Of a stretch of 64,000 bases of DNA, positions 1 to 64,000 are shown one piece after another. A model generated the notes under the pieces. It did no database searches. It saw only the letters and a program-made list of their open reading frames with translations, and had not been told where the DNA came from. Source of the stretch: Alphaproteobacteria bacterium (GTDB taxonomy: Bacteria > Pseudomonadota > Alphaproteobacteria > Caulobacterales > Parvularculaceae); the NCBI GenBank assembly GCA_016125425.1, contig WGLT01000007.1:1-64000 (forward strand), read 5' to 3'. The position numbers were made by a program, and so were the translations under genes. The stretch's first letter is position 1. Each line of letters starts with the position of its first letter.

Positions 1-67
1 CGCGTTCGGCCGGCAGAAGATCCTTTAACAGCCGCCATTCCGTTTCGCTCAAATCGCCGCGACTCAA
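1..67 (-). CDS. IS5-type transposase, N-terminal 22 codons (partial)
   Basis: Reading from a TTG at 67-65 gives 22 residues opening SRGDLSETEW and ending LLPAER, the typical beginning of IS5-family transposases (DUF4096-like N-terminal helix region). A GGGAGGCGG purine tract a few bases before the TTG supports this start. The DDE catalytic domain lies beyond the left edge, so it cannot be said whether the copy is intact. Family knowledge says the protein cuts and pastes its own element. Confidence 0.65.
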   Translation of the reverse strand, partial: MSRGDLSETEWRLLKDLLPAER

Positions 68-112
68 ATCCGCCTCCCTCAAGAGGCATCCTTGAATCAA
101 AGGTCGATTCAG
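1..112 (-). mobile_element. 5' end of an IS5-type insertion sequence, cut by the window edge
   Basis: The first 67 bases encode, on the minus strand, the start of an IS5-type transposase. Just outside the coding part, at 94-110, lies an interrupted palindrome with GAATC and GATTC arms around AAAGGTC, which could belong to the terminal inverted repeat. The outer boundary is not visible and 112 is a guess. The element enters the window downstream of the DUF1810 gene. The rest, including the second terminal repeat, lies to the left. Confidence 0.55.
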
Positions 113-137
113 CCGTCAATGAGTTTGTAAACAGCGC

Positions 138-548
138 CTAATCAAATTCGAGTTCACGAATGGTCAGCGGGTCTTCGCCGCCAGCGTAGTATTTCTCCAG
201 CGCCTGTCGAAAGACCGCTTCGCCTGTCGCCCGCAAGAACAACGTAAGGCACGAACGAAATTTCGCGTCGTTCGGCGATCCGAACAGCTCTCGCGCCGAG
301 CAATTGTCGAGGGAATTAGCGATCGCAACACACTCGCGCAGACGCGCGCCGAGAATTGGATGAGCGGCGTAATCCCGCGCCTCTTCAAGACCTGTAAGAC
401 CGAACCGCATCGCCGTTGCGCTGCGGCCCAGCCTTTTCAACTGCGGAAAGACAAACCACATCCAGTGCGTGATTTTGCGGCCAGACCGCAACTCCCTGAC
501 TGCGTTTGCGTAAGTTCCTTCTTGGGCGCGAAGAAAATGCTCAAACAT
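138..548 (-). CDS. DUF1810 family protein
   Basis: A 136-residue protein with the whole DUF1810 signature: an N-terminal AL/AVREL region, then KITHWMWFVFPQLKRLGRS near residues 25-43, a GLTGLEEARDYAAHP stretch, and LFGSPNDAKFRSCLTLF in the C-terminal half. Family members are about 140 residues long, so this one is full length. The structure is known to be an all-helical calpastatin-like fold, but no biochemical role is established. It follows gmk on the same strand after 17 bases and precedes an IS5 element, so it may be the last gene of the gmk transcript. Confidence 0.85.
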   Translation of the reverse strand: MFEHFLRAQEGTYANAVRELRSGRKITHWMWFVFPQLKRLGRSATAMRFGLTGLEEARDYAAHPILGARLRECVAIANSLDNCSARELFGSPNDAKFRSCLTLFLRATGEAVFRQALEKYYAGGEDPLTIRELEFD

Positions 549-565
549 GGACCCGGTCGCCCGGC

Positions 566-1213
566 TTATTCTTCGCCAGTCATTTCCTTGACGATATTCG
601 CGAGGCCGATCTGGCGACGTCGTCTCAAACGCTCTGCAAGTAATATAGAGCGCAACATTTCATCCGACTGCTCGAGGTCGTAATTGACGATGACATAGTC
701 GTATTCGGCCCAATGCGACATCTCAGCGTCCGCTTTCGCCATGCGCGCCTGGATAACGTCTTCAGGATCCTGTTTTCTTTCTCGCAGTCGTCTTTCAAGC
801 TCGGCGCGGGACGGCGGCAGGATGAAAACCTTGACGACATCTCCGCCAGCGACCGCATCGAGTTGCTGGGCGCCCTGCCAGTCTATGTCGAACAGAACGT
901 CTGTGCCTTGACTAAGACGCGCAAAGACATTTGCTCTGGGCGTGGCGTAATAATTTCCGAACACCTGAGCCCATTCCAGGAATTCGCCATTGTCGCGCAT
1001 CCGGAAAAACTCAGGCTCTGACAGGAACATGTAATCTTTTCCATCCTCTTCGCCCGGCCGGGGCCTGCGCGTCGTCGCCGAGATGGAAAGCGTAAGTTCG
1101 GGATCCGAAGCGAGCAGCCTCGACGCAAGAGTCGTCTTGCCTGCCCCAGACGGGCTTGAAATCACGAACATGAGGCCTCTGCGGGCCACTTTGAGAGCGC
1201 CGCCAGTCATCAT
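566..1213 (-). CDS. gmk: Guanylate kinase
   Basis: Cytosolic nucleoside-monophosphate kinase that converts GMP and ATP to GDP and ADP. The P-loop SSPSGAGKTT lies at about residues 19-28, followed by the TRRPRPGE GMP-binding loop and GKDYMFLSEPEF. The reading frame is open upstream to 1306, but the ATG at 1213-1211 overlaps the yicC stop codon as ATGA. It gives 215 residues, close to the family's usual 205-220, so it is chosen here. A second ATG follows directly. yicC-gmk adjacency is common in proteobacteria, and the overlap implies translational coupling. Confidence 0.96.
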   Translation of the reverse strand: MMTGGALKVARRGLMFVISSPSGAGKTTLASRLLASDPELTLSISATTRRPRPGEEDGKDYMFLSEPEFFRMRDNGEFLEWAQVFGNYYATPRANVFARLSQGTDVLFDIDWQGAQQLDAVAGGDVVKVFILPPSRAELERRLRERKQDPEDVIQARMAKADAEMSHWAEYDYVIVNYDLEQSDEMLRSILLAERLRRRRQIGLANIVKEMTGEE

Positions 1214-2094
1214 TCTATATTTTGAACCTGTTCGCGCATCTGGTCGATCACCGATTTCAGGTCGAGACCGATCCTCTTCAGACTCATGTCCTGCGCTTTG
1301 GAGCACAACGTATTTGCTTCGCGGTTGAATTCCTGCGTCAAGAAATCCAGTCGTCGTCCGATCGGATCATTGTCCTTGAGCAGAGTTCTGGCGGCCACGA
1401 CATGCGCGGCGATGCGATCAAGTTCTTCCCGAACATCAGCCTTAATGGCGAAAATCGCGGCCTCCTGAGCAAGCCGTTCTTCCGGGACGCCTGCGCCGGC
1501 GAGCAGTTCATTCAGTTGCGCGGCGATCCGATCACGGATCGCTGCGGGCGCCGCCGCTGCATGCCGGCGCGCTTCGCCGGCAAGCCGATCGATTTCATCA
1601 ACATGCCTCGACAGCGTCGCCAAAAGCGAACTTCCCTCCAAATCGCGCGAACTCTTCAATAGGGCGACGGCCTCCTTGAAGCTTGCCCGGATCGCGGCGA
1701 CGAATTCGGCCCGCGCGTCCTCGTCGGCTTCCCCCTCATCCTCCATGACGAGACCACGAATGTTCAGAATGCCTTCAGCTTGCGGCGGGGCGCAGTCAAT
1801 TCGCGACCGGATGGCCGCTATGACTCGCAGCGCCTCATCAAGCGCCGGCTCATTGATTCGAAAGCCGAGCCCCGCAACCGTCCGATCGATCGACAAGGTT
1901 ACGTTGATAGTTCCGCGTGCGAAGGCGCCGCCCGCCAATTTCCTCAAGTCCGGTTCGAGATAATCGTATCCCGGCGGCAGACGGAAACGAATCTCAAATC
2001 CCCGTCCGTTGACGCTCTTCGCCTCCCAGGTCCAGCGCCGTCCGGCATGCTCGCCCTCAACCCGGGCGAATCCAGTCATCGATGAAATGGTCAT
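1210..2094 (-). CDS. YicC/YloC family endoribonuclease
   Basis: A 294-residue protein beginning TISSMTGFAR, the diagnostic N-terminus of YicC-like proteins (YicC_N then DUF1527 C-terminal domain). The C-terminus, with LDFLTQEFNREANT and a final QNIE, also matches. Family knowledge: E. coli YicC is reported as an RNase acting on RyhB sRNA, and members form ring-like oligomers. It sits between mltG and gmk, overlaps the gmk start by four bases, and has an AGAGG purine tract six bases before its ATG. Confidence 0.93.
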   Translation of the reverse strand: MTISSMTGFARVEGEHAGRRWTWEAKSVNGRGFEIRFRLPPGYDYLEPDLRKLAGGAFARGTINVTLSIDRTVAGLGFRINEPALDEALRVIAAIRSRIDCAPPQAEGILNIRGLVMEDEGEADEDARAEFVAAIRASFKEAVALLKSSRDLEGSSLLATLSRHVDEIDRLAGEARRHAAAAPAAIRDRIAAQLNELLAGAGVPEERLAQEAAIFAIKADVREELDRIAAHVVAARTLLKDNDPIGRRLDFLTQEFNREANTLCSKAQDMSLKRIGLDLKSVIDQMREQVQNIE

Positions 2095-2167
2095 CGCTCG
2101 CCTCTCGCCGCCCTCAAGGGTCTATGCGGCGTCGCCCTCCCTGTCATCCCGAAAGCGCCGATCCAGC

Positions 2168-3232
2168 CTATTTCGGGCTGGCGCCCCCGGCGGATCCGGC
2201 GTTTTCCTCGGCTTTTTCGACGCGGCGCCATTTGGCGACATTACGGTTGTGGTCGGCGATATTCGAGGAGAAGACGTGCCCGCCCGTGCCGTCGGCCACA
2301 AAAAACAGGTCGTCGGTGTTGGCGGGATTGAGCGCCGCTTCGATTGAGGCCCGGCCCGGATTGCAGATGGGAGTCGGGGGCAGGCCGTTAATGATGTAGG
2401 TGTTGTAAGGGGTCGCCTTGTGGATTTCGCTGACCCTGAGCCCCCTTCCAAGCGGCTCTCCCTTTGTGAGGCCGTATATAATCGTCGGATCGGACTCGAG
2501 ACGCATGCCCTTCTTCAGCCGGTTGATAAACACCGACGCGATATGCGGACGCTCGTCGGCGACGCCCGTCTCTTTTTCTACGATCGACGCCAGAATTATC
2601 GCCTCCTTGCGCGTCGAATAAGGAAGGTCGAGCGCGCGATTGTCCCAGAGTTCGTCGAGCAGTTTATCCTGCGCCTTCATCATCGTGCGGATCAGCTCAT
2701 CGCGGGTTTCGCCTCGGGTGAAGGCGTAGGTCTCGGGCAGAAGCTCGCCTTCTCCGGGCGAGAGCGTGATATCGCCCACGAGCGTTGAATCGGCTGCGAC
2801 AATTCGCAAAATCTGAGCGGTGGTGAGCCCTTCAGGCGCCGTCAGATAATGAAGGATGCTTTTGCCCTCGACGAGAATGTCGACGATGTCGAGCACGCTT
2901 GCGCGCGCCGGTATATTATACTCTCCAGCCTTGATTTTTCCCTGATCGCCTTTTACGCGAACGGCCGCGATGAAGAGAGGCGGATACCGTACAGCCCCTT
3001 CCTTGCCGAGCTCATTCGCAATCGCCCGGACAGAGCTCCCCGACTTGAGAAGGATGATCTTATCTTCTGTCAGCGGACCCGGCCGCTGCGCCTCGCGCCA
3101 AGCGAAATATCCGCCGGCGCCGAGCGAAAGCGCCGCAAGCACGGCGAGGAGCCCGAAAAACAGGATAATGGATTTCGCCGAAGCGCCGCGTTGCCGCGAG
3201 GAAGATTCGCCCCTCGATTCCCGAAATCCCAT
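2168..3232 (-). CDS. mltG: Endolytic murein transglycosylase MltG
   Basis: A 354-residue bitopic membrane protein. A short basic cytoplasmic tail is followed by one transmembrane helix at about residues 20-47, a LysM-like segment and the YceG catalytic domain. The catalytic glutamate lies in ASIVEKETG, followed by ERPHIASVFINRL and the SDPTIIYGL loop, all typical of MltG. The enzyme cleaves nascent glycan strands in the periplasm and so sets strand length. It follows fabF on the same strand, as in many Hyphomicrobiales. The C-terminus is Gly/Ala-rich and unconserved. Confidence 0.95.
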   Translation of the reverse strand: MGFRESRGESSSRQRGASAKSIILFFGLLAVLAALSLGAGGYFAWREAQRPGPLTEDKIILLKSGSSVRAIANELGKEGAVRYPPLFIAAVRVKGDQGKIKAGEYNIPARASVLDIVDILVEGKSILHYLTAPEGLTTAQILRIVAADSTLVGDITLSPGEGELLPETYAFTRGETRDELIRTMMKAQDKLLDELWDNRALDLPYSTRKEAIILASIVEKETGVADERPHIASVFINRLKKGMRLESDPTIIYGLTKGEPLGRGLRVSEIHKATPYNTYIINGLPPTPICNPGRASIEAALNPANTDDLFFVADGTGGHVFSSNIADHNRNVAKWRRVEKAEENAGSAGGASPK

Positions 3233-3265
3233 ACCGTGCTCCGCCCGCGTCCGCCGCGCGCCAGT

Positions 3266-4567
3266 CTAACCGTCCGCCCTCCGCATCACGAGCGAAGCGT
3301 TGGTGCCCCCGAATCCGAAGGAATTCGACAGGACGGCGTTGATCGGCTTTCTCACCGCCTCGTTCGCGGCAAGGTTGATGGGCGTCTCGACAGAAGGATT
3401 ATCAAGGTTGATTGTCGGCGGCGCCACATTGTCTCGCATGGCCAGCAGAGAGAAGATCGCTTCAACCGCCCCAGCCGCGCCGAGCAAATGGCCGATCGAG
3501 GATTTCGTCGACGACATGACGAGACCATTTGCGGCGTTCCCGAACAGACGCTCCACCGCTCTCAGTTCGATCTCATCGCCTAGCGGCGTCGAAGTGCCGT
3601 GTGCGTTGACATAGTCTATGTCTTTCGGGGCGAGACCGGACTTTTTGAGGGCCATCCGCATGGAACGGAATGCGCCGTCGCCGTCTTCGGCCGGCGCGGT
3701 GACGTGATAGGCGTCGCCCGATAGCCCGTAGCCGACGATTTCGCCGTAGATTTTCGCTCCGCGCGCCTTGGCGTGTTCGTATTCTTCAAGCACGACCATG
3801 CCTGACCCTTCGCCGATCAGAAATCCGTCGCGATCGCGGTCATAGGGCCGCGAGGCGCGCGTCGGACAGTCATTAAATCGCGTCGTCAACGCTTTGCAGG
3901 CCGCAAATCCGGCGAGTCCGATCGGACAGATCGCCGCCTCCGCCCCGCCCGCCACCATGATGTCGGCGTCGCCGAGAGCGATCATTCGCGCCGCGTCGCC
4001 GATCGCATGCGCTCCTGAAGAACAGGCGGTGACGACCGCATGGTTAGGCCCTTTCAAGCCGAGCCTTATCGAAACCTGTCCCGAGACGAGATTGATGAGC
4101 CGGCCGGTTATGAAGAAAGGCGAAACACGGCGCGGCCCCTTGTCGGCGAGCAACAGCGATTCTTTTTCAATGCCGGGAAGCCCGCCGATTCCGGAGCCGA
4201 CCATGACGCCCGCCATATCGCGCTCTTCTTCGGTCTTGAGTTCGACGCCGGAATCTTTGAACGCCATCAACGCTGCGGCGATCCCGAAGACGATGAAATC
4301 GTCCATCCGGCGTTGCTCTTTGGGCTCGACCCAGTCGTCTGCGTTGAATGTCGCTTCCGGCTCGCCGGCCTCAATCAGCGCCGTCCCGCCGCCATAGCCG
4401 TTCGAACGCGGGACCTCCGCGCCGATCTGGCAGGGATAATCCGAGACGTCGAACTTTTCGATTCGGCCCGCGGCGGACTCGCCGGCGATGAGCCTTTTCC
4501 ACGTCGGCTCGACCCCGCACGCAAGCGGCGACACGAGGCCGAGGCCGGTGACGACAACGCGCCTCAT
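3266..4567 (-). CDS. fabF: 3-oxoacyl-ACP synthase II
   Basis: Condensing enzyme that elongates acyl-ACP with malonyl-ACP. It has the KAS II triad: cysteine in TACSSGAHA at about residue 180, and the two histidines in NAHGTST (about 320) and GHLLGAAG (about 357). At 433 residues it is roughly 15-20 longer than E. coli FabF. The extra length is an insertion around residues 53-80, between the RSNGYGGG stretch and the WVEPKEQRR motif, as often seen in alphaproteobacteria. It lies downstream of acpP in the fab cluster. Confidence 0.96.
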   Translation of the reverse strand: MRRVVVTGLGLVSPLACGVEPTWKRLIAGESAAGRIEKFDVSDYPCQIGAEVPRSNGYGGGTALIEAGEPEATFNADDWVEPKEQRRMDDFIVFGIAAALMAFKDSGVELKTEEERDMAGVMVGSGIGGLPGIEKESLLLADKGPRRVSPFFITGRLINLVSGQVSIRLGLKGPNHAVVTACSSGAHAIGDAARMIALGDADIMVAGGAEAAICPIGLAGFAACKALTTRFNDCPTRASRPYDRDRDGFLIGEGSGMVVLEEYEHAKARGAKIYGEIVGYGLSGDAYHVTAPAEDGDGAFRSMRMALKKSGLAPKDIDYVNAHGTSTPLGDEIELRAVERLFGNAANGLVMSSTKSSIGHLLGAAGAVEAIFSLLAMRDNVAPPTINLDNPSVETPINLAANEAVRKPINAVLSNSFGFGGTNASLVMRRADG

Positions 4568-4683
4568 TCTACCGGCTCCGAGCTAGAATTCGACGAAAGG
4601 GGCGGCAAGGTGCGACCGCTCCCCCTCCAAAGAACGCAAAAACGGCGGTTCAACACGGCGGCCCCGCCGCGTTCGGCCCGCGG

Positions 4684-4920
4684 TTACTTTTTCTGCTCGC
4701 CGATGAACTTGATGGCATCGCCAACCGTCTGAATCGTTTCCGCGGCGTCATCGGGAATTTCGACGTCGAACTCTTCTTCGAACGCCATCACGAGCTCGAC
4801 AATATCGAGACTGTCAGCGCCAAGGTCGTCGATAAAACTTGCCTTCGGCTCGACTTTCGCCGGATCCACGTCGAGGTGCTCGACGACGATTTTCTTCACG
4901 CGCTCGGCAAGATCAGACAT
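4684..4920 (-). CDS. acpP: Acyl carrier protein
   Basis: A 78-residue acidic protein carrying GADSLDIVE; Ser37 is the site where 4'-phosphopantetheine is attached. It shuttles growing acyl chains between the Fab enzymes. The frame is open upstream to 5016, but the ATG at 4920-4918 is preceded by an AAGGAG ribosome binding site and gives the standard ACP length and the [10 protein letters not shown] start, so the longer version is rejected. About 115 bases separate it from fabF and about 200 from fabG. Confidence 0.97.
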
Positions 4921-5077
4921 TGAAGGCTCCTTCGTTCTTTTGATCCCGGCCGTTTCAGCGCGGGAGGATAATCTGTCGGGCGGCTCTTTAAAGCGCCAGC
5001 CTTTTTGACGCCGCATTCGCGGGGCGCTTACGGCAAATCTCCCATTGTTGCAATGCCGCCCCGCGCCCTCCTATGGT

Positions 5078-5104
5078 CCTTCGCCAGCCGCCCCGGGGCG
5101 AAGG
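5078..5104. other. Hairpin between fabG and acpP
   Basis: CCTTCGCC (5078-5085) and GGCGAAGG (5097-5104) are perfect 8-base inverted arms around an 11-base GC-rich loop, 14 bases past the fabG stop. No T-run follows on the minus strand, so this is not a standard intrinsic terminator. It could attenuate read-through or protect the fabG mRNA 3' end, letting the highly expressed acpP message accumulate separately. Confidence 0.35.
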
Positions 5105-5118
5105 GGGGCCGACGGGCC

Positions 5119-5856
5119 CTAGATCATGGCCATCCCGCCATTGACGTGCAAGGTTTGACCGGTGACATAACCCGCCTCGTCCGAGGCCAGATACACGGCC
5201 GCGGCGGCGATATCCGCGGGAGACCCCATCGCCCCGGCCGGAATCCGCGAAAGGATGGCCTCCCGCTGGGTGTCGTTCAGAGCATCCGTCATCGCCGTCG
5301 CAATGAAGCCGGGCGCGATCGCGTTCACCGTGACATTGCGAGACGCAATCTCCGCGGCAAGCGATTTTGTCATGCCGATAATGCCCGCCTTGGACGCGGC
5401 ATAGTTGGCCTGACCGGGATTCCCCGTCACGCCGACGACCGAGGTGATCGCGATGATTCGTCCGAACCGCTGCTTGGTCATGCCGCGCAACGACGCCTTC
5501 GCCAGACGAAAATAGGCGGTGAGATTGATCTTGATCACCTCGTCCCAGGCTTCGGGCTTCATCATCATCAGGAGATTGTCGCGCGTGACGCCGGCGTTCG
5601 AGACAACGATGTCGAGCCCGCCCATCGCATCGGTTGCTTGTCTGGGCAGCGCATCGACTGCGTCGAGATCCGACAGATCGCAGGGAGTCAGAAAGACCCG
5701 CTCCTTCAATTCGCCGGCGAGTTCCTCAAGTTTCGCTGTTCGAGTGCCTGAAATCGCGACAATCGCGCCTTGGCTGTGCAAGGCCTTCGCAATCGCCCCG
5801 CCGATGCCGCCAGTGGCGCCCGTAATCAGCGCGCGCTTTCCTGTCAGATCAAACAT
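5119..5856 (-). CDS. fabG: 3-oxoacyl-ACP reductase
   Basis: NADPH-dependent short-chain reductase of fatty-acid synthesis. It has the TGATGGIGGAIA cofactor loop near residue 12, NNAG-equivalent SNAGVT, the catalytic serine in ITSVVG, and the YAASKAG tyrosine/lysine pair near residues 150-154. It ends with the usual HVNGGMAMI. The ATG at 5856-5854 gives 245 residues, the family standard. Upstream in-frame codons encode an Arg-rich stretch that does not belong to FabG. The normal fabD-fabG junction is interrupted here by a DUF2332 gene. Confidence 0.96.
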   Translation of the reverse strand: MFDLTGKRALITGATGGIGGAIAKALHSQGAIVAISGTRTAKLEELAGELKERVFLTPCDLSDLDAVDALPRQATDAMGGLDIVVSNAGVTRDNLLMMMKPEAWDEVIKINLTAYFRLAKASLRGMTKQRFGRIIAITSVVGVTGNPGQANYAASKAGIIGMTKSLAAEIASRNVTVNAIAPGFIATAMTDALNDTQREAILSRIPAGAMGSPADIAAAAVYLASDEAGYVTGQTLHVNGGMAMI

Positions 5857-5885
5857 GTCTTTTCTCGCCTCTCGTTCAGTTCTCG

Positions 5886-6941
5886 CTACGCGGTCAGCCA
5901 CTCGATCCATTCTCCATGCGGATGCGCGTAAGCGAGACGCTTTTCCTCGCCCCCCGGCCATGTGGTCAAATCCACCGCGAACCGCAAAATATCGCCGCCA
6001 CCCGGATCCGGCTCGAAACGCAGCCACATCAACGGACGAGCCGCGCTCGCCCTTTGCGAGGCGAGAGCGATCGCGGCGTTCACGTGTTCACGCGCCTCGT
6101 CGGCAAGATACTGCCCCATGACGGACTGATAGATAACGGCGCATCGTCCCTCCCTTCTCGCGGCGAGTTGGCGCTCCAACCATGCGCCCGCGTCTGCTTT
6201 CTCCACTGTCGGCCGGAACTCGCGCGCGATGGCGACAGCCTTCAGAAAACGTTCGCGCCGTCCCCCCTGCTCAGCCCAGATATAGGACGCGGCGCGCGCG
6301 ACCGCTTCTTCGTCCGTATAATCAATCGGCGCGATGTCGCAGCCGCGCCGCGCCGACACATCAACGCGTTCCGGCCAAATTGGAATAGCGCCTTTCCATT
6401 CAGATTCAATCACGAGCGAGCCATTCCCCCACCGCCAATCGCCGAAGTCGAACGCGTAACGATCCCAGTTGAGGAGAAGGCCGGCGCTTGCGCCGATCTC
6501 GTACAGGTCGAGCGGCAAACTGGTCGCTTTCGCGGCCTCGACGAACCCGCCAAGCAACGCCGCCGTTCTTCTCACTTCATTAGTTTGAACTGCGTGGGTT
6601 ATAAATCGCTCCATCACCTGTCGATTTGCATGCGCCGCGGGCATGAGGAGCGGTCTGAGCCAGTCGCGAGTCCAGCCTTTTTCTATGTTGCGATAAACTT
6701 CCGCGAGCGCCGCATCGCTTCCGTCTCGAGCAAGAAACTGAAAAGCGCCTGCAATGCGAAGAGGCAGCGCCGACGCGATCACATCACATCGCCAGTCCGC
6801 CAACAGTTCCGCGCAAACTCCCCCTGCGGCGTAATCATCAGCCGACGCTTCGATCACTTCAGCGGTGAAGGGCGCGTTCAGCGCGCGGCAATAATGCGCC
6901 TGCAGCCTGAAGCCCGATTCAATCTCGGTTGCGCGATTCAC
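5886..6941 (-). CDS. DUF2332 domain-containing protein
   Basis: A 351-residue protein matching DUF2332: WLRPLLMPAAHANRQVMER-type motif near residue 95, then LYEIGASAGLLLNWDRY near residue 145, which resembles a Rossmann SAM-binding glycine motif. It ends with a strand-rich segment, RLAYAHPHGEWIEW. No activity is established for the family; a methyltransferase-like fold is an inference. It starts with GTG four bases after the fabD stop, with no clear ribosome site of its own, so translation is probably coupled to fabD. It ends 29 bases before fabG starts. It is therefore embedded in the fab operon, an unusual place. Confidence 0.85.
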   Translation of the reverse strand: MNRATEIESGFRLQAHYCRALNAPFTAEVIEASADDYAAGGVCAELLADWRCDVIASALPLRIAGAFQFLARDGSDAALAEVYRNIEKGWTRDWLRPLLMPAAHANRQVMERFITHAVQTNEVRRTAALLGGFVEAAKATSLPLDLYEIGASAGLLLNWDRYAFDFGDWRWGNGSLVIESEWKGAIPIWPERVDVSARRGCDIAPIDYTDEEAVARAASYIWAEQGGRRERFLKAVAIAREFRPTVEKADAGAWLERQLAARREGRCAVIYQSVMGQYLADEAREHVNAAIALASQRASAARPLMWLRFEPDPGGGDILRFAVDLTTWPGGEEKRLAYAHPHGEWIEWLTA

Positions 6942-6945
6942 TCGT

Positions 6946-7881
6946 TCACAACTTACAAAATGCGTCGATGTCGGCCGGCTCGCCGACGCTCGCCGTTATC
7001 GCGTCCTTGGCGATTCGCTTGATCAGGCCCGCCAGGACTTTTCCAGAGCCGATTTCGATGAACCTATCGCATCCCTTGCCGGCCATATAGGCGACGCTTT
7101 CCGTCCATCGCACGCGTCCTGTCACCTGCTCGACCAAGAGCTTTCTTATCTCATCAGGAGAATTGGTTTCGGCGGCCGTGACATTGGCGACCAGAGGCGT
7201 CACGGGCGCGCGGATCGCCGTTTTCGCGAGCGCAACCTCCATTTTTTCAGCTGCGGGAGCCATAAGCGAAGAATGAAATGGCGCGGAAACTGGCAGCAAT
7301 TTCGCGAGCTTAATCCCAAATTCTTTCGCCCCGGCGCAAACAGCGTCGACCTTGGCCTTATCGCCGGAAATGACAACCTGGCCAGGGGCGTTGTCATTCG
7401 CGATTTCACAGATTCCACCGTCGGGGGCGGCGTCGATCGCCGCCTGGGCGCCCGCAAGATCAACGCCGATCAGCGCCGCCATCGCTCCTTGGCCGGCGGG
7501 CACAGCGTCCTGCATCGCTTGCCCGCGCAGCCTGAGCAATCGCGCCGTATCCGTGAGCGTGAGCGCACCCGCCGCACAAAGAGCGGAATATTCGCCAAGC
7601 GAATGCCCGGCGACGAACATGGCGTTTTCGATTTCTACGTCCGCTTCCTTTTCCAGAACACGGAGCATGGCGATTGAATGCGCCATCAGCGCCGGCTGAG
7701 CGTTTATCGTGAGCGTCAGCTCTTCCATCGGGCCATCCCACATGAGTTTGGACAACCGCGCGCCAAGCGCCTCATCGACTTCCTCAAAGACCTCGCGCGC
7801 AGCCAGAAAAGCCTCTGCGAGCGCGCGCCCCATACCGACGGATTGGCTTCCCTGGCCGGGGAAAACAAACGCTTTCGCCAT
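6946..7881 (-). CDS. fabD: Malonyl-CoA:ACP transacylase
   Basis: Transfers malonyl from CoA to ACP. The nucleophile elbow GHSLGEYSA is near residue 93 and the histidine lies in SAPFHSSLM near residue 203. The N-terminus AFVFPGQGSQ is canonical, and 311 residues is the usual length. An AAAGGAGG ribosome site precedes the ATG at 7881. It is the first gene of the fab run and faces away from rpsF across trkH. The next gene downstream is the DUF2332 gene rather than fabG. Confidence 0.96.
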   Translation of the reverse strand: MAKAFVFPGQGSQSVGMGRALAEAFLAAREVFEEVDEALGARLSKLMWDGPMEELTLTINAQPALMAHSIAMLRVLEKEADVEIENAMFVAGHSLGEYSALCAAGALTLTDTARLLRLRGQAMQDAVPAGQGAMAALIGVDLAGAQAAIDAAPDGGICEIANDNAPGQVVISGDKAKVDAVCAGAKEFGIKLAKLLPVSAPFHSSLMAPAAEKMEVALAKTAIRAPVTPLVANVTAAETNSPDEIRKLLVEQVTGRVRWTESVAYMAGKGCDRFIEIGSGKVLAGLIKRIAKDAITASVGEPADIDAFCKL

Positions 7882-7932
7882 GATGCCTCCTTTTCAGGCG
7901 CCCCCGATAGCGCGAGCGACCGACGAGAGCAA

Positions 7933-9417
7933 TTAACGCCGCCAGAAGGCGGGCGTCAGAAGAATGAAAAACGGGAAGTATTCAAGGCGGCCGAAGATCA
8001 TCGCGAAGGCGATCACCATTTTTGCCGGATCGGAAAGAGATTTATAATTGCCGGACGGGCCGACGATGGGACCAAGCCCGGGGCCGACATTCGAGATGGC
8101 CTGCGCAACCGCTGAAGCCGAAGTCATGAAGTCCAGACCGGTCCAGCAAAGGAAAAGCGTGAAGACGACCTCCGTGAACAACATGGCGAGAAGAAATGCG
8201 AGGATCGCAATCTCAACGTCCTGCCCCACTCGCCGCGTGCTGTACGTGATGACTTTCACCTGCGATGGGCTGATCAGCCTGGTAAGATAGGAATGCGCTG
8301 TTTTTGCGAGAATTTGCAGGCGGTAAATCTTGATTCCTCCCGCCGTGGATCCGGAGCAGCTGCCAACGAAAGTGATCACGAAGAAGGCGCCGATCGCGAA
8401 ATTGCCCCAGAGTTGATAATCTGTGCTCGCAAAGCCGGTGGTTGTGACAATCGAAGCCACATTGAATACGGCCATTCGGATCGCTTGTAGTATCTGCACC
8501 TTGTTTTCGAGGCTGTTGGTGACCGCGAGGATGAGCGCGACCGCAGCGATGAAAAACACAAGGCCCCTCGCCTGCACGTCATTCCAGATCGGCTGGCCGC
8601 CGCCCCGGAACGTTCTGATGAAAGCGACAAACGGCAATCCTCCAGCGATCATGAACACCACGCCGACCCATTCGAGCGCCGACGACTTGAAATACGCAAA
8701 GGACGCGTCATGGGTTGAGAACCCGCCGGTCGCGACTGTCGCCATAGCGTGGTTCACCGCATCAAAGGCGGTCATGCCGAACATGCCGTAGCCTAGCGCG
8801 CACGCCCCGGACAGGCCGAGATAGACAAAACCGATCCAGCGGGCGAGATCGAAGCCTCGCGCGAGGATCTTCTCCGAGCTATCCGTGCTCTCGGCGCGGA
8901 AGAGCTGCATGCCGCCGACGCGCAGGAACGGCATGATGATGACGCTGATCGCGACGATGCCGTAGCCGCCGACCCATTGCAGGAGCGAACGCCACAAAAG
9001 GATGCCCTCCGGCATTGTGTCGAGTCCGGTCAGAACAGTCGAGCCGGTTGTCGTGATCCCGGAGGCGGATTCGAAATAGCCGTCGATCCAGCTCGCCCCG
9101 ACGCCGAGAAAAGGGATCGCGGCAAAGCACGGCACGAGAAGCCATCCGAGCGCAGTCGCCAGAAACGCCTGCTTGCGGTTCAAATCGAAGGTCTCGCCCG
9201 AACCGCTAAGCACGATGCACACGGCTCCCGTGAAGACCGATGCGGCGATCGCACCCACGAAATAACCGACCGTCGGGGCCTTGGCCCACCAATCGAAAGC
9301 CAGTGGGGGGATCATGAACAGGCCGAAGCCGATGAAGATGCCGCCTAAAACGCGAAGTACGGGTGTGATTCTGATCAAGGAAGGCCCCCGGGAAAGCCCT
9401 TGGAGGGGGCCGGGCAT
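7933..9417 (-). CDS. TrkH family potassium uptake protein
   Basis: Integral membrane channel subunit of K+ uptake (Trk/Ktr superfamily), with about ten hydrophobic segments and four selectivity-filter repeats. Recognisable filters are [33 protein letters not shown] and SNVGPGLGP. It ends with the usual [15 protein letters not shown]. TrkH normally works with a cytosolic TrkA regulator, which is not in this window. The start is uncertain: ATG 9441, ATG 9417 and TTG 9378 are all in frame. The TTG would place the first membrane helix right at the N-terminus, as in the family, but none has a good ribosome site. Confidence 0.92.
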
Positions 9418-9624
9418 AGCCGAATTCGCCGGCGCGCGCATCCTCGTTTGCGGCTTGGCCCCCGAGACACTTGCGCCCGCCGCGGCGGTGGGCTAGGTCC
9501 CCGTCCTTCACGCGCGACGGTCGGCGTCGCCCGCCCCTTATCAGGCGGCGGGTTTGCGGGATGGTCCCGCCAGACGCCGAGCCGAAGACGGCCTCCCCGC
9601 CAGCAGGGCGCGGCCGCCTCCGTC

Positions 9625-9642
9625 GCCAGTTTAGGAGCTGGC
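9625..9642 (+). promoter_or_regulatory. Hairpin holding the rpsF Shine-Dalgarno in its loop
   Basis: GCCAG (9625-9629) and CTGGC (9638-9642) pair around the loop TTTAGGAG, which contains the AGGAG ribosome site of rpsF; the ATG follows at 9646. A CCG occurs shortly upstream. Many bacteria have a structured 5' leader on rpsF that binds the S6:S18 complex and represses translation. This hairpin is a candidate for such control, by position and not by demonstrated homology. A further hairpin (GCGGGA/TCCCGC) lies at 9556-9570. Confidence 0.4.
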
Positions 9643-9645
9643 TCT

Positions 9646-10026
9646 ATGCCATTGTATGAGCACGTCTTCATTGCGCGGCAGGATATTTCGCCCGCGCAGG
9701 TCGAAGGCCTGACGGAAACGCTCCAGAAGATCATTCTGGATAACGGCGGAAAGGTTGAAAAATCCGAATATTGGGGCCTTCGGAGCCTGCAATATCGCAT
9801 CAACAAAAACCGTAAGGGACATTACAGCCTGTTCAATATCGACGCCCCCGCGGCCGCCGTTCAGGAACTCGAGCGTCAGGAAAAGATCAATGACGACATC
9901 CTGCGGGCGCTGACAATCCGGGTCGATGAGCTTGATCCGGAGCCTTCTCCGGTTTTGAGCCGTCGCGACAGAGGCGATCGGGACCGCGACCGGGGAGACC
10001 GGGATCGAGATCGCGGCCGGCGTTGA
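9646..10026 (+). CDS. rpsF: 30S ribosomal protein bS6
   Basis: A 126-residue bS6: [14 protein letters not shown] start, the core strand [19 protein letters not shown], and the S18-contact region around residues 50-90. It binds 16S rRNA's central domain with bS18. The last 20 residues are a low-complexity repeat of Arg-Asp and Gly-Asp units ([10 protein letters not shown] twice). Long charged bS6 tails occur in alphaproteobacteria. The ATG at 9646 has an AGGAG site eight bases upstream. It begins the rpsF-rpsR-rplI operon. Confidence 0.97.
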
Positions 10027-10041
10027 TAGGGAGAGAGACAG

Positions 10042-10266
10042 ATGGCAAGACCATTTATGCGCCGCCGCAAGACCTGCCCTTTCTCGGGGTCTGACGCGCC
10101 GAAAATCGACTACAAGGATCCGAAGCTTCTGCAGCGCTTTCTTTCCGAGCGTGGAAAGATCGTTCCGTCGAGAATCTCGGCCGTGTCACAAAAGAAGCAG
10201 CGTGAACTCGCCCGCGCCATCAAGCGCGCGCGTTTCCTCGCGCTCCTTCCCTATGCCTCGGAGTAA
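10042..10266 (+). CDS. rpsR: 30S ribosomal protein bS18
   Basis: A 74-residue basic protein beginning [15 protein letters not shown], followed by [19 protein letters not shown] and ending [11 protein letters not shown], all characteristic of bS18. It pairs with bS6 on the 30S platform. It lies 15 bases after rpsF, with a GGGAGAGA ribosome site, and five bases before rplI. Many Hyphomicrobiales have a membrane protein gene (DUF2232) between rpsR and rplI; none is present here. Confidence 0.97.
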
Positions 10267-10271
10267 GAACG

Positions 10272-10871
10272 ATGGAAATCATCCTTCTCGAGCGCGTGGA
10301 AAATCTCGGTCAAATGGGCGACGTCGTGAAAGTCCGCGACGGATACGCCCGGAATTTTCTGTTGCCGCGCAAAAAAGCGCTGAGAGCGAACGAGGAAAAC
10401 CGCAAACTCTTCGAACAGCAGCGGGCCGAACTCGAAGCGCGCAACCTCGAACAGCGCAAAGAAGCCGAAGCCGTCGCCGGCAAAATCGACGGCAGATCAT
10501 TCGTCATGATCCGCCAAGCTTCGGAGATGGGGCACCTTTACGGTTCGGTTTCGACGCGCGATATTGCAGAGATCGCCTCGGCGGATGGCTTGATGATCGA
10601 TCGCACGCAAGTGCGTCTCGACAAACCGCTCAAGACGCTCGGGATTTTTTCAGTGCGTATCGCGCTGCATCCTGAGGTGACGGCGAAGATCGAGATCAAT
10701 GTCGCGCGTTCTGCTGAAGAGGCGGAACGTCAGGCTCGCGGCGAAAACATTCTGGCGCGCGAAGAAGAACCGCCCGAGAAAACCGAAGCCCAAAGCGCCG
10801 AATTCTTCGACGAGACCGCTCAGGCGGCGGCTGAAGCGACGGGCGGCGCGTCGGAGACGTCCTCTCAATAG
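10272..10871 (+). CDS. rplI: 50S ribosomal protein bL9
   Basis: A 199-residue bL9. The N-terminal rRNA-binding domain ([33 protein letters not shown]) is followed by the connecting helix and a C-terminal domain ending at about residue 150. The remaining 45-50 residues form an acidic Glu/Ala-rich tail, longer than in E. coli (149 residues) but usual in alphaproteobacteria. It is the last gene of the ribosomal operon and is followed by a strong terminator. Confidence 0.97.
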
Positions 10872-10943
10872 AATGCCGCGGCGCATCCAGTGCGGCGGCA
10901 CTGCGTGCGCTTCGCCTGTTGAGAAATTTTAGTTAACAGAATG

Positions 10944-10973
10944 CGCCGGCCGTCTTCACGGCCGGCGTTTTTT
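10944..10973 (+). terminator. Intrinsic terminator after rplI
   Basis: A perfect 10-base stem, CGCCGGCCGT (10944-10953) with ACGGCCGGCG (10958-10967), closes a CTTC tetraloop and is followed by six Ts. It ends the rpsF-rpsR-rplI transcript 16 bases before the dnaB start, so dnaB needs its own promoter or read-through. Confidence 0.92.
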
Positions 10974-10989
10974 GTGATCTTTCTGCGTA

Positions 10990-12492
10990 ATGGCGGACGG
11001 CGCGAACATCAGCAATAGCTCCAGCGACGGCAATAAGACGTCTACTGATGAAAAATTACCGATCAGCCTTGAAGCCGAACAGGCCATTCTCGGCGCAATT
11101 CTCTTTGACAATGAAGTGTATTATCGGGTCTCCGCTTATCTCAAGCCGGAGCATTTTTATGATCCCGTCCATCAACTGATCTACGACGCAGCCGGACGCC
11201 TCATATCGTCAGGCCGGATCGCTGCGCCGTCCATCGTCAACACCTTTTTGTCCTCTTCGGAAGGCTTCATCGAGGCGGGCGGCCAGTCATATCTGGAGAA
11301 TCTGGCGCGAAATGTGCCGGGTTCAGTTGGAGCGCAGGACTACGCACGCGTCGTCTTCGATCTCGCGATATGTCGCGGATTGATGTCGATCGGCGGCGAA
11401 ATGATTGAACGCGCCCGCGAAACAAGTCTCGATGACGAACCGCGCCGGCAACTCGAAGACGCCGAGCAGGCGCTCTACAAGCTCGCCGAGACCGGCAAAT
11501 ATGGCGGCGGCTTCGTCACCTTTCGAGCTGCGATCACGCAGGCCATCGAGATTGCAAGCGAGGCGGTCAAGCGCGAAGGCGGCCTTGCGGGCGTCGCCAC
11601 CGGCTTGCGCGACCTCGATCACATGCTCGGCGGACTTCACAAATCGGATCTCGTCATTTTGGCGGGCCGCCCTTCAATGGGAAAAACCTCCCTTGCGACC
11701 AATATAGCCGTCAACGCCGCGCGCGCGCGCGCCGCAGCGCTCAAGCGCGGCGAAGGCGCGGACACGAAAGAAGGCGCTGTCGTCGGTCTCTTCTCGCTCG
11801 AAATGGCGGCGGAGCAGATCGCGACGCGGATTATTTCCGAAGTATCCGGCGTTCCGTCGAACATGATCCGTCGCGGCGACGTCGATCAAGAAGAGTTCGA
11901 TCGCATTTATCACGCGGCGCGCGAACTGGAGACGCTGCCGCTCTTTATCGACGACACGGGCGGCTTAACGATAGCCCAGCTCGCCGCGAGAGCGCGGCGG
12001 CTAAAACGCCAACACGGCCTTGACATGTTGGTCGTCGACTATCTTCAACTCCTCGCGGGGTCAGGCAAGCGAAGCAGCGACAGTCGCGTTCAGGAGATCA
12101 CGGAAATTTCGATGGGTCTCAAAGCCCTGGCGAAGGAGCTCAATGTTCCCGTGCTGGCGCTATCGCAGCTGTCACGGCAGGTCGAGGCCCGAGACGACAA
12201 GCGCCCGCAACTCGCCGACCTGCGTGAATCAGGCTCCATCGAACAGGACGCCGACGTCGTCCTCTTCGTTTATCGCGAAGAATATTATCTGAAACGGGCC
12301 GAGCCCCGCGAAGGCACGGCGGAACACGCCGAATGGCTCGCCCGTTGCGAAGACGCTCGCGGTATCGCGGAAGTTATCATCGGCAAGCAGCGCCATGGTC
12401 CGATCGGGAAAGTCGAGCTGCAATTCGAGGAAAGCCTCACCAAATTCTCGAATTTGGACCGCGGCCGTTATGACGACTATCGCCGCGACTAA
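10990..12492 (+). CDS. dnaB: Replicative DNA helicase DnaB
   Basis: A 500-residue hexameric helicase. The N-terminal DnaB domain opens with SLEAEQAILGAIL, and the RecA-like domain has Walker A GRPSMGKTSLATN near residue 227, Walker B MLVVDYLQLL near residue 345, and the DLRESGSIEQDADVV and FRNG-type C-terminal motifs. It unwinds DNA ahead of the replisome and loads primase. No strong ribosome site precedes the ATG. alr follows after 48 bases on the same strand. Confidence 0.97.
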   Translation: MADGANISNSSSDGNKTSTDEKLPISLEAEQAILGAILFDNEVYYRVSAYLKPEHFYDPVHQLIYDAAGRLISSGRIAAPSIVNTFLSSSEGFIEAGGQSYLENLARNVPGSVGAQDYARVVFDLAICRGLMSIGGEMIERARETSLDDEPRRQLEDAEQALYKLAETGKYGGGFVTFRAAITQAIEIASEAVKREGGLAGVATGLRDLDHMLGGLHKSDLVILAGRPSMGKTSLATNIAVNAARARAAALKRGEGADTKEGAVVGLFSLEMAAEQIATRIISEVSGVPSNMIRRGDVDQEEFDRIYHAARELETLPLFIDDTGGLTIAQLAARARRLKRQHGLDMLVVDYLQLLAGSGKRSSDSRVQEITEISMGLKALAKELNVPVLALSQLSRQVEARDDKRPQLADLRESGSIEQDADVVLFVYREEYYLKRAEPREGTAEHAEWLARCEDARGIAEVIIGKQRHGPIGKVELQFEESLTKFSNLDRGRYDDYRRD

Positions 12493-12540
12493 GAACGGCG
12501 GCTTCCGGAGAACGCCGAAAGCGCCTATGCATCGGTCGCC

Positions 12541-13674
12541 ATGCCGCAAGCGCCCCATCTGCCTGCCGATCGGCCATCGGTCGAAATCGACCTCGACGCA
12601 GCCTGCGCCAATTATCGGACGGTTGCGGCCTTGGCGGCGCGCGCAGAAGCGGCCGCTGTCGTCAAATGCAATGGCTACGGCCTCGGCGCGTCGGACATAG
12701 CATGCGCCTTGGCTGAGCGAGAAGGTTGCAAGAGCTTCTTTGTAGCCTACGCGCACGAAGGGGCGAGCCTTCGACGCGCTCTTTCCAAATGCGCGCCCGC
12801 TTCTGTGATTTACGTCCTGAACGGCCCCCATAACGACAATCTGTCGATCTTCGAGAGCGCGCGGCTGACGCCCGTTCTCAACTCTCTCGATCAGGCGCGA
12901 ATTTGGGCGTCTGCTAGCCATCGCGCGCCGGCGGCGCTCCATATAGACACCGGCATGAACAGGCTGGGCGCGCCCCTTGGTGAACTCGACGCCATCTGTC
13001 GGCTTCCCCTCCGAATCGAGCTCGTCATGAGCCACCTCGCCTGTGCTTCCGATCCGGCCGCGCCGATGAACGAGCGCCAGCGCGCTGCGTTTGAAAGCGT
13101 CGCCTCCCTTTTTCCGGGAGCGCGCCGCTCGCTCGCTGCTTCGGGCGGCGCGATGATGGGGACCGAATACCACTATGATCTGGTGCGCCCAGGCATCGCG
13201 CTATACGGCGCAAGTCCCTTCGACACGCCAAACGCGCGCCTCAAGCCCGTCGCGCGGCTAACCGCGCCGGTGCTTCAACTCCGCGAGGTCCGCGCGGGAG
13301 AAACCGCCGGCTACGGGGCCACGCGCCGTTTCGAAAGGAATTCCCGTCTGGCCACCATCGCTCTGGGCTATGGCGACGGATTTCCTCGCGCTCAGGGCAA
13401 TCGGGGCTCGGCTGTTCTCGGCCGGGCCGTTTGCCCAATTGTCGGCCGTGTCTCCATGGACTTCATCAGTCTCGATGTCACCGACGCGCCGGAGCCAATC
13501 CGGCTCGGCGAGCGCGCAGAGTTTTTCGGTCCGGCCTACGCCATAGAGAAGGCGGCCGAATCCGCCGGTACGATCGCCTATGAACTCCTTACGGGACTTG
13601 GCGCGCGTCTTGATCGCCGCTACCTCTCAAGTGCGCCGCGCATTGGTCGGCGCGTCGAGGGGCCGCAAGCATGA
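12541..13674 (+). CDS. alr: Alanine racemase
   Basis: PLP enzyme that interconverts L- and D-alanine for peptidoglycan. The PLP lysine is Lys42 in VVKCNGYGLGA, where most homologues read VVKADAYGHG, so the motif is slightly divergent. The second-base tyrosine lies in AGYGATRRF near residue 257, and the VRPGIALYG and GRVSMDFISLDVT motifs are intact. Its 377 residues match the family. The stop codon overlaps the ATG of the next gene, a permease, as ATGA; co-expression with lipid transport genes is common in this order and need not imply shared function. Confidence 0.95.
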   Translation: MPQAPHLPADRPSVEIDLDAACANYRTVAALAARAEAAAVVKCNGYGLGASDIACALAEREGCKSFFVAYAHEGASLRRALSKCAPASVIYVLNGPHNDNLSIFESARLTPVLNSLDQARIWASASHRAPAALHIDTGMNRLGAPLGELDAICRLPLRIELVMSHLACASDPAAPMNERQRAAFESVASLFPGARRSLAASGGAMMGTEYHYDLVRPGIALYGASPFDTPNARLKPVARLTAPVLQLREVRAGETAGYGATRRFERNSRLATIALGYGDGFPRAQGNRGSAVLGRAVCPIVGRVSMDFISLDVTDAPEPIRLGERAEFFGPAYAIEKAAESAGTIAYELLTGLGARLDRRYLSSAPRIGRRVEGPQA

Positions 13675-14444
13675 ATTTAGTCGCCGCGACTGGACGCGGA
13701 ACGCTCGCGACCATTCGCGAGGTTGGCAAGATCAGCATCTTCGCCGCCAAGGGCGCATTCGCTTGGCTGTCAGGACCGATGTATTGGCGCGCGCTCGGGT
13801 CCGCAGCGCTCAGGATCGGCTTCAACTCGCTGCCCGTCGTCGGCCTGACCGCCATATTCACAGGCGCGGCGCTCGCCCTCAATATCTGGGACGGAAGCCT
13901 TCGATTCAACGCCGAAACATTTCTCCCCCAAATTCTCGGCGTCTCCATTACGCGGGAATTGGGCCCGGTGCTCGCCGCCCTAATGATCTCCGGCCGCTCC
14001 TCGTCGGCGATGGCGGCGGAGCTCGGAGCGATGCGCGTCTCAGAACAGATCGACGCGATGCGAACGCTCGATGTCGATCCTTTCAAATACCTCGTCTCGC
14101 CTCGCGTGCTTGCGGCGACCTTGATGCTCCCTCTGCTGGTGCTGGTCGCGGACATCATCGGCATATACGGGGGCTATCTTGTCGCTGTTCACCTGCTTGA
14201 TTTTGCAGGGCCGGTTTATATTCGGAATATCGCTGACTTCCTTACGCGCGACGATATCGTCAGCGGTCTAATCAAAGCTGGCGTTTTTGGCTTCCTGTTA
14301 TCGATTATGGGCTGCTATTACGGCTACACCAGCCGCGGCGGCGCGGAAGGAGTCGGATCGGCGACACGCGCCGCAGTCGTCGCTTCGGCGGTGCTCATTC
14401 TCGCGTCGAACTACCTGATGACCTCCCTCTTCGTTCATGTCTAG
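13671..14444 (+). CDS. mlaE: MlaE-type ABC transporter permease
   Basis: A 257-residue inner-membrane permease of the MlaE family: FLPQILGVSITRELGPVLAALM, then GRSSSAMAAELGAMRVSEQIDAM, the coupling-helix region. About five to six hydrophobic segments are seen. MlaE with MlaF moves phospholipids between inner and outer membranes in the Mla/Mce systems. The start overlaps the alr stop by four bases. An MCE-domain substrate protein (MlaD) does not follow, so the partner is encoded elsewhere or missing. Confidence 0.93.
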   Translation: MNLVAATGRGTLATIREVGKISIFAAKGAFAWLSGPMYWRALGSAALRIGFNSLPVVGLTAIFTGAALALNIWDGSLRFNAETFLPQILGVSITRELGPVLAALMISGRSSSAMAAELGAMRVSEQIDAMRTLDVDPFKYLVSPRVLAATLMLPLLVLVADIIGIYGGYLVAVHLLDFAGPVYIRNIADFLTRDDIVSGLIKAGVFGFLLSIMGCYYGYTSRGGAEGVGSATRAAVVASAVLILASNYLMTSLFVHV

Positions 14445-14456
14445 AAGGAATTGGGC

Positions 14457-15236
14457 GTGACCGAAGGCGCAGCCAAGATAACCATTAGAGACCTCGAAAT
14501 CTCCTTTGGCGCCAATCACGTGCTGCGCGGCGTCGACCTTGACCTCAACGCCGGCAAATCGCTTGTCGTGATTGGGGCTTCCGGCTCAGGAAAATCCGTG
14601 CTGCTTAAATGCATCTTGGGGATTTTGAGGCCGGACCGCGGCTCAATCGTTCTCGATGGCGAGAACATTCTTAGAATGTCGGAACGTCAGCGCATGCGCA
14701 AAACAGCCCAGATCGGCATGCTGTTTCAAGGCGCGGCGCTATTTGACAGCCTGAAGGTTTGGGAGAATGTCGCTTTCCGTCTTCTTTATGGCGAACGGAA
14801 AGCGACCAAGATCGCGCGGCGTCGCGCTATCGAATGCCTGGGCAAAGTGGGGCTCGCGCCGGAAGTCGGCGAGCTCTTCCCGTCGGCCTTGTCGGGCGGA
14901 ATGCAAAAGCGCGTCGCGCTCGCGCGCGCAATCGCGGCCGGACCCGACGTCCTATTCTTTGATGAGCCGACAACCGGCCTGGATCCGATTACGGCGGATG
15001 TCATCAACAGTCTCATCATCGAGCAGGTGCGGGCTTTGGGCGCAACGGCCATTTCGATCACACATGACATGATCTCCGCCAGGAAGATCGCCGACGAAGT
15101 TGCGATGATTCACGAGGGCAGGATCGTTTGGCGGGGCTCGGCGTCCGACCTCGATACAACAGATAATCCAATGGTTCGCCAATTCGTCGAAGGACGCGCC
15201 GACGGGCCGATCAAGATGAAGATGCGCAAGACCTAG
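14457..15236 (+). CDS. mlaF: MlaF-type ABC transporter ATP-binding protein
   Basis: A 259-residue ATPase: Walker A GASGSGKSVLLK near residue 42, Q-loop LFQGAALFDSL, signature LSGGMQKRVALARA near residue 147, and Walker B FFDEPTTGLDP. This is the Mla/Mkl subfamily. The GTG at 14457 is chosen because AAGGA (14445-14449) lies seven bases before it; an in-frame TTG at 14451 would leave only one base of spacing. It powers the MlaE permease encoded 12 bases upstream. It converges on a peptidase gene 22 bases away. Confidence 0.94.
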   Translation: MTEGAAKITIRDLEISFGANHVLRGVDLDLNAGKSLVVIGASGSGKSVLLKCILGILRPDRGSIVLDGENILRMSERQRMRKTAQIGMLFQGAALFDSLKVWENVAFRLLYGERKATKIARRRAIECLGKVGLAPEVGELFPSALSGGMQKRVALARAIAAGPDVLFFDEPTTGLDPITADVINSLIIEQVRALGATAISITHDMISARKIADEVAMIHEGRIVWRGSASDLDTTDNPMVRQFVEGRADGPIKMKMRKT

Positions 15237-15258
15237 GCGCCCTCCGCGCCAGCGTTCA

Positions 15259-17391
15259 TCACCGCGCAGACAGTTCCTTTGCAAAATATGCGGCCGCCGC
15301 CGAGTCTGCCTCCAGCCAGGAGCGCCAGCGCAAAAAGCCGTGAATCTCGTTGGGAATAACTAACTCTTCAAACGGAACGCCTTTCTCTTCGAGGCGGCGC
15401 GCAAGGTCGATCGTCTGCGCAAAATTCACGTTCCGGTCGTCGTCGCCCTGAATGAGCAGCACAGGCGACCTCCACGACTTCATGGAGGCGACGGGCGAAG
15501 ACTGAAACGCCACCTTCATCGCTTCGTCAATATCGCCCTTTTCATATCGTTTGGGCCGCTTACTCAACCATTGCTCAAGAAACAGAGACCAGTCATGCAC
15601 GCCGTGCAGATCAACACCCGCTTTGAATATGTCGGAGTTGCGCGCAAGCGCCATAGCCGTGAGATATCCGCCATAGGAGCCGCCCCAGATTCCGATTTTT
15701 CCAGCGTCGACATCTTTCAGCTTCTGCAGGAATTTCGCGCCGGCAAGCACGTCCTGATATTCCGCTGCGCCCGCGGGCCCCGCGTGATCGGGGTGATGGA
15801 AATCGTGGCCATATCCGATGCCCAACCGATAATTGACCGACAAAACGACGTAGCCATGATTGGCGAAATACTGATTCACAGCATACGCGTTGCTGTAATA
15901 ATCCATGTAGTGCCAGCCGAGCAGCATCTGTCGCGGCGGCCCCCCATGAACGAAGATGAGGCCGGGTTTGTTCGTTTCGCCATCATCCTTTTCAAAAAGC
16001 TGGCCATGAATAGTCCAGCCGTCAGGTGAAGCGAAGCTTACGGATTTCGGTTCGACAAACGCTCCCTGCGGCAACTCCGGCGGAACGTCGCCGGATTCAA
16101 GTTCGCGTTTTTCAGAACCGTCTATTTTTGCGATCGAGACCGACGGCGGCGCGCTCACGCCCGCAGATATGAACGCGATATGAGCGGCATCGGCTACAAC
16201 CGGCGACCATTCAAGGCCCGCCCCGGATGTGACCGCCGCTGGCGATGGCGCATCTGTTGGAACACGGAATATATGACGCCTGTCGTCATCGTCTTTTGTC
16301 GCGCCCGTATTGGCGTCGTAAATCATGAAACGACCGTCGCGGCTTTCGGCGACGTGCTCAACCATGTAGTCGCCGGGCGTAAGCAGAATCGGTTGACCGC
16401 CATTCGCGGAAATTGCGTATAAATGCGGCCAGTTATCGAGATCGGCCAGAAAGACCAAACGGTCGCCCGCCGCCCAGTGCAAATTCACATTGCCCGCGGT
16501 CTGCGGGTAGGAGCCGCGCAGCGTCTTCGGGCTTCGCCAGACGCATTTGGCCCGCCCGTTCGCCGCATCGGCGATCCAGATCGAGAAAGGGTGCGGCGTC
16601 TGCTTCAGGATGGGCTCCGGCGCGCCCCCTTCTCCCGGACGGCGCACGAAGGCGATGCGCGTCCCGTCCGGAGACCAGACAGGAGAGAGATCGCGATTGG
16701 TCGACGGCGCTAGATAGCTGACGGATTTCGTTCCAAGATCGTACACGCCGATAAACGCGTGGTCCCCGTCCCGGTTGGAAACGAAGGCCAGTCTTTCGCC
16801 GTCTGGCGACCAAACAAGGCCTTCATCAACGCCTCGATCAAAGAAAAGGCGTGACGGCTTTCCCTTTCCGCTCAGGGGGGCAGTCCAGACCTGACCGTCC
16901 ATGACGTAAGCAAGCATTCCCTTGACGGATATGGCTGGCGCGTCGCCTTCCGCGATCCGCACCGGCGCGCGGCCCTGTTCCGAAACGGCCCAAATCGTCA
17001 CTTTTGGTTGCACAGACGAGGAATTCGGATCGGGCGGGAATTTCGCCTCCCAATTGGCGTCGTGATCGCCGCCGCGTACGTATGCGAGTCGCTTCCCGTC
17101 AGGTGAAAAAGTGAGCTGCGTAATCTCCTGCCCGTCGTCATCCGAATATTGCGTCACCTGTTGCGGACGAAAATCCGGGCCGCGCGCGACCCACACATTG
17201 CGCACGCCGCGCACCACACGCACGAAGGCGATTGCGTCGCCCTGACTTGCCGCCTCAATTTCGGGAATGAACGGGTAAGAAAGAGCGTCCTCCATCGTGA
17301 AGGATTCGTCCTCCTGCGCCATTGCGCCGGCGCAAGAGATGGCGGCGAGCGCCGCCGCCGACAAGGCGGCGGCGATCATTCCTGTCCGCAT
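15259..17391 (-). CDS. Secreted S9 family prolyl oligopeptidase-type peptidase
   Basis: A 710-residue exported serine peptidase. A signal peptide of about 25 residues ends at AMAQ. A WD40/TolB-like beta-propeller follows (repeated SPDGKRLAYV, SPDGERLAFV and SPDGTRIAFV units), then an alpha/beta hydrolase domain. The catalytic serine is in GGSYGGY near residue 570, aspartate in QGDDDRNV near 655 and histidine in NEIHGFLRW near 690. The propeller limits substrates to short peptides, as in dipeptidyl/acylaminoacyl peptidases. It starts 12 bases after the M28 peptidase gene ends, so the two are probably co-transcribed for extracytoplasmic peptide degradation. Confidence 0.93.
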   Translation of the reverse strand: MRTGMIAAALSAAALAAISCAGAMAQEDESFTMEDALSYPFIPEIEAASQGDAIAFVRVVRGVRNVWVARGPDFRPQQVTQYSDDDGQEITQLTFSPDGKRLAYVRGGDHDANWEAKFPPDPNSSSVQPKVTIWAVSEQGRAPVRIAEGDAPAISVKGMLAYVMDGQVWTAPLSGKGKPSRLFFDRGVDEGLVWSPDGERLAFVSNRDGDHAFIGVYDLGTKSVSYLAPSTNRDLSPVWSPDGTRIAFVRRPGEGGAPEPILKQTPHPFSIWIADAANGRAKCVWRSPKTLRGSYPQTAGNVNLHWAAGDRLVFLADLDNWPHLYAISANGGQPILLTPGDYMVEHVAESRDGRFMIYDANTGATKDDDDRRHIFRVPTDAPSPAAVTSGAGLEWSPVVADAAHIAFISAGVSAPPSVSIAKIDGSEKRELESGDVPPELPQGAFVEPKSVSFASPDGWTIHGQLFEKDDGETNKPGLIFVHGGPPRQMLLGWHYMDYYSNAYAVNQYFANHGYVVLSVNYRLGIGYGHDFHHPDHAGPAGAAEYQDVLAGAKFLQKLKDVDAGKIGIWGGSYGGYLTAMALARNSDIFKAGVDLHGVHDWSLFLEQWLSKRPKRYEKGDIDEAMKVAFQSSPVASMKSWRSPVLLIQGDDDRNVNFAQTIDLARRLEEKGVPFEELVIPNEIHGFLRWRSWLEADSAAAAYFAKELSAR

Positions 17392-17403
17392 ATTGTGCTC
17401 CCG

Positions 17404-19662
17404 CTATTTCGATTTCCCGATTAACAGGCTTGTTCCCTCATCAATGGCGTCAGAGTAGGCGTTGATCGCGTCAGCAGTCAGCGCAGCGTATTTGTCGGCT
17501 TCGCTGAATCGTTCCTGTTCAATGGCCTCTCTCACGCCTGGCAGCGTTTTTGCTCCGTATCCGGTAAGCGTGCCGGGCGCAGTGATGAGATTCTTGTACC
17601 ACGGCCGTCCTGGCAATCCCTCTTTCGGGGCGAGCGCTTGTTCCGCTTCGCGGGCTATGTCGAACAGTTTCGCTTTTTCGGCGTCGGACAGGGAATCGCC
17701 CTTCTTCGCAAGCGCTTCATCATACGCCTTCGCGCTCTGCTTCAGACGCTCAACTGCATTCTCCAACGGCGCGAAATTGAAGTGCGGCACGAATTTCAGC
17801 TTCGTCGGCGCCGCGCCGGGTTTTGTCGGATCCGATGCAAGAGAAAACGCATTTAAGTCAAACGCCCTGGCCTGGGCCTCCGCAACCGCGCGCTTGTGAT
17901 CGGCGAGCTTCTCGACTTCGTCGAGATAGCCCGCAACTGTATCGGCGACATCCGAATATCGCACCGGCGGGAGATCCGCATCCGCAGCCCGCAACACCAG
18001 ACGACCGGCCGTCTTTGCGAGCACCCCGGAATAAACCTCTCCTGGATCGACAAAAGTGCTGTGGTGTTTGTAATCGTCGTAGAGCGAATGATAGACACCG
18101 CCCCAATCTCTCTCGCCGCCATAGCCGAGATTGAGAGAAGCAAGGCCCAGATGTTGCAGGAAAACCGAATAATCGGAGCCGGATCCCATCGCGCCGATCG
18201 GAATATCCTCCGACGGATCGGCGGCGATCTTACCGAGCGCCTTGTCCTTGTCCGAGGCCGATTGATCGAGGCTGTCAGCGAGCAGCTTGCCCCTCAGGCG
18301 GGCGCCGACCGTGGCTTTTGTCTCCGGATCGGTCACGTCTTCGGCGACTTCGTTCACGAAATGCTGCAGAGAATGGCTGCCTTCAACGAAAAGATATCCC
18401 CGCGCATTGGTGTCCGAATTCACATACACGACCGCCTTCTTCTTGAGCTCGTCGGCGTGCGTTTCGGCCCATTCGGTCGATCCTAAAAGCCCCGGCTCCT
18501 CGCCATCCCAAGAGAGGTAAACAAGCGTGCGCTTTGGCCTCCAACCGGATTTTGCAAGTTCGCCGATCGCTTTCGCTTCGCCAAGCATCGCGATTTGCCC
18601 CGCTAACGGATCCGTCGCGCCCATTACCCAGCCGTCGCGATGATTTCCGCGGAGCACCCATTGGTCTGGGTATTTCGCCCCCCGCATCGTCGCCACGACA
18701 TCGTAAAGCGTTTTCAGACTCCAATCGGATGTGACGATGAGATGAGCCTTCGCCGCATCGTCGTCGCCGATATGATAGGTAATTCCAAGCGACCCGCGGA
18801 ATGAAGGCGGCGCGACCTGACCGCCCATTGCGGCGAGGAAATGCTGGGCATCGCCATAGGAGATCGGAAGCGCGGGAATGTGCAGAATCACCTTGGATTT
18901 CGCCCTGCTCAGGCGATGCGCCCGCTCCGTGGCGCCGACGCCCGGCGTCAACGGATCGCCCGGATAAAGCGTCATATCCTCGACTGATCCGCGCTGGAAT
19001 CCCTGCGGCGGACGCGCAGGACCCGCCGGGTACACATCGTCGACCGCATAACCGTCGTCATGCGGATCGGAGAATATGATGCACCCGACGGCCCCATGCT
19101 CTTCCGCGAGCTTCGGCTTAAGGCCGCGCCAGCCTCCGCCATAGCGCACGATCACGATTTTGCCTTTGACGGAAACGTCCATGCGTTTCAACGCCTCATA
19201 GTCATCCGGCATGCCGTAATTGGCGTAGACGATCGGTGCGGTCACGTCGCCGTCGCCTTGATAGGCGAGGTAAGCAGGCAGCGCGTCTTTGGTGTTGGTC
19301 GGATCGTCGCCGGCGACAGGCGACTCCGTCAAGGTCGCCGTATACGGATTATCGCTGATAAGTTCGAGGCCGACTTTGATCGGAGTCGGGTAGAGAACCT
19401 TGAACGTTTCTATCTTTGCGTCCCAACCCCAATCCTTGAATTTTTGCAGCACCCATTCGGCGTTCGCCTTGTCGTGCGCGGACCCGACATGGTTCGGCTC
19501 AGCGGCGAGAGATTCAAGCCAGCCGTCCATCTCCGCCGGGCTGATGGCCGAATCGAATCTCGCCTCCAGGGCCGCATCTTTTCCGTAATCATCGGCGGCG
19601 GCGGCAGTGGCGATGACTGCGGCGGCGACTCCCGCGGACAGGACTTTCACTCTTCGACGCAT
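17404..19662 (-). CDS. Secreted M28B peptidase, glutamate carboxypeptidase II (PSMA)-like
   Basis: A 752-residue exported zinc peptidase. Signal peptide to about residue 23, a PA domain around 120-260 (KGKIVIVRYGGG), the M28 catalytic domain and a C-terminal transferrin-receptor-like dimerisation domain. Zinc ligands and the base are visible: His in GNHRDGW, Asp in ATDPLAG, the Glu pair in SWDGEEPGLLGSTEW, Asp in VNSDTN and His in YHSLYDDY. These match human GCPII positions closely. Expected to release C-terminal acidic or other residues from peptides in the periplasm or outside. It is the first gene of a two-peptidase operon. Confidence 0.93.
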   Translation of the reverse strand: MRRRVKVLSAGVAAAVIATAAAADDYGKDAALEARFDSAISPAEMDGWLESLAAEPNHVGSAHDKANAEWVLQKFKDWGWDAKIETFKVLYPTPIKVGLELISDNPYTATLTESPVAGDDPTNTKDALPAYLAYQGDGDVTAPIVYANYGMPDDYEALKRMDVSVKGKIVIVRYGGGWRGLKPKLAEEHGAVGCIIFSDPHDDGYAVDDVYPAGPARPPQGFQRGSVEDMTLYPGDPLTPGVGATERAHRLSRAKSKVILHIPALPISYGDAQHFLAAMGGQVAPPSFRGSLGITYHIGDDDAAKAHLIVTSDWSLKTLYDVVATMRGAKYPDQWVLRGNHRDGWVMGATDPLAGQIAMLGEAKAIGELAKSGWRPKRTLVYLSWDGEEPGLLGSTEWAETHADELKKKAVVYVNSDTNARGYLFVEGSHSLQHFVNEVAEDVTDPETKATVGARLRGKLLADSLDQSASDKDKALGKIAADPSEDIPIGAMGSGSDYSVFLQHLGLASLNLGYGGERDWGGVYHSLYDDYKHHSTFVDPGEVYSGVLAKTAGRLVLRAADADLPPVRYSDVADTVAGYLDEVEKLADHKRAVAEAQARAFDLNAFSLASDPTKPGAAPTKLKFVPHFNFAPLENAVERLKQSAKAYDEALAKKGDSLSDAEKAKLFDIAREAEQALAPKEGLPGRPWYKNLITAPGTLTGYGAKTLPGVREAIEQERFSEADKYAALTADAINAYSDAIDEGTSLLIGKSK

Positions 19663-19833
19663 GGCAGACCCCTCTCAATGTTTCGCACTTGCGACGCGGC
19701 CCATCGCTGACTCTCGGGAAGGAATCGAATCTCCTCCCGCCGCGCGCTCCCCCCGAAGCGAATGAGACGCTAACGCCAATCGCAGCGCGCTGGCAATGGC
19801 GGCCGTCTGCGTCCGCCGCCTGTGTCAATTCGC

Positions 19834-19858
19834 GCAGGAGAAATATTTATCTCCCTGC
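19834..19858 (-). terminator. Imperfect hairpin downstream of the epimerase-type gene
   Basis: GCAGGAGA (19834-19841) pairs with TCTCCCTGC (19850-19858) with one bulged base around an AT-rich loop. It lies about 60 bases past the stop of the minus-strand reductase gene and about 170 before the M28 peptidase start. There is no clear T-run, so termination is only likely from position. The whole 19663-19919 spacer shows no gene. Confidence 0.35.
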
Positions 19859-19919
19859 ACGCTGCTTCGTTTCAGCTTCGTTCGGTTCGTCGCAGCTATG
19901 AGATTCGCTAATTCCCTGG

Positions 19920-20966
19920 CTACGCCGCCCGTTGCGCGGCGCCTGTCAAAAGTCCCAGCCGCACCAAGCTTTCGGCGGTCGCGACCACAGCCTCTTCATT
20001 GGAGCGCGGCATCCACCCCAAAAGACGCCTGGCCTTTTCATTCGTCGCATTTTTGCGCTTGCCAAGTTCAGGAACGATCTGCCGGACGGCGGGATCGCCC
20101 ATGGATGCAATGCGCACAAGCCAGTCCGGCAGCTCTTTGGTCGGAACGCGCCGCGCGGCCGCGCCCATGCGGGCCTTCAACACTTTCGCGATGTCCTTGA
20201 TCGACATGAAATCGCCCGCGACCGCCAGAAATCGCTCGCCCTTGGCGGCCGGGTTCGTCATGGCGCGCAAGTGCAAATCAGCGACGTCGCGCACGTCAAC
20301 GACGCCGAACCACAGCCTCGGACAGCCGGGCATCGCCCCGGTCATCAAGCGCTGAATTAGCAGGATTGACGTCGAATAGTCTGGGCCCAGGACCGGACCG
20401 AAAACACCCACGGGATTGACGACCGAAAGTTCAAGTCCTTCTCCTTCGCCGTTTACGTAATCCCACGCGGCGTGTTCCGCCAATGTTTTCGATTTCACAT
20501 AGGCGCGCACGTCGTCGCCTTCCGGATTCGTCCAGTTGGTTTCGTCAAACGGCGCGTCTTGCGATTTTTGGCCATATCCGATCGCCGCGAAGGATGATGT
20601 GAGAACGACGCGCTTCACGCCGGCCAGATACGATGCTCTGAGTACACGGAGCGCACCATCTCTCGCCGGCACGATCAACTCGTTCTCATCTTTCGGAACG
20701 GCCGGAGGGAAAGGCGATGCGACGTGAAGTACGAAATCGCATCCGGCGACGGCTTCAGCCCAGCCATCGTCCTTTTCAAGATCAGCGGCGTAAAAAGAAA
20801 GCCTTTCGCCGGGCTCGGCGCCGCCCGTCTTGAGCATGGCGCGCACATCATCCTCGCGCTTGAGGTTTCTGACGGTCGTCCGCACGCTGTGCCCGGCGGC
20901 GAGAAGCTGCAGAATGCAATGGCTGCCGATGAAGCCCGACCCGCCGGTTACGAGTACTGTGCTCAT
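19920..20966 (-). CDS. NAD(P)-dependent epimerase/dihydroflavonol reductase-like protein
   Basis: A 348-residue extended short-chain dehydrogenase. It has the TGGSGFIGSH nucleotide loop near residue 8, an arginine (RNLKRED) that suggests NADP preference, the VLTSSFAAIG serine region and the YVKSKTLAE catalytic Tyr-Lys pair near residue 161. The overall pattern (HVASPFPP, VVNPVGVFGPVLG) fits the dihydroflavonol-4-reductase/aldehyde reductase group, which reduces aldehydes or ketones. The substrate is unknown. It lies alone between the peptidase operon and guaA. Confidence 0.88.
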   Translation of the reverse strand: MSTVLVTGGSGFIGSHCILQLLAAGHSVRTTVRNLKREDDVRAMLKTGGAEPGERLSFYAADLEKDDGWAEAVAGCDFVLHVASPFPPAVPKDENELIVPARDGALRVLRASYLAGVKRVVLTSSFAAIGYGQKSQDAPFDETNWTNPEGDDVRAYVKSKTLAEHAAWDYVNGEGEGLELSVVNPVGVFGPVLGPDYSTSILLIQRLMTGAMPGCPRLWFGVVDVRDVADLHLRAMTNPAAKGERFLAVAGDFMSIKDIAKVLKARMGAAARRVPTKELPDWLVRIASMGDPAVRQIVPELGKRKNATNEKARRLLGWMPRSNEEAVVATAESLVRLGLLTGAAQRAA

Positions 20967-21075
20967 GGCCGCCTCCTTTGATGACAGGCACGACTGATTG
21001 TCGTTGAACGCCCCTACGGTCTGGCCAGACTACCACAGAATCGCGGCCAAGGTCGAACCAGACCTGACTACGCGC

Positions 21076-22650
21076 TTACTCCCACTCGATCGTCCCCGGG
21101 GGCTTTGAGGTCACGTCATAGACGACCCTGTTGACGCCGCGGACCTCATTGATGATTCGGGTCGCGGCGCGGCCGAGAAAGTCGTGACTGAAGGGATAAT
21201 AATCCGCAGTCATCCCGTCTGTAGATGTCACGGCCCTGAGCGCGAGCACATGATCATAGGTCCTCTCGTCGCCCATGACGCCGACGGTCCGCACGGGAAG
21301 CAAAACGGCGAAAGCCTGCCAGATCTCGTCGTAGAGACCCGCCCTCCTGATTTCGTCCAAATAGATGGTGTCGGCCTTCCGCAGAATGTCGGCCTTCTTC
21401 TTCGTCACTTCGCCTGGAATTCGAATCGCCAAACCTGGTCCCGGAAAGGGGTGTCGGCCGACAAAATGCTCCGGCAGACCGAGTTCGCGCCCCAGCGCCC
21501 TGACCTCATCCTTGAATAGTTCGCGCAGCGGTTCGACAAGCCTCAAATTCATCCGCTCCGGCAATCCGCCGACATTGTGATGCGATTTGATCGTGGCGGA
21601 CGGCCCGCCGGAGAATGAGACGCTTTCAATAACATCTGGGTACAGAGTGCCTTGCGCAAGAAACTCCGCGCCTTCGATCTTTTTGGCCTCGGCGTCAAAC
21701 ACGTCAATGAAGGTCGCGCCGATGATCTTGCGTTTGCACTCCGGATCCTCGACGCCCTTCAGCTTTCCGAGAAACAGTTTCTCCGCTTCAACATGAATTA
21801 GCGGAATGTTGTAGCGCTCGCGGAAAAGGCGCACGACCTCTTCTCCCTCGCCCGCGCGCATCAATCCCGTATCGACGAAGACGCAAGTCAGCTGCTCGCC
21901 GATCGCTTCATGAATGAGCACCGCCGCAACTGATGAATCCACGCCGCCGGAAAGTCCGCAGATCACCCGGCCGTCGCCGACTTGTTTGCGGATGAGACTG
22001 ACGGCTTCCTCACGAAAAGCCGCCATCGTCCAGTCGCCTTTAAAGCCCGCGACTTTCCGGACGAAATTCGACAGCAGCTTTGCGCCGTCCGGCGTGTGGG
22101 CGACCTCCGGATGGAACTGCACGGCGTAGATGTTTCTGCCGCGATGATGGATCGCAGCAAAAGGCGCATTCTCCGATTTTGCGATTATCTCGAAGCCTTC
22201 AGGCAATGCGTTGACCCGATCGCCGTGACTCATCCAAACGGGATAGCGCTCGCCTTCTTTCCAGACCCCTTCAAAAAGCGGGCTGCCCTTGATGACTTCA
22301 ACCTGGGCGCGGCCGAATTCTCTGTGCTCAGACGTCTCGACATCGCCGCCGAGCTGGGCGCAAATCGTCTGTTCGCCATAACAAATACCGAGAATCGGCA
22401 CGCCGATTTCGAAAATGGCGTCATCCGCTCGGGGCGCCGCCTGGGTCTTAACGCTCGCCGGCCCCCCCGACAGGATCACCGCTTTTGGCGAAAATTCCTG
22501 AAGAAAGGCGCGATCGACGCGATTATAGGGGTGGATTTCACAATAGACGCCCGCTTCGCGCAGGCGCCGAGCGATGAGCTGCGTCACCTGGCTGCCGAAG
22601 TCGACAATCAGGGCGCGGTCGTGTTGGGCGGCGTGGGGGTCGAGTTTCAT
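21076..22650 (-). CDS. guaA: GMP synthase (glutamine-hydrolysing)
   Basis: A 524-residue two-domain enzyme that aminates XMP to GMP. The class I glutaminase half has the nucleophile in GICYGEQ near residue 88 and the His-Glu pair in QFHPEVAHT. The ATP pyrophosphatase half has [12 protein letters not shown] near residue 234, and the C-terminal dimerisation domain ends with [10 protein letters not shown], the invariant tail. All catalytic parts are present. It is divergent from the secreted amidohydrolase gene, with about 100 bases between them. Confidence 0.97.
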
Positions 22651-22753
22651 GGCGAGGCTTTAGCGGAGTCGGACGCGGCAGTCACGCCCGCCTTGACCTT
22701 GGGCCCCGGCCCGCCGACTCTTGTCCGAAAGACGGTCCGCGGAGGGGCGGCGT

Positions 22754-24007
22754 ATGCGGTTGCTGATATCCCTGATTCTTGGGGCGCTCACGCTTGCGGG
22801 CGCCGTCCGGGCGCAGACCTATGTGCTGGCCCCGGACCGGGTGTTTGACGGCCTGGTCATGCATGAGGGCTGGAGAGTCCGGATCGAGGCCGGGAGGATC
22901 GTCGCAGCAGGCCCGACGGTGGACGAGAGCGGCGCGCAGGTCATCCGCCTTGAGGGCGATACGCTGACGCCGGGCCTCATCGACCTTCACAGTCACGTCT
23001 TCCTCCATCCCTATGACGAGACGTCCTGGAACGACCAAGTACTAAAGGAATCGATCGCCGAGCGCTCGGCGCGCGCGGTAGGGCATCTGCAGGCGACCCT
23101 GATGGCGGGCTTCACGGCCCTACGCGATCTCGGAACGGAAGGCGCGGGCTTCGCCGATGTCGGTATGAAAGAGGCGCTGGAAAAGGGCGTCATCAAGGGG
23201 CCGCAACTGATCGTATCGGGTCCCGCGATCGTAGCGCTCGGTTCATATGGCCCGAAGGGGTTTCGAGAGGGCGTCGACATTCCGCAGGGAGCCGAAGAAG
23301 CGAGCGGCGTCGCAGGAGCCGAAGCCGCAGCCCGCCATCAGATCGCTGGCGGCGCCGACTGGGTGAAAGTCTACGCCGACTATCGCTGGGGCCCTGAAGG
23401 CGAAGCGCGTCCGACCTTTCTCGAGGATGAACTGGCGCGCATCGTGGAGGTCGCACATTCAAGCGGCCGTAAGGTCGCCGCGCATGCGGCGAGCGACGCA
23501 GGCGTGCGGCGCGCAGTAGAGGCGGGCGTCTCGACAATCGAGCATGGCGACGGCGCCTCGCTCGATACTTTCAGGCTCATGGCGAAAAAGGGCGTGGCGC
23601 TTTGCCCCACCCTCGCGGCGACAGAATCGATTGCGCGTTATCGCGGCTGGGACGGCTCCGCCAACACCATGCCGGAGACCGTAAGAGACAAACATGAAGA
23701 ATTGGCGCGCGCGCTGAAGGCGGGCGTCACGATCTGCAACGGCTCGGATGTCGGCGTCTTCAGCCACGGAAGGAACGCGTGGGAAACGGAGCTCCTCGTC
23801 GCCTACGGCATGACGCCCATCGCGGCTCTGCGCGCCGCAACGTCAATCGACGCCAAGATACTTGGCAAAGACAAGGAAATCGGCCATGTCGCGCCCGGCT
23901 ATGTCGCCGACCTCGCCGCTTTCGAAGGCGACCCCTCAACTGACATCAAGTCACTTTCAAAACCGCGTTTCGTGATGCGGGCCGGTGAAATCGTCCGCCG
24001 CCCCTGA
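22754..24007 (+). CDS. Secreted amidohydrolase (imidazolonepropionase/prolidase-like)
   Basis: A 417-residue exported amidohydrolase-superfamily enzyme. A signal peptide of about 20 residues ends near VRAQ. Metal-binding features are LIDLHSHVFL (HxH), the lysine in WVKVYADY near residue 205, His in AAHAASDAGVRRA, His in STIEHGDG and Asp in NGSDVGVFSHG. The arrangement resembles the Xaa-Pro/Xaa-Arg carboxypeptidase and imidazolonepropionase-like group. The ATG at 22754 is chosen because GGAGG lies at 22741-22745; an earlier in-frame ATG at 22721 has no such site and would bury the signal peptide. Its substrate is probably a dipeptide; this is an inference. Confidence 0.88.
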   Translation: MRLLISLILGALTLAGAVRAQTYVLAPDRVFDGLVMHEGWRVRIEAGRIVAAGPTVDESGAQVIRLEGDTLTPGLIDLHSHVFLHPYDETSWNDQVLKESIAERSARAVGHLQATLMAGFTALRDLGTEGAGFADVGMKEALEKGVIKGPQLIVSGPAIVALGSYGPKGFREGVDIPQGAEEASGVAGAEAAARHQIAGGADWVKVYADYRWGPEGEARPTFLEDELARIVEVAHSSGRKVAAHAASDAGVRRAVEAGVSTIEHGDGASLDTFRLMAKKGVALCPTLAATESIARYRGWDGSANTMPETVRDKHEELARALKAGVTICNGSDVGVFSHGRNAWETELLVAYGMTPIAALRAATSIDAKILGKDKEIGHVAPGYVADLAAFEGDPSTDIKSLSKPRFVMRAGEIVRRP

Positions 24008-24015
24008 GACTGGCG

Positions 24016-25071
24016 TTATTTCTGCGGCGGGGATATGCCCAGCGACCGGTCGACGACAATGTGCGTTTCGCCCTTCGCCACCGGGCCCTTCATGTCGTAA
24101 TCGATGGTCGCTCGCGCGTTGAACGCCTTCATGTTCTTCGGCGCGATTCCCTTGACGATGAATCGTTCCGACCCTTTCTTCGGATTGAGACCGAAAACAT
24201 GCGTCATGGCTTTGCCGACGTCGTCGCCGGAGATCGTAAGCCTGACCGGCGCGTCGAGCGGGGCGGCCGGGAAGAACTCCCATATCTCTGTGTACGGCAT
24301 GCCCGGCCTGACAGGGATATGAAGCCGGCGCCACAGGAAAAAGTCTTCCGTCATGATCCCGCAGCGGAACTCGCGCAGACCGGCGTCGCTGAGACAACGG
24401 CACACAGCGGTGTATCGTCCGCCCGGCAAAGATACCGGCCCGCTCGCCGTGTTGATAATGCAGTCCTGACCGTCCGACATCGCGCCCGGGCCTTCGAGCA
24501 CGGTCTTGAAGGGAATGTCGTCATAGGGATCGAGCCCGCGCATGGCGAGCCACCCGGGCGGATTGGGCCGCGCATCAAAGTATCCTTGCCCGCCAGCATA
24601 GGCGTCGCCAGTCGGGGAGGTTCCATAATTGCAGGAGTCGCCCGGATTAGCCATGCGAATAGTGAAAGCGAGCCGCTCGCCGGCGGTCACTTCGACCGGC
24701 GTCGGAAAATAGGTTCTGCGAAACTCGCCAGGCGGTCCGGAAGGAAAGGTCCGGCGCGCGACGCGCAAAAGCGCGCCGTCCGGCTTGCCGGAAGGCCCGA
24801 GCCGGCGGAGTTCGATGATGACGTCGGCGCCGCCGCAAGTGACTGGAACATCGACCGCAATCAAACGCCCGTCGGCGCCGACTGTGAATGTTTGCGCCAG
24901 CTTTTGCTGGCTGTCCCCGCCGATGCCGAGGAAGCCCGCCGACGCGTCAATTGCTGGCTCCTCCTGATCGATCGTTTGGGCGTGGGCGGTCGCAAAACAG
25001 AAGAGCGCGGCAACCGCAAGGCTTGCGAACGCAAGGCTTGCGGCCGCCGGAAGACGGATTTGAAAATTCAT
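24016..25071 (-). CDS. Secreted protein of unknown function
   Basis: A 351-residue exported protein that I do not recognise. A clear signal peptide (hydrophobic residues about 10-30, ending ATAHAQ) is followed by a beta-rich module at about 45-185, with AQTFTVGADG, a DVIIELRRL strand, VEVTAGERLAFTI and a closing DIPFKTVLEG. This layout recalls beta-sandwich carbohydrate-binding-like modules of extracellular proteins. The C-terminal part (about 190-351) has six cysteines in the first half and a THVFGLNPKKG segment. It converges on the amidohydrolase gene (8 bases apart) and is divergent from mnmH. Confidence 0.6.
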   Translation of the reverse strand: MNFQIRLPAAASLAFASLAVAALFCFATAHAQTIDQEEPAIDASAGFLGIGGDSQQKLAQTFTVGADGRLIAVDVPVTCGGADVIIELRRLGPSGKPDGALLRVARRTFPSGPPGEFRRTYFPTPVEVTAGERLAFTIRMANPGDSCNYGTSPTGDAYAGGQGYFDARPNPPGWLAMRGLDPYDDIPFKTVLEGPGAMSDGQDCIINTASGPVSLPGGRYTAVCRCLSDAGLREFRCGIMTEDFFLWRRLHIPVRPGMPYTEIWEFFPAAPLDAPVRLTISGDDVGKAMTHVFGLNPKKGSERFIVKGIAPKNMKAFNARATIDYDMKGPVAKGETHIVVDRSLGISPPQK

Positions 25072-25174
25072 GCGTTAGCTCCCCAATGCAGCGTAAACTG
25101 TACAAATCAAGCCGCTCCAAGGTCAACCCGCCTCGGGACTGCACTGTTCGGTCGATCTGGGTTACACGGGTCAG

Positions 25175-26248
25175 ATGATTGAAGATGTCCAAGACGTCGG
25201 GCTCGAGACGCTCACGCGGTTCGACTCGATCATCGATGTCCGTACGCCGGCTGAGTTTGAAATTGACCGGCTGCCGGGGGCGGTCAATCTGCCCGTCCTT
25301 TCGAACGAACAGCGCGCAATCGTAGGCGCCATTTACAAACAAGAGTCGCGTTTCAAGGCCAGACGCATCGGCGCGGCCATGATCGCCCGAAATGTCGCAC
25401 AGCATCTCGATGGGCCCCTCGCGCATTTTCCCGCCAAATGGCGCCCCCTGCTCTACTGTTGGCGCGGCGGCATGCGATCGGGCGCGATGGCTACCATCGT
25501 CGAACGCGTCGGCTGGCGCGTCGGAGTCTTGAATGGCGGCTACAAGACCTGGCGACGTGAGGTCGTCGCGGGGCTGCGCGCAGGCAGCGCGCCGATCAAT
25601 GTCGTATTACTCGACGGACAGACGGGCACGGCGAAAACTGAAATACTACAAAAAGCCGCAACGATTGGCGTACAGGTCATCGATCTTGAAACGCTCGCCG
25701 CCCACAGGGGCTCTGCGTTCGGGGCGTTCGCAACCGTTCCCCAGCCGTCTCAGAAATTGTTCGAATCGCAGCTTTGGGACGCCTTGCGGAAACTCGATCT
25801 CTCGCGTCCGATACTGATCGAGGCGGAATCAAATCACGTCGGCCGCCTCGAAATCCCCTCCCGCCTATGGAAAGCGATGCAGGCGGCCCAACGAATCGTG
25901 TTGCGCGCCGACGCGGTCAAACGCGCGGATTATCTCGTCGGGGCCTATGCCGATATTCTGGGCGACGAAGAGGCGATTGCGACGGCGCTCGACCTCATTG
26001 CTCATCTCCACGAGAAAGAACGCATCGCGGATTGGCGCCGTCTTGCCGAGCTTCGCGACTGGCGCGCGCTGGCGCTTGGGTTGATGCTGGAGCATTACGA
26101 CCCTTTATACGAACGCATAAGAAGAAGGCGTTGCGACGAGGCTGTTGCGGAGTTGACTTTGGACGACTTCAACGCCCCCTCGATCGACTGGGCCGCCCGG
26201 CAGATTCAAAAAATCCTGGAAAGAAACCCGCCAGTTGGCCCTCAGTGA
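25175..26248 (+). CDS. mnmH: tRNA 2-selenouridine synthase
   Basis: Also called SelU/YbbB. It replaces sulfur by selenium at the wobble 2-thiouridine of some tRNAs, through a geranylated intermediate. The rhodanese domain has IIDVRTPAEFEIDRLPGA, the IYKQESRFKARRIGAA signature and the catalytic cysteine in YCWRGGMRSG near residue 94. A P-loop, DGQTGTAKTEIL, follows near 147-157; it keeps the GxxGxxKT pattern but differs from the commoner GSGKT. Then come VIDLETLAAHRGSAFG and ILIEAESNHVG. Its 357 residues match the family. It requires selenophosphate from SelD, not encoded in this window. Confidence 0.92.
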   Translation: MIEDVQDVGLETLTRFDSIIDVRTPAEFEIDRLPGAVNLPVLSNEQRAIVGAIYKQESRFKARRIGAAMIARNVAQHLDGPLAHFPAKWRPLLYCWRGGMRSGAMATIVERVGWRVGVLNGGYKTWRREVVAGLRAGSAPINVVLLDGQTGTAKTEILQKAATIGVQVIDLETLAAHRGSAFGAFATVPQPSQKLFESQLWDALRKLDLSRPILIEAESNHVGRLEIPSRLWKAMQAAQRIVLRADAVKRADYLVGAYADILGDEEAIATALDLIAHLHEKERIADWRRLAELRDWRALALGLMLEHYDPLYERIRRRRCDEAVAELTLDDFNAPSIDWAARQIQKILERNPPVGPQ

Positions 26249-26313
26249 GCCAAGCGATCGCGCGGCGCCTTCCCGATCATCCGCGCCGTTTGGATCAATC
26301 CCGAGGAAACTCC

Positions 26314-27492
26314 TTAAGAAAACGCTTGAAGGCCCGTCATCGCGCGCCCGAGAATAAGAGCGTGGATGTCGTGCGTCCCTTCGTAAGTGTTCACAGTTTC
26401 AAGGTTCAGCGCATGACGAAGAACGTGATATTCCTCCGAAATACCATTGCCGCCGTGAATATCGCGTGCGACTCGCGCAATCTCGAGAGCCTTGCCGCAA
26501 TTGTTCCGCTTCATCATTGAGATTGCTTCGGGAATATAGGCGCCCTGATCGAGAAGGCGGCCAAGCTGCAAAGCGCCCTGCAATCCAAGCGCGATCTCGG
26601 TTTGCATATCCGCGAGCTTTTTCTGTACGAGTTGCGTCGCCGCGATCGGTTTGCCGAACAGGATGCGCTCCATTGCATAGTCCCGCGACGCCATCCAGCA
26701 AAACTCCGCCGCGCCCATCGCGCCCCAGGCGATTCCATATCGCGCCTTGTTGAGACAAGAGAACGGTCCGCGCAGACCTTTCACATTCGGCAATAGCGCA
26801 TCGCCGGGCACGATGACGTCGTCCAGAGCAAGTTCTCCGGTCACAGAAGCGCGCAACGAAAGTTTGCCGGAAATCTTCGGCGTCTCGAAGCCCTTTGCGC
26901 CGCGCTCGACAATGAAGCCGCGGATTTCGCCCTCGAGCTTCGCCCAGACGATCGCAATGTCGGCGATCGGCGCGTTCGATATCCACATTTTCGAGCCGTT
27001 CAGACGATACCCGCCGTTTACGGCTTCGGCGCGCGTGCGCATGGCGCCGGGATCAGAACCGCCATCGGCTTCGGTCAAACCGAAACAACCAATCATTTCT
27101 CCGCTTGCGAGCTTCGGCAGATATTTTTGTTTTTGAGATTCAGTTCCAAACGCCTCGATCGGATACATCACCAGCGACGATTGCACAGACATTACCGAGC
27201 GATACCCTGAATCGACACGCTCGATCTCTCGTGCGATCAGCCCGTAGGCGACATGACTTGCGCCTCCTCCTCCGTACTCCGCGGCGACGGTCGCGCCGAT
27301 CAGACCCTGCGCTCCCATTTCGGTCATAATTTCCCGATCGAAGCGCTCTTCGCGATTGGCTGAGATGACGCGGGGCATCAACTTTGACTGCGCATAGCCA
27401 CGCGCAGCATCACGAATCATTCGCTCTTCATCTGTGAGCTGACTTTCCAGAAAAAGCGGATCGCGCCAGTCGAATGTAAGTTTATCAGTCAT
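26314..27492 (-). CDS. Acyl-CoA dehydrogenase, glutaryl-CoA dehydrogenase type
   Basis: A 392-residue FAD enzyme. The pattern [18 protein letters not shown], the [17 protein letters not shown]/substrate loop, [10 protein letters not shown] and the catalytic glutamate in [19 protein letters not shown] near residue 370 are typical of glutaryl-CoA dehydrogenase, which oxidises and decarboxylates glutaryl-CoA to crotonyl-CoA in lysine and tryptophan breakdown. It is upstream-spaced from a thiolase gene on the same strand by 220 bases. The non-coding 27493-27712 stretch contains no gene I can recognise. Confidence 0.9.
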
Positions 27493-27712
27493 AATGTTCT
27501 CAACGATAGCCCAGTGTGCCCAGCCGCTTCTCGGCGATTTCCAGTTCCCCCAGCGCAGACCAAAATCCGCCGCAGTTCCTTCAAATCTATCGCTTCGACA
27601 GCCTATGCAGCGACAATTCGCTGCGGCGCCAGATCCCCTCGTCGGCGTTTGGCGTTCAAGACCGCCGGCTTGTACGTCCTTTCATGGCCGCCGCGGTCGC
27701 CGCCGATTCGCG

Positions 27713-28900
27713 TCAAAGCAATTCGACCGCCAGGCTGGTCGCCTCGCCTCCGCCTATACAGAGACTCGCGACGCCTTTCTTGCCGCCGGTTTGCCGAAGC
27801 GCGTTAATCAGAGTGACGATAATGCGCGCGCCCGAAGCGCCGATCGGGTGGCCAAGCGCAATAGCGCCGCCATGGATATTCACCTTCTCTGCAGGAATCT
27901 TAAGTTCGCGCATCGCCGCCATCGGAACGACGGCGAACGCTTCATTGATCTCGAACAAATCGACATCAGAGACCGACCATCCGATCTTTGCGAGAAGCTT
28001 GCGAATTGAATCCACCGGCGCAGTCGTGAACCATTCCGGCGCCTGGCTGTGTGTCGCATGGCCGACGATTTTTGCCACAGCGTTCGCGCCGCGCGCTTCG
28101 ACTTCCGACGCAGGCATGACAACAAGAGCAGCCGCGCCGTCTGAAATCGCTGAGGATGAGGCTGCCGTAACGGTGCCGTCTTTCTCAAAGGCCGGTTTCA
28201 GCGACGGAATTTTCGACGTGTCCACGAGTCCTGGCTTCTCATCGTCGGAGACGGTCACGGTTCCTTTGCGACCCGCGATTTCCACAGGGGTGATTTCGTC
28301 CCTAAACTTGCCCGTCTTGACCGCGTCTTGCGCGCGCGTCACCGAGCGAATGGCGAATTCGTCCTGCTCCTGACGCGAAAACTGCCATTCGCGCGCGCAC
28401 TTTTCGGCGAAAACGCCCATCGCCGTGCGTTTTTGATAAGCGTCTTCGAGACCGTCATAGGCCATGTGGTCGAGCACCTCCCCATGCCCGAACTTGATCC
28501 CCGTTCGGCCCGACGGAAGCAGGAAGGGCGCATTTGTCATCGACTCCATGCCGCCAGCGACGACGACCGAGTTTGTTCCCGCGGCGATCGAGTCGAAAGC
28601 CAACATCACCGTCTTCATGCCCGATCCGCAAACTTTGTTGACGGTGACGCATCCCGCGGAGGTCGGCACGCCCGCGCCAAGAGAAGCTTGCCTGGCCGGC
28701 GCCTGGCCCAATCCCGCCGGCAGCACGCACCCCATCAGAACTTCCTCTACGGCGTCAGGCTTCACGCCCGCGCGCTCGAGAGCGGCGCGGATTGAGCGAG
28801 CGCCCAATTCCGTAGCCGCGACCCCTTGATAGGCGCCGAGAAAGTTGCCGATCGGGGTCCTCGCCATTCCGGCGATGAGAATGGGATTTGGATCTGCCAT
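27713..28900 (-). CDS. Acetyl-CoA C-acetyltransferase (thiolase)
   Basis: A 395-residue thiolase with all active-site elements: nucleophilic Cys in NKVCGSGMKTVML near residue 90, His in GHPIGASGAR near 351 and Cys in CIGGGEATS near 381. It condenses two acetyl-CoA to acetoacetyl-CoA or cleaves 3-ketoacyl-CoA. An AGGAGG site lies before the ATG at 28900. It could serve polyhydroxybutyrate synthesis or the end of acyl-CoA degradation; the neighbouring dehydrogenase and leucine dehydrogenase favour catabolism. phaB and phaC are not adjacent. Confidence 0.93.
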   Translation of the reverse strand: MADPNPILIAGMARTPIGNFLGAYQGVAATELGARSIRAALERAGVKPDAVEEVLMGCVLPAGLGQAPARQASLGAGVPTSAGCVTVNKVCGSGMKTVMLAFDSIAAGTNSVVVAGGMESMTNAPFLLPSGRTGIKFGHGEVLDHMAYDGLEDAYQKRTAMGVFAEKCAREWQFSRQEQDEFAIRSVTRAQDAVKTGKFRDEITPVEIAGRKGTVTVSDDEKPGLVDTSKIPSLKPAFEKDGTVTAASSSAISDGAAALVVMPASEVEARGANAVAKIVGHATHSQAPEWFTTAPVDSIRKLLAKIGWSVSDVDLFEINEAFAVVPMAAMRELKIPAEKVNIHGGAIALGHPIGASGARIIVTLINALRQTGGKKGVASLCIGGGEATSLAVELL

Positions 28901-29002
28901 GCGGGCCTCCTGACCATCTGGGACGCTATTTGGACCGGACGGCTGGCGAGCGCAATGAGGCTCGTCATCCCCGCGGCGTAGTCCCCGGGGGCGTCGCGGC
29001 GT

Positions 29003-30052
29003 CTAGGCCGCCTCGGCGGCTTTGGCGATCACCTCCATCGCCATCTCATCCGCGATCTCGCCGGTGGGACGGCCCGTTGAGGCCGCCCTGTCAAAAATCC
29101 GCTCAAGCCGAGGGCCGATCGCATCAATGCGCCGGTTCATTTCGTCCGCGGTCCACTGCTTGAGTATCTCAAGTCCGACGGAGATAACGCCGGCCGCGTT
29201 GATCACATAATCCGGAGCGTAGAGAATACCCGCAGCGCGAAGGGCTTCATCCATGGATGGTTCGGCAAGCTGGTTGTTTGCCGCGCCGGCGACGATCTTC
29301 GCGCGGATGCGTCCGATTGTCGCCTTGTTGATCGCGCCTCCTAGCGCGCACGGGCTGAACACATCGACGTCAGCCGCAACGGCTTCGTCGGGCGTGACCA
29401 CATTCGCGCCAAAACGGCGGGCCGCCTCGGCCGCCGCCTCGCTATTGACGTCAGCAACTGTGAGCTCGGCGCCCGAAGACCTCAGCAATTCAGCAAGCGA
29501 CATACCGACTGCGCCGACGCCGAGGATTGAAACCCGCACCCCATTAAGGCTTTCGCGCACCATCTTGTGCCGCACAGCGGCCTCGATTCCTCGCCAGACC
29601 CCGCGAGCCGTAAACGGCGACGGATTGCCGCCAACGCCTTTGTTCTCTATGCCAGCGACATATTCCGTCACTTCTCGCACAATTCCGAGATCGGCTTCGG
29701 TGATGCCAGAATCTTCCGCCGTGTAGTACAGTCCGTTCAAGGAATTTAGCGCGGCGCCGAACGCCCGAAACATTGCCGGCGTTTTGTCTTCCTTAGGGTC
29801 TGCAATTATCACGGACTTGCCGCCGCCAAACGGTATGCCGCCCAGCGCATTCTTGTAAGTCATTCCACGCGACAGACGCTTCACATCCTCCAGCGCCGCC
29901 TCGAAAGTGGCGTAAGGGAAAATGCGGCATCCGCCAACGGCCGGTCCCAACGTTGCGTCATGCACGGATACGATTGCGTTGAGACCAACCGCTTCATCCG
30001 TGAAGTGAACGACCTTGCTCCAACCTTCAACGGGCAACTCGCGCGCTTTCAT
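29003..30052 (-). CDS. Leucine dehydrogenase (Glu/Leu/Phe/Val dehydrogenase family)
   Basis: A 349-residue NAD-dependent amino-acid dehydrogenase that deaminates branched-chain amino acids to 2-oxoacids. The catalytic region GMTYKNALGGIPFGGGKSVI carries both lysines, the substrate loop is GPAVGGCRI, and the Rossmann loop is ILGVGAVGMSLAE near residue 182. The open frame extends to 30172, but the ATG at 30052 has an AGGA site and starts where homologues start. It is transcribed away from the lrp-type gene across 197 bases that contain a palindrome, so substrate-dependent control by that regulator is likely. Confidence 0.9.
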   Translation of the reverse strand: MKARELPVEGWSKVVHFTDEAVGLNAIVSVHDATLGPAVGGCRIFPYATFEAALEDVKRLSRGMTYKNALGGIPFGGGKSVIIADPKEDKTPAMFRAFGAALNSLNGLYYTAEDSGITEADLGIVREVTEYVAGIENKGVGGNPSPFTARGVWRGIEAAVRHKMVRESLNGVRVSILGVGAVGMSLAELLRSSGAELTVADVNSEAAAEAARRFGANVVTPDEAVAADVDVFSPCALGGAINKATIGRIRAKIVAGAANNQLAEPSMDEALRAAGILYAPDYVINAAGVISVGLEILKQWTADEMNRRIDAIGPRLERIFDRAASTGRPTGEIADEMAMEVIAKAAEAA

Positions 30053-30196
30053 GTTTCCTCCGATTGGCGCCGCCGGGGCGCTTCGCCGTTCTGCCGGCTG
30101 ACCGGCCCCCCCGGCCAGACAGACAGGCGCCATTTGCGCGGGCGGAATATATGCGAGCCTCGAAAAACGCATCGGCCAAACTGGCGGTCCGGCCGC

Positions 30197-30227
30197 TTGA
30201 CAGTTAGCAGAACCTGCTAAATAGATA
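30197..30227 (+). promoter_or_regulatory. Putative sigma-70 promoter of the Lrp-type gene
   Basis: A perfect TTGACA (30197-30202) lies about 48 bases before the chosen start of the regulator gene. Possible -10 hexamers are ATAGAT at 30221-30226 (spacing 18) or TAGATA at 30222-30227 (spacing 19); neither is close to TATAAT. The palindrome at 30204-30220 fills the spacer, so a bound regulator would block this promoter. Confidence 0.4.
30204..30220. promoter_or_regulatory. Palindromic operator between leucine dehydrogenase and Lrp genes
   Basis: TTAGCAG (30204-30210) and CTGCTAA (30214-30220) are perfect arms around AAC. A related TAGCAAAATCTAG follows at about 30226-30238. Lrp/AsnC proteins bind AT-rich sites with dyad symmetry and often repress themselves and regulate a divergent catabolic gene. 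The site is placed for both roles here. Confidence 0.6.
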
Positions 30228-30249
30228 GCAAAATCTAGGAATGCTCCCC

Positions 30250-30726
30250 ATGAAGCTCGACCAGATCGACCACAAGATCCTGAAGCACCTTCAGGAAAAT
30301 GCTCGCATCACAAATGCCGAGCTCGCCGACCGAGTCGGCCTGTCGCCCACCCCATGCCTGAGGCGCCTCCGCCGGCTCGAAACCGAAGGCGTCATCAAGG
30401 GCTATCACACCGAAATCAACCGGGAGGCGCTGGGCGTCAATGTCACCGTCATCATCCTCGTCAAGCTCGAGCGCGAAGACGATTCGACGCTGCGCGAGTT
30501 CGAGGCGGCGATCAAAAAGCGCCCGGAAGTGATGGAGTGCTACCTCGTCACAGGAAAATTTGATTATTTCATACGTGTCGTAATACCGACTTTGGCCGCT
30601 TACGAACAATTCCTTTCCGAGACCATCCTCCGCATGCCAAAGGTAGCGACGGTCGAATCAAGCTTCACGCTGCGCGAAGTCGAACGAAAAGTCGTAACGC
30701 CGCTGCCGCCCCCAAGCGGACGATAG
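30250..30726 (+). CDS. Lrp/AsnC family transcriptional regulator
   Basis: A 158-residue regulator. The N-terminal winged helix-turn-helix covers about residues 5-60 (LDQIDHKILKHLQ, LADRVGLSPTPCLRRLRRL). The C-terminal RAM/ligand domain has VIKGYHTEINREALG, VMECYLVTGKFDYF and the closing SSFTLREVE. The second ATG at 30250 is chosen: AGGA at 30237-30240 leaves nine bases, while the first ATG at 30241 touches it. It is divergent from leucine dehydrogenase and probably its activator or repressor, with a branched-chain amino acid as effector. Confidence 0.92.
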   Translation: MKLDQIDHKILKHLQENARITNAELADRVGLSPTPCLRRLRRLETEGVIKGYHTEINREALGVNVTVIILVKLEREDDSTLREFEAAIKKRPEVMECYLVTGKFDYFIRVVIPTLAAYEQFLSETILRMPKVATVESSFTLREVERKVVTPLPPPSGR

Positions 30727-30732
30727 AACGTT

Positions 30733-31557
30733 TCAATCCAGCAAGTATCCGAGCGCGCGCAATGCAGGTCCTGCCGCTGCAATCACCTCGCTCTGTTGCC
30801 GCTGCGTCAGATCACGCCGCCATCGACCGACGGCGGCTTCCGATATAGGCGCCGACAAGCGCGACCGTTCTTCTTTTTCCATGCCCGCAAGATCGAGCGC
30901 GCGCTCTTGAAACCTCAGCGGCTGATCGGTCTTTTCCACCGCAAGGAAGTCCGAAAGCGTACTGAGCGACTTGCGAGGATCGCGAACCAGATCTTCGTAC
31001 TTCACCCGGCGGATTCTGGCCGAGCCTATAGCCTGTTCCGCCCTGAGACCGATCTCCGCAAGCCCCGCCCAGTACCGAGCGGCCGCGCCGGCGTCTTGGC
31101 AGTAATCAAACACCTTACCCGTGCGGGGGTCCTTCCAGCGCCGCTCGAGCAGAGACGCGACAACATCCCGACCATCTCGCACGCAATGGATGAATTGCGC
31201 ATCCGGAAAAATTGAGGCGAGGTCTGCGAAAACGAGCACATTCATCGCTGATTTTTCCCCCGGCCGCAGCTTCCCGTCCCGCGCGGCCCGCGCGCCAAGA
31301 ATTGAACGAATGGCCGCCGCGAAATTCGCCGAAACGCGTTCCGGCGACAAATTCAAATGATCGCGATGGAGCTCCCCCAAAGTGAGCGCAAAATCTCTCT
31401 GAGCCAACGCGAGGCTTAGAACTCCTGTGTCGGGACAGATCGAAATCGTCGGATGCGCATCGAGAATCAAACGCAACAACGTTAGTCCCGAACGCGGCGC
31501 GCCGCCGATGAAAATCAAAGGCGCGACTTCACCAATTTTGGTCATGTGCGTAGCCAA
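30733..31557 (-). CDS. Sulfotransferase family protein (copy 1)
   Basis: A 274-residue PAPS-dependent sulfotransferase (Sulfotransfer_3 type, like tyrosylprotein sulfotransferases). The 5'-phosphosulfate loop is FIGGAPRSGLTLLR near residue 16; the usual SGTT is SGLT here. The 3'-phosphate motif is CVRDGRDVVASLL near 125, and RRVKYEDLVRDP follows. The C-terminal GRWRRDL is shared with the neighbouring copy 2, so the two are paralogues. It starts inside the end of copy 2 (28-base overlap from ATG 31557; ATG 31545 is also possible). The acceptor is unknown. Confidence 0.87.
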   Translation of the reverse strand: MATHMTKIGEVAPLIFIGGAPRSGLTLLRLILDAHPTISICPDTGVLSLALAQRDFALTLGELHRDHLNLSPERVSANFAAAIRSILGARAARDGKLRPGEKSAMNVLVFADLASIFPDAQFIHCVRDGRDVVASLLERRWKDPRTGKVFDYCQDAGAAARYWAGLAEIGLRAEQAIGSARIRRVKYEDLVRDPRKSLSTLSDFLAVEKTDQPLRFQERALDLAGMEKEERSRLSAPISEAAVGRWRRDLTQRQQSEVIAAAGPALRALGYLLD

Positions 31558-32332
31558 GTTTGATCAGCAGATCTCCCGCAACAGATTTGACCGCGGTCTT
31601 GTCAGCAGTCGAGAGATCGCGCCGCCAACGCCCCCGCGCGCTATGATTCAGCCCGCGCGCCACGCTTTGCGCGCTTGATTCATTCATTCCGACAAAGATC
31701 GTTTCATTCTTCTCGAATGAGAGCACTTCTGGTCGCCATGGTTCGCCAAGAAAATCGAATAGCTTTCGCAGTTCCGATTCGGGAGACTCGACCAGGTCTT
31801 CATATCGAATTTCGAAGAACCGTCCGCCAACCGCGGCGACTTTCCGGGCTTCCTCTATGTGGCTCACCCACGCTCGCGCCGCACATTCGGCATGCGTCGT
31901 AATAGCCATGCGTTCGCCCGTACGCGCTTCAAACCAATCCATTTTCATTAAAGATGAAACCACGTCGCGCCCATCTCGAATGATCGAAACAAAAAACGCT
32001 GACGGAAACAAACGCGCGAGCTCAGAAAAATGCAAAGCATTGGCTGGCGTCTTTTCCGCAATGCGCGCTTTTCCTCGCGCTTGTCGATAAGACTCAAGAA
32101 AGGAACTGATGAGGTTGGCGAAAACTGAGTTCAAGGCTTCCTCTCCCAGACCGCAATGCGCGGACAAGGTATCGCCCATTAACTGCCGCGTATTTGCGGA
32201 AAGCGCGGCCAGGGAAGGAATAATCCTGAATTCGGGTCCGCAAGCGATATTCGGGTGGCTGTCGAGTATGACGCGCAAAAGAGTGGTCCCCGATCGGGGG
32301 GCGCCGCCGACAAAAATTGGCGCATCAATCAC
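31529..32332 (-). CDS. Sulfotransferase family protein (copy 2)
   Basis: A 267-residue sulfotransferase with a canonical 5'-phosphosulfate loop (FVGGAPRSGTTLLR near residue 7), EKTPANALHF near 95, IIRDGRDVVSSLM near 118 and IRYEDLVESP near 180. It ends with GRWRRDL as in copy 1. No signal peptide or membrane segment is seen, so it acts in the cytosol, where PAPS is available. It follows the oxygenase gene by 13 bases and overlaps copy 1. The DNA is clearly poorer in GC than the flanking genes, which suggests acquisition by transfer. Confidence 0.88.
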   Translation of the reverse strand: MIDAPIFVGGAPRSGTTLLRVILDSHPNIACGPEFRIIPSLAALSANTRQLMGDTLSAHCGLGEEALNSVFANLISSFLESYRQARGKARIAEKTPANALHFSELARLFPSAFFVSIIRDGRDVVSSLMKMDWFEARTGERMAITTHAECAARAWVSHIEEARKVAAVGGRFFEIRYEDLVESPESELRKLFDFLGEPWRPEVLSFEKNETIFVGMNESSAQSVARGLNHSARGRWRRDLSTADKTAVKSVAGDLLIKLGYAHDQNW

Positions 32333-32345
32333 GCTTCAACCTTAC

Positions 32346-33098
32346 TTATGGTCTTTTCGACGCCATCGGGTCGACGCCAGCACGGAACCATCCCGTGATC
32401 GAATAACGCGAACCGCCTGCAAAGGGCGCGACCGCGGTCACGGAGTGCCGTTGCGGCACAAGAAACACATTCAACGCATTAAAGCGAGGAGAGATCGCGC
32501 CGTCGATTTCTCCGTCATCATTGACGAAAAGCGTCAAGCCGCCCCAATCGACTCGCCACTTCGGCGATAAATTCAACACAAAGGCGGCGCGTCTATCTTT
32601 GCCTTCAACGCCGTCATTGTGTTCGTTGAGAAAGTGCCCAGCCCTGTATTTCGTCGCCTGGGCATCGGCGAATCCGATGTCGCTTGCGCCAGTCAACTCG
32701 CGGGCAAACGCAATCATCGCTTCGCTATTTACCAGCTCAAACACCTCACGCAGAAGGCCACGCGCCGAATCACCGCGATGGTAGATGTCATAAATTGGAA
32801 TATTCTCGTAGAGATACGCGAACCCATGCTCGGCTTGCCCATACACACGAGATAAGAACGCCTCTCGCTCCTGAGGGGATTGTTTCTCCATCGCGGCCGC
32901 GTCGAGATCCAGATGACGGCCGTCAAGGTCAGTGACCAGATTCCAACGACGATCCATTTCAAGCCAGGTCAGAATGCGCTTGGCGCTCTGCTGTTCCAGA
33001 ATGTCGCAGACTTGTACGCGGCCAATACTTTGAAGCGTTTGACGATAAGGCGCTATGTCAAGACTGGCATTTAAACGTAAAGCTGTTGGTTCGCTCAT
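32346..33098 (-). CDS. 2-oxoglutarate/Fe(II) oxygenase, OGFOD1/Tpa1-like
   Basis: A 250-residue oxygenase. The iron ligands appear as His-x-Asp in NEHNDG near residue 150 and a distal His in PQRHSVTAV near 210, and the 2-oxoglutarate arginine is in SRYSITGWF near 228. The sequence RRAAFVLNLSPKW, then WGGLTLF, with the SITGWF ending, follows the pattern of the Ofd1/Tpa1/OGFOD1 prolyl hydroxylases that modify ribosomal protein uS12 in eukaryotes. It is the first gene of a three-gene unit with two sulfotransferases. Hydroxylation of the same target before sulfation is an inference from the order. Confidence 0.85.
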   Translation of the reverse strand: MSEPTALRLNASLDIAPYRQTLQSIGRVQVCDILEQQSAKRILTWLEMDRRWNLVTDLDGRHLDLDAAAMEKQSPQEREAFLSRVYGQAEHGFAYLYENIPIYDIYHRGDSARGLLREVFELVNSEAMIAFARELTGASDIGFADAQATKYRAGHFLNEHNDGVEGKDRRAAFVLNLSPKWRVDWGGLTLFVNDDGEIDGAISPRFNALNVFLVPQRHSVTAVAPFAGGSRYSITGWFRAGVDPMASKRP

Positions 33099-33410
33099 AG
33101 CTGTTTCAAGATGAAATTTTGAATCGCTGCCCGCCAGGGGGGGCCGATTCTGTTTATGCTCGGTCGCCGCTTTTGCAAGCGGCCAGCGCTTAGATTGCGA
33201 CGAACGGTTCCGAAGATGCGGTCTCGCGAAAAGCTTCCGCGGCCCTGCCCTTCCGCCCCGTCGGCTGTCCGCCTCTGTCTGGAAAGGGCGTGCCGGATAT
33301 CAATCCCGCCGCCCCCTCCTTGCGGTTCGCGCTTGCGCGGGCGGGAGGAGTCTAGCCCTAAGCAGGAGAATGCGACTAGGCTCTGAACGCTTTCGGACTT
33401 TGGAGCCGCC
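33099..33410. other. Intergenic region before pyk
   Basis: This 312-base stretch separates the divergent oxygenase cassette and pyk, and must hold both promoters. No conserved small protein or RNA was recognised. The only clear signal is the GGAG ribosome site of pyk a few bases before 33411. A GC-rich, pyrimidine-rich part around 33240-33350 shows no convincing hairpin. Confidence 0.5.
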
Positions 33411-34832
33411 ATGCGAAACCGTTTCTGCAAAATCGTCGCAACCGTTGGTCCGGCGAGTTCCTCGCCATCGATGCTTCGGATGCTCCATCATGCAGGTGTC
33501 GACGTATTCCGGCTTAATTTCAGCCATGGCGATCACGGCAAGATCGCACAGATCGTCGAGGCTATCCGGGCCACGGAGGCGGAGAGCGGGGACCCCATCG
33601 CCGTATTCGCCGATCTCCAGGGACCCAAGATACGCACCGGGGTTCTGGCCGGCGATGGGATCGATCTCAAATTTGGCGAAGAGTATCGCCTCGTCTTGTC
33701 GAACGAGTCTTCCGACCCCGATGTCATCCCCGTCCCCCACCCTGAAGTGGTTCAGGTGCTGGAGCCGGGAGACGTTTTGAAGCTGGACGACGGCAAACTG
33801 CAACTGACAGTCACGGGCAGAGACAAGTCCGCCGTGATTGCGCGCGCCGACACGCCGGGCCGGCTGACAAATCGCAAAGGCGTCAACCTGCCCGGACGCC
33901 AACTTCCAATTTCCGCTTTAACAGAAAAAGATCGCGCCGATCTTGCTTTCGCGCTTAAGATCGGCGTCGATTTTGTCGCGCTATCCTTCGTGCAGCGGCC
34001 TGAGGACGTCGCCGAAGCGCGCGCGATCATCGGCGAACGCGCCGGCGTCATCTCGAAAATCGAGAAGCCGTCGGCGGTGGAGCGCCTCGATGCAATTCTC
34101 GAGGCCTCCGACGCCGTTATGGTGGCGCGCGGCGATCTTGGCGTCGAACTTCCGCCAGAACAGGTTCCGGGCATACAAAGACGGATCGTGCGCGCCTGCC
34201 GTGCGGCGGGAAAACCGGTCATTGTTGCGACCCATATGCTCGAATCGATGGTGGAGTCGATTTCGCCGACACGCGCGGAAGCGTCCGACGTTTCAACCGC
34301 TGTGTTTCAAGGCGCCGACGCAGTGATGCTCTCGGCGGAAACTGCGGTCGGCCGACATCCGCCTACCGCGGCGGCGATCATGGACCGTATCATTGCTGCG
34401 ACGGAAAGCGACCCGGAGTCCGGCGGTTTCAAAGAGACGGTCGACCCCGATACCGACTTCACCACCGCAGATGCGATTTCTCTCTCGGCGCGGCGCATAG
34501 CCGAAATCCTCGATTGCAGATTTGCAGTCGCGTACACAAAAACGGGCTCGACAGCCCGGCGTCTGTCGAGAGATCGCCCTCACTGCGCAGTGCTTGCCGC
34601 GACGCCCAGCAGGGAGGTCGGTCGGAAGCTCGCGTTATATTGGGGGCTTGCGCCAGTCATCACCGAAGATATTTCAGACTTCAATGAAATGCTGGAAAAG
34701 GCCGACAGAATCGCGCGGGACCATGGCGCGCTTAACGGCGATCGTATTATCATTCTCGCGGGATACCCTTTCGGTCGTCCGGGAAAGACCAACACGCTCA
34801 AGATCAGCCGGATCGGCGCTCACGGCGAATAG
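33411..34832 (+). CDS. pyk: Pyruvate kinase
   Basis: A 473-residue glycolytic enzyme making pyruvate and ATP from phosphoenolpyruvate. Visible motifs are KIVATVGPAS at the start, FRLNFSHGDH, DLQGPKIRTG, the B-domain region, ISKIEKPSAVER (active-site lysine/glutamate), MVARGDLGVELP and HMLESM. The C-terminal allosteric domain ends with GRPGKTNTLKI. Complete length for the family. It stands alone, followed after 70 bases by a dienelactone hydrolase-like gene. Confidence 0.97.
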   Translation: MRNRFCKIVATVGPASSSPSMLRMLHHAGVDVFRLNFSHGDHGKIAQIVEAIRATEAESGDPIAVFADLQGPKIRTGVLAGDGIDLKFGEEYRLVLSNESSDPDVIPVPHPEVVQVLEPGDVLKLDDGKLQLTVTGRDKSAVIARADTPGRLTNRKGVNLPGRQLPISALTEKDRADLAFALKIGVDFVALSFVQRPEDVAEARAIIGERAGVISKIEKPSAVERLDAILEASDAVMVARGDLGVELPPEQVPGIQRRIVRACRAAGKPVIVATHMLESMVESISPTRAEASDVSTAVFQGADAVMLSAETAVGRHPPTAAAIMDRIIAATESDPESGGFKETVDPDTDFTTADAISLSARRIAEILDCRFAVAYTKTGSTARRLSRDRPHCAVLAATPSREVGRKLALYWGLAPVITEDISDFNEMLEKADRIARDHGALNGDRIIILAGYPFGRPGKTNTLKISRIGAHGE

Positions 34833-34902
34833 ACGCCTTGCCGGTCTGGCGATGCGCCCATAAACACTGGGAGCGGGCGCCGCCGTACAGGAGGAGCGAT
34901 CG

Positions 34903-35622
34903 ATGACCATCAAGACTCGTGCAATTGAATATGTTCACGATGGAACTTTGCTGGAAGGCGTGCTCGCCTTTGACGACGGGCAGACTGGCAAGCGTCCGGC
35001 GGTTCTCGTCTCTCACGCCTGGGCGGGGCGGTCTGATCTCGAGGTCGACTATGCAAAGAAGCTCGCGGCCCTCGGCTATGCCGGATTTGCGCTAGATCTG
35101 TACGGAAAGGGCGTGCTCGGCGCGAGCGTCGAAGAAAACCAAAAACTGATGACGCCGTTTGTCGAGGATCGGGCGAAACTGCAATCTCGCCTTTTACACA
35201 TCCTCGACGTGGTGCGAGCCCTCCCGGAAGTGGACGCGAAAAAGGTTGCGGGGATGGGATTTTGTTTCGGCGGGCTTTGCGTTCTCGACCTTGCGCGAAC
35301 AGGAGTCGACATCAAGGGCGTCGGCGCATTCCACGGCCTCTTCACGCCGCCGGGCAACACAGCCGGCAAGAAAATAAACGCCAAGGTCATCGCCTATCAC
35401 GGCTGGGACGATCCTATGGCGAAGCCCGATTCGGTTCTCGCGCTGGCGAAGGAACTGACCGAAGCGAAAGCCGATTGGCAATTACTCGCTTTCGGCAACA
35501 CGATGCACGCTTTCACCAATCCTGCAATGAACGATCCGGGCTTCGGCGCCGTATATAACAAGGCTGCGGCTGACCGCGCATGGGCGTCGTTCACGAGCTT
35601 CCTGAAAGAGTGTTTCGCCTAG
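34903..35622 (+). CDS. Dienelactone hydrolase family protein
   Basis: A 239-residue alpha/beta hydrolase. The nucleophile is a cysteine in GMGFCFGG near residue 122, the aspartate lies in HGWDDPMAKP near 170 and the histidine in MHAFTNP near 205, the DLH triad. An AGGAGGAG site precedes the ATG. True dienelactone hydrolase opens lactones from chlorocatechol degradation, but no aromatic-ring genes are nearby, so a general esterase or lactonase role is more likely. Confidence 0.9.
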   Translation: MTIKTRAIEYVHDGTLLEGVLAFDDGQTGKRPAVLVSHAWAGRSDLEVDYAKKLAALGYAGFALDLYGKGVLGASVEENQKLMTPFVEDRAKLQSRLLHILDVVRALPEVDAKKVAGMGFCFGGLCVLDLARTGVDIKGVGAFHGLFTPPGNTAGKKINAKVIAYHGWDDPMAKPDSVLALAKELTEAKADWQLLAFGNTMHAFTNPAMNDPGFGAVYNKAAADRAWASFTSFLKECFA

Positions 35623-35678
35623 CCGGCGCGCACAGGCGTGCGGCGTCACTGTCGTTGAACGCTGTCGAACGGCGCCGG

Positions 35679-36236
35679 TTATCGATCGCTCTGAAGATCG
35701 ATCTTGCGGAGCCGCGCTTTCGCCAATTCGAAATCGGGATTTAACTTGAGGGCGCGTTCATAGGCGTCGCGCGCCTTTGAGCGCTCATTTTTCGCCTCAT
35801 AAACCAGCCCGATATTGTACCATGCGGCCCAAGGTTTAGAGACGCCAAGCTCCAGCGCCGCTTTATAGTCAGCCAACGCCTGATCAAGCCGTCCGGCGAG
35901 AAAATGGCTGTTGCCCCGGTTGACGACCGCTTCGCCAAGGCCAGAATCGATCCTGAGCGCCGCATCGAAGTCCTCTATCGCCGCAGCCAGGTCTCGATTT
36001 CGATTCTCTATGATCCCGCGGTTCACAAGCGTGCGCTTGCGATCGCCTTGCGACAGCGAGACGCTGGCCAAGGCCCTGTCGCACGGAGCCGTGTCACGCC
36101 CGAAATCGCTGCGAGCCTGTTCATAGCAGGCGGCCGCGTCGCTGGCGCCGAGCGTTGTCACGGCCATTTGAGCGGCCGCCGGCGACGCGCCGAAAAGAAC
36201 GAAAAGAATGCTCCCGCGGGCCGCCCATAATTTCAT
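35679..36236 (-). CDS. Exported TPR-repeat protein
   Basis: A 185-residue protein with a signal peptide of about 22 residues (ending PAAAQ) and three tetratricopeptide repeats at about residues 68-170, with units such as LVNRGIIENRNRDLAAAIEDF, broken here to AAAIEDFDAALRI, then VNRGNSHFLAGR and YNIGLVYEAKNERSKA. TPR proteins mediate protein contacts; no partner is evident. Two cysteines near residues 37 and 52 may form a disulfide in the periplasm. It converges on the dienelactone hydrolase gene. Confidence 0.82.
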   Translation of the reverse strand: MKLWAARGSILFVLFGASPAAAQMAVTTLGASDAAACYEQARSDFGRDTAPCDRALASVSLSQGDRKRTLVNRGIIENRNRDLAAAIEDFDAALRIDSGLGEAVVNRGNSHFLAGRLDQALADYKAALELGVSKPWAAWYNIGLVYEAKNERSKARDAYERALKLNPDFELAKARLRKIDLQSDR

Positions 36237-36378
36237 GACGATTGCTCTCCCGGTGAGCCGAGACGCATTCTAGCCCCCCGAAAGCCTGGTGCGCCATACG
36301 GTCGCGCTTCACAATTTGCCGCCGATGAGCGCCGAGCCTATTGTGCAGCGCACCACACCATCCAAGAGGAGAATTTCC

Positions 36379-37161
36379 ATGCCAAAGCGTCTCAGCGCCA
36401 TTGTCACAGGCTCCACCAGCGGCATCGGCGAAGCCATCGCCACCGCTTTTGCGGCCGAAGGGATGAACGTGATGCTGAACGGTTTCGGCGACCGCGACGC
36501 TATCGAGAAACTCCGCGCGGGTCTGGAGGAGAAGCACGGAGTGAAGGCGCGCTATAACGACGCCGACATGACGAAGCCAGCTGAAATCGCCGGCATGGTC
36601 GAAGAAGCGGCGGAGGCGTTCGGGGCTGTCGACGTCCTCGTAAACAACGCCGGAATCCAGCATGTGTCGCCGATTGAGGACTTCCCGGACGCAAAGTGGG
36701 ACGCGATTATCGCAATCAATCTGTCCTCCGCATTTCACACGATCAAAGCCGCGTTCGCCGCAATGAAAGAGAACAAATTCGGCCGGATCATTAATATCGC
36801 CTCCGCCCATGGTTTGGTGGCGTCGCCCTTCAAGTCGGCCTATGTCGCGGCCAAGCATGGCATTGTCGGCCTTACGAAAACGGTCGCGCTCGAGGGCGCC
36901 CAATACGGCGTTACGTGCAACGCAATCTGTCCGGGCTATGTGAAAACGCCGCTCGTCGAAGCGCAAATTCCCGATCAGGCGAAGGCGAATAACATGACGG
37001 AAGAGGAAGTCGTTCAAAAGATCATGCTGGCCGCCCAACCTACGAAGCAATTCGTCACTGTCGAGCAAGTCGCCGCGCTCGCCTGTTATCTGACCACAGA
37101 CGCCGCCGCCCAAATCACCGGGGCCGCCCTTTCAATCGACGGCGGTTGGGTGGCGCATTGA
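36379..37161 (+). CDS. bdhA: 3-hydroxybutyrate dehydrogenase
   Basis: A 260-residue short-chain dehydrogenase interconverting 3-hydroxybutyrate and acetoacetate. It has the TGSTSGIGEAIA loop near residue 10, NNAGIQHVSPIEDF near 93, the serine in NIASAHGL and YVAAKHGIVG near 155, and the C-terminal QITGAALSIDGGW specific to this group. The ATG at 36379 is preceded by AAGAGGAGAA. An upstream in-frame ATG at 36289 would add 30 unrelated residues. It is followed after 10 bases by a patatin-like gene, so the pair is co-transcribed. Confidence 0.94.
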   Translation: MPKRLSAIVTGSTSGIGEAIATAFAAEGMNVMLNGFGDRDAIEKLRAGLEEKHGVKARYNDADMTKPAEIAGMVEEAAEAFGAVDVLVNNAGIQHVSPIEDFPDAKWDAIIAINLSSAFHTIKAAFAAMKENKFGRIINIASAHGLVASPFKSAYVAAKHGIVGLTKTVALEGAQYGVTCNAICPGYVKTPLVEAQIPDQAKANNMTEEEVVQKIMLAAQPTKQFVTVEQVAALACYLTTDAAAQITGAALSIDGGWVAH

Positions 37162-37171
37162 ACGATCATTC

Positions 37172-38206
37172 GTGACAAAGCGCAAAAAAATCAACTTCGC
37201 GCTCCAAGGCGGCGGCGCGCACGGGGCGATCACCTGGGGGGTCCTTGACCGTCTTCTTGAGGACGACCGTATCGATATTGATTCAATTTCGGGCGCAAGC
37301 GCCGGCGCAGTCAACGCCGTCGCGCTTGCCTACGGTCTGCATCTTGGCGGCGCAGTCCCGGCCCGCGCGAAGCTAGAGGAGGTTTGGCGAACAATCAGCG
37401 AAGTGGGCTGGATTTTCAATCCGGTCAAGAGAAGCCCGCTTGATATGATTCTTGGCCGTTTCAACGTTGAGAATTCGATTGGCTATAAAATATTCGACGC
37501 ATTCACGCGGATCTATTCACCTTATCAGTTCAACCCGCTGAACTTTAATCCGCTGAAAGAAGTTCTTAATCGCTGCATAAATTTTGAAGAGCTGCGAAAA
37601 TGTGATCGTTACAAACTTTTTTTGTCCGCCACGAACGTTAAGACAGGCAAAGTGCATATTTTTCGCACATCGGACGCCTCTGTTGATGTCGTGTGCGCAT
37701 CAACCTGCCTGCCGTTCCTGTATCAGGCCGTCAAAATCGACGGGAAATATTACTGGGACGGAGGCTATATGGGGAACCCGCCGTTGTTTCCGTTCTTCTA
37801 CGAATCCGAATCGCGCGACATCGTTATTGTTCATGTAAATCCGCTGAATCGCAGCGACGTTCCGAGTACAGCGCCCGAGATATTCAACCGCATCAATGAA
37901 ATCAGTTTTAATTCGTCGCTCCTGCGCGAATTGCGGGCCATCGCTTTTGTGCACAAGCTGCTTGATGAGAATTGGCTTAAAGACGAGCATCGAGACCGGC
38001 TGCGCAATATCCATATTCACTCCGTACGCAGCGACGAAGCGCTTCTGGATTTGTCCATTGCAAGCAAGTTTAATGTCGAATGGGCGTTTCTTCAGGAGCT
38101 AAAGGAGCGGGGCCGAAAAATCGCAGATTCCTGGATCGAGAAAACTTATAAGGATATTGGCGAACGCTCTTCGGTCGATCTGCGCGCAATGTTTGATTCT
38201 GCATGA
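37172..38206 (+). CDS. Patatin-like phospholipase/hydrolase
   Basis: A 344-residue patatin. The oxyanion motif GGGAHG is near residue 11, the nucleophile serine in GASAGAV near 45 and the dyad aspartate in WDGGYMGNPP near 193. All needed residues are present. No signal peptide, so it acts inside the cell on lipids or acyl esters. The GTG start lies ten bases after bdhA. This gene pairs with bdhA in other alphaproteobacteria, which suggests a link to hydroxybutyrate or polymer turnover (inference). The middle part (about 37560-38050) is AT-richer than the neighbours. Confidence 0.9.
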   Translation: MTKRKKINFALQGGGAHGAITWGVLDRLLEDDRIDIDSISGASAGAVNAVALAYGLHLGGAVPARAKLEEVWRTISEVGWIFNPVKRSPLDMILGRFNVENSIGYKIFDAFTRIYSPYQFNPLNFNPLKEVLNRCINFEELRKCDRYKLFLSATNVKTGKVHIFRTSDASVDVVCASTCLPFLYQAVKIDGKYYWDGGYMGNPPLFPFFYESESRDIVIVHVNPLNRSDVPSTAPEIFNRINEISFNSSLLRELRAIAFVHKLLDENWLKDEHRDRLRNIHIHSVRSDEALLDLSIASKFNVEWAFLQELKERGRKIADSWIEKTYKDIGERSSVDLRAMFDSA

Positions 38207-38369
38207 GCGAGATTTCATGCGATTCATCGTTTGGGCTCGCCCCTTGCTCCGTGAAGAAACTGTCATGAATAAGGCTTAACTACACCTCGTCGCCCTCTTA
38301 TTTCACCCTCCGCTCATCAACGCCGATTCTCCCAAAACGGCGTGAATGACCCTTGACGAGGAGAGAATG

Positions 38370-38906
38370 ATGAATCGCATTCTAATCGCGGCATCCACAC
38401 TGGCCTTGGCGGCGAGCGCCGCCCTGGCGCAAGATACGACGTCCGGCAATCCGACTGACGAGCTCGCCGGCGCGATGACGCAACCATCGCCGGAGAACGC
38501 CAGCCAGCCCAATCCGGCGCCGGACATTACATCCGTGATAACAAAGGACGATGTCAAAAACTTCGGCGCCGCCGATTTCAAGGCGGCTGACGCCAATGGC
38601 GACGGAAAAATCGATCAAGCCGAATTCGTTGCATACGCCGCAGCGAACCCTCCCCCCGCCGGCGCAGCCGCGCAAGAAGATTATGCGCAGGGAGATGAAA
38701 TTGCAGCGAATGCCGCATCCGATTCGGCGGCGCCGGAAAAAGCGTTCGCCTCGATGAGCGGCGGCAAGAAAACGGTCACGCTCAAGCAATATCTGAGCGG
38801 ACTTCTCAAGGACTTTGAGCGTGCGGACGTCAATATGGACAACAAGCTCGACGAAAATGAAAATCGGGCATTCGCCCTACTCGTTCGCGGCAAGTCCTCA
38901 GAATAG
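38370..38906 (+). CDS. Exported EF-hand calcium-binding protein
   Basis: A 178-residue protein with a signal peptide of about 20 residues ending ALAQ. Two EF-hand loops are complete: DANGDGKIDQAE at about residue 73 and DVNMDNKLDENE at about residue 158, both with acidic or Asn residues at positions 1, 3, 5, 9 and 12. The linker is Ala/Pro-rich and acidic. Two tandem ATGs are possible (38367 and 38370); AGGAG at 38359-38363 spaces better to the second. Likely a periplasmic calcium sensor or buffer with unknown partner. Confidence 0.87.
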   Translation: MNRILIAASTLALAASAALAQDTTSGNPTDELAGAMTQPSPENASQPNPAPDITSVITKDDVKNFGAADFKAADANGDGKIDQAEFVAYAAANPPPAGAAAQEDYAQGDEIAANAASDSAAPEKAFASMSGGKKTVTLKQYLSGLLKDFERADVNMDNKLDENENRAFALLVRGKSSE

Positions 38907-38940
38907 TCGCGGTTCGAGAATGACTGCCGGCGAACGCTTT

Positions 38941-38972
38941 CCGCCTGTTTCCGCAGGAAGCAGGCGGATCTA
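38941..38972 (+). terminator. Terminator after the EF-hand gene
   Basis: A 12-base stem (CCGCCTGTTTCC, 38941-38952, with GGAAGCAGGCGG, 38956-38967, one G-T pair) closes a three-base loop and is followed by ATCTAGTTTT. It ends the EF-hand transcript. It abuts the stop codon of the convergent zur gene, so on the other strand it could also end zur, though without a T-run. Confidence 0.72.
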
Positions 38973-39464
38973 GTTTTCGCAGCTATCGGCGCAGTGGCCT
39001 ATCGCCTCCAAAAATACTTCATCAAACGCAAAATCCGGGCATGCGAGCAGATCCCGCAAGACGCGGCTGTCGATCAGGTGTTCGCGGGCCCGCCCGCAGC
39101 GCCGGCAAATCAGAAACGCCGTGCCGATGCCGTCGCCGCCGCCGCCTTCAGCGGCGACATAGGCGTTGAGGCTGGCCAGACGATGTGCGAGCCGCCGGCG
39201 CGTCAAACTCGCCAGAGCGCGATAAATGCTCATTGGCGCTTTCAGCCCGAGCGCGCGTGTCTGCTCGAGGATGTCGTAAGCCTTCAGAGGCAGAGCGGCC
39301 CCTCGCAAGGTCTCGAGCACAATCTCTTCATTACGAGTAAGTTTGCGGGGCGGCCGTGGGCGCCTTGCGCCATTTTGTTGCTTACCCAACAGCGCCTCCG
39401 CGACGAAGGAGCCGCGGGCAGGCTTTAAGTTCCACTCCGCACAAATCGTAGGTCCGCCCGACAT
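38970..39464 (-). CDS. zur: Fur family zinc-uptake regulator Zur
   Basis: A 164-residue Fur-type repressor. The winged helix spans about residues 40-100 (LTRNEEIVLETL, PMSIYRALASLTRRRLAHRL). The structural zinc site is visible as CRRCG near residue 120 and HCADSC at the end. The pattern fits Zur better than Fur: no HHDH histidine cluster before the dimerisation domain. It would repress zinc uptake and ribosomal protein paralogues when zinc is plentiful. No zinc transporter genes lie beside it. A half-site resembling a Zur box is upstream. Confidence 0.86.
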   Translation of the reverse strand: MSGGPTICAEWNLKPARGSFVAEALLGKQQNGARRPRPPRKLTRNEEIVLETLRGAALPLKAYDILEQTRALGLKAPMSIYRALASLTRRRLAHRLASLNAYVAAEGGGGDGIGTAFLICRRCGRAREHLIDSRVLRDLLACPDFAFDEVFLEAIGHCADSCEN

Positions 39465-39702
39465 TCGATCCCGGTGCTTGCATCGGCTCCCCCTTGCAGC
39501 GACCTTTGGTCTTGAATGTTATCACATCTAGATCTTGATTCCCACAATCATAGGATGTGAAAATTCAGGATACCAAATAACGCGCGAGCAATTTGCGGAT
39601 GATCTTACCCTTATTCTTTATAAATATGCAAAGCCAACTGCTGGCGACTGCTTCCAGTCAAGAAACAAGCCAGTTTTTGAGAAACCGAATTTTGAAGCAG
39701 TA
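39465..39702. other. AT-rich spacer between zur and yacG
   Basis: About 240 bases that are visibly AT-richer than both sides, especially 39535-39700, with runs such as TTATTCTTTATAAATATG. No gene, tRNA or repeat could be recognised. At 39514-39522 GAATGTTAT matches the left half of the enterobacterial Zur box, about 50 bases before the zur start; the right half is not conserved, so autoregulation is only suggested. Both flanking genes read leftward, so the stretch is downstream of yacG and upstream of zur. Confidence 0.4.
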
Positions 39703-39903
39703 TTAACCGCTGTCGGGTTCCGTCCCGTCCGGCACGGAATCATCGTCTTCGCTCGCCGGCAATGCATAGCCTTCGGAAAGCCAGCGATGGAGATCGATAT
39801 CGGCGCACCTCTTGGAGCAGAACGGAGCATAGGCGTCCGCCGCCCGCTTATGACAGATCGGGCAAGTCCCGCGCGGTTCGCTCATTCTGTTCGGCGACGT
39901 CAA
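39703..39903 (-). CDS. yacG: DNA gyrase inhibitor YacG
   Basis: A 60-66 residue zinc-finger protein: CPICHK near residue 14 and FCSKRCADIDLHRWL near 28 give the four zinc cysteines and the invariant tail, with an acidic C-terminus. E. coli YacG binds GyrB and blocks DNA binding. Two starts are possible: TTG at 39903 with a GGGAG site seven bases upstream, or ATG at 39885 without one; the first is given. It overlaps the end of the RNase E/G gene by over 35 bases, indicating coupled translation. Confidence 0.9.
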   Translation of the reverse strand: MTSPNRMSEPRGTCPICHKRAADAYAPFCSKRCADIDLHRWLSEGYALPASEDDDSVPDGTEPDSG

Positions 39904-41089
39904 ATCCCGGCTCCCTCATGTTTTGATCTCGCCGCATGGCGAAGCGAGCGCCGTAGCGCGCCGAAATGCGCGTCATCCACTGCGGCCTGTCCTCCAGATA
40001 CGCCGCGATTTCAGGCTCGGCAAACAGAACGAAGCTTGCTGATGGTCGTGCGCGCAAGCGCGCTTCCAACGCCCGCACGGCCGCCTTGGCGCGCCAATCC
40101 AGGGTCAAACGACGTCCGGGCCGGACCCAGCGGGCGCCGGCCGACTCGGTCGAATGTTCGAGGAGCGACAGGCGCTCACGCGGCGCAGTCAGATCGAACA
40201 GGCCGTCAGCGGCGAGCTTGCCGAAACGGCAGTCGAATACGTCTTTGCGGGCTTGGTCGAGCGCTTGGAGCAGACGCCGCCGCGCTCCCGCATTTGATGG
40301 CGGCAGAAAGTCGACGATGACCCTCCCGCCGATGGCGCGCCGGGACAGCTCCTTGAAAAGCCGCGCGGCGGCGGCGGCGTTCGTTTGGTCGTTGAGTCCT
40401 TCTCGTCCTCCTCCCGCCGCCGCGCCGGAATCGACATCGACGACGGTCGCCCCTTCCGCCTCATCGAAGAGGAGCCTTCCGCCGCCCGGCAAGGGCGCCG
40501 CCCGGTCGAGCGCGGCTTCCAACGCTTCATCCGCCCCAAATTTCTCGAACGGCGCATCCTCAAATGTGATGACCGCGCCGGCGCCGCCGAACAGACCGGC
40601 CGCGTCGCGTGCGTCGACCACGATTTCGATATCGCTCGAAGTCCTCGAACTCGCGCAGCCGAAAGCCTGGAGGGCGGGATCCATGGCGGGGCCGAGCCTT
40701 CCCGGATCGTCCTTGCGCGCCGCTTCGGCTTCTAGCGCCCGCCCGATCTCAGGAGCCAATCTTTGTTTCCAATTGCGCGAAAGAACCGCGCCCTTGGATC
40801 CCAAGGCCGGGCGCCGGACGAGAAAGATCGCCTTTTCTCCCTCAACGGCCTTCCCGCCCCGTAACGGAAGAAACGCCTCGCGGACATCGCCAATATCGAC
40901 AAACGCGCCGTCGAGAGGCTTCGCTACCGTCCGTACCCGCCCGACGACAATTTCCCCGGCGGCGACCTGGCGATGGAGAGTTTCATCCCCGCGCGCGGGA
41001 AGGAACCAAAATCGAGTGACGTCTTCGCCGACGATGAGCGCCGCCCGGGTTTCGGCCGAGCCGCATTCGATGAGCAGCCGCCGAGTCAC
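39848..41089 (-). CDS. Ribonuclease E/G family protein
   Basis: A 413-residue RNase E/G homologue with an S1-like N-terminal region ([22 protein letters not shown], here VGRVRTV and FVDIGD) and the DNase I-like catalytic part. The two metal aspartates are seen in TVVDVDSG (E. coli D303) and VIVDFLPP (D346). The Asn at E. coli position 305 is Asp here. The CPxC zinc link is absent, and there is no long degradosome scaffold, so this is a divergent short form. It may process rRNA or mRNA in the cytosol. It starts within the maf stop codon as ATGA. Confidence 0.83.
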
Positions 41090-41664
41090 GGCGCGCGCCA
41101 GCCTGCGCCGCTGAGCAGCGCGTGCGTTTCAAACAACGGCAGGCCGACAACGTTCGAATAGGAGCCTATGATCGAAACCACATACGCGCCGAACCGACCC
41201 TGGATCGCATATCCGCCGGCCTTTCCGCGCCACTCGCCGCTCCCGACATAGCCGTCGATCTCAGCGCCGGAAAGACGCTTCACTCTCACCCGGGTCTCAA
41301 CGAGCCGCGCCCGAAGGTCGTCTCCAGGTCCGGCGAGCGCGACGCCCGTATAAACGCGATGCGCGCGTCCGGACAGCAGCTCAAGACAGCCCCGCGCCGT
41401 CGCCTCATCTTCCGCTTTCGGAAGAATGCGCCGCCCGCAACAGACAACGGTGTCGGCCGCCAGAACGAATGCGCCCGGACGGAGGCGGGCGATCGGGACC
41501 GCCTTGGCGCGCGCCAGCCGCGCAGCGTGCGCGCGCGGCGCCTCGCCGGGCTCCGGCGTCTCATCGATCTCTGCTGCGACAATTTCGTCCGGCGTTACGC
41601 CGATCTGCGCGAGGAGATCTCTGCGCCGCGGGCTCGCGCTTGCGAGAATCAAGGGCGCGCGCAA
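41086..41664 (-). CDS. maf: Maf family nucleotide pyrophosphatase
   Basis: A 192-residue protein of the Maf/HAM1 fold that hydrolyses non-canonical or pyrimidine nucleoside triphosphates. The substrate loop [14 protein letters not shown] opens the protein, [10 protein letters not shown] carries the catalytic aspartate near residue 72, and [16 protein letters not shown] with [10 protein letters not shown] close the site. It lies between infA and the RNase E/G gene, a standard order in this bacterial group. Confidence 0.94.
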
Positions 41665-41674
41665 CGCCCGCCCT

Positions 41675-41893
41675 CTATCGGAAACGGTAGGTGACGCGCC
41701 CTTTCGTCAGATCGTAGGGCGACATTTCCACGAGCACCTTATCGCCGGCGAGCACGCGGATGCGGTTCTTGCGCATCTTGCCGGCGGTATGAGCGACGAT
41801 CTGATGTCCGTTTTCGAGTTTCACGCGAAACGTCGCGTTCGGCAGCAATTCCTCCACCGTGCCTTCAAACTCGAGCAGTTCTTCTTTCGCCAT
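41675..41893 (-). CDS. infA: Translation initiation factor IF-1
   Basis: A 72-residue OB-fold protein beginning [10 protein letters not shown], with [16 protein letters not shown] and [15 protein letters not shown], essentially the consensus IF-1. It binds the 30S A site during initiation together with IF-2 and IF-3. It lies ten bases before maf and 72 bases after the phosphatase gene. No second infA copy is in the window. Confidence 0.98.
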
Positions 41894-41965
41894 TCGCTCC
41901 TCAACTCGCGTGATCCCCAGGACGGCGGACCGGACGCCGGAAAATGGTCGCGCTGCGGCCTAAAA

Positions 41966-42388
41966 TCAAGGCTTTTCATAGAGATCGGGGAATCGCTGGG
42001 CGAGCTTTCGACGCAGGTCGTCGCGCACCCGGCGGTAGGCCGCCAGGATTTCGTCACGCCCGCCATAGGAATCGGTCGGATTCTCCGTCGGCCAGTATTC
42101 GACGCGCTCTCGGGCCATAAGGCGGCGAGCCTCCTCGGCCGCCTCCGGGGTCAAGGCCACCGCAAGGTCGAATTTGGCCAGGTCCAGCGCGCGCATCGGC
42201 TTAGGCTCATGCTCGTCGAGCGGCACGTTGATTTCTCCGAGGACGACCGCGACGAAGGGATCAAGCGCCCCCTCATAAACGCCGGCCGAATCCACGTTCA
42301 CGCGGCCCCGCGCCTGCGCCCGAAGAAGCGCCGCCGCCATCGGCGAGCGCACCGAATTCATATTGCAGGCGAAGAGAACCGATTTCAT
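41966..42388 (-). CDS. Low-molecular-weight phosphatase/arsenate reductase-like protein
   Basis: A 140-residue member of the LMW protein-tyrosine phosphatase fold. The phosphate loop is CNMNSVRS near residues 8-15 (C-x5-R-S intact). The general acid is usually an aspartate before proline in a WPTxDP context; here the residues read WPTENPTD, so Asn replaces it and the downstream Asp may substitute. This form always accompanies UPF0262 and infA in Hyphomicrobiales. The substrate is unknown; arsenate reduction is not supported by nearby ars genes. Confidence 0.82.
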   Translation of the reverse strand: MKSVLFACNMNSVRSPMAAALLRAQARGRVNVDSAGVYEGALDPFVAVVLGEINVPLDEHEPKPMRALDLAKFDLAVALTPEAAEEARRLMARERVEYWPTENPTDSYGGRDEILAAYRRVRDDLRRKLAQRFPDLYEKP

Positions 42389-42400
42389 CCTTGGGCCCGC

Positions 42401-42898
42401 CTATCGCATATGAAAGCTGCATAGCAGCGTGAAGAGCCGGCGCGCCGTGTTCCGATCGAGCTTGATTTTGTCCTTGAGGCGCTCGCACAAAATCTCAGAC
42501 CCTTCGTTGTGCATCGCGCGCCGGGCCATATCGACTGTCTCGATCTGCGCCGGCGCCGCATTGCGGATGGCGTCGTAATAGCTCTCACAGAGCATAAAAT
42601 AGTCCTTGATGATCTTTCTGAACGGCGTGAGCGACAAGTGAACCTGCCCGATCTTCTCTCCGCCCTGACGACGCACGTCGAAAACGAGACGCCGTTCGAC
42701 AATCGACAAATATAATTCGAACGGGCCAGCGCCGCCGCCTTCGGGCTCGAAATAGTTCTCCTCCAGCAAGTCGTAAACGGCGACCTTTCGCTCATGCTCG
42801 ATATCCGCGGTCGCGCGGGCGAGCGATCGCTCGTCAAGCTCGATCTTGACGATTCTGGAATTCGGATCGTGGTCGCCGGCGTCCGTCATAAGCCTCAA
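42401..42898 (-). CDS. UPF0262 family protein
   Basis: A 165-residue conserved protein restricted mainly to alphaproteobacteria: RKVAVYDLLEENYFEP near residue 37, LVFDVRR, SLTPFRKIIKDYF near 90 and an MHNEGSEIL motif near 128. No enzymatic motif or membrane segment is present, and the function is unknown. It lies 12 bases before the phosphatase gene. In the usual order hisD would precede it on this strand; here a DUF481 gene in the opposite direction does. ATG 42889 is an alternative start. Confidence 0.88.
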   Translation of the reverse strand: MRLMTDAGDHDPNSRIVKIELDERSLARATADIEHERKVAVYDLLEENYFEPEGGGAGPFELYLSIVERRLVFDVRRQGGEKIGQVHLSLTPFRKIIKDYFMLCESYYDAIRNAAPAQIETVDMARRAMHNEGSEILCERLKDKIKLDRNTARRLFTLLCSFHMR

Positions 42899-43015
42899 GC
42901 GGTCGTGTCGTTCGTTCTAGCCTCCGCCGGGCGAACCGTCACCGGATAGCTGCAGGGCTTGGGCCTTCGAGAGAAATGACTTATCGCTAGGGACGTTCTC
43001 GGATGGAGGCCCGTT

Positions 43016-44002
43016 TTGCTTCGAATTTGTTGTGTCGCGCTGCTTTGCTCCATTTACGCCGTTTCATCCTCAGCAGAAGAGCCCAGTCCGCCGACGATCC
43101 CCCCGGCCGCGCGCGCGATGCTTGACGCGGCCTTCCAGTCGCAGGACCTCGTACAGGTGTCGGCCGTCGCAAATGCGGCCACGATTGTCTACCCGGACGC
43201 CGCCGACGCGATATCGGCCTACGCCCAGTCTCTCGAGGACAAGCTTGCGCCGGTCGTCGTGGTCGGCGATCGCGATATGGCCGCCAAACCTGAGATTCCG
43301 CCCGTCAAGACGGCTGACCAGGAACTCGCCCCGGCGCCCCCTCCGAAATTCCTCAGTCTTGGCGACTGGACAGGAAAGGTGAGCGCTTCCGGCGTCGTCG
43401 CCTCGGGAAACTCACATAACTCGGCGGCGGGACTTGATATTGAGGCGAAAAGACCGGTCGGTTCGTACACCCATAATATCTCGGCCTATTTTGACTACGG
43501 CCGGTCTAACGGCGCAGAGACGCAGCAACGCTGGGGGGCAGCCTATAAACTGGATGTCGCATTTGACGAGCGCACTTTCGCCTATGGCCGCTTTTCCTAT
43601 GACGAAGACGCATTTTCCGGCTTCGACTATCGATTATTCGGCGGTCTTGGATTCGGGCACTGGTTCGCCAAGTCCAAGGAGATTGCGTTCAAACTGGAAG
43701 GCGGGCCGGGTTATCAGTACGCCCCCATCGACAATTCCCACGCCGTCGACAGCTACGCCGCCTTTTACGGAGCGACCGAATTTGACTGGCTCATCCGCGA
43801 TGGAGTGAAGTTCGAACAAGACTTCAATGCAACCTGGACAACGCCGACAACGACGCTCGTTTCAAAAACGACGCTGTCGACGGCGTTCACGGATACGCTG
43901 TCGACAGGCATTTCATTTCTATATCACTACGAAACGAACCCGCCAGACGCGCGCAAAAACGCGGACACGCTGCTGCGGCTCAACCTGACTTACGGATTCT
44001 AG
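43016..44002 (+). CDS. DUF481 outer-membrane beta-barrel protein
   Basis: A 328-residue exported protein. A signal peptide of about 19 residues is followed by an acidic, Pro/Ala-rich N-terminal region to about residue 110, then the DUF481 barrel from WTGKVSASGVVASGN to the C-terminal LNLTYGF. Alternating aromatic strands and the terminal Phe fit an outer-membrane barrel. The start is a TTG at 43016 with GGAGG at 43005-43009, six bases before; the ATG inside that site is out of frame. DUF481 barrels may act as porins or salt-stress proteins; the role is unknown. It points against its neighbours. Confidence 0.86.
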   Translation: MLRICCVALLCSIYAVSSSAEEPSPPTIPPAARAMLDAAFQSQDLVQVSAVANAATIVYPDAADAISAYAQSLEDKLAPVVVVGDRDMAAKPEIPPVKTADQELAPAPPPKFLSLGDWTGKVSASGVVASGNSHNSAAGLDIEAKRPVGSYTHNISAYFDYGRSNGAETQQRWGAAYKLDVAFDERTFAYGRFSYDEDAFSGFDYRLFGGLGFGHWFAKSKEIAFKLEGGPGYQYAPIDNSHAVDSYAAFYGATEFDWLIRDGVKFEQDFNATWTTPTTTLVSKTTLSTAFTDTLSTGISFLYHYETNPPDARKNADTLLRLNLTYGF

Positions 44003-44007
44003 CGTGC

Positions 44008-44307
44008 TCACCCGCCATTGGGCGCTGAATCCGTGGGCATTGAAACATCGGGCTTGGCGCTCAAACCCGGCGACGAGTCGTGATAATCGAGTTTCTTGCC
44101 ATTGAACGCGATTGAAATATCCGGCGGTTTCGCGTTCGGGTCGGATGGCATAAGGATAGAGACGCCCGAGAGCTTCTCAGGCTCTTCCACCGCCATATGC
44201 GTGTCCGCCCGCGCCGATTTGCTGGCCTCTTGCGGGCTCGCTTGCCTCGCGGACGCCACGCTCGCCGAACACAGAAGGAGAGCGGCCGAAAGCGGGATGA
44301 TCTTCAT
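44008..44307 (-). CDS. Small secreted protein of unknown function
   Basis: A 99-residue protein with a signal peptide (MKIIPLSAALLL to about residue 22, ASARQ). The mature part is short, polar and Pro/Ser/Asp-rich, with ISIAFNGKKLDYHDS near the middle and no recognised domain. The frame is open to 44475, but the ATG at 44307 has AGG six bases before it and begins right at the signal peptide. It converges on the DUF481 gene five bases away and lies downstream of the DUF2948 gene. Confidence 0.55.
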   Translation of the reverse strand: MKIIPLSAALLLCSASVASARQASPQEASKSARADTHMAVEEPEKLSGVSILMPSDPNAKPPDISIAFNGKKLDYHDSSPGLSAKPDVSMPTDSAPNGG

Positions 44308-44411
44308 AGCGTGCCTCATCGATTGCGCGCATCGTGCGCCTCGCCCCGCAAACGCAAAGATAGGAACTGATCCGGCCGATTGCACGGGCTCGAGGCCGCG
44401 ACAATCTGCTG

Positions 44412-44864
44412 CTAACCCTTGTGTTCCGGTTTCGAGGGCGTTCGCCAGGGATCTGTAAGATCGCGCATCTCGCAATTCACGGCGTCGACTTCAAGGCGTA
44501 TTGCGCCGCCGCCCGCAAAATCGAGAATTATCGCGCCGGCGCCGTCATCTCCCGGCTCGACTCTCATCGCCAGCAGTTCGACAACCGCGTCCTTCACATC
44601 GGTCTTCATGTTGACGTGCTTGACGGACTTCACATCGTCGAAGTGCGTGCCGACCCGAACTCGCCAGAACGGGCCTGAATCGCGCTCACCGGCGATTTCC
44701 CAGAGAAATCGGTTCGCAACAAATGCGAAGCGCCGCTCGTTCGGCAGCCAGGCGAAATCTCCGATCTTTGCAACGGCGTCCTGCAGGCAAGCAGACATCA
44801 CCGCAAGATCTTCTTCGTCGGCCGCCATCAGGCGGAGCGGCTTGTAATCCTTCGGCCCCGGCAC
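44412..44864 (-). CDS. DUF2948 family protein
   Basis: A 150-residue protein found beside murA in Hyphomicrobiales. Marked by KPLRLMAADEEDL near residue 8, LQDAVAKIGDFAWLPNERRF near 27 (PNERRFAFVANRF), RVRVGTHFDDV and the C-terminal LEVDAVNCEMRDL. It is probably a soluble beta-rich protein. No activity is known. It lies 12 bases after murA, so the two share a transcript. In the usual order hisD follows it; here it is followed by the small secreted protein. Confidence 0.88.
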   Translation of the reverse strand: MPGPKDYKPLRLMAADEEDLAVMSACLQDAVAKIGDFAWLPNERRFAFVANRFLWEIAGERDSGPFWRVRVGTHFDDVKSVKHVNMKTDVKDAVVELLAMRVEPGDDGAGAIILDFAGGGAIRLEVDAVNCEMRDLTDPWRTPSKPEHKG

Positions 44865-44876
44865 GCCCAGCCTCCC

Positions 44877-46136
44877 CTATCCGCTGACGCGCTCGATCAG
44901 AGCGCCGCATGCTTGCAGTTTTTCTTCCAGGCGCTCGAAGCCGCGGTCAAGATGATAGACGCGGTTTATGATCGTCTGGCCCTCCGCGCCGAGGCCCGCG
45001 AGAACGAGGCTCATCGACGCCCGCAGATCCGTCGCCATCACAGGCGCGCCTTTCAGACGTTTGACTCCCCTCACTGTCGCCGTCTGTCCGTCGACGGAAA
45101 TGCTTGCGCCCATGCGGGCGAGTTCGGGCGCATGCATGAACCGGTTTTCGAAGATCGTCTCCTTGATCTGCGAGGCGCCCTCCGCTGTCGCCATCAGAGC
45201 CATGAACTGCGCCTGAAGATCGGTCGGAAAGCCCGGAAAGGGCTGAGTCACGATGTTGACTGCGCGGCAGCGATCACAGGCGCGCTTGACCCGGATTCCG
45301 CCTTCGGCCTCCGCGATCGACAGGCCCGCTTCCTCCAGCGCGCCGACAGCCGCTCCCAGAAGATCGAGACGTCCGTTTCTCAACAGGAGTTCGCCGCCGG
45401 CGACGCCCGCCGCCATCGCATAGGCGCCGGTTTCGATGCGATCCGGCAGCACTTCATGATGCGCGCCCCGCAGACGGTCGACGCCCTCGATTTCAATCGT
45501 CGAGGATCCCGCGCCCTCGATTCGCGCGCCCATGGCGACGAGACAGTCGGCGAGGTCGCCGATCTCCGGCTCGCAGGCCGCATTCGCGAGCACCGTGCGG
45601 CCGCGCGCGAGCGTCGCAGCTAGCATGGCGTGTTCCGTCGCGCCCACGGACACGAAGGGAAAATCGATCTTCGCGCCGTGAAGTCCGTTCTTCGCCTCGG
45701 CGACGACATAGCCTTCGTCAAGGTCGATCGAGGCGCCCATCGCTGACAGCGCTTTGAGATGCAGGTCGACAGGCCGGGCCCCGATGGCGCAGCCGCCCGG
45801 CAGGGAGACCCGCGCCTTGCCCTCGCGCGCGACCAGCGGTCCGAGCACATTGAACGAGGCGCGCATCTTGCGCACGAGATCATACGGCGCTTCCGTCGAC
45901 GTAATCGCCGCCGCCGTCAGTTCAAGCCGCGATCCCTCGAACGCCGCTTCGACGCCATGCCGCTCGAGAAGCTTCAGCAGCATGTCGACGTCGGCGAGAC
46001 GCGGCACATTGGTGATGGTCAGCGTCTCGTCCGTAAGCAGGGACGCCGCCATGACTTTCAGCGCGGAGTTCTTCGCGCCGCTGATGGCGATCTCGCCGAA
46101 GAGCGGTCTGCCGCCGATAATCGCCAGCCTGTCCAT
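44877..46136 (-). CDS. murA: UDP-N-acetylglucosamine 1-carboxyvinyltransferase
   Basis: First committed enzyme of peptidoglycan synthesis, adding enolpyruvate to UDP-GlcNAc. Lys in [16 protein letters not shown] near residue 20 and the catalytic cysteine in [15 protein letters not shown] near 117 are intact, so fosfomycin should inhibit it. [12 protein letters not shown] and the final [11 protein letters not shown] match. 419 residues is the family length. It starts directly after the stop codon of a 60-residue gene. Confidence 0.97.
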
Positions 46137-46319
46137 CTAATCCTGTTCTTTCCTCTGCGCCGCCTTGCGCCGACGAAGATTTTCGCGCAGCGCGGCGGCC
46201 AGTCGCGCCTCTTTATCCTGCTTGCGGGCGTTTTTGGGCGTCGCTTCCGGCCCCATTGCGGCGCTTTCGGGGCCATCGCCGGGCGCGGCGCCGCCGCGCC
46301 TGTTGTCCTGTTCCGACAT
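46137..46319 (-). CDS. Small conserved basic protein upstream of murA
   Basis: A 60-residue protein. The N-terminal half is Gly/Ala/Pro-rich and disordered; the C-terminal half is a predicted helix, KEARLAAALRENLRRRKAAQR, conserved upstream of murA in many Hyphomicrobiales. No function is known. The frame is open to 46415, but that part overlaps the tRNA-Thr gene, so the ATG at 46319 is chosen; its ribosome site is weak. Its stop codon directly adjoins the murA start. Confidence 0.65.
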   Translation of the reverse strand: MSEQDNRRGGAAPGDGPESAAMGPEATPKNARKQDKEARLAAALRENLRRRKAAQRKEQD

Positions 46320-46370
46320 GGCGGCGGACCATAATCGCCGGTCCCGCCCGGTCAAGAAGGCTCTGGGAAA

Positions 46371-46445
<75 letters not shown>

Positions 46446-46566
46446 GCTGTCGCCCGATGGGGCGGGAGGCCGCCGTATAGCCCGCTCTTTCCGCGATGAA
46501 AAGCGCCGCCGGGCGCGTTGCGGGCGCGCGGCGGCCCGATTACGTTTTGCGCCGAGGGAGGGGCCG

Positions 46567-47745
46567 ATGTCCGATTCCATCAAGGGCCGATTTTGCGCGG
46601 GACGCCGGTCGGTTCTCGCCGGGCTCGCGGGTGCAAGCGCGGCCGTGGCGCTGGGCGGGGGCCGCGCCGCGGCGAAGGCGAGGCCGTTCGCGGGGCTCAT
46701 CATCGACAATCTCGGCGGGATCGGCGATCCCAATCCGAAGAAGGACGCGCCGGAAACCCCCGACCCCTTCGCCGCCGACGACGCGCCCTTGAGCGAGCGC
46801 GGCCTGCGCGACGCCCTCGCCTCGGGTCTGACCGCTTTCAACCTGACGCTCGGCTACGTCGCCGGCGCGGCGGATCCTTTCGAGCGCTCGGTCGACGACA
46901 TCGCGCATTGGGACGGGCTGATCCGCGCCAATTCGAAGAAGCTGCTCAAGGTCTTTACGGCGGACGACATTCTGGAGGCGCGGAAGTCGCATCGCATCGG
47001 CGTCATCTACGGCTTTCAGAACGCGCTGCAGCTCGGCGACGATCTTCGCCGCGTCGATGTCTTCGCCAATCTCGGCGTGAAGGTCATCCAGCTCACCTAC
47101 AACAATTGTTATCCGATCGGCTGCGGCGCGGCGATGGCGGCGCAGGACACAGGGCTCTCGCACTTCGGCCGCCAGACGATCGCGCGGCTCGAGGAAAAAC
47201 GGGTGCTGGTCGATCTGAGCCATGGCGGCACGAAAACGATCGACGACGCGCTCGCCGCCGCGACGCGCCCGCTGGCGATCAGCCATACGGGCTGCCGCGC
47301 CCTCGCAGACCTGCCGCGCAACGTTTCCGACGAGGCGCTGCGCAGGCTTGCCGACAAGGGCGGCGTCGCGGGGATCTATTTCATGCCCTTTCTCAAAGTC
47401 GGCGCGCAGCCCATGGCCGAGGACGTGGTCCGCCATATCGAACACGCCGTAAACGTCGCCGGCGAAAACCATGTCGGCATCGGCTGCGACAATCCGGTGA
47501 CGCAGATCGACGACATGCCGGCCTATTACGAGGCGACCCGCAAGGAAGTCGCCGAGCGCGCCAAACGCGGGGTCTCCGCGCCCGGAGAATCCGGCGACAT
47601 CGTGCCCCTGATCCCCGACCTTCAGGGAACGGAGAAGTACAGGAAGCTCGCCGCCATGCTCGCCGCGCGCGGGCATTCAAACGCCCGCATTGAAAAGATC
47701 ATGGGGCGAAACTGGCTTCGGCTGTTCGGCGAGGTTTGGGGCTGA
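46567..47745 (+). CDS. Divergent M19 (membrane dipeptidase) family protein
   Basis: A 392-residue protein with an N-terminal twin-arginine-like signal (GRRSVLAGLAGA near residue 13), so it is probably exported folded. The rest follows renal dipeptidase: YNNCYPIG-type loop, VDLSHGGTKT and ISHTGCRAL (the second-metal histidines), HVGIGCDNP and the closing IMGRNWLRLF. The first HxD metal motif (usual DGHND) is replaced by IIDNLGG, and the bridging Glu (usual IEGG) is Gln in GFQNA. So at least three of five metal ligands are missing. It may bind one metal or act on other substrates. An alternative is a non-catalytic homologue. Confidence 0.8.
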   Translation: MSDSIKGRFCAGRRSVLAGLAGASAAVALGGGRAAAKARPFAGLIIDNLGGIGDPNPKKDAPETPDPFAADDAPLSERGLRDALASGLTAFNLTLGYVAGAADPFERSVDDIAHWDGLIRANSKKLLKVFTADDILEARKSHRIGVIYGFQNALQLGDDLRRVDVFANLGVKVIQLTYNNCYPIGCGAAMAAQDTGLSHFGRQTIARLEEKRVLVDLSHGGTKTIDDALAAATRPLAISHTGCRALADLPRNVSDEALRRLADKGGVAGIYFMPFLKVGAQPMAEDVVRHIEHAVNVAGENHVGIGCDNPVTQIDDMPAYYEATRKEVAERAKRGVSAPGESGDIVPLIPDLQGTEKYRKLAAMLAARGHSNARIEKIMGRNWLRLFGEVWG

Positions 47746-47749
47746 GGCG

Positions 47750-48655
47750 TCAGCCTTTTCCCCTGGTCTTCGTCTTATCGGGCCTGGCGTTCTTTTCGAT
47801 GAATTCGATGATCTTGCCGGCGACGTCGACGCCGGTGGCCTTCTCGACGCCTTCAAGGCCGGGCGAAGAATTCACCTCCATGACGACGGGGCCGTGGTTT
47901 GAGCGCAGCATGTCGACGCCGCAGACATTGAGGCCCATGGCTTTCGCCGCCGAGAGCGCCGTCGACCGCTCCGCCGGCGTGATGGCGATCTTCTCGGCGA
48001 CGCCGCCGCGATGCAGATTGGAGCGGAACTCGCCCTCCTTGCCTTTCCTGCGCATGGACGCGACGACTTTGCCGCCGACGACAAGGCAACGGATATCCTC
48101 CCCGCCAGCCTCCTTGATGAATTCCTGCACGAGGATGTTGGTGTTGACCCCGCCGAAGGCCTGAATGATCGACTCCGCCGATCGGGCCGTTTCGCCGAGC
48201 ACGACGCCGATGCCCTGCGTGCCCTCCAGCAGCTTGATCACGACCGGCGCGCCGCCGATCATCTCGAGAATCTCCGGCGCCTGGCTTGTCCGGTGCGCGA
48301 AAACGGTGACCGGCAAGCCCACCCCCTTGCGCGCGAGCAATTGCAGGCTTCGCAATTTGTCGCGCGAGCGCGAAATGGCGACGGACTCATTCACCGGATA
48401 AACGCCCATCATTTCGAACTGGCGCAGCACCGCGGTTCCGTAAAACGTCACCGACGCCCCGATACGCGGAATAACGGCGTCGTATTTCGGCAAATCGCGT
48501 CCCTGATAGCGCACAGAAGGACGGTGCGAGGTGATATTGATATAGCAGCGCAGGTGGTCGACCACCTCGATCTCATGCCCGCGCGCCTCAGCCGCCTCGA
48601 CGATCCGCTTGTGCGAATAAAGTTCGGCGTTTCGGCACATCAGCGCCAGTTTCAT
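47750..48655 (-). CDS. rimK: RimK-type ATP-grasp ligase
   Basis: A 301-residue ATP-grasp enzyme. The N-terminus [17 protein letters not shown] and the core [53 protein letters not shown] and [12 protein letters not shown] are those of RimK. It adds glutamate residues to the C-terminus of ribosomal protein uS6 (bS6) in E. coli. The bS6 here ends in an Arg/Asp-rich tail, so the target may differ. It lies 20 bases downstream of the rimB-like gene and converges on the M19 gene. Confidence 0.94.
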
Positions 48656-48675
48656 GGAAGACCCCGAAAAATGTT

Positions 48676-49146
48676 CTACTTGCCGAGCAAAAACGACGCG
48701 CCCGGATCAATAACGAATCTCCTGCGAATGGCGCTTCGTCCGAGCAATAGCCGGAAACCCATTTCGTCGCGCTTGGCGAGCGACAGCTCGATCGGCCATT
48801 CGCGCGCGCCAAGGCGAAGCATCGTTCTGATGATGATACGCTCCTCGACAGCGCCGTTTGAACTCCGGATGCGGCGTCTGTCAACAATCGGCGCCGCGCA
48901 TTTGATTTCGGGAGTCTTGCTTTTTTGCAGGGGATGAAGCCGGAACTCCGCCCATTCCCCGTCCGCGCGCCGGACCACCTTGACCTTGAAAGCGTGGATG
49001 GCCGACGTCTTTGCGCCGGAATCGATTTTCGCCTTGATGCGCTCGGCGCCGAGCGCCGGAAAAGCCGCCCACTCCCGCCAGCCGATGGTCGCCGGCGCGC
49101 GCTTCGTCTTCCTTGTCTTCTTGCCGCCCTCAGATGTGGAGGGCAT
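48676..49146 (-). CDS. RimB-like retropepsin-type aspartic protease
   Basis: A 156-residue protein of the former DUF785 family (RimK-associated ATP-dependent Zn protease homologues). The aspartic protease motif [13 protein letters not shown] is near residues 40-52, LLGRSAIRR near 133 and VIDPG near 145. Family knowledge: RimB of Pseudomonas works with RimK and RimA to trim poly-glutamate tails on bS6. The first 20 residues are basic and may be a tail. The start lies 17 bases inside the end of lpdA, so translation is coupled. Confidence 0.85.
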
Positions 49147-50524
49147 GTCCGAGCGTTCTCAAAGAGGCCTCGTGGAATGCTTCGCTCTGCGTCGGATGAG
49201 CGTGGATCACGCCCGCTATGTCCTCAAGACGCGCGCCCATTTCAATGCTGAGTCCGAACGCTGCGGAAAGTTCTGCGACGCCGCCGCCGACCGCCTGCAC
49301 GCCGAGGATCAGATGATTGTCGGCGCGGGCGACGACGCGAACGAAACCGTCTTCGGCCTCCATGGTCATGGCGCGGCCATTGGCGGTGAACGGGAAAAGC
49401 GCTGTCTTGATCTCATGCCCCGCGGCCTTCGCCTCGTCGGGGGACAGCCCGACCGAAACGATTTCCGGATCGGTGAAGCAGACCGCCGGTATCGCCGCCT
49501 TGTTCCAGCGACGGTTCTCGCCGGCGATGATCTCGGCGACCATCTCGCCCTGCGCCATGCCGCGATGAGCGAGCATCGGTTCGCCGGTGACATCCCCGAT
49601 GGCGTAAATACCGCGCATCGAGGTGCGGCACTGATCGTCGATCTTGATGAATCGGCCATCCATGTCGAGGACGAGTTCCTCCCGGCCCCAGCCTTCGGTC
49701 AGCGGCTTGCGGCCGACCGTGACGAGAATCTTGTCTGCGGGAAGCGTTTCCTCCTTGCCGTCGACCTCGATCACCAGTTCCTTGCCGCCCTTGCCGAGCC
49801 CTTTCGCTTTCGCGCCAAGATGAACATGCATGCCGAGCGCCTTCATGCGCTTGGCGACGGGCCGCGTCAGCTCATTGTCATAGAGCGGCAGAATGCGTTG
49901 CAAGGCTTCCACTACGGTCACTTTCGAGCCGAGCTTGGCGTAGGCGATGCCGAGTTCGAGCCCGATATAGCCGGCGCCGACGACCACGAGATTTTTCGGG
50001 GGCGCATCGAGCGACAGGGCTTCGGTCGAGGAGATGACGTTTCCGCCGAAAGGCAGGAACGGCAATTCCACGGGAACGGAGCCGGTCGCAATGATCACAT
50101 TCTCGGCCCGGACGATCTCGGCGCCGTCTTTCGTTTTGACCTCGACAGTCTTGCCGTCCTTGAATGTCGCCCAGCCGGCAAGGACGCGCACTTTCGACTT
50201 CTTCAAAAGACCGCCGACGCCGGTCGTCAGCCGTTTCACGATGGCGTCCTTCCAGGCGACGGTTTTCTTGAGGTCGATCGCCGGCGTTTTGACCGCAATG
50301 CCGAGAGGCGACTTGCCGGCGAAATGCTGCGCCTTCGCGAATTCGTCTGCGGCGTGAATGATCGCCTTCGAGGGAATGCAGCCGACATTGAGGCAGGTCC
50401 CGCCAAGAGCATTCGATTCAATGATGATCGTATCGAGCCCCAATTGCCCGGCGCGAATCGCCGCGACATAGCCCGCGGGCCCGGCGCCGATGACGAGAAG
50501 TTTGCAGTGGTGTTCTTTGGTCAT
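49130..50524 (-). CDS. lpdA: Dihydrolipoyl dehydrogenase (E3)
   Basis: A 464-residue FAD flavoprotein that reoxidises dihydrolipoamide with NAD+. FAD loop [10 protein letters not shown] near residue 11, redox disulfide [14 protein letters not shown] near residue 41-50, NAD loop [10 protein letters not shown] near 180, and the C-terminal HAHPTQSEA histidine that acts as base. It follows the E2 gene after 58 bases and serves this oxoacid dehydrogenase complex; other E3 copies for pyruvate or 2-oxoglutarate complexes may exist elsewhere. Confidence 0.96.
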
Positions 50525-50582
50525 TGATGTTTCGCGAATTCCCTCGCCGCTTTGTCAGTCAGCGCCGCCAAATCGGCTGGCG

Positions 50583-51926
50583 TCAATCCTCAATGAAAAT
50601 TGCCGCGGGGTTCTCCAGGAGCCCCTTGATCTTCTGAACGAAGACGGCGGCGTTCCAGCCGTCGATGATGCGATGATCGAAGCTCGAAGAGAGATTCATC
50701 ACCTTGCGCGGAACGAACGCCGCGCCGTCCCATCTCGGCTGGATCTGTATCTTGTTGACGCCGACGATCGCGACTTCCGGATAATTGATGACGGGGGTCG
50801 TGACGATGCCGCCGAGCGCGCCGAGCGAGGTGATCGTGATGGTCGATCCTGTGAGCTCCTCGCGCGTCAATGTTCCCGCGCGCGCGCCCTCGGCGAGCCG
50901 CGCGATCTCAGCCGCGCAATCCCAGAGGCCGCGCGCCTCGACATGACGCACGACCGGCACGACGAGGCCGGCGCCCGTTTGCGCGGCGACCCCCATATGC
51001 ATGCCGCCATATTGGCGCACGACGCCTTCCTCATCGTCGTAGAGCGAATTCAATTGCGGCTGCTCGGCGATGGCGCGCGCCATCGCCCGCATCAGGAAGG
51101 GCAGGATCGTGAGTTTCGGTTGATCGTCTCTACGCTCCTTATTGAGCTTGGCGCGCAGGTCTTCCAGAGCCGTGACGTCCACTTCATCGACATAGGTGAT
51201 GTGCGGAATATGCGCGTTCGCCGTTTCCATTTTCTCGGCGATCTTCCGGCGCATGCCGATGACCGGAATTTCCTTCACGCTCGTATCGGCCGTTCTCGCG
51301 CGCGCGCCGCCCGGAGCCCCGCCGCCGCCCTGCATGAAGGCGTCGAGGTCTTCATGCGTGATGCGGCCCGCGGGGCCGGAGCCCGCGACGCGGCGAAGAT
51401 CGACGCCCGCATCGAGCGCGCGCTTTCTCACCGCCGGCGAAGCCAGCGGCTTTTCGCCTTCCTTGCGCGGCGCGCCCAAAGCCTCTCCCCCCGTTCGTCC
51501 CCGCGCAGGCGGGGACCCAGCGCTGACTCCGATCTGGGCCCCTGCTTTCGCGGGGGTGACCGGTTGAGAGGCTTTCGTCTCAACAACGGCGCCATTCGGC
51601 TTGGCTTTCGCCGCTGGTTTTGATTCTTTCTTCGGCGCTTCCTTCGCTTTCGTCGACGCTTCGCCGGGCTTCACATTGCCGGCGCCTTCCACCTCGAGAC
51701 GGATGATCGGCGAGCCGACAGCGACGACTTCGCCGATCTTGGCGCCCCGCCAGATGACCTTGCCTTCGACCGGAGACGGAATTTCAACGGTCGCCTTGTC
51801 GGTCATGACGGCGGCGAGCACTTCGTCCTCGCGCACATTCGCGCCTTCGTCGACGAACCATTCGACCAGTTCGGCCTCGGCGACGCCTTCGCCGACATCC
51901 GGCAGCTTGATGACGAATTCGCCCAT
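50583..51926 (-). CDS. Branched-chain 2-oxoacid dehydrogenase E2 (lipoamide acyltransferase)
   Basis: A 447-residue E2. The lipoyl domain (residues 1-80) has the lipoylation site Lys44 in VMTDKATVEI. A long Ala/Pro/Lys linker runs to about 165, then a peripheral-subunit-binding domain (LASPAVRKRALDAGVDL) and the catalytic core with SSFDHRIIDGW near residue 415. The linker at about 122-145 is encoded by a palindromic repeat element. The ATG at 51926 overlaps the E1beta stop by one base and starts the GEFVIKLPDVGEG consensus. It forms the core of the complex with E1 and E3. Confidence 0.94.
   Translation of the reverse strand: MGEFVIKLPDVGEGVAEAELVEWFVDEGANVREDEVLAAVMTDKATVEIPSPVEGKVIWRGAKIGEVVAVGSPIIRLEVEGAGNVKPGEASTKAKEAPKKESKPAAKAKPNGAVVETKASQPVTPAKAGAQIGVSAGSPPARGRTGGEALGAPRKEGEKPLASPAVRKRALDAGVDLRRVAGSGPAGRITHEDLDAFMQGGGGAPGGARARTADTSVKEIPVIGMRRKIAEKMETANAHIPHITYVDEVDVTALEDLRAKLNKERRDDQPKLTILPFLMRAMARAIAEQPQLNSLYDDEEGVVRQYGGMHMGVAAQTGAGLVVPVVRHVEARGLWDCAAEIARLAEGARAGTLTREELTGSTITITSLGALGGIVTTPVINYPEVAIVGVNKIQIQPRWDGAAFVPRKVMNLSSSFDHRIIDGWNAAVFVQKIKGLLENPAAIFIED
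51492..51561. repeat. Palindromic repeat element inside the E2 linker
   Basis: Two hairpins lie side by side: GTCCCCGC (51497-51504) with GCGGGGAC (51509-51516), and CCCC..GC (51539-51545) with GC.GGGG (51550-51556). A longer CCCAG/CTGGG pair joins them. Read with the E2 gene it gives VTPAKAGAQ and ARGRTGG, a peptide met in many unrelated alphaproteobacterial proteins because this mobile palindromic unit is scattered in their genomes. Here it is in frame and in a flexible linker, so it does not break the enzyme. Confidence 0.85.
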
Positions 51927-52942
51927 TATGCGCTCTCCATCACTTTCTTCAGCGCCTCGCCGACGCGGCCCGGCCCCGGAAAATACGCCCATTCATGCGC
52001 ATGCGGATAGGGCGTATCCCAGCCGGTGACGCGGATGATCGGGGCCTCGAGGCGATAAAAGCAGCTCTCCTGAACCACCGACATCAATTCCGCGCCGAAG
52101 CCGCAAGTGCGCGTCGCCTCATGCACGATGACGCAGCGCCCGGTCTTCTTCACCGAATTCTCGATCGTTTCGAGATCGAGCGGCAGGATCGTGCGCAGAT
52201 CGATCACTTCAGCGTCGATCCCCGTCTCCTCCGCGGCCGCAAGCGCGACAAAGACCATGGTTCCATAGGCGAGCACAGTGACGTCCGCGCCTTCCCGGCG
52301 CACCGCCGCCTGGCCGAGCGGAATGCTGTAGTGACCCTCAGGCACCTCGCCGAGCTCATGCTTCTTCCAGGGCGTCACGGGTCGCTCGTGATGCCCGTCG
52401 AACGGGCCGTTATAGAGCCGCTTCGGCTCAAGGAAGATGACCGGATCATCGTCCTCGATCGAGGCGATGAGAAGGCCCTTCGCGTCGTAGGGATTGGACG
52501 GCATCACCGTCTTCAGTCCGCAGACATGCGCGAAGACCGCTTCCGGGCTCTGCGAATGGGTCTGTCCGCCGAAAATGCCGCCGCCCGAGGGCATGCGAAT
52601 CGTCAGCGGCACGGTGAAGTCGCCGTTTGAGCGATATCGAATGCGCGCGGCTTCCGAAACGATCTGATCGTAGGCGGGATAAACATAATCCGCAAACTGA
52701 ATTTCAACGCAGGGACGCAGACCGTAAACCGCCATGCCGATCGCCGTGCCGACAATGCCGCTTTCATTGATCGGACTGTCAAAACAGCGCTGCTTTCCGT
52801 ATTTTTTCTGAAGACCCTGCGTCACGCGGAAAACGCCGCCGAAATAGCCGACGTCCTCGCCGTAAACGACGACATTTTCATCGCGGCTCATCGCCACATC
52901 GAGGCCGTCGCGCAAAGCTTCGATCATCGTCATCCGCGCCAT
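51926..52942 (-). CDS. Branched-chain 2-oxoacid dehydrogenase E1 beta subunit
   Basis: A 338-residue transketolase-like subunit: VYGEDVGYFGGVFRVTQGL near residue 30, FADYVYPAYDQIVSEAARIRYRS near 90 and SNPYDAKGLL, typical of BCKDH E1beta. It forms an alpha2beta2 thiamine-diphosphate dehydrogenase. The ATG at 52942 lies two bases after the E1alpha stop. In-frame codons upstream up to 53134 only read through the E1alpha gene. The stop TAA shares a base with the E2 start. Confidence 0.94.
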   Translation of the reverse strand: MARMTMIEALRDGLDVAMSRDENVVVYGEDVGYFGGVFRVTQGLQKKYGKQRCFDSPINESGIVGTAIGMAVYGLRPCVEIQFADYVYPAYDQIVSEAARIRYRSNGDFTVPLTIRMPSGGGIFGGQTHSQSPEAVFAHVCGLKTVMPSNPYDAKGLLIASIEDDDPVIFLEPKRLYNGPFDGHHERPVTPWKKHELGEVPEGHYSIPLGQAAVRREGADVTVLAYGTMVFVALAAAEETGIDAEVIDLRTILPLDLETIENSVKKTGRCVIVHEATRTCGFGAELMSVVQESCFYRLEAPIIRVTGWDTPYPHAHEWAYFPGPGRVGEALKKVMESA

Positions 52943-52944
52943 GG

Positions 52945-54267
<1,323 letters not shown>

Positions 54268-54439
54268 CTACGGAGATGAGGGTCTAGTCCGGGGCGCCGC
54301 GCCAAGGCAATGCCGGAGCGGCGGCGGGAGCCAAATTCGCAGCGCAACGTGAATGCATGGAAAATCAGAGTTTTAGCGCGATTGTCCAGACTGGGGCCGA
54401 GACGGGGCGAAAACGCGCGGAAGGGCGACGCTGCGCGGA

Positions 54440-56101
54440 TCAATTTGGCGTCTTATCGCAAAGGAAGGCGTAGTCGCGGCGCGCGCCCTCCTCGCTCACA
54501 AATCCGGCGCGGATATCCTCCTCGAGCTTGTCGCGCGGCCTTGCGGCGGGCGCGCCCTTGCCGCCGCCGCCCGGCGTTTCGACGATGAGTCGGCGACCGG
54601 CAGGAATGATATCGCGTCCCATGCCGCGCAAGACGGTTCCGTCATCGAGTCGCGCTGCGCCGAGCGCGCCGTCGCCCCCGCCCTGAGACCCGCGGGCGGG
54701 AAATTTCGTCCGCTCAAACATTTTCGAAACCGCCATGGCGCGCCCTTCGGCATGCTCGAACTCCATCACCTGACCGAGACCGCCGCGATATTCGCCCGCG
54801 CCGCCGGAATCGGGCCTGTACTCCTTTCTCCACATGATGACGGGCGCCGTGGCTTCGTTGATCTCGACCGGCGTGTTTTTGACGCCCGAAGGAAAGGCCG
54901 TGCAGGAAAGACCGTCCTTATGGGGCCGCGCGCCCGTGCCGCCGGTGTAAAACGGGTTGATGACAAAGCTCTCGCCGCCGCCGATTCCCGGTCCGCCGAG
55001 GAGGACGGGCAGATAAAGACAGGACGCGCCCTCCGCCGGCGCGCGATCGGGGACGGCTTTCGCCAGCGCGCCGAGCACCACATCGGGGAGCATTTGCCCG
55101 ACCGTATGGCGCGCGGAGACGGCGCATGGCCGCGGCGCATTGAGGATCGAGCCTTCCGGCGCCGAAACGCGCACGGCCCCGAGCGAGCCTGCGTTGTTCG
55201 GCACGTCATTGCCGATGACGCATCTGACGCCGAAAGAGGCGTAGGCCTGCGTATAGGTGAGCGGCACATTGACGCCATGCGCGCTTGTCGGCGACGTTCC
55301 GTCGAAAGAGACGTCGATCGCGTCGGCGCCGATCGTCACCTGACAGACGAGATCGACGGGCGCGTCATAACTGTCGATACGCATCGCATTCTCGAATACG
55401 CCGCGCGGCAGTTTCGCGATCTCGGCGCGCATCGCATTCGCCGAATTCTCGATAATCATCCGGCCGACGGCGCCGAGATCATCAAGGCCGAATTCATCGA
55501 GCGTTTCGAGAAGGCGGTTCGCGCCGGTGCGATTGCAGCCCGCGAGCGAATAAAGATCGCCTTCGGCCGCTTTCGGGTCGCGCACATTGGCGCGGATCAT
55601 CCGGAGCAGCGTTTCATTCGCCTCCCCGCGCCGGAAAAGATGCATGACCGGCACGAGCAGGCCTTCCTCGAAGACCTGCCGCGCATCGGGCCCGAAACCG
55701 AGCCCGCCGACATCGGCGACATGCGAGGTCGCGGCGAAGAGCGCGACGGCGCGCCCGCAGCGAAAAACCGGCGTCACCACCGTGAAGTCATTGAGGTGGC
55801 CCGTTCCCTCCCACGGATCGTTGGTGAGAAGAACGTCGCCGTCTTCGAGCGACGCCAGCGGATAGCGTTTCAGGAAGACGCCGACGGAGGCCGCCATCGC
55901 ATTGACATGGCCGGGCGTGCCGGTCACCGCCTGCGCGAGCATACGGCCTTCCGTGTCGAATACGCCGGCGGAAAGATCGCCCGCCTCGCGCACGGTCGTC
56001 GAAAACGCCGTGCGGATAAGCGTCTGCGCCTGCTCTTCCACAACCGCGATGAGCCGGCTCCACAAAAGCTGCAATTTGAGCGCGTCGAAAGCAGCGGTCA
56101 C
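54440..56101 (-). CDS. hyuB: Hydantoinase/oxoprolinase B subunit
   Basis: A 553-residue HyuB-family protein: LLWSRLIAVVEEQAQTLIRTAFSTTVREAGDLS at the start (core SRLIAVVEEQAQ), DVLLTNDPWEGTGHLNDF near residue 85 and GGGGKGAPAARP near the end. With subunit A it opens hydantoins or 5-oxoproline in an ATP-dependent way. The start is GTG at 56101, overlapping the hyuA stop as GTGA, so the two are coupled. The two residue ends match the family; no defect seen. The region before bkdA (54178-54439) shows no gene. Confidence 0.93.
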   Translation of the reverse strand: MTAAFDALKLQLLWSRLIAVVEEQAQTLIRTAFSTTVREAGDLSAGVFDTEGRMLAQAVTGTPGHVNAMAASVGVFLKRYPLASLEDGDVLLTNDPWEGTGHLNDFTVVTPVFRCGRAVALFAATSHVADVGGLGFGPDARQVFEEGLLVPVMHLFRRGEANETLLRMIRANVRDPKAAEGDLYSLAGCNRTGANRLLETLDEFGLDDLGAVGRMIIENSANAMRAEIAKLPRGVFENAMRIDSYDAPVDLVCQVTIGADAIDVSFDGTSPTSAHGVNVPLTYTQAYASFGVRCVIGNDVPNNAGSLGAVRVSAPEGSILNAPRPCAVSARHTVGQMLPDVVLGALAKAVPDRAPAEGASCLYLPVLLGGPGIGGGESFVINPFYTGGTGARPHKDGLSCTAFPSGVKNTPVEINEATAPVIMWRKEYRPDSGGAGEYRGGLGQVMEFEHAEGRAMAVSKMFERTKFPARGSQGGGDGALGAARLDDGTVLRGMGRDIIPAGRRLIVETPGGGGKGAPAARPRDKLEEDIRAGFVSEEGARRDYAFLCDKTPN

Positions 56102-58176
56102 CCGGCCCTCCGTTCAAGGATCAAATTGCCGCGGGCGTCGACCCTCGCATTGAAAGCGGAAGAGACAACCGTCGTCGTCTGATCCTCGACAATCAGCGCG
56201 GGGCCTTCAATCATATCGCCCGGCGCAAGCGCCGCGCGCTCGAAGACGCCATAGTCAAGCGGCGTATTTTCGCTGGCGTCGTAAACGACGCGGCTTTCCT
56301 CCGCGCGCCGTTCTCTCTTCTTCGGTTCAGCGGGCGCCGCGGGCAGCGCCGGGCGCGGGCCGGAGAGCGTCAACGACCAGGTAAGGACTTCAACGCCCAT
56401 TTCCGGAATCGCGCGCCCGTAAAGCGCGACATAGGCGGCTTCAAACGCGCCCCCGAGCTTTTCCGCCGCATCCGCCCCGCCCAACATGGCGGGATCGAGC
56501 GAAACGGCGATCTCGTGGCCCTGCCCGACATAGCGCATATAGGCGCGCCGGGTTTCCGTCAGCTTTGCGCCCGGCGCGGCGGCGCGAAGCACCGCTTCGG
56601 CCTCGCGCCGCATCTCCGCAAATAAAATCTCGACGCTCCCCGCCTCGAACGCATCAAGACGCATCGGCCGCGAACGCACGACTTCATACGCCGCCGGCGC
56701 CAGAAGAAAGCCGATGGCGGAGCCGACGCCGGCGCCTTCCGGCACGATCACTTTGCGGAGCCCCAGCTTTTCGGCGAGCCGCGCCGCATGCAAAGGCGCC
56801 GCGCCGCCAAAGGCGATCATCGCGCGCGCGGCGATATCCTGTCCGCGTTCGACCGCATGGGCGCGCGCGGCCGCCGCCATGTTTTCATCGACGACTTCCG
56901 CGATGGCGTAGGCCGCCATCTCCTCATTGAAGTTCAAGGGCGCGCCGACTTCCTTGCCGATGGCGATGAGCGAAGCCTCCCGATTGAGCGCGACCCTGCC
57001 GCCCGCAAATCGCGCGACATCGATCTTGCCGAGCGCGAGGTCGGCGTCGGTGACGGCGGGGCGCGCGCCGCCGCGGCCATAGCAGGCCGGACCCGGTTCG
57101 GAGCCCGCGCTTTCCGGGCCGACCTGCAACCGCTTCAAGCCGTCGACATGCGCGATCGAGCCGCCGCCCGCGCCGATCTCCACCATTTCGATCACCGGGA
57201 TGCGGACAGGAAGCCCCGATCCCTTTTTGAATCGATAGCTGCGATCGACTTCGAATGTGCGCGCGGTCTCCGGCTCGAAATCGTCGATCAGACAGAGCTT
57301 CGCGGTCGTGCCCCCCATATCGAAAGAGACAAGCGAGGCTTCGCCGAGATCCCTGGCGATCGCGGCGGCGAGCACGGCGCCGCCCGCGGGCCCCGACTCG
57401 ACAAGGCGGATCGGAAAGCGCGCCGCCGTCTCGAGCGTCGTCAGCCCGCCGCCCGACGTGATCAGAAGGAACGGACAATCGAAGCCGCGCGCCTTCAACT
57501 CGCCTTCAAGCCGGCGGAGATAGGCCTCCATCAGCGGGCGCACATAGGCGTTGGCGACGGCGGTCGACAGCCGCTCGAATTCGCGAATTTCGGGGGCGAC
57601 TTCCGAGGCGAGCGAGATCGAAAGATCGGGCCGCGCCGCCGCGACGATCTCGGCCGCGCGCTGCTCATGCGCGGGATTGGCGTAGGCGTGCAAAAAGCCG
57701 ATGGCGAGGCTTTCGACTCCCTCCTTTTCAAGGACGGGAAGACAGGCGCGGACGCTTTCCTCGTCGAGAGGAATGAGCGCTTCGCCCTTCCAGTTCATCC
57801 GTTCGCGGACAGGCAAGCGAAGCCAGCGCGGAACCAGCGGCTTCGGCCGGTCAATATTGATGTCATATTGCTCGAAGCGGTTTTCGTACGCCATTTCGAG
57901 CGCGTCGCGATGGCCCTCCGTCGTCAACAGCGCGGTCTTCGCGCCCCGGCGCTCGATCAGCGCATTGGTCGCGAGCGTCGTTCCGTGAATGATGACGCCG
58001 ATATCGGCGGGCGAGACTTGCGCGCTTGAAAGCGCCTCGGCGAGACCGGCGAGAACCCCCTCCTCCGGCGCGCGCGGCGTCGTCAGCACTTTCGCGGTGA
58101 CGCGCGCGCCGTCCGGTTTTTCAACCGCGACGTCGGTGAAGGTGCCGCCGATATCGACTGCGAGGCGAACCTTCAT
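56098..58176 (-). CDS. hyuA: Hydantoinase/oxoprolinase A subunit
   Basis: A 692-residue ATPase of the ASKHA/actin fold. The N-terminal phosphate motif is DIGGTFTDVAVEKPDG near residue 8 and SFDMGGTTAKLCLIDD near 285; GAGGGSIAHVDGLKRL and SEPGPACYGRGG near 355 are typical of the family. The ATG at 58176 is preceded by GGAGG; in-frame codons above it lie in the repeat-containing spacer. Enzymes of this type act on N-methylhydantoin, hydantoins or 5-oxoproline; which one cannot be read from sequence. Three ATTGCGCAAT palindromes lie just upstream. Confidence 0.94.
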   Translation of the reverse strand: MKVRLAVDIGGTFTDVAVEKPDGARVTAKVLTTPRAPEEGVLAGLAEALSSAQVSPADIGVIIHGTTLATNALIERRGAKTALLTTEGHRDALEMAYENRFEQYDINIDRPKPLVPRWLRLPVRERMNWKGEALIPLDEESVRACLPVLEKEGVESLAIGFLHAYANPAHEQRAAEIVAAARPDLSISLASEVAPEIREFERLSTAVANAYVRPLMEAYLRRLEGELKARGFDCPFLLITSGGGLTTLETAARFPIRLVESGPAGGAVLAAAIARDLGEASLVSFDMGGTTAKLCLIDDFEPETARTFEVDRSYRFKKGSGLPVRIPVIEMVEIGAGGGSIAHVDGLKRLQVGPESAGSEPGPACYGRGGARPAVTDADLALGKIDVARFAGGRVALNREASLIAIGKEVGAPLNFNEEMAAYAIAEVVDENMAAAARAHAVERGQDIAARAMIAFGGAAPLHAARLAEKLGLRKVIVPEGAGVGSAIGFLLAPAAYEVVRSRPMRLDAFEAGSVEILFAEMRREAEAVLRAAAPGAKLTETRRAYMRYVGQGHEIAVSLDPAMLGGADAAEKLGGAFEAAYVALYGRAIPEMGVEVLTWSLTLSGPRPALPAAPAEPKKRERRAEESRVVYDASENTPLDYGVFERAALAPGDMIEGPALIVEDQTTTVVSSAFNARVDARGNLILERRAG

Positions 58177-58198
58177 CGCGCCGCCTCCGCGATCCCGA

Positions 58199-58295
58199 AT
58201 TGCGCAATCCGGAAAAGCCCGAATCTGATCGCCCCGCATTTTTCCTTGGATTGCGCGCGATATTGCGCAATCTGCGGATTCCCAAATTGCGCAAT
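58199..58295. promoter_or_regulatory. Cluster of ATTGCGCAAT palindromes in front of hyuA
   Basis: The perfect 10-base palindrome ATTGCGCAAT occurs at 58199-58208, 58262-58271 and 58286-58295, and a related ATTGCGCGCGAT at 58250-58261. Two copies share a longer context: GAT(T)CCC(A)AA before and CC after the palindrome. The cluster lies 20-120 bases before the hyuA start and downstream of the SDR gene, so it probably controls hyuAB. No regulator gene lies next to it. Confidence 0.6.
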
Positions 58296-58411
58296 CCTGC
58301 GCGCATAAGGGGAATGCGTCCCGAAACTCTCTCCGTATACGATTGTTCTTGCGTCGCGCATGGCTGGAGATATGGACCTTGCGGAAGAGGATTCAATAAG
58401 GCGTCTTTATT

Positions 58412-59209
58412 CTATTCTTCGCGTACAGGCACGGTGTAATTCAGCGCCGCGCGCCCGCCGTCGGCGAAGATCGTCTGGCCCGTGACGTATGACGCCATCG
58501 GGCTCGCGAGGAAGAGCGCGATCGCCGCGATTTCCTCCGGCTCGCCGATGCGCCCGAGCGGCGTCCGTGCGAGAATCCCGCGGCGCGCCGCGTCGTCGGA
58601 GACGACAGTCTTCAGCAAGTCGCTCATAATCGAGCCCGGTCCGATCGCATTGACGCGAATGCCGTATTCGGCGAGACCGAGCGCGGCGGCCTTGGTCAAT
58701 TGCTGCAAGCCGCCCTTCGATGTCACATAGGCGAGCTGGTTCGGAATCGCGAGCACTGAGTTGAGCGAGGACATATTGACGATCGCGCCTTTTGTGCCCG
58801 CCTCGACCATCGACCGCGCGACAAGCTGAGTCAGCACGAAATAGCTTCTGAGATTGACCGCAAGCACCCGGTCGAACTCTTCGGCCGGAAGATCGAGAAT
58901 GCTCCCCGCCCTGACGATGCCGGCGTTATTGACGAGAACGTCGATTCTGCCGAACCGCTCGAGCGTCTTCCCGACAAGCCGGCCGCAGGCCTGTTCGTCG
59001 GCGAGATCGCCGGCGAAGGCGAAAGTCCTCGCGCCCGTCTCCTGCGCGACGGCGCGCGCGGCCGCCTCGTTCCTTTCCGCATTGATGTCGGCGAAAACGA
59101 CGTCCGCGCCCGCTTCGGCGAAAGCGCGCGCGCAAGCCAGGCCGATGCCGGCGGCCGCGCCGGTGACGATGACGGCCTGATTTCGGAAGTCGAGCCAGTC
59201 TGCGGCCAT
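58412..59209 (-). CDS. Short-chain dehydrogenase/reductase (SDR)
   Basis: A 265-residue classical SDR. Cofactor loop TGAAAGIGLACA near residue 17, DINAERN after strand two (Asp suggests NAD), NNAGIVRAGS near 93, serine in NMSSLNS near 147 and the YVTSKGG Tyr/Lys pair near 160. It ends with FADGGRAALNY. Substrate unknown; sugar alcohols, hydroxy acids and steroids are all possible. It lies upstream of hyuA on the same strand with a 170-base repeat-containing gap, so it may share regulation but has its own AGGA ribosome site. Confidence 0.88.
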   Translation of the reverse strand: MAADWLDFRNQAVIVTGAAAGIGLACARAFAEAGADVVFADINAERNEAAARAVAQETGARTFAFAGDLADEQACGRLVGKTLERFGRIDVLVNNAGIVRAGSILDLPAEEFDRVLAVNLRSYFVLTQLVARSMVEAGTKGAIVNMSSLNSVLAIPNQLAYVTSKGGLQQLTKAAALGLAEYGIRVNAIGPGSIMSDLLKTVVSDDAARRGILARTPLGRIGEPEEIAAIALFLASPMASYVTGQTIFADGGRAALNYTVPVREE

Positions 59210-59572
59210 GTCGATCCTTTCCTAGCGTCGCGGGCGGACCTTAAAGCGCATTCGGGGAAAGTGGGAACCGGATTTCGGCCTCGCCCGCGAAATCGGCTGC
59301 GCGCGAGTCGCGCCGCGGACGCGCCCGTGCGGCGCGAGTTTATCTCAGGCAAGGAAAGCCTCCTCGATTCCCGCCGGAATCAGCCCCGCGCCCCGACGGA
59401 GCCCTGGGCGCCGGAAAGCCGCGCGGGGCAAGGCCCGCCGGACGGCGCGCCGCCCGGGCGGCGCGGAAGAATCGCTGGCCCGTGGCCGAATCTTCCTATC
59501 CTTCGCCTGCGCATGCGCGTTTGCTGTCTGGCGCCGGCTTCTTCGCCGTCCCGAATACAGGATCGCCTCCCC
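59210..59572. other. Intergenic region upstream of the SDR gene
   Basis: This stretch of about 360 bases is very GC-rich. At 59243-59272 there is AAAGCGCATTC and AAAGTGGGAACCGG, which resembles the edge of a palindromic repeat common between genes in Hyphomicrobiales; the second half is not found. No gene is supported here; open frames on both strands are high-GC artefacts. Confidence 0.4.
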
Positions 59573-59662
59573 GTGTTCACGATACTCGTCATACTGCTCT
59601 CGCTCGTGGTCGCCGCAGGCGCAGGCCTTGCGGTGAGCGCCCTGTTCACGCTGCGCAATTGA
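59573..59662 (+). CDS. Candidate 29-residue membrane microprotein
   Basis: A GTG at 59573 opens a 29-codon frame starting FTILVILLSLVV, then AAGAGLAVSALFTLRN and TGA. Almost all residues would form one transmembrane helix, and AGGA lies ten bases before the GTG. The composition is that of real single-pass microproteins. But a short frame in GC-rich DNA can look like this by chance, and no homologue is known to me. Confidence 0.3.
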   Translation: MFTILVILLSLVVAAGAGLAVSALFTLRN

Positions 59663-59682
59663 ACCGGCGCGGGAGCGATTCG

Positions 59683-59698
59683 TTCAATCCGGATTGAA
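59683..59698. promoter_or_regulatory. 16-base palindrome upstream of the ornithine cyclodeaminase gene
   Basis: TTCAATCC-GGATTGAA is a perfect 16-base palindrome, 220 bases before the chosen start of the cyclodeaminase gene. The spacer 59663-59917 has no other clear signal. It is a fitting size for a dimeric regulator, but no regulator is adjacent. Confidence 0.4.
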
Positions 59699-59917
59699 TT
59701 GCGGCCTCAGGTCCGCGCGTCGCGAAGCCGCGGAGGGCGCGTCGCGCGCGGGCTTTGCAGAAAATGATTTCGGACTTGCACCGACGGTTGTTGAACGGTT
59801 CACTCCCGAGACCTTGAATTTGAATGACGCTCCCTTGCGTCCTTCGCCGGCCGCGCCTTGCAGGCCAATGGGTGATTGAGACACGCCCGTCTCTTGCCGT
59901 CGAACGGGAGTCACGCC

Positions 59918-60886
59918 GTGCCAGATCCGATTTATTTTTCCGCCGCAAGCGTGCGTGAGCGCCTTTCCTATCCCGAATGCATCGCCGCGGTTCGCGACGC
60001 GATGGTCCGTCATTCGAAAGGCCAGACGCGGCATTTGTTGCGCAGCTTCATTGCGCTCGGAGAAGGACGGACATTCGCCCAAATGCCGGCGGCGCTCGGA
60101 ACGGACCGTTATTTCGGCGCCAAGCTTGTCAGCGTCTTCGCCGATCCGAAAGCGCCCGGCCGACGCGCGCATCGCGGCGTCGTCGTCCTCTTTGAAGGCG
60201 GCGAGGGCGAGCCTGTCGCGATCGCGGACGCGGGCGCCGTCACGCTCGTGAGGACGGCCGCCGCCAGCGCCGTCGCGACCGACGCCCTCGCCAGACCGGA
60301 TTCGACGCGCCTCGCCGTGCTCGGAACGGGCCGCCAGGCGGAGGCGCATGTCGATGCGTTGTCTCTCGTCCGCCCGTTCCGCGAAATCGTCATCTGGGGG
60401 CGCTCGCGGGACAGGGCGGAGGCGTTGGCGCAAACGCTGCGCGCGCGCCACAGCGCGGCGATAAAGGCGGAGGCCGATGCGCGAAAAGCGGTTCAGTCGG
60501 CGGACGTGATCTGCACGGTCACTTCGGCGCCCGAGCCGATCCTTTTCGGCGAATGGGTGAAGCGCGGCGCGCATGTCAATCTTGTCGGATCAAGCGCGCC
60601 CGGCCCCGCGGAAGCCGATACGGCGCTCGTCGCAATGGCGCGGTTCTTCGCCGACTGCCGCGAACACGTCACGCAGCACGGCGCGGAATATCTGAGAGCG
60701 CTTGAAGCCGGCGCCGTTTCAGAAGGTCACATCGCCGGCGAGATCGGCGAAGTCATCGACGGCGCGCGCAAAGGGCGGCTGACGCCGGACGACATCACGG
60801 TTTACAAGTCGCTTGGCCATGCGGTTCAGGATCTCGCCGCGACAGTTCTCCTCTATGAACAGGCCCGGGGCGCGCCGGCCTCCTAA
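59918..60886 (+). CDS. Ornithine cyclodeaminase/mu-crystallin family protein
   Basis: A 322-residue NAD(P)-dependent enzyme. LSYPECIAAVRDAM is near residue 15, GAKLVSVFADP near 75, the Rossmann loop LAVLGTGRQAEAH near 130, VNLVGSSAPG near 223 and the closing ITVYKSLGHAVQDLAA. The family includes ornithine cyclodeaminase, ketimine reductase and alanine dehydrogenase; substrate not determined. The GTG at 59918 with GGGAG seven bases upstream is chosen; an in-frame ATG at 59876 has no such site. Its 3' end overlaps the convergent permease fragment by four bases. Confidence 0.89.
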   Translation: MPDPIYFSAASVRERLSYPECIAAVRDAMVRHSKGQTRHLLRSFIALGEGRTFAQMPAALGTDRYFGAKLVSVFADPKAPGRRAHRGVVVLFEGGEGEPVAIADAGAVTLVRTAAASAVATDALARPDSTRLAVLGTGRQAEAHVDALSLVRPFREIVIWGRSRDRAEALAQTLRARHSAAIKAEADARKAVQSADVICTVTSAPEPILFGEWVKRGAHVNLVGSSAPGPAEADTALVAMARFFADCREHVTQHGAEYLRALEAGAVSEGHIAGEIGEVIDGARKGRLTPDDITVYKSLGHAVQDLAATVLLYEQARGAPAS

Positions 60887-61533
60887 TCCGGAAGGCGCGC
60901 CGTCGCGGCGGATCGTCCGCGCAGCGCATAATAGACCGCGCCGATGACCGCCCATCCTCCCAGCAGAACGTAAGGGCGCCAATCCGCCGACAGCCCGACG
61001 CCGATGATCGCAATCGCGGCGATGACGCTCGCATAGCAAATCACGATCAACGCCCGGCGCGGCGGCTTGAACGCGGCGCGTTCATAAAGCGCCGGCTCGC
61101 GCTCGAGCAGGCGAAGCGCGGCGAGCGCGTTCGCGGCGTATTTCAGCAAGGTGGGGATGTTCACGGCCAGAAACAGAAAAATCAGACCGGACGGCAAAAA
61201 CAGTCCGAGACAGCAGGTCGCAAACGCCGCGGTCAGCGCGAAATGCGGCGTTCTGAATCGCGGATGCACGCGCCCGAGCGCCTTGGGAAGGACGCCCGTG
61301 CGGCCCATCGCATAGAGAAAGCGCGCATAGATCATGAAGGTCGCGTTGATCGACGTGCCGATGGCGACTGTCGCCGTCAACAGGATGAAGGGAACGCCGA
61401 AAGCGCCGAAGAGGCTGTCGGCCAGATCCAGAAGCGGCGCCGCCTTCGGAAGCGGCGGCGCGGCGAATGCGACGGGCGCGGACAGTACGAAAATCAGCGA
61501 GACGCCCGCGCGGCGAACCATCCTTCCGGCCAT
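60883..61533 (-). pseudogene. C-terminal half of an APC-family amino acid permease
   Basis: A 216-residue frame matching only the second half of amino acid/polyamine permeases: a hydrophobic start, then PLLDLADSLFGAFG, INATFMIYARFLYAMGRTGVLPKALGRVHPRF, here IYARFLYAMGR and LGRVHPRFRTP, and about five further membrane segments. Family members have about 450 residues and 12 helices; the first six, including substrate-binding helix 1, are absent. The ATG at 61533 has a GGGAGG site, so the fragment could be translated. No remnant of the missing part is seen up to 61755. Most likely a decayed gene; a functional half transporter cannot be excluded. Confidence 0.7.
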
Positions 61534-61755
61534 CGGCTCTCTCGTCCTCCCTCGCTCCGCCCGTTTCTAGCCTCCGTCCGGAGAAGAATTCTCATTGCTT
61601 TCCGGCCGGGACCGGGACGCAGCGAATAGTTCTTGCGCGCGTCCGGCCGCAGCCAGCGATATTATGCACGCCGGACCCCAGACGCAGGATTGTTGAGGCG
61701 GAACTCGCCTTGAGATCAGGCTAACATCCTTGCAGGAAAGCGGAAGGAGCCCGCC

Positions 61756-62985
61756 ATGAAGCTATCGCGCAGAACCTTGCTGGCGGCCGCCGGCGCGACC
61801 CCTCTGGCGGCGCCGGTTTTGAGGGCGTCGGCCTCGAACGCCGCCGCGCTCCCGGACAAGACCTCCTTCGCGCGGTCGGATGGCGCTTATCTTGATTCAG
61901 GCTCCCAGCATCCGCTCAGCATCGGCGCCAGGGCGGCGATGGACGCCTATCTCGCCAAACGCATGTTGAAACCCGACGCGGCCGATTACGAACTCGACGA
62001 AGACGGGCCGATCAGGAAATTCGCCGAGCTCGTCAACGCCGATCCGAACGAAGTGACTTATGTGCAAAGCACGACGGCCGGCGAGCAGATGATCCTGAAG
62101 GCCCTCGACATTCCCGATGGCGGCGGGCGCATCGTCGTCGACACGCTGCATTTCTTCGGCTCCCTGCCGCTGTACGAAGAGATGGGCCGGCAAGGCATGG
62201 ATATCGCCTGGGTGCGCGATCGCGACGGGCGGATTTCAATGTCCGACATGAAAGCGGCGATCAGTAAGGGAGCGAAGCTCGTCGCGCTGTCGCTCGTTTC
62301 GACGATCAACGGGTTCGAACATGACCTCAAAGCCGTTTGCGATATCGCGCACGCCCATGGCGCGCTTGTCTATGCCGATATCATTCACGCGGCCGGTTGC
62401 GTGCCGGTCGACCTTCACGGCAGCGGCGTCGATTTCGCCGCCTGCGCGAGCTACAAATGGCTGATGGGCGAATTCGGCCTCGGCTTTCTATATGTCCGGC
62501 GAGACCGGCAGCATCATTTGAAACGCGTGAATTACGGCTATTACGGCATGAACAAGTTCGCGCCGCATATCTATCCCTACGATCCGCCGGGCGACAGCAT
62601 CGCCGATTACGGATTCTCCGACAACGCGACGGGATTGTTCGCGCTCGGAACCCGTTCGCACAATGTCATCGCCATTCTCAATCATTCGCTCGACTATATT
62701 CAGGCGATCGGCGTCGAGAATATTCAGGCATACGTCCAGACAATGATCGCGCGTCTGAAGGAGGAGCTGCCGCAGCGTGGCTACAAGGTGACGACTCCCC
62801 CTGAAACGCGCACGCCGATCGTGAATTGCCCGCTGGAGGACGCGCGCACGAAGCTCGCCCCAATTATGAAAAAGGCGAAGATCCGCATCACGCTGAGCCG
62901 CAATCGCTTCCGCATCACGCCGTCTGTCTTCAACGACATGTCGGATATCGACAGGCTGATGGCCGCGCTGCCCCGAGCCTCGTAA
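61756..62985 (+). CDS. Tat-exported class V aminotransferase-like PLP enzyme
   Basis: A 409-residue fold type I PLP protein. It starts with a twin-arginine signal (KLSRRTLLAAAGA, cleavage near residue 25). Core: YLDSGSQHPLS near residue 45, VTYVQSTTAGEQ near 96, the aspartate in YADIIHAAGCV near 208 and the PLP lysine in ASYKWLMGEFG near 233. Class V enzymes include cysteine desulfurases, isopenicillin N epimerase and kynureninase; it looks nearest to epimerase-like proteins. AAGGAG lies seven bases before the ATG. Tat export fits a cofactor inserted in the cytosol. Its reaction is unknown. Confidence 0.86.
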   Translation: MKLSRRTLLAAAGATPLAAPVLRASASNAAALPDKTSFARSDGAYLDSGSQHPLSIGARAAMDAYLAKRMLKPDAADYELDEDGPIRKFAELVNADPNEVTYVQSTTAGEQMILKALDIPDGGGRIVVDTLHFFGSLPLYEEMGRQGMDIAWVRDRDGRISMSDMKAAISKGAKLVALSLVSTINGFEHDLKAVCDIAHAHGALVYADIIHAAGCVPVDLHGSGVDFAACASYKWLMGEFGLGFLYVRRDRQHHLKRVNYGYYGMNKFAPHIYPYDPPGDSIADYGFSDNATGLFALGTRSHNVIAILNHSLDYIQAIGVENIQAYVQTMIARLKEELPQRGYKVTTPPETRTPIVNCPLEDARTKLAPIMKKAKIRITLSRNRFRITPSVFNDMSDIDRLMAALPRAS

Positions 62986-63082
62986 ACGCAGCGAGCCCGC
63001 GGTCCGTGCAGGACAAAGCCGCGCCTGCGAAGCACGAAAGCAGCTTCAACAACGGACGCCAAGGCGTTGGAAACATAGGCGG

Positions 63083-63153
63083 AGCGGGTAGCGGGAATCG
63101 AACCCGCATCTTCAGCTTGGAAGGCTGCGGCTCTACCATTGAGCTATACCCGC
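63083..63153 (-). tRNA. tRNA-Gly (anticodon TCC)
   Basis: On the minus strand acceptor GCGGGTA pairs with TACCCGC, the D arm is GCTCAATGGTAGAGC, the anticodon loop CTTCCAA gives TCC, and the T loop is TTCGATT. The discriminator is U. CCA is not encoded (the DNA reads CCG). It decodes GGA and GGG. Confidence 0.95.
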
Positions 63154-63291
63154 GCCGCAGGCCCTAGATAGCCGAAACGCCGCCCCGCGCAAGTCCGCCC
63201 CCGCCGGATACGGCGCCCTTTTTCCTTTGATCCGGCGCGCTTTTGCGCCATGTCTTCCCCGACCGCCGCGCCGCGGACCGGAGTCCGAGCC

Positions 63292-63633
63292 GTGACGCAC
63301 GCTTCCCAAGAACTCGCCGACGAATTCCCAGAACACGCCGCCAGGATCCATGCGCTCAAGGCGAGCGACAGCCATATCGCCCGCCTTGCGGAGCAATATC
63401 ACAACGTAAACGGCGAGAGTCACCGGCTCCAATCGCGGGTCGAGACGGGCAGCGAGAAGCGCGAAGAAGAATCGCGCAAGCAGCGGCTGCGCCTCACGGA
63501 CGAACGCGCCGCGATCATGGCGAAGGCCAAGGGCCCGCCCGCGCTTTTTCGCGGACGAGCCGCAACGAAATCCGCCAGGTCCGGCTGCGGACCCGGCGGC
63601 GTTGGATTTCAGCCGCGTGAGACTTGCGCCTAG
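63292..63633 (+). CDS. YdcH-like (DUF465) small protein
   Basis: A 113-residue protein. Residues about 5-80 match DUF465: LADEFPEHAARIHALKASD, then AEQYHNVNGESHRLQ and KQRLRLTDERAAIMAK, a coiled helix pair. The last 30 residues (KGPPALFRGR to the end) are low-complexity and are not part of the family; a shifted end is possible. GTG at 63292 with GGAG at 63279-63282 is preferred over an unsupported ATG at 63250. Function unknown. It overlaps the ompW-like gene end by four bases. Confidence 0.7.
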   Translation: MTHASQELADEFPEHAARIHALKASDSHIARLAEQYHNVNGESHRLQSRVETGSEKREEESRKQRLRLTDERAAIMAKAKGPPALFRGRAATKSARSGCGPGGVGFQPRETCA

Positions 63634-64000
63634 AAGCGCATGCCGACGCCGACGCCCGCGACGATCGGGTTCAGATCGACATGAACCCGGTTGATCGTTC
63701 CGCCGCTGTCAAGCGTGGCTCGCGTGTTGATGTCGATATACTTCACGTCCGCGTTGAAGAAAAAGCGTTTGGTGATGTCGATATCGACGCCGGCCTGAAA
63801 GGCGTAGCCGACGCTGTCGCGCAGGCCGACGGTCGTCGGTCCGAGCGCGCCGGTGAGCGCGGCCGTCGCGCCCTCGTCATAGAAGATCGTATAGTTGAGG
63901 CCGACCCCGACATAGGGACGCACCCGCTCCTGCGGCAGGAAGTGATATTGCACGGTCAGCGTCGGCGGCAAGACTCGCGCGTCGGCGATCCGCCCGAGAC
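63630..64000 (-). CDS. OmpW family outer membrane protein (C-terminal part)
   Basis: The visible 123 codons end with VGVGMRF, the terminal Phe of an eight-stranded barrel. LPPTLTVQYHFLPQERVRPYVGVGLNYT (core LPPTLTVQYHF, VRPYVGVGLNYT) is the OmpW signature, followed by GVDIDITKRFFFNADVKY. The reading frame continues through the right edge, so the signal peptide and first strands lie outside. OmpW forms a narrow hydrophobic channel in the outer membrane. Confidence 0.9.
   Translation of the reverse strand, partial: LGRIADARVLPPTLTVQYHFLPQERVRPYVGVGLNYTIFYDEGATAALTGALGPTTVGLRDSVGYAFQAGVDIDITKRFFFNADVKYIDINTRATLDSGGTINRVHVDLNPIVAGVGVGMRF

Follow-up and report, generated by a model that had tools for sequence, protein, structure and literature searches.

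Organization of the locus

Three open reading frames in the window (the whole 64,000-nucleotide stretch analyzed here) form a single minus-strand unit, in the order OX, ST2 and ST1, with the following features:

32346..33098, minus strand: OX (OX-A), 250 aa, ATG start; 2-oxoglutarate (2OG)/Fe(II) oxygenase of the OGFOD1/PHD prolyl-hydroxylase type, assigned from Pfam, profile and residues
31529..32332, minus strand: ST2, 267 aa, GTG start; TPST-type PAPS sulfotransferase, assigned from Pfam, profile and residue table
30733..31557 (TTG start, 274 aa) or 30733..31545 (ATG start, 270 aa), minus strand: ST1, diverged TPST-type paralog, assigned from Pfam, profile and residue table
31529..31545, minus strand: overlap of the ST2 stop and ST1 start regions, from reading the sequence

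The first-pass annotation had described this unit, and both its existence at these coordinates and the gap of 13 bases between the oxygenase and ST2 genes are confirmed. It had also reported a 28-base overlap between the sulfotransferase genes; the overlap is real, but its length is 29 bases if ST1 starts at the TTG (31557) and 17 bases if it starts at the ATG (31545), the likelier of the two. This ATG precedes the TGA of ST2 by 14 bases, and the overlapping frames probably couple translation of the two genes. All nine ST2/ST1 junctions examined across genomes have overlapping frames.

OX matches PF13661 (5.7e-20) and PF13640 in a single stretch at residues 147–239. ST2 and ST1, which share 38% identity across 261 residues, both match PF13469 (1.4e-40 and 5.5e-28, respectively).

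The oxygenase

The iron and 2OG residues noted in the first pass (H160-x-D162...H218 and R231, respectively) are intact in OX and are accompanied by OGFOD1/PHD-type substrate residues, namely the prolyl-hydroxylase arginine (R169) and the leucine of P3H enzymes (L157). All of these are invariant in the 24 aligned rows of OX-A and a second, paralogous oxygenase, OX-B. In OGFOD1, the prolyl-hydroxylase arginine is Arg162, and Leu152 replaces the tyrosine of P4H enzymes (PMC4396695). The OX profile, when compared with solved structures, matched OGFOD1 best (3.7e-9), followed by PPHD, Tpa1 and PHD2. Its sequence marks OX as a 2OG/Fe(II) oxygenase that is intact and has the substrate residues of prolyl hydroxylases.

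OX thus resembles OGFOD1/Tpa1 and the bacterial PPHD, which acts on EF-Tu, in its metal and 2OG residues, prolyl-hydroxylase arginine and P3H leucine, as well as in its top profile matches. However, it differs from all of them in being accessory, duplicated (OX-A and OX-B) and genetically tied to sulfotransferases. The two tandem DSBH domains of OGFOD1/Tpa1 were not found in OX, a single chain with one Pfam-matched stretch; its 250 residues leave no room for both OGFOD1 domains, which span residues 24–238 (NTD) and 270–542 (CTD) (PMC4396695). The first pass had proposed that the acceptor could be a cell protein, in the way that OGFOD1 acts on uS12 (PMC4396695), or a lipid or small molecule. 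We consider it unlikely that OX is an ortholog of the uS12 hydroxylase, given the domain count and the presence of the OX-A clade in only 9 of 62 family genomes. OX scored 37.2 bits against the YhhC cyclophane-peptide oxygenase model (NF041706), below its 150-bit cut-off.

The sulfotransferases

Profiles of both sulfotransferases were compared with solved structures. ST2 matched TPST1/2 best, over the whole length (7e-40), with CurM as the next family (4.5e-17); the corresponding values for ST1 were 2.1e-34 (TPST) and 4.3e-20 (CurM). With single sequences, the TPST scores were 1.2e-26 for ST2 and 2.2e-22 for ST1, versus 5.7e-6 for the Synechocystis pSYSM sulfotransferase (whose best match was CurM, 1.2e-12), 3e-10 for a TPR-containing sulfotransferase of G076, and 6.8e-13 for a Sinorhizobium plasmid sulfotransferase. 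Thus, by sequence comparison, TPST is the closest solved relative of both ST1 and ST2, and much less close to the three bacterial controls. Against the NoeE nodulation sulfotransferase model (NF052394), the scores were 50.4 and 19.8 bits, below its 500-bit cut-off. Structure prediction from two-row alignments gave pLDDT values of 37 and 47, and the active sites were thus compared by sequence.

The PAPS loops reported in the first pass are present in both enzymes, which share the 5'-PSB and 3'-PB motifs with TPST1 and TPST2 (5WRI, 3AP1). Residues R13, T16, E34, R36, K94 and S220 of ST2 correspond to R78, T81, E99, R101, K158 and S285 of TPST2, where the numbering of T81 and R101 was obtained by counting. 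The catalytic residues of TPST (R78, E99, K158 and S285; PMC5562738) are matched in all ten ST2 rows; by sequence, ST2 is a PAPS sulfotransferase that has the catalytic residues of TPST complete. ST2 lacks the membrane-anchor part of TPST1/TPST2 (267 aa, match from residue 6), and the cassette differs further in having two overlapping paralogous genes.

ST1 had been described as a copy with one altered loop residue (SGLT for SGTT). That substitution is real, with leucine at this position in 9/9 ST1 orthologs (SGLT in eight, SGLA in one), but it is one of three fixed active-site changes, Thr81 to Leu, Glu99 to Asp and Arg101 to Gly, that are shared by all nine and mark an old subfamily. The equivalents of R78 and K158 are retained in every ortholog and that of S285 in eight; the full R78/E99/K158/S285 set is absent from ST1, where E99 is always Asp. 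We therefore class ST1 as a diverged paralog rather than a TPST. Its dN/dS values in three pairs range from 0.10 to 0.41, with dS high to near saturation. Sequence comparison shows ST1 as an anciently diverged, separately conserved subfamily under purifying selection. A degenerate pseudogene was considered and rejected in view of the dN/dS below 0.5 in all three pairs and the differences fixed in 9/9 orthologs.

The window copy of ST1 carries extra losses beyond the fixed subfamily changes: the S285 equivalent is missing, as is a cysteine three residues ahead of the catalytic acid.

Distribution and co-occurrence

The first pass had suggested a search for the same three-gene unit in other genomes, and had noted that the genes might not occur together elsewhere. 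The trio is adjacent in the window genome (G000) and in four others (G002, G005, G017 and G036), so this objection does not apply. Among 62 genomes of the family, sulfotransferase matches occur in seven and OX-A in nine, including all seven; OX-B is found in the same nine. Two of these genomes, G006 and G481, have OX-A but, at the cut-offs applied, no sulfotransferase pair. In another family (f5), three genomes contain the sulfotransferase pair and, unlinked to it, OX-A-type and OX-B-type genes. All ten sulfotransferase-bearing genomes of the two families therefore have an OX-A-type gene, adjacent in five and unlinked in five, and co-occurrence backs the proposed functional link between hydroxylase and sulfotransferases even where the genes are unlinked.

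These counts come with qualifications. The 9/9/7 co-occurrences are non-independent events, and the four g1 genomes without the genes form one clade; the Fisher values (3.5e-6 and 8e-9) take no account of relatedness and carry no weight here. The f5 OX-A scores (261–277 bits) are about level with those of a class genome, G198 (261.5 and 244.7 bits), which has no sulfotransferase match, and the assignment of the f5 genes rests on a tree that places them with the G005 sequence (A_G005; 97/94) and does not resolve the OX-A group overall.

In the three f5 genomes (G068, G076 and G080), OX-B adjoins a TPR-type sulfotransferase. These loci resemble the cassette in pairing the same oxygenase family with a Sulfotransfer_3 enzyme; they differ in that TPR repeats accompany the sulfotransferase domain, unlike ST1/ST2, and in that two of the three also contain a TPR-2OG oxygenase. 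No sulfotransferase adjoins OX-B in the fetched stretches of the family's nine genomes, the nearest being ~8 kb away (G005). Elsewhere, relatives in the OX family adjoin tryptophan halogenases (L055, L058), and the OX-B of G017 adjoins a PrnB family protein (L040).

Genomic neighbourhood and base composition

The window cassette is flanked by genes for pyruvate kinase, Lrp, a Glu/Leu dehydrogenase, a thiolase and an acyl-CoA dehydrogenase. Within the unit itself, nothing was recognised as a gene for a substrate or an exporter, or as a leader peptide. An APS kinase, which would contribute to PAPS supply, is encoded in the window genome (G000:C24). In six fetched same-genus stretches, the Lrp–LeuDH block is conserved, and the thiolase and acyl-CoA dehydrogenase are present in some; neither the cassette nor pyk was matched in them (the G008 stretch ends 1.9 kb past Lrp). 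The neighbourhood has changed, and these stretches yielded no clean empty insertion site.

Carriage by phages or plasmids was also considered and found no support in searches of viral contigs with OX-A and ST2, of phage records with OX and of plasmid records with the sulfotransferases. No OX-A or ST2 relatives were confirmed in viral contigs; three phage records contain a distant OX relative, and 60 plasmid records contain distant sulfotransferase relatives, each below 60% identity among the matches listed.

The sulfotransferase pair of G467 adjoins a GT-Wzy-Wzx-TolC-ABC-HlyD block, and the OX-A of G006 adjoins the HlyD end of an orthologous block. Of 40 genomes, 29 carry an ortholog of the block's ABC gene (at least 70% identity), whether or not they have the module; the window genome has none (best match 34%). 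The module therefore does not need this T1SS/polysaccharide block, which we reject as an obligate partner; the two adjacencies remain a lead.

The AT-richness noted in the first pass holds for the window genome, where the cassette has a GC content of 56.1% versus 62.3 ± 3.0% in 141 equal-length stretches drawn from 354,641 bases of that genome (five at or below the cassette), and in each of three gene sets the GC3 values of OX, ST2 and ST1 rank among the lowest 11%. It does not extend to the unit in general. Where the trio is adjacent in the four other genomes, the GC fractions of the unit and its fetched flanks are 0.702 and 0.657 (G002), 0.544 and 0.550 (G036), 0.572 and 0.558 (G017), and 0.651 and 0.641 (G005), i.e. 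the unit is not AT-richer than its flanks, or by 0.6 points at most. AT-richness is thus a local fact of the window genome rather than a mark of the cassette.

Functional implications

The cassette, present in a minority of related alphaproteobacteria, suggests a hydroxylation-and-sulfation pathway that is as yet uncharacterised. Our preferred reading, to which we assign a probability of roughly 40%, is an accessory module that most likely modifies a protein or peptide, with ST1 serving ST2 as a specialised or non-catalytic partner. ST2 would use PAPS to sulfate a hydroxyl, probably that of a tyrosine. ST1 could be a heterodimer partner that aids acceptor binding, or a second sulfotransferase with another acceptor; in TPST dimers, each subunit completes the active site of the other. 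OX may hydroxylate the same target, perhaps at a proline close by, either ahead of sulfation on the new or a nearby hydroxyl, as the first pass had proposed, or after it, and the target would be encoded outside the cassette. In plants, prolyl hydroxylation and tyrosine sulfation occur on the same peptide hormones (PMC9372746). It is improbable that the cassette is a bacterial counterpart of this maturation, in which a P3H-type OX and an obligate catalytic/pseudo-catalytic ST2/ST1 heterodimer would produce hydroxyproline and sulfotyrosine on a bacterial protein or peptide.

A serious rival to the protein or peptide reading, somewhat less likely, is that the pathway sulfates a surface glycan or a lipid: ST2/ST1 would act on an exopolysaccharide, LPS or lipid, with OX hydroxylating an acyl chain or a sugar-linked group on that molecule. 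The Wzx/Wzy/glycosyltransferase neighbours of the pair in G467 point to glycans, and the position of OX-A in G006 agrees with this, although the block's ABC gene occurs irrespective of the module and is missing from the window genome. The NoeE model matches ST2 at 1.4e-13, far under its cut-off. The xss cluster of Synechocystis pSYSM makes a sulfated EPS, synechan, with two sulfotransferases (PMC8205485). A PAPS sulfotransferase of pSYSM, located among glycosyltransferase genes and, we infer, belonging to the xss cluster, aligns with 98% of ST2 at 31% identity; however, it is much less TPST-like than ST2/ST1, and OX has the residues of a protein prolyl hydroxylase. It is doubtful that OX and the sulfotransferases instead tailor a secondary metabolite or xenobiotic. 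The halogenase and PrnB neighbours of OX relatives, and the rank of CurM, a natural-product sulfotransferase domain, as second-best solved relative of ST2/ST1, are consistent with such a role, but TPST is a far nearer relative than CurM or the SULT folds, and no scaffold-making genes were recognised by eye beside the five adjacent cassettes.

It is similarly doubtful that OX is an independent protein prolyl hydroxylase, with EF-Tu or a ribosomal protein as its target, for example, and that its place beside the sulfotransferase pair reflects no shared pathway. The unlinked arrangement in half of the sulfotransferase-bearing genomes, the two genomes with OX-A alone, and the action of its closest solved relative, OGFOD1, on uS12 (PMC4396695) would fit this explanation. 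Against it stand the OX-A-type gene in every sulfotransferase-bearing genome, the five adjacent arrangements, and the different sulfotransferase beside OX-B in f5; moreover, a ribosomal modifier is hardly expected in only 9 of 62 genomes.

Among other known systems, RaxST of the Xanthomonas raxX-raxSTAB locus has been modelled on TPST2 and has sparse, horizontally spread homologs (PMC6637879); of the TPST-like enzymes of bacteria, it is the one for which the literature consulted names a substrate. By description rather than by sequence, the cassette enzymes are similar, stand-alone TPST-like enzymes with sparse homologs. Unlike the rax locus, the cassette combines paired paralogs with an oxygenase, and no raxX, raxA or raxB was recognised beside the window copy among flanking genes above very-short-peptide size. 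A search of titles and opening lines of abstracts, with most subscription journals outside its coverage, returned no description of such an oxygenase-sulfotransferase trio, and a phrase search of similar coverage returned no paper on a sulfotransferase that naturally forms a heterodimer in which one subunit is specialised or non-catalytic. The overlapping ST2/ST1 pair, if confirmed, would be such a heterodimer. The tie to OX, together with OX-B beside a different sulfotransferase in f5, makes bacterial hydroxylation plus sulfation testable with few genes.

Organization of the cassette

The first-pass annotation placed three genes of one direction at 30733–33098. Open frames were confirmed there, all on the minus strand:

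32346–33098, minus strand: OX, a 2OG-Fe(II) oxygenase by Pfam
31529–32332, minus strand: ST2, a Sulfotransfer_3 protein by Pfam
30733–31557, or to 31545 from a likelier ATG, minus strand: ST1, a Sulfotransfer_3 protein by Pfam

The described 13-base gap between OX and ST2, and the overlap of the ST2 and ST1 frames that follows, are both present in the sequence. ST1 and ST2 share 38% identity. The cassette is flanked by pyruvate kinase on one side and, on the other, by an Lrp/AsnC regulator, a Glu/Leu-type dehydrogenase, a thiolase and an acyl-CoA dehydrogenase. An APS kinase domain is encoded within a 649-aa frame of the same genome, so PAPS can be made there. The AT-richness attributed to this DNA holds in the window (56.1% GC, compared to 62.3 ± 3.0% in 141 stretches of the genome), but not in four other genomes with the same trio, where its GC content is about equal to or higher than that of the flanks.

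Recurrence of the module

The trio is a real, recurrent, accessory module. Looking for the same unit elsewhere, as the first-pass annotation had proposed, recovered an adjacent trio in those four genomes, two from the same genus as the window genome (G002 and G005) and two from another genus of the family (G017 and G036). One flank is common to G017 and G036; the immediate neighbours differ in the other trio genomes.

The family includes Parvularcula sp. NAT21, which NCBI taxonomy assigns to the alphaproteobacterial Parvularculaceae. Among 62 family genomes, seven have sulfotransferase matches to the ST1 profile (E≤1e-40); in one of them, G479, the match is a single gene at the end of a contig. 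The cassette-type oxygenase, OX-A (>350 bits with the OX profile), was found in nine, which include all seven, and a second paralog, OX-B (193–225 bits), is present in the same nine, with one extra OX-B fragment in G481. In G006 and G481, which carry OX-A and OX-B, the ST pair was not found at the cut-offs used. G012, G018, G020 and G026 have one OX relative each, forming a separate group in the wider tree; G012 is not among the rows of the OX tree described below.

A tandem ST pair occurs in five of 60 genomes sampled from the order (the window genome, G017, and G068, G076 and G080 of another family, f5). No OX adjoins the pair in the f5 genomes; each has two OX genes elsewhere, one grouping with OX-A of G005 (97/94) and the other with OX-B of G006 (98/91). 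OX-B forms a clade (99/95), while the OX-A rows as a whole form an open fork rather than a single clade. The f5 OX-A genes score 261–277 bits, about level with G198 (261.5 bits), a class genome without the sulfotransferases. At least two of 385 class genomes besides the window's have one ST match each (G085 and G136, E≤1e-30); at most six candidates per genome were scored among the matches listed, so misses are possible. No OX match was found in G136.

An OX-A-type gene is present in 10/10 ST-bearing genomes found in the family and f5. The genes are unlinked in five of these, so adjacency alone does not explain the co-occurrence. Four genomes of group g1 that lack the genes fall into a single clade in a tree built from two proteins; genome counts are therefore not independent events, and we claim no probability for the co-occurrence.

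Oxygenase

The best solved relatives of the OX profile are, in order, OGFOD1, PPHD, Tpa1 and PHD2. OGFOD1 has a second domain, whereas OX is too short to hold one. H160-D162-H218 and R231 are kept in all 24 OX-A and OX-B rows, as are R169, the arginine common to prolyl hydroxylases, and L157, the leucine of prolyl-3-hydroxylases that is a tyrosine in P4Hs. The residue assignments follow PMC4396695, according to which the leucine by itself does not decide between C-3 and C-4.

Sulfotransferase pair

Searched against solved structures, both sulfotransferases of the cassette match protein-tyrosine sulfotransferases (TPSTs) across their whole length. This similarity is far weaker in three sulfotransferases used as controls (one from pSYSM of Synechocystis, a TPR-repeat sulfotransferase and a Sinorhizobium plasmid enzyme). 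T81 and R101 of TPST have roles in the active site. The catalytic residues, as given in a passage of PMC5562738, are R78, E99, K158 and S285. With positions matched through HMMER alignments of ST2 and ST1 and by counting, all six are kept in 10/10 ST2 rows. ST1 has T81→L, E99→D and R101→G in 9/9 rows; R78 and K158 are kept in all nine, and S285 in eight, missing only in the window copy.

One branch (100/100) separates nine ST1 from ten ST2 plus the single G136 gene; in the wider tree ST1 is a clade (98/94) and ST2 is not resolved. On either side of this branch, the G467 sequence groups with those of f5 (100/99), so the two genes have probably moved together between families. The ST2 and ST1 frames overlap at all nine junctions read (the window genome G000, and G002, G005, G017, G036, G467, G068, G076 and G080). 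By its dN/dS values (0.10, 0.17 and 0.41, at dS of 0.9 to 2.7), ST1 is under purifying selection.

Possible function

Most likely, OX and ST2/ST1 would act on the same protein or peptide, ST2 being the putative catalytic, TPST-type enzyme. TPST-like sulfation is known; the variant here would combine it with a prolyl hydroxylase-type enzyme and a diverged sulfotransferase partner. The active site of TPSTs is completed by dimerization, and heterodimers of TPST1 and TPST2 have been reported (PMC5562738), which makes a coupled pair of one catalytic and one diverged enzyme a natural hypothesis. ST1 could equally have an acceptor of its own. Hydroxyproline and sulfotyrosine occur together on plant sulfopeptide hormones (PMC9372746); that the module installs the same two marks is the boldest reading and has a low probability.

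Two alternatives, sulfation of a glycan and secretion of a sulfated protein by a type I system, are kept alive by a neighbouring gene block. OX-A in G006 adjoins this T1SS/polysaccharide block (HlyD-ABC-TolC-Wzx-Wzy-GT), and the ST pair in G467 adjoins the opposite end of the orthologous block. The block is common (29/40 genomes at ≥70% identity) and absent from the window genome, which led us to reject it as an obligate partner.

Other genomic contexts

Near the block in G467, an RTX-repeat protein (L140:9355–11553, contig C66; 14 matched stretches of PF00353) lies ∼7.5 kb away. A conserved 249-aa protein is found beside OX-A or one gene off in G467, G479 and G481 (73–91% identical to the copy in G467, for which neither Pfam nor NCBIfam gives a match):

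L127:4643–5392, conserved 249-aa protein
L128:6741–7490, conserved 249-aa protein
L129:8120–8866, conserved 249-aa protein

It is accompanied by a small conserved protein that looks secreted by eye.

OX-B adjoins a TPR-repeat sulfotransferase (692–713 aa) in all three f5 genomes (L134, G068:C6; L135, G076:C2; L136, G080:C1). This gene is followed in G076 and G080 by a TPR protein with a C-terminal 2OG oxygenase domain (PF13759), and in G068 a TonB-dependent receptor lies ∼2 kb from it. No sulfotransferase adjoins OX-B in the fetched stretches of the family's own nine genomes; one match lies ∼8 kb off in G005. The gene beside OX-B in G017 (L040:8486–9661, contig C27) is a strong match to the PrnB family, a pyrrolnitrin-pathway type enzyme (PF08933, 6.4e-174), and clusters with one gene of L035 (G036:C8) among the matches listed.

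OX relatives directly precede tryptophan-halogenase genes (PF04820) in L055:119–3297 (in tandem) and L058:8066–10568. Another lies on a 6.8 kb faecal scaffold labelled 'Bacteriophage sp.' (L090:5001–5699, MT838130.1; 38% identity over 93% of the query). This scaffold may be bacterial DNA, since its OX relative groups with the cellular sequence G405a (100/100).
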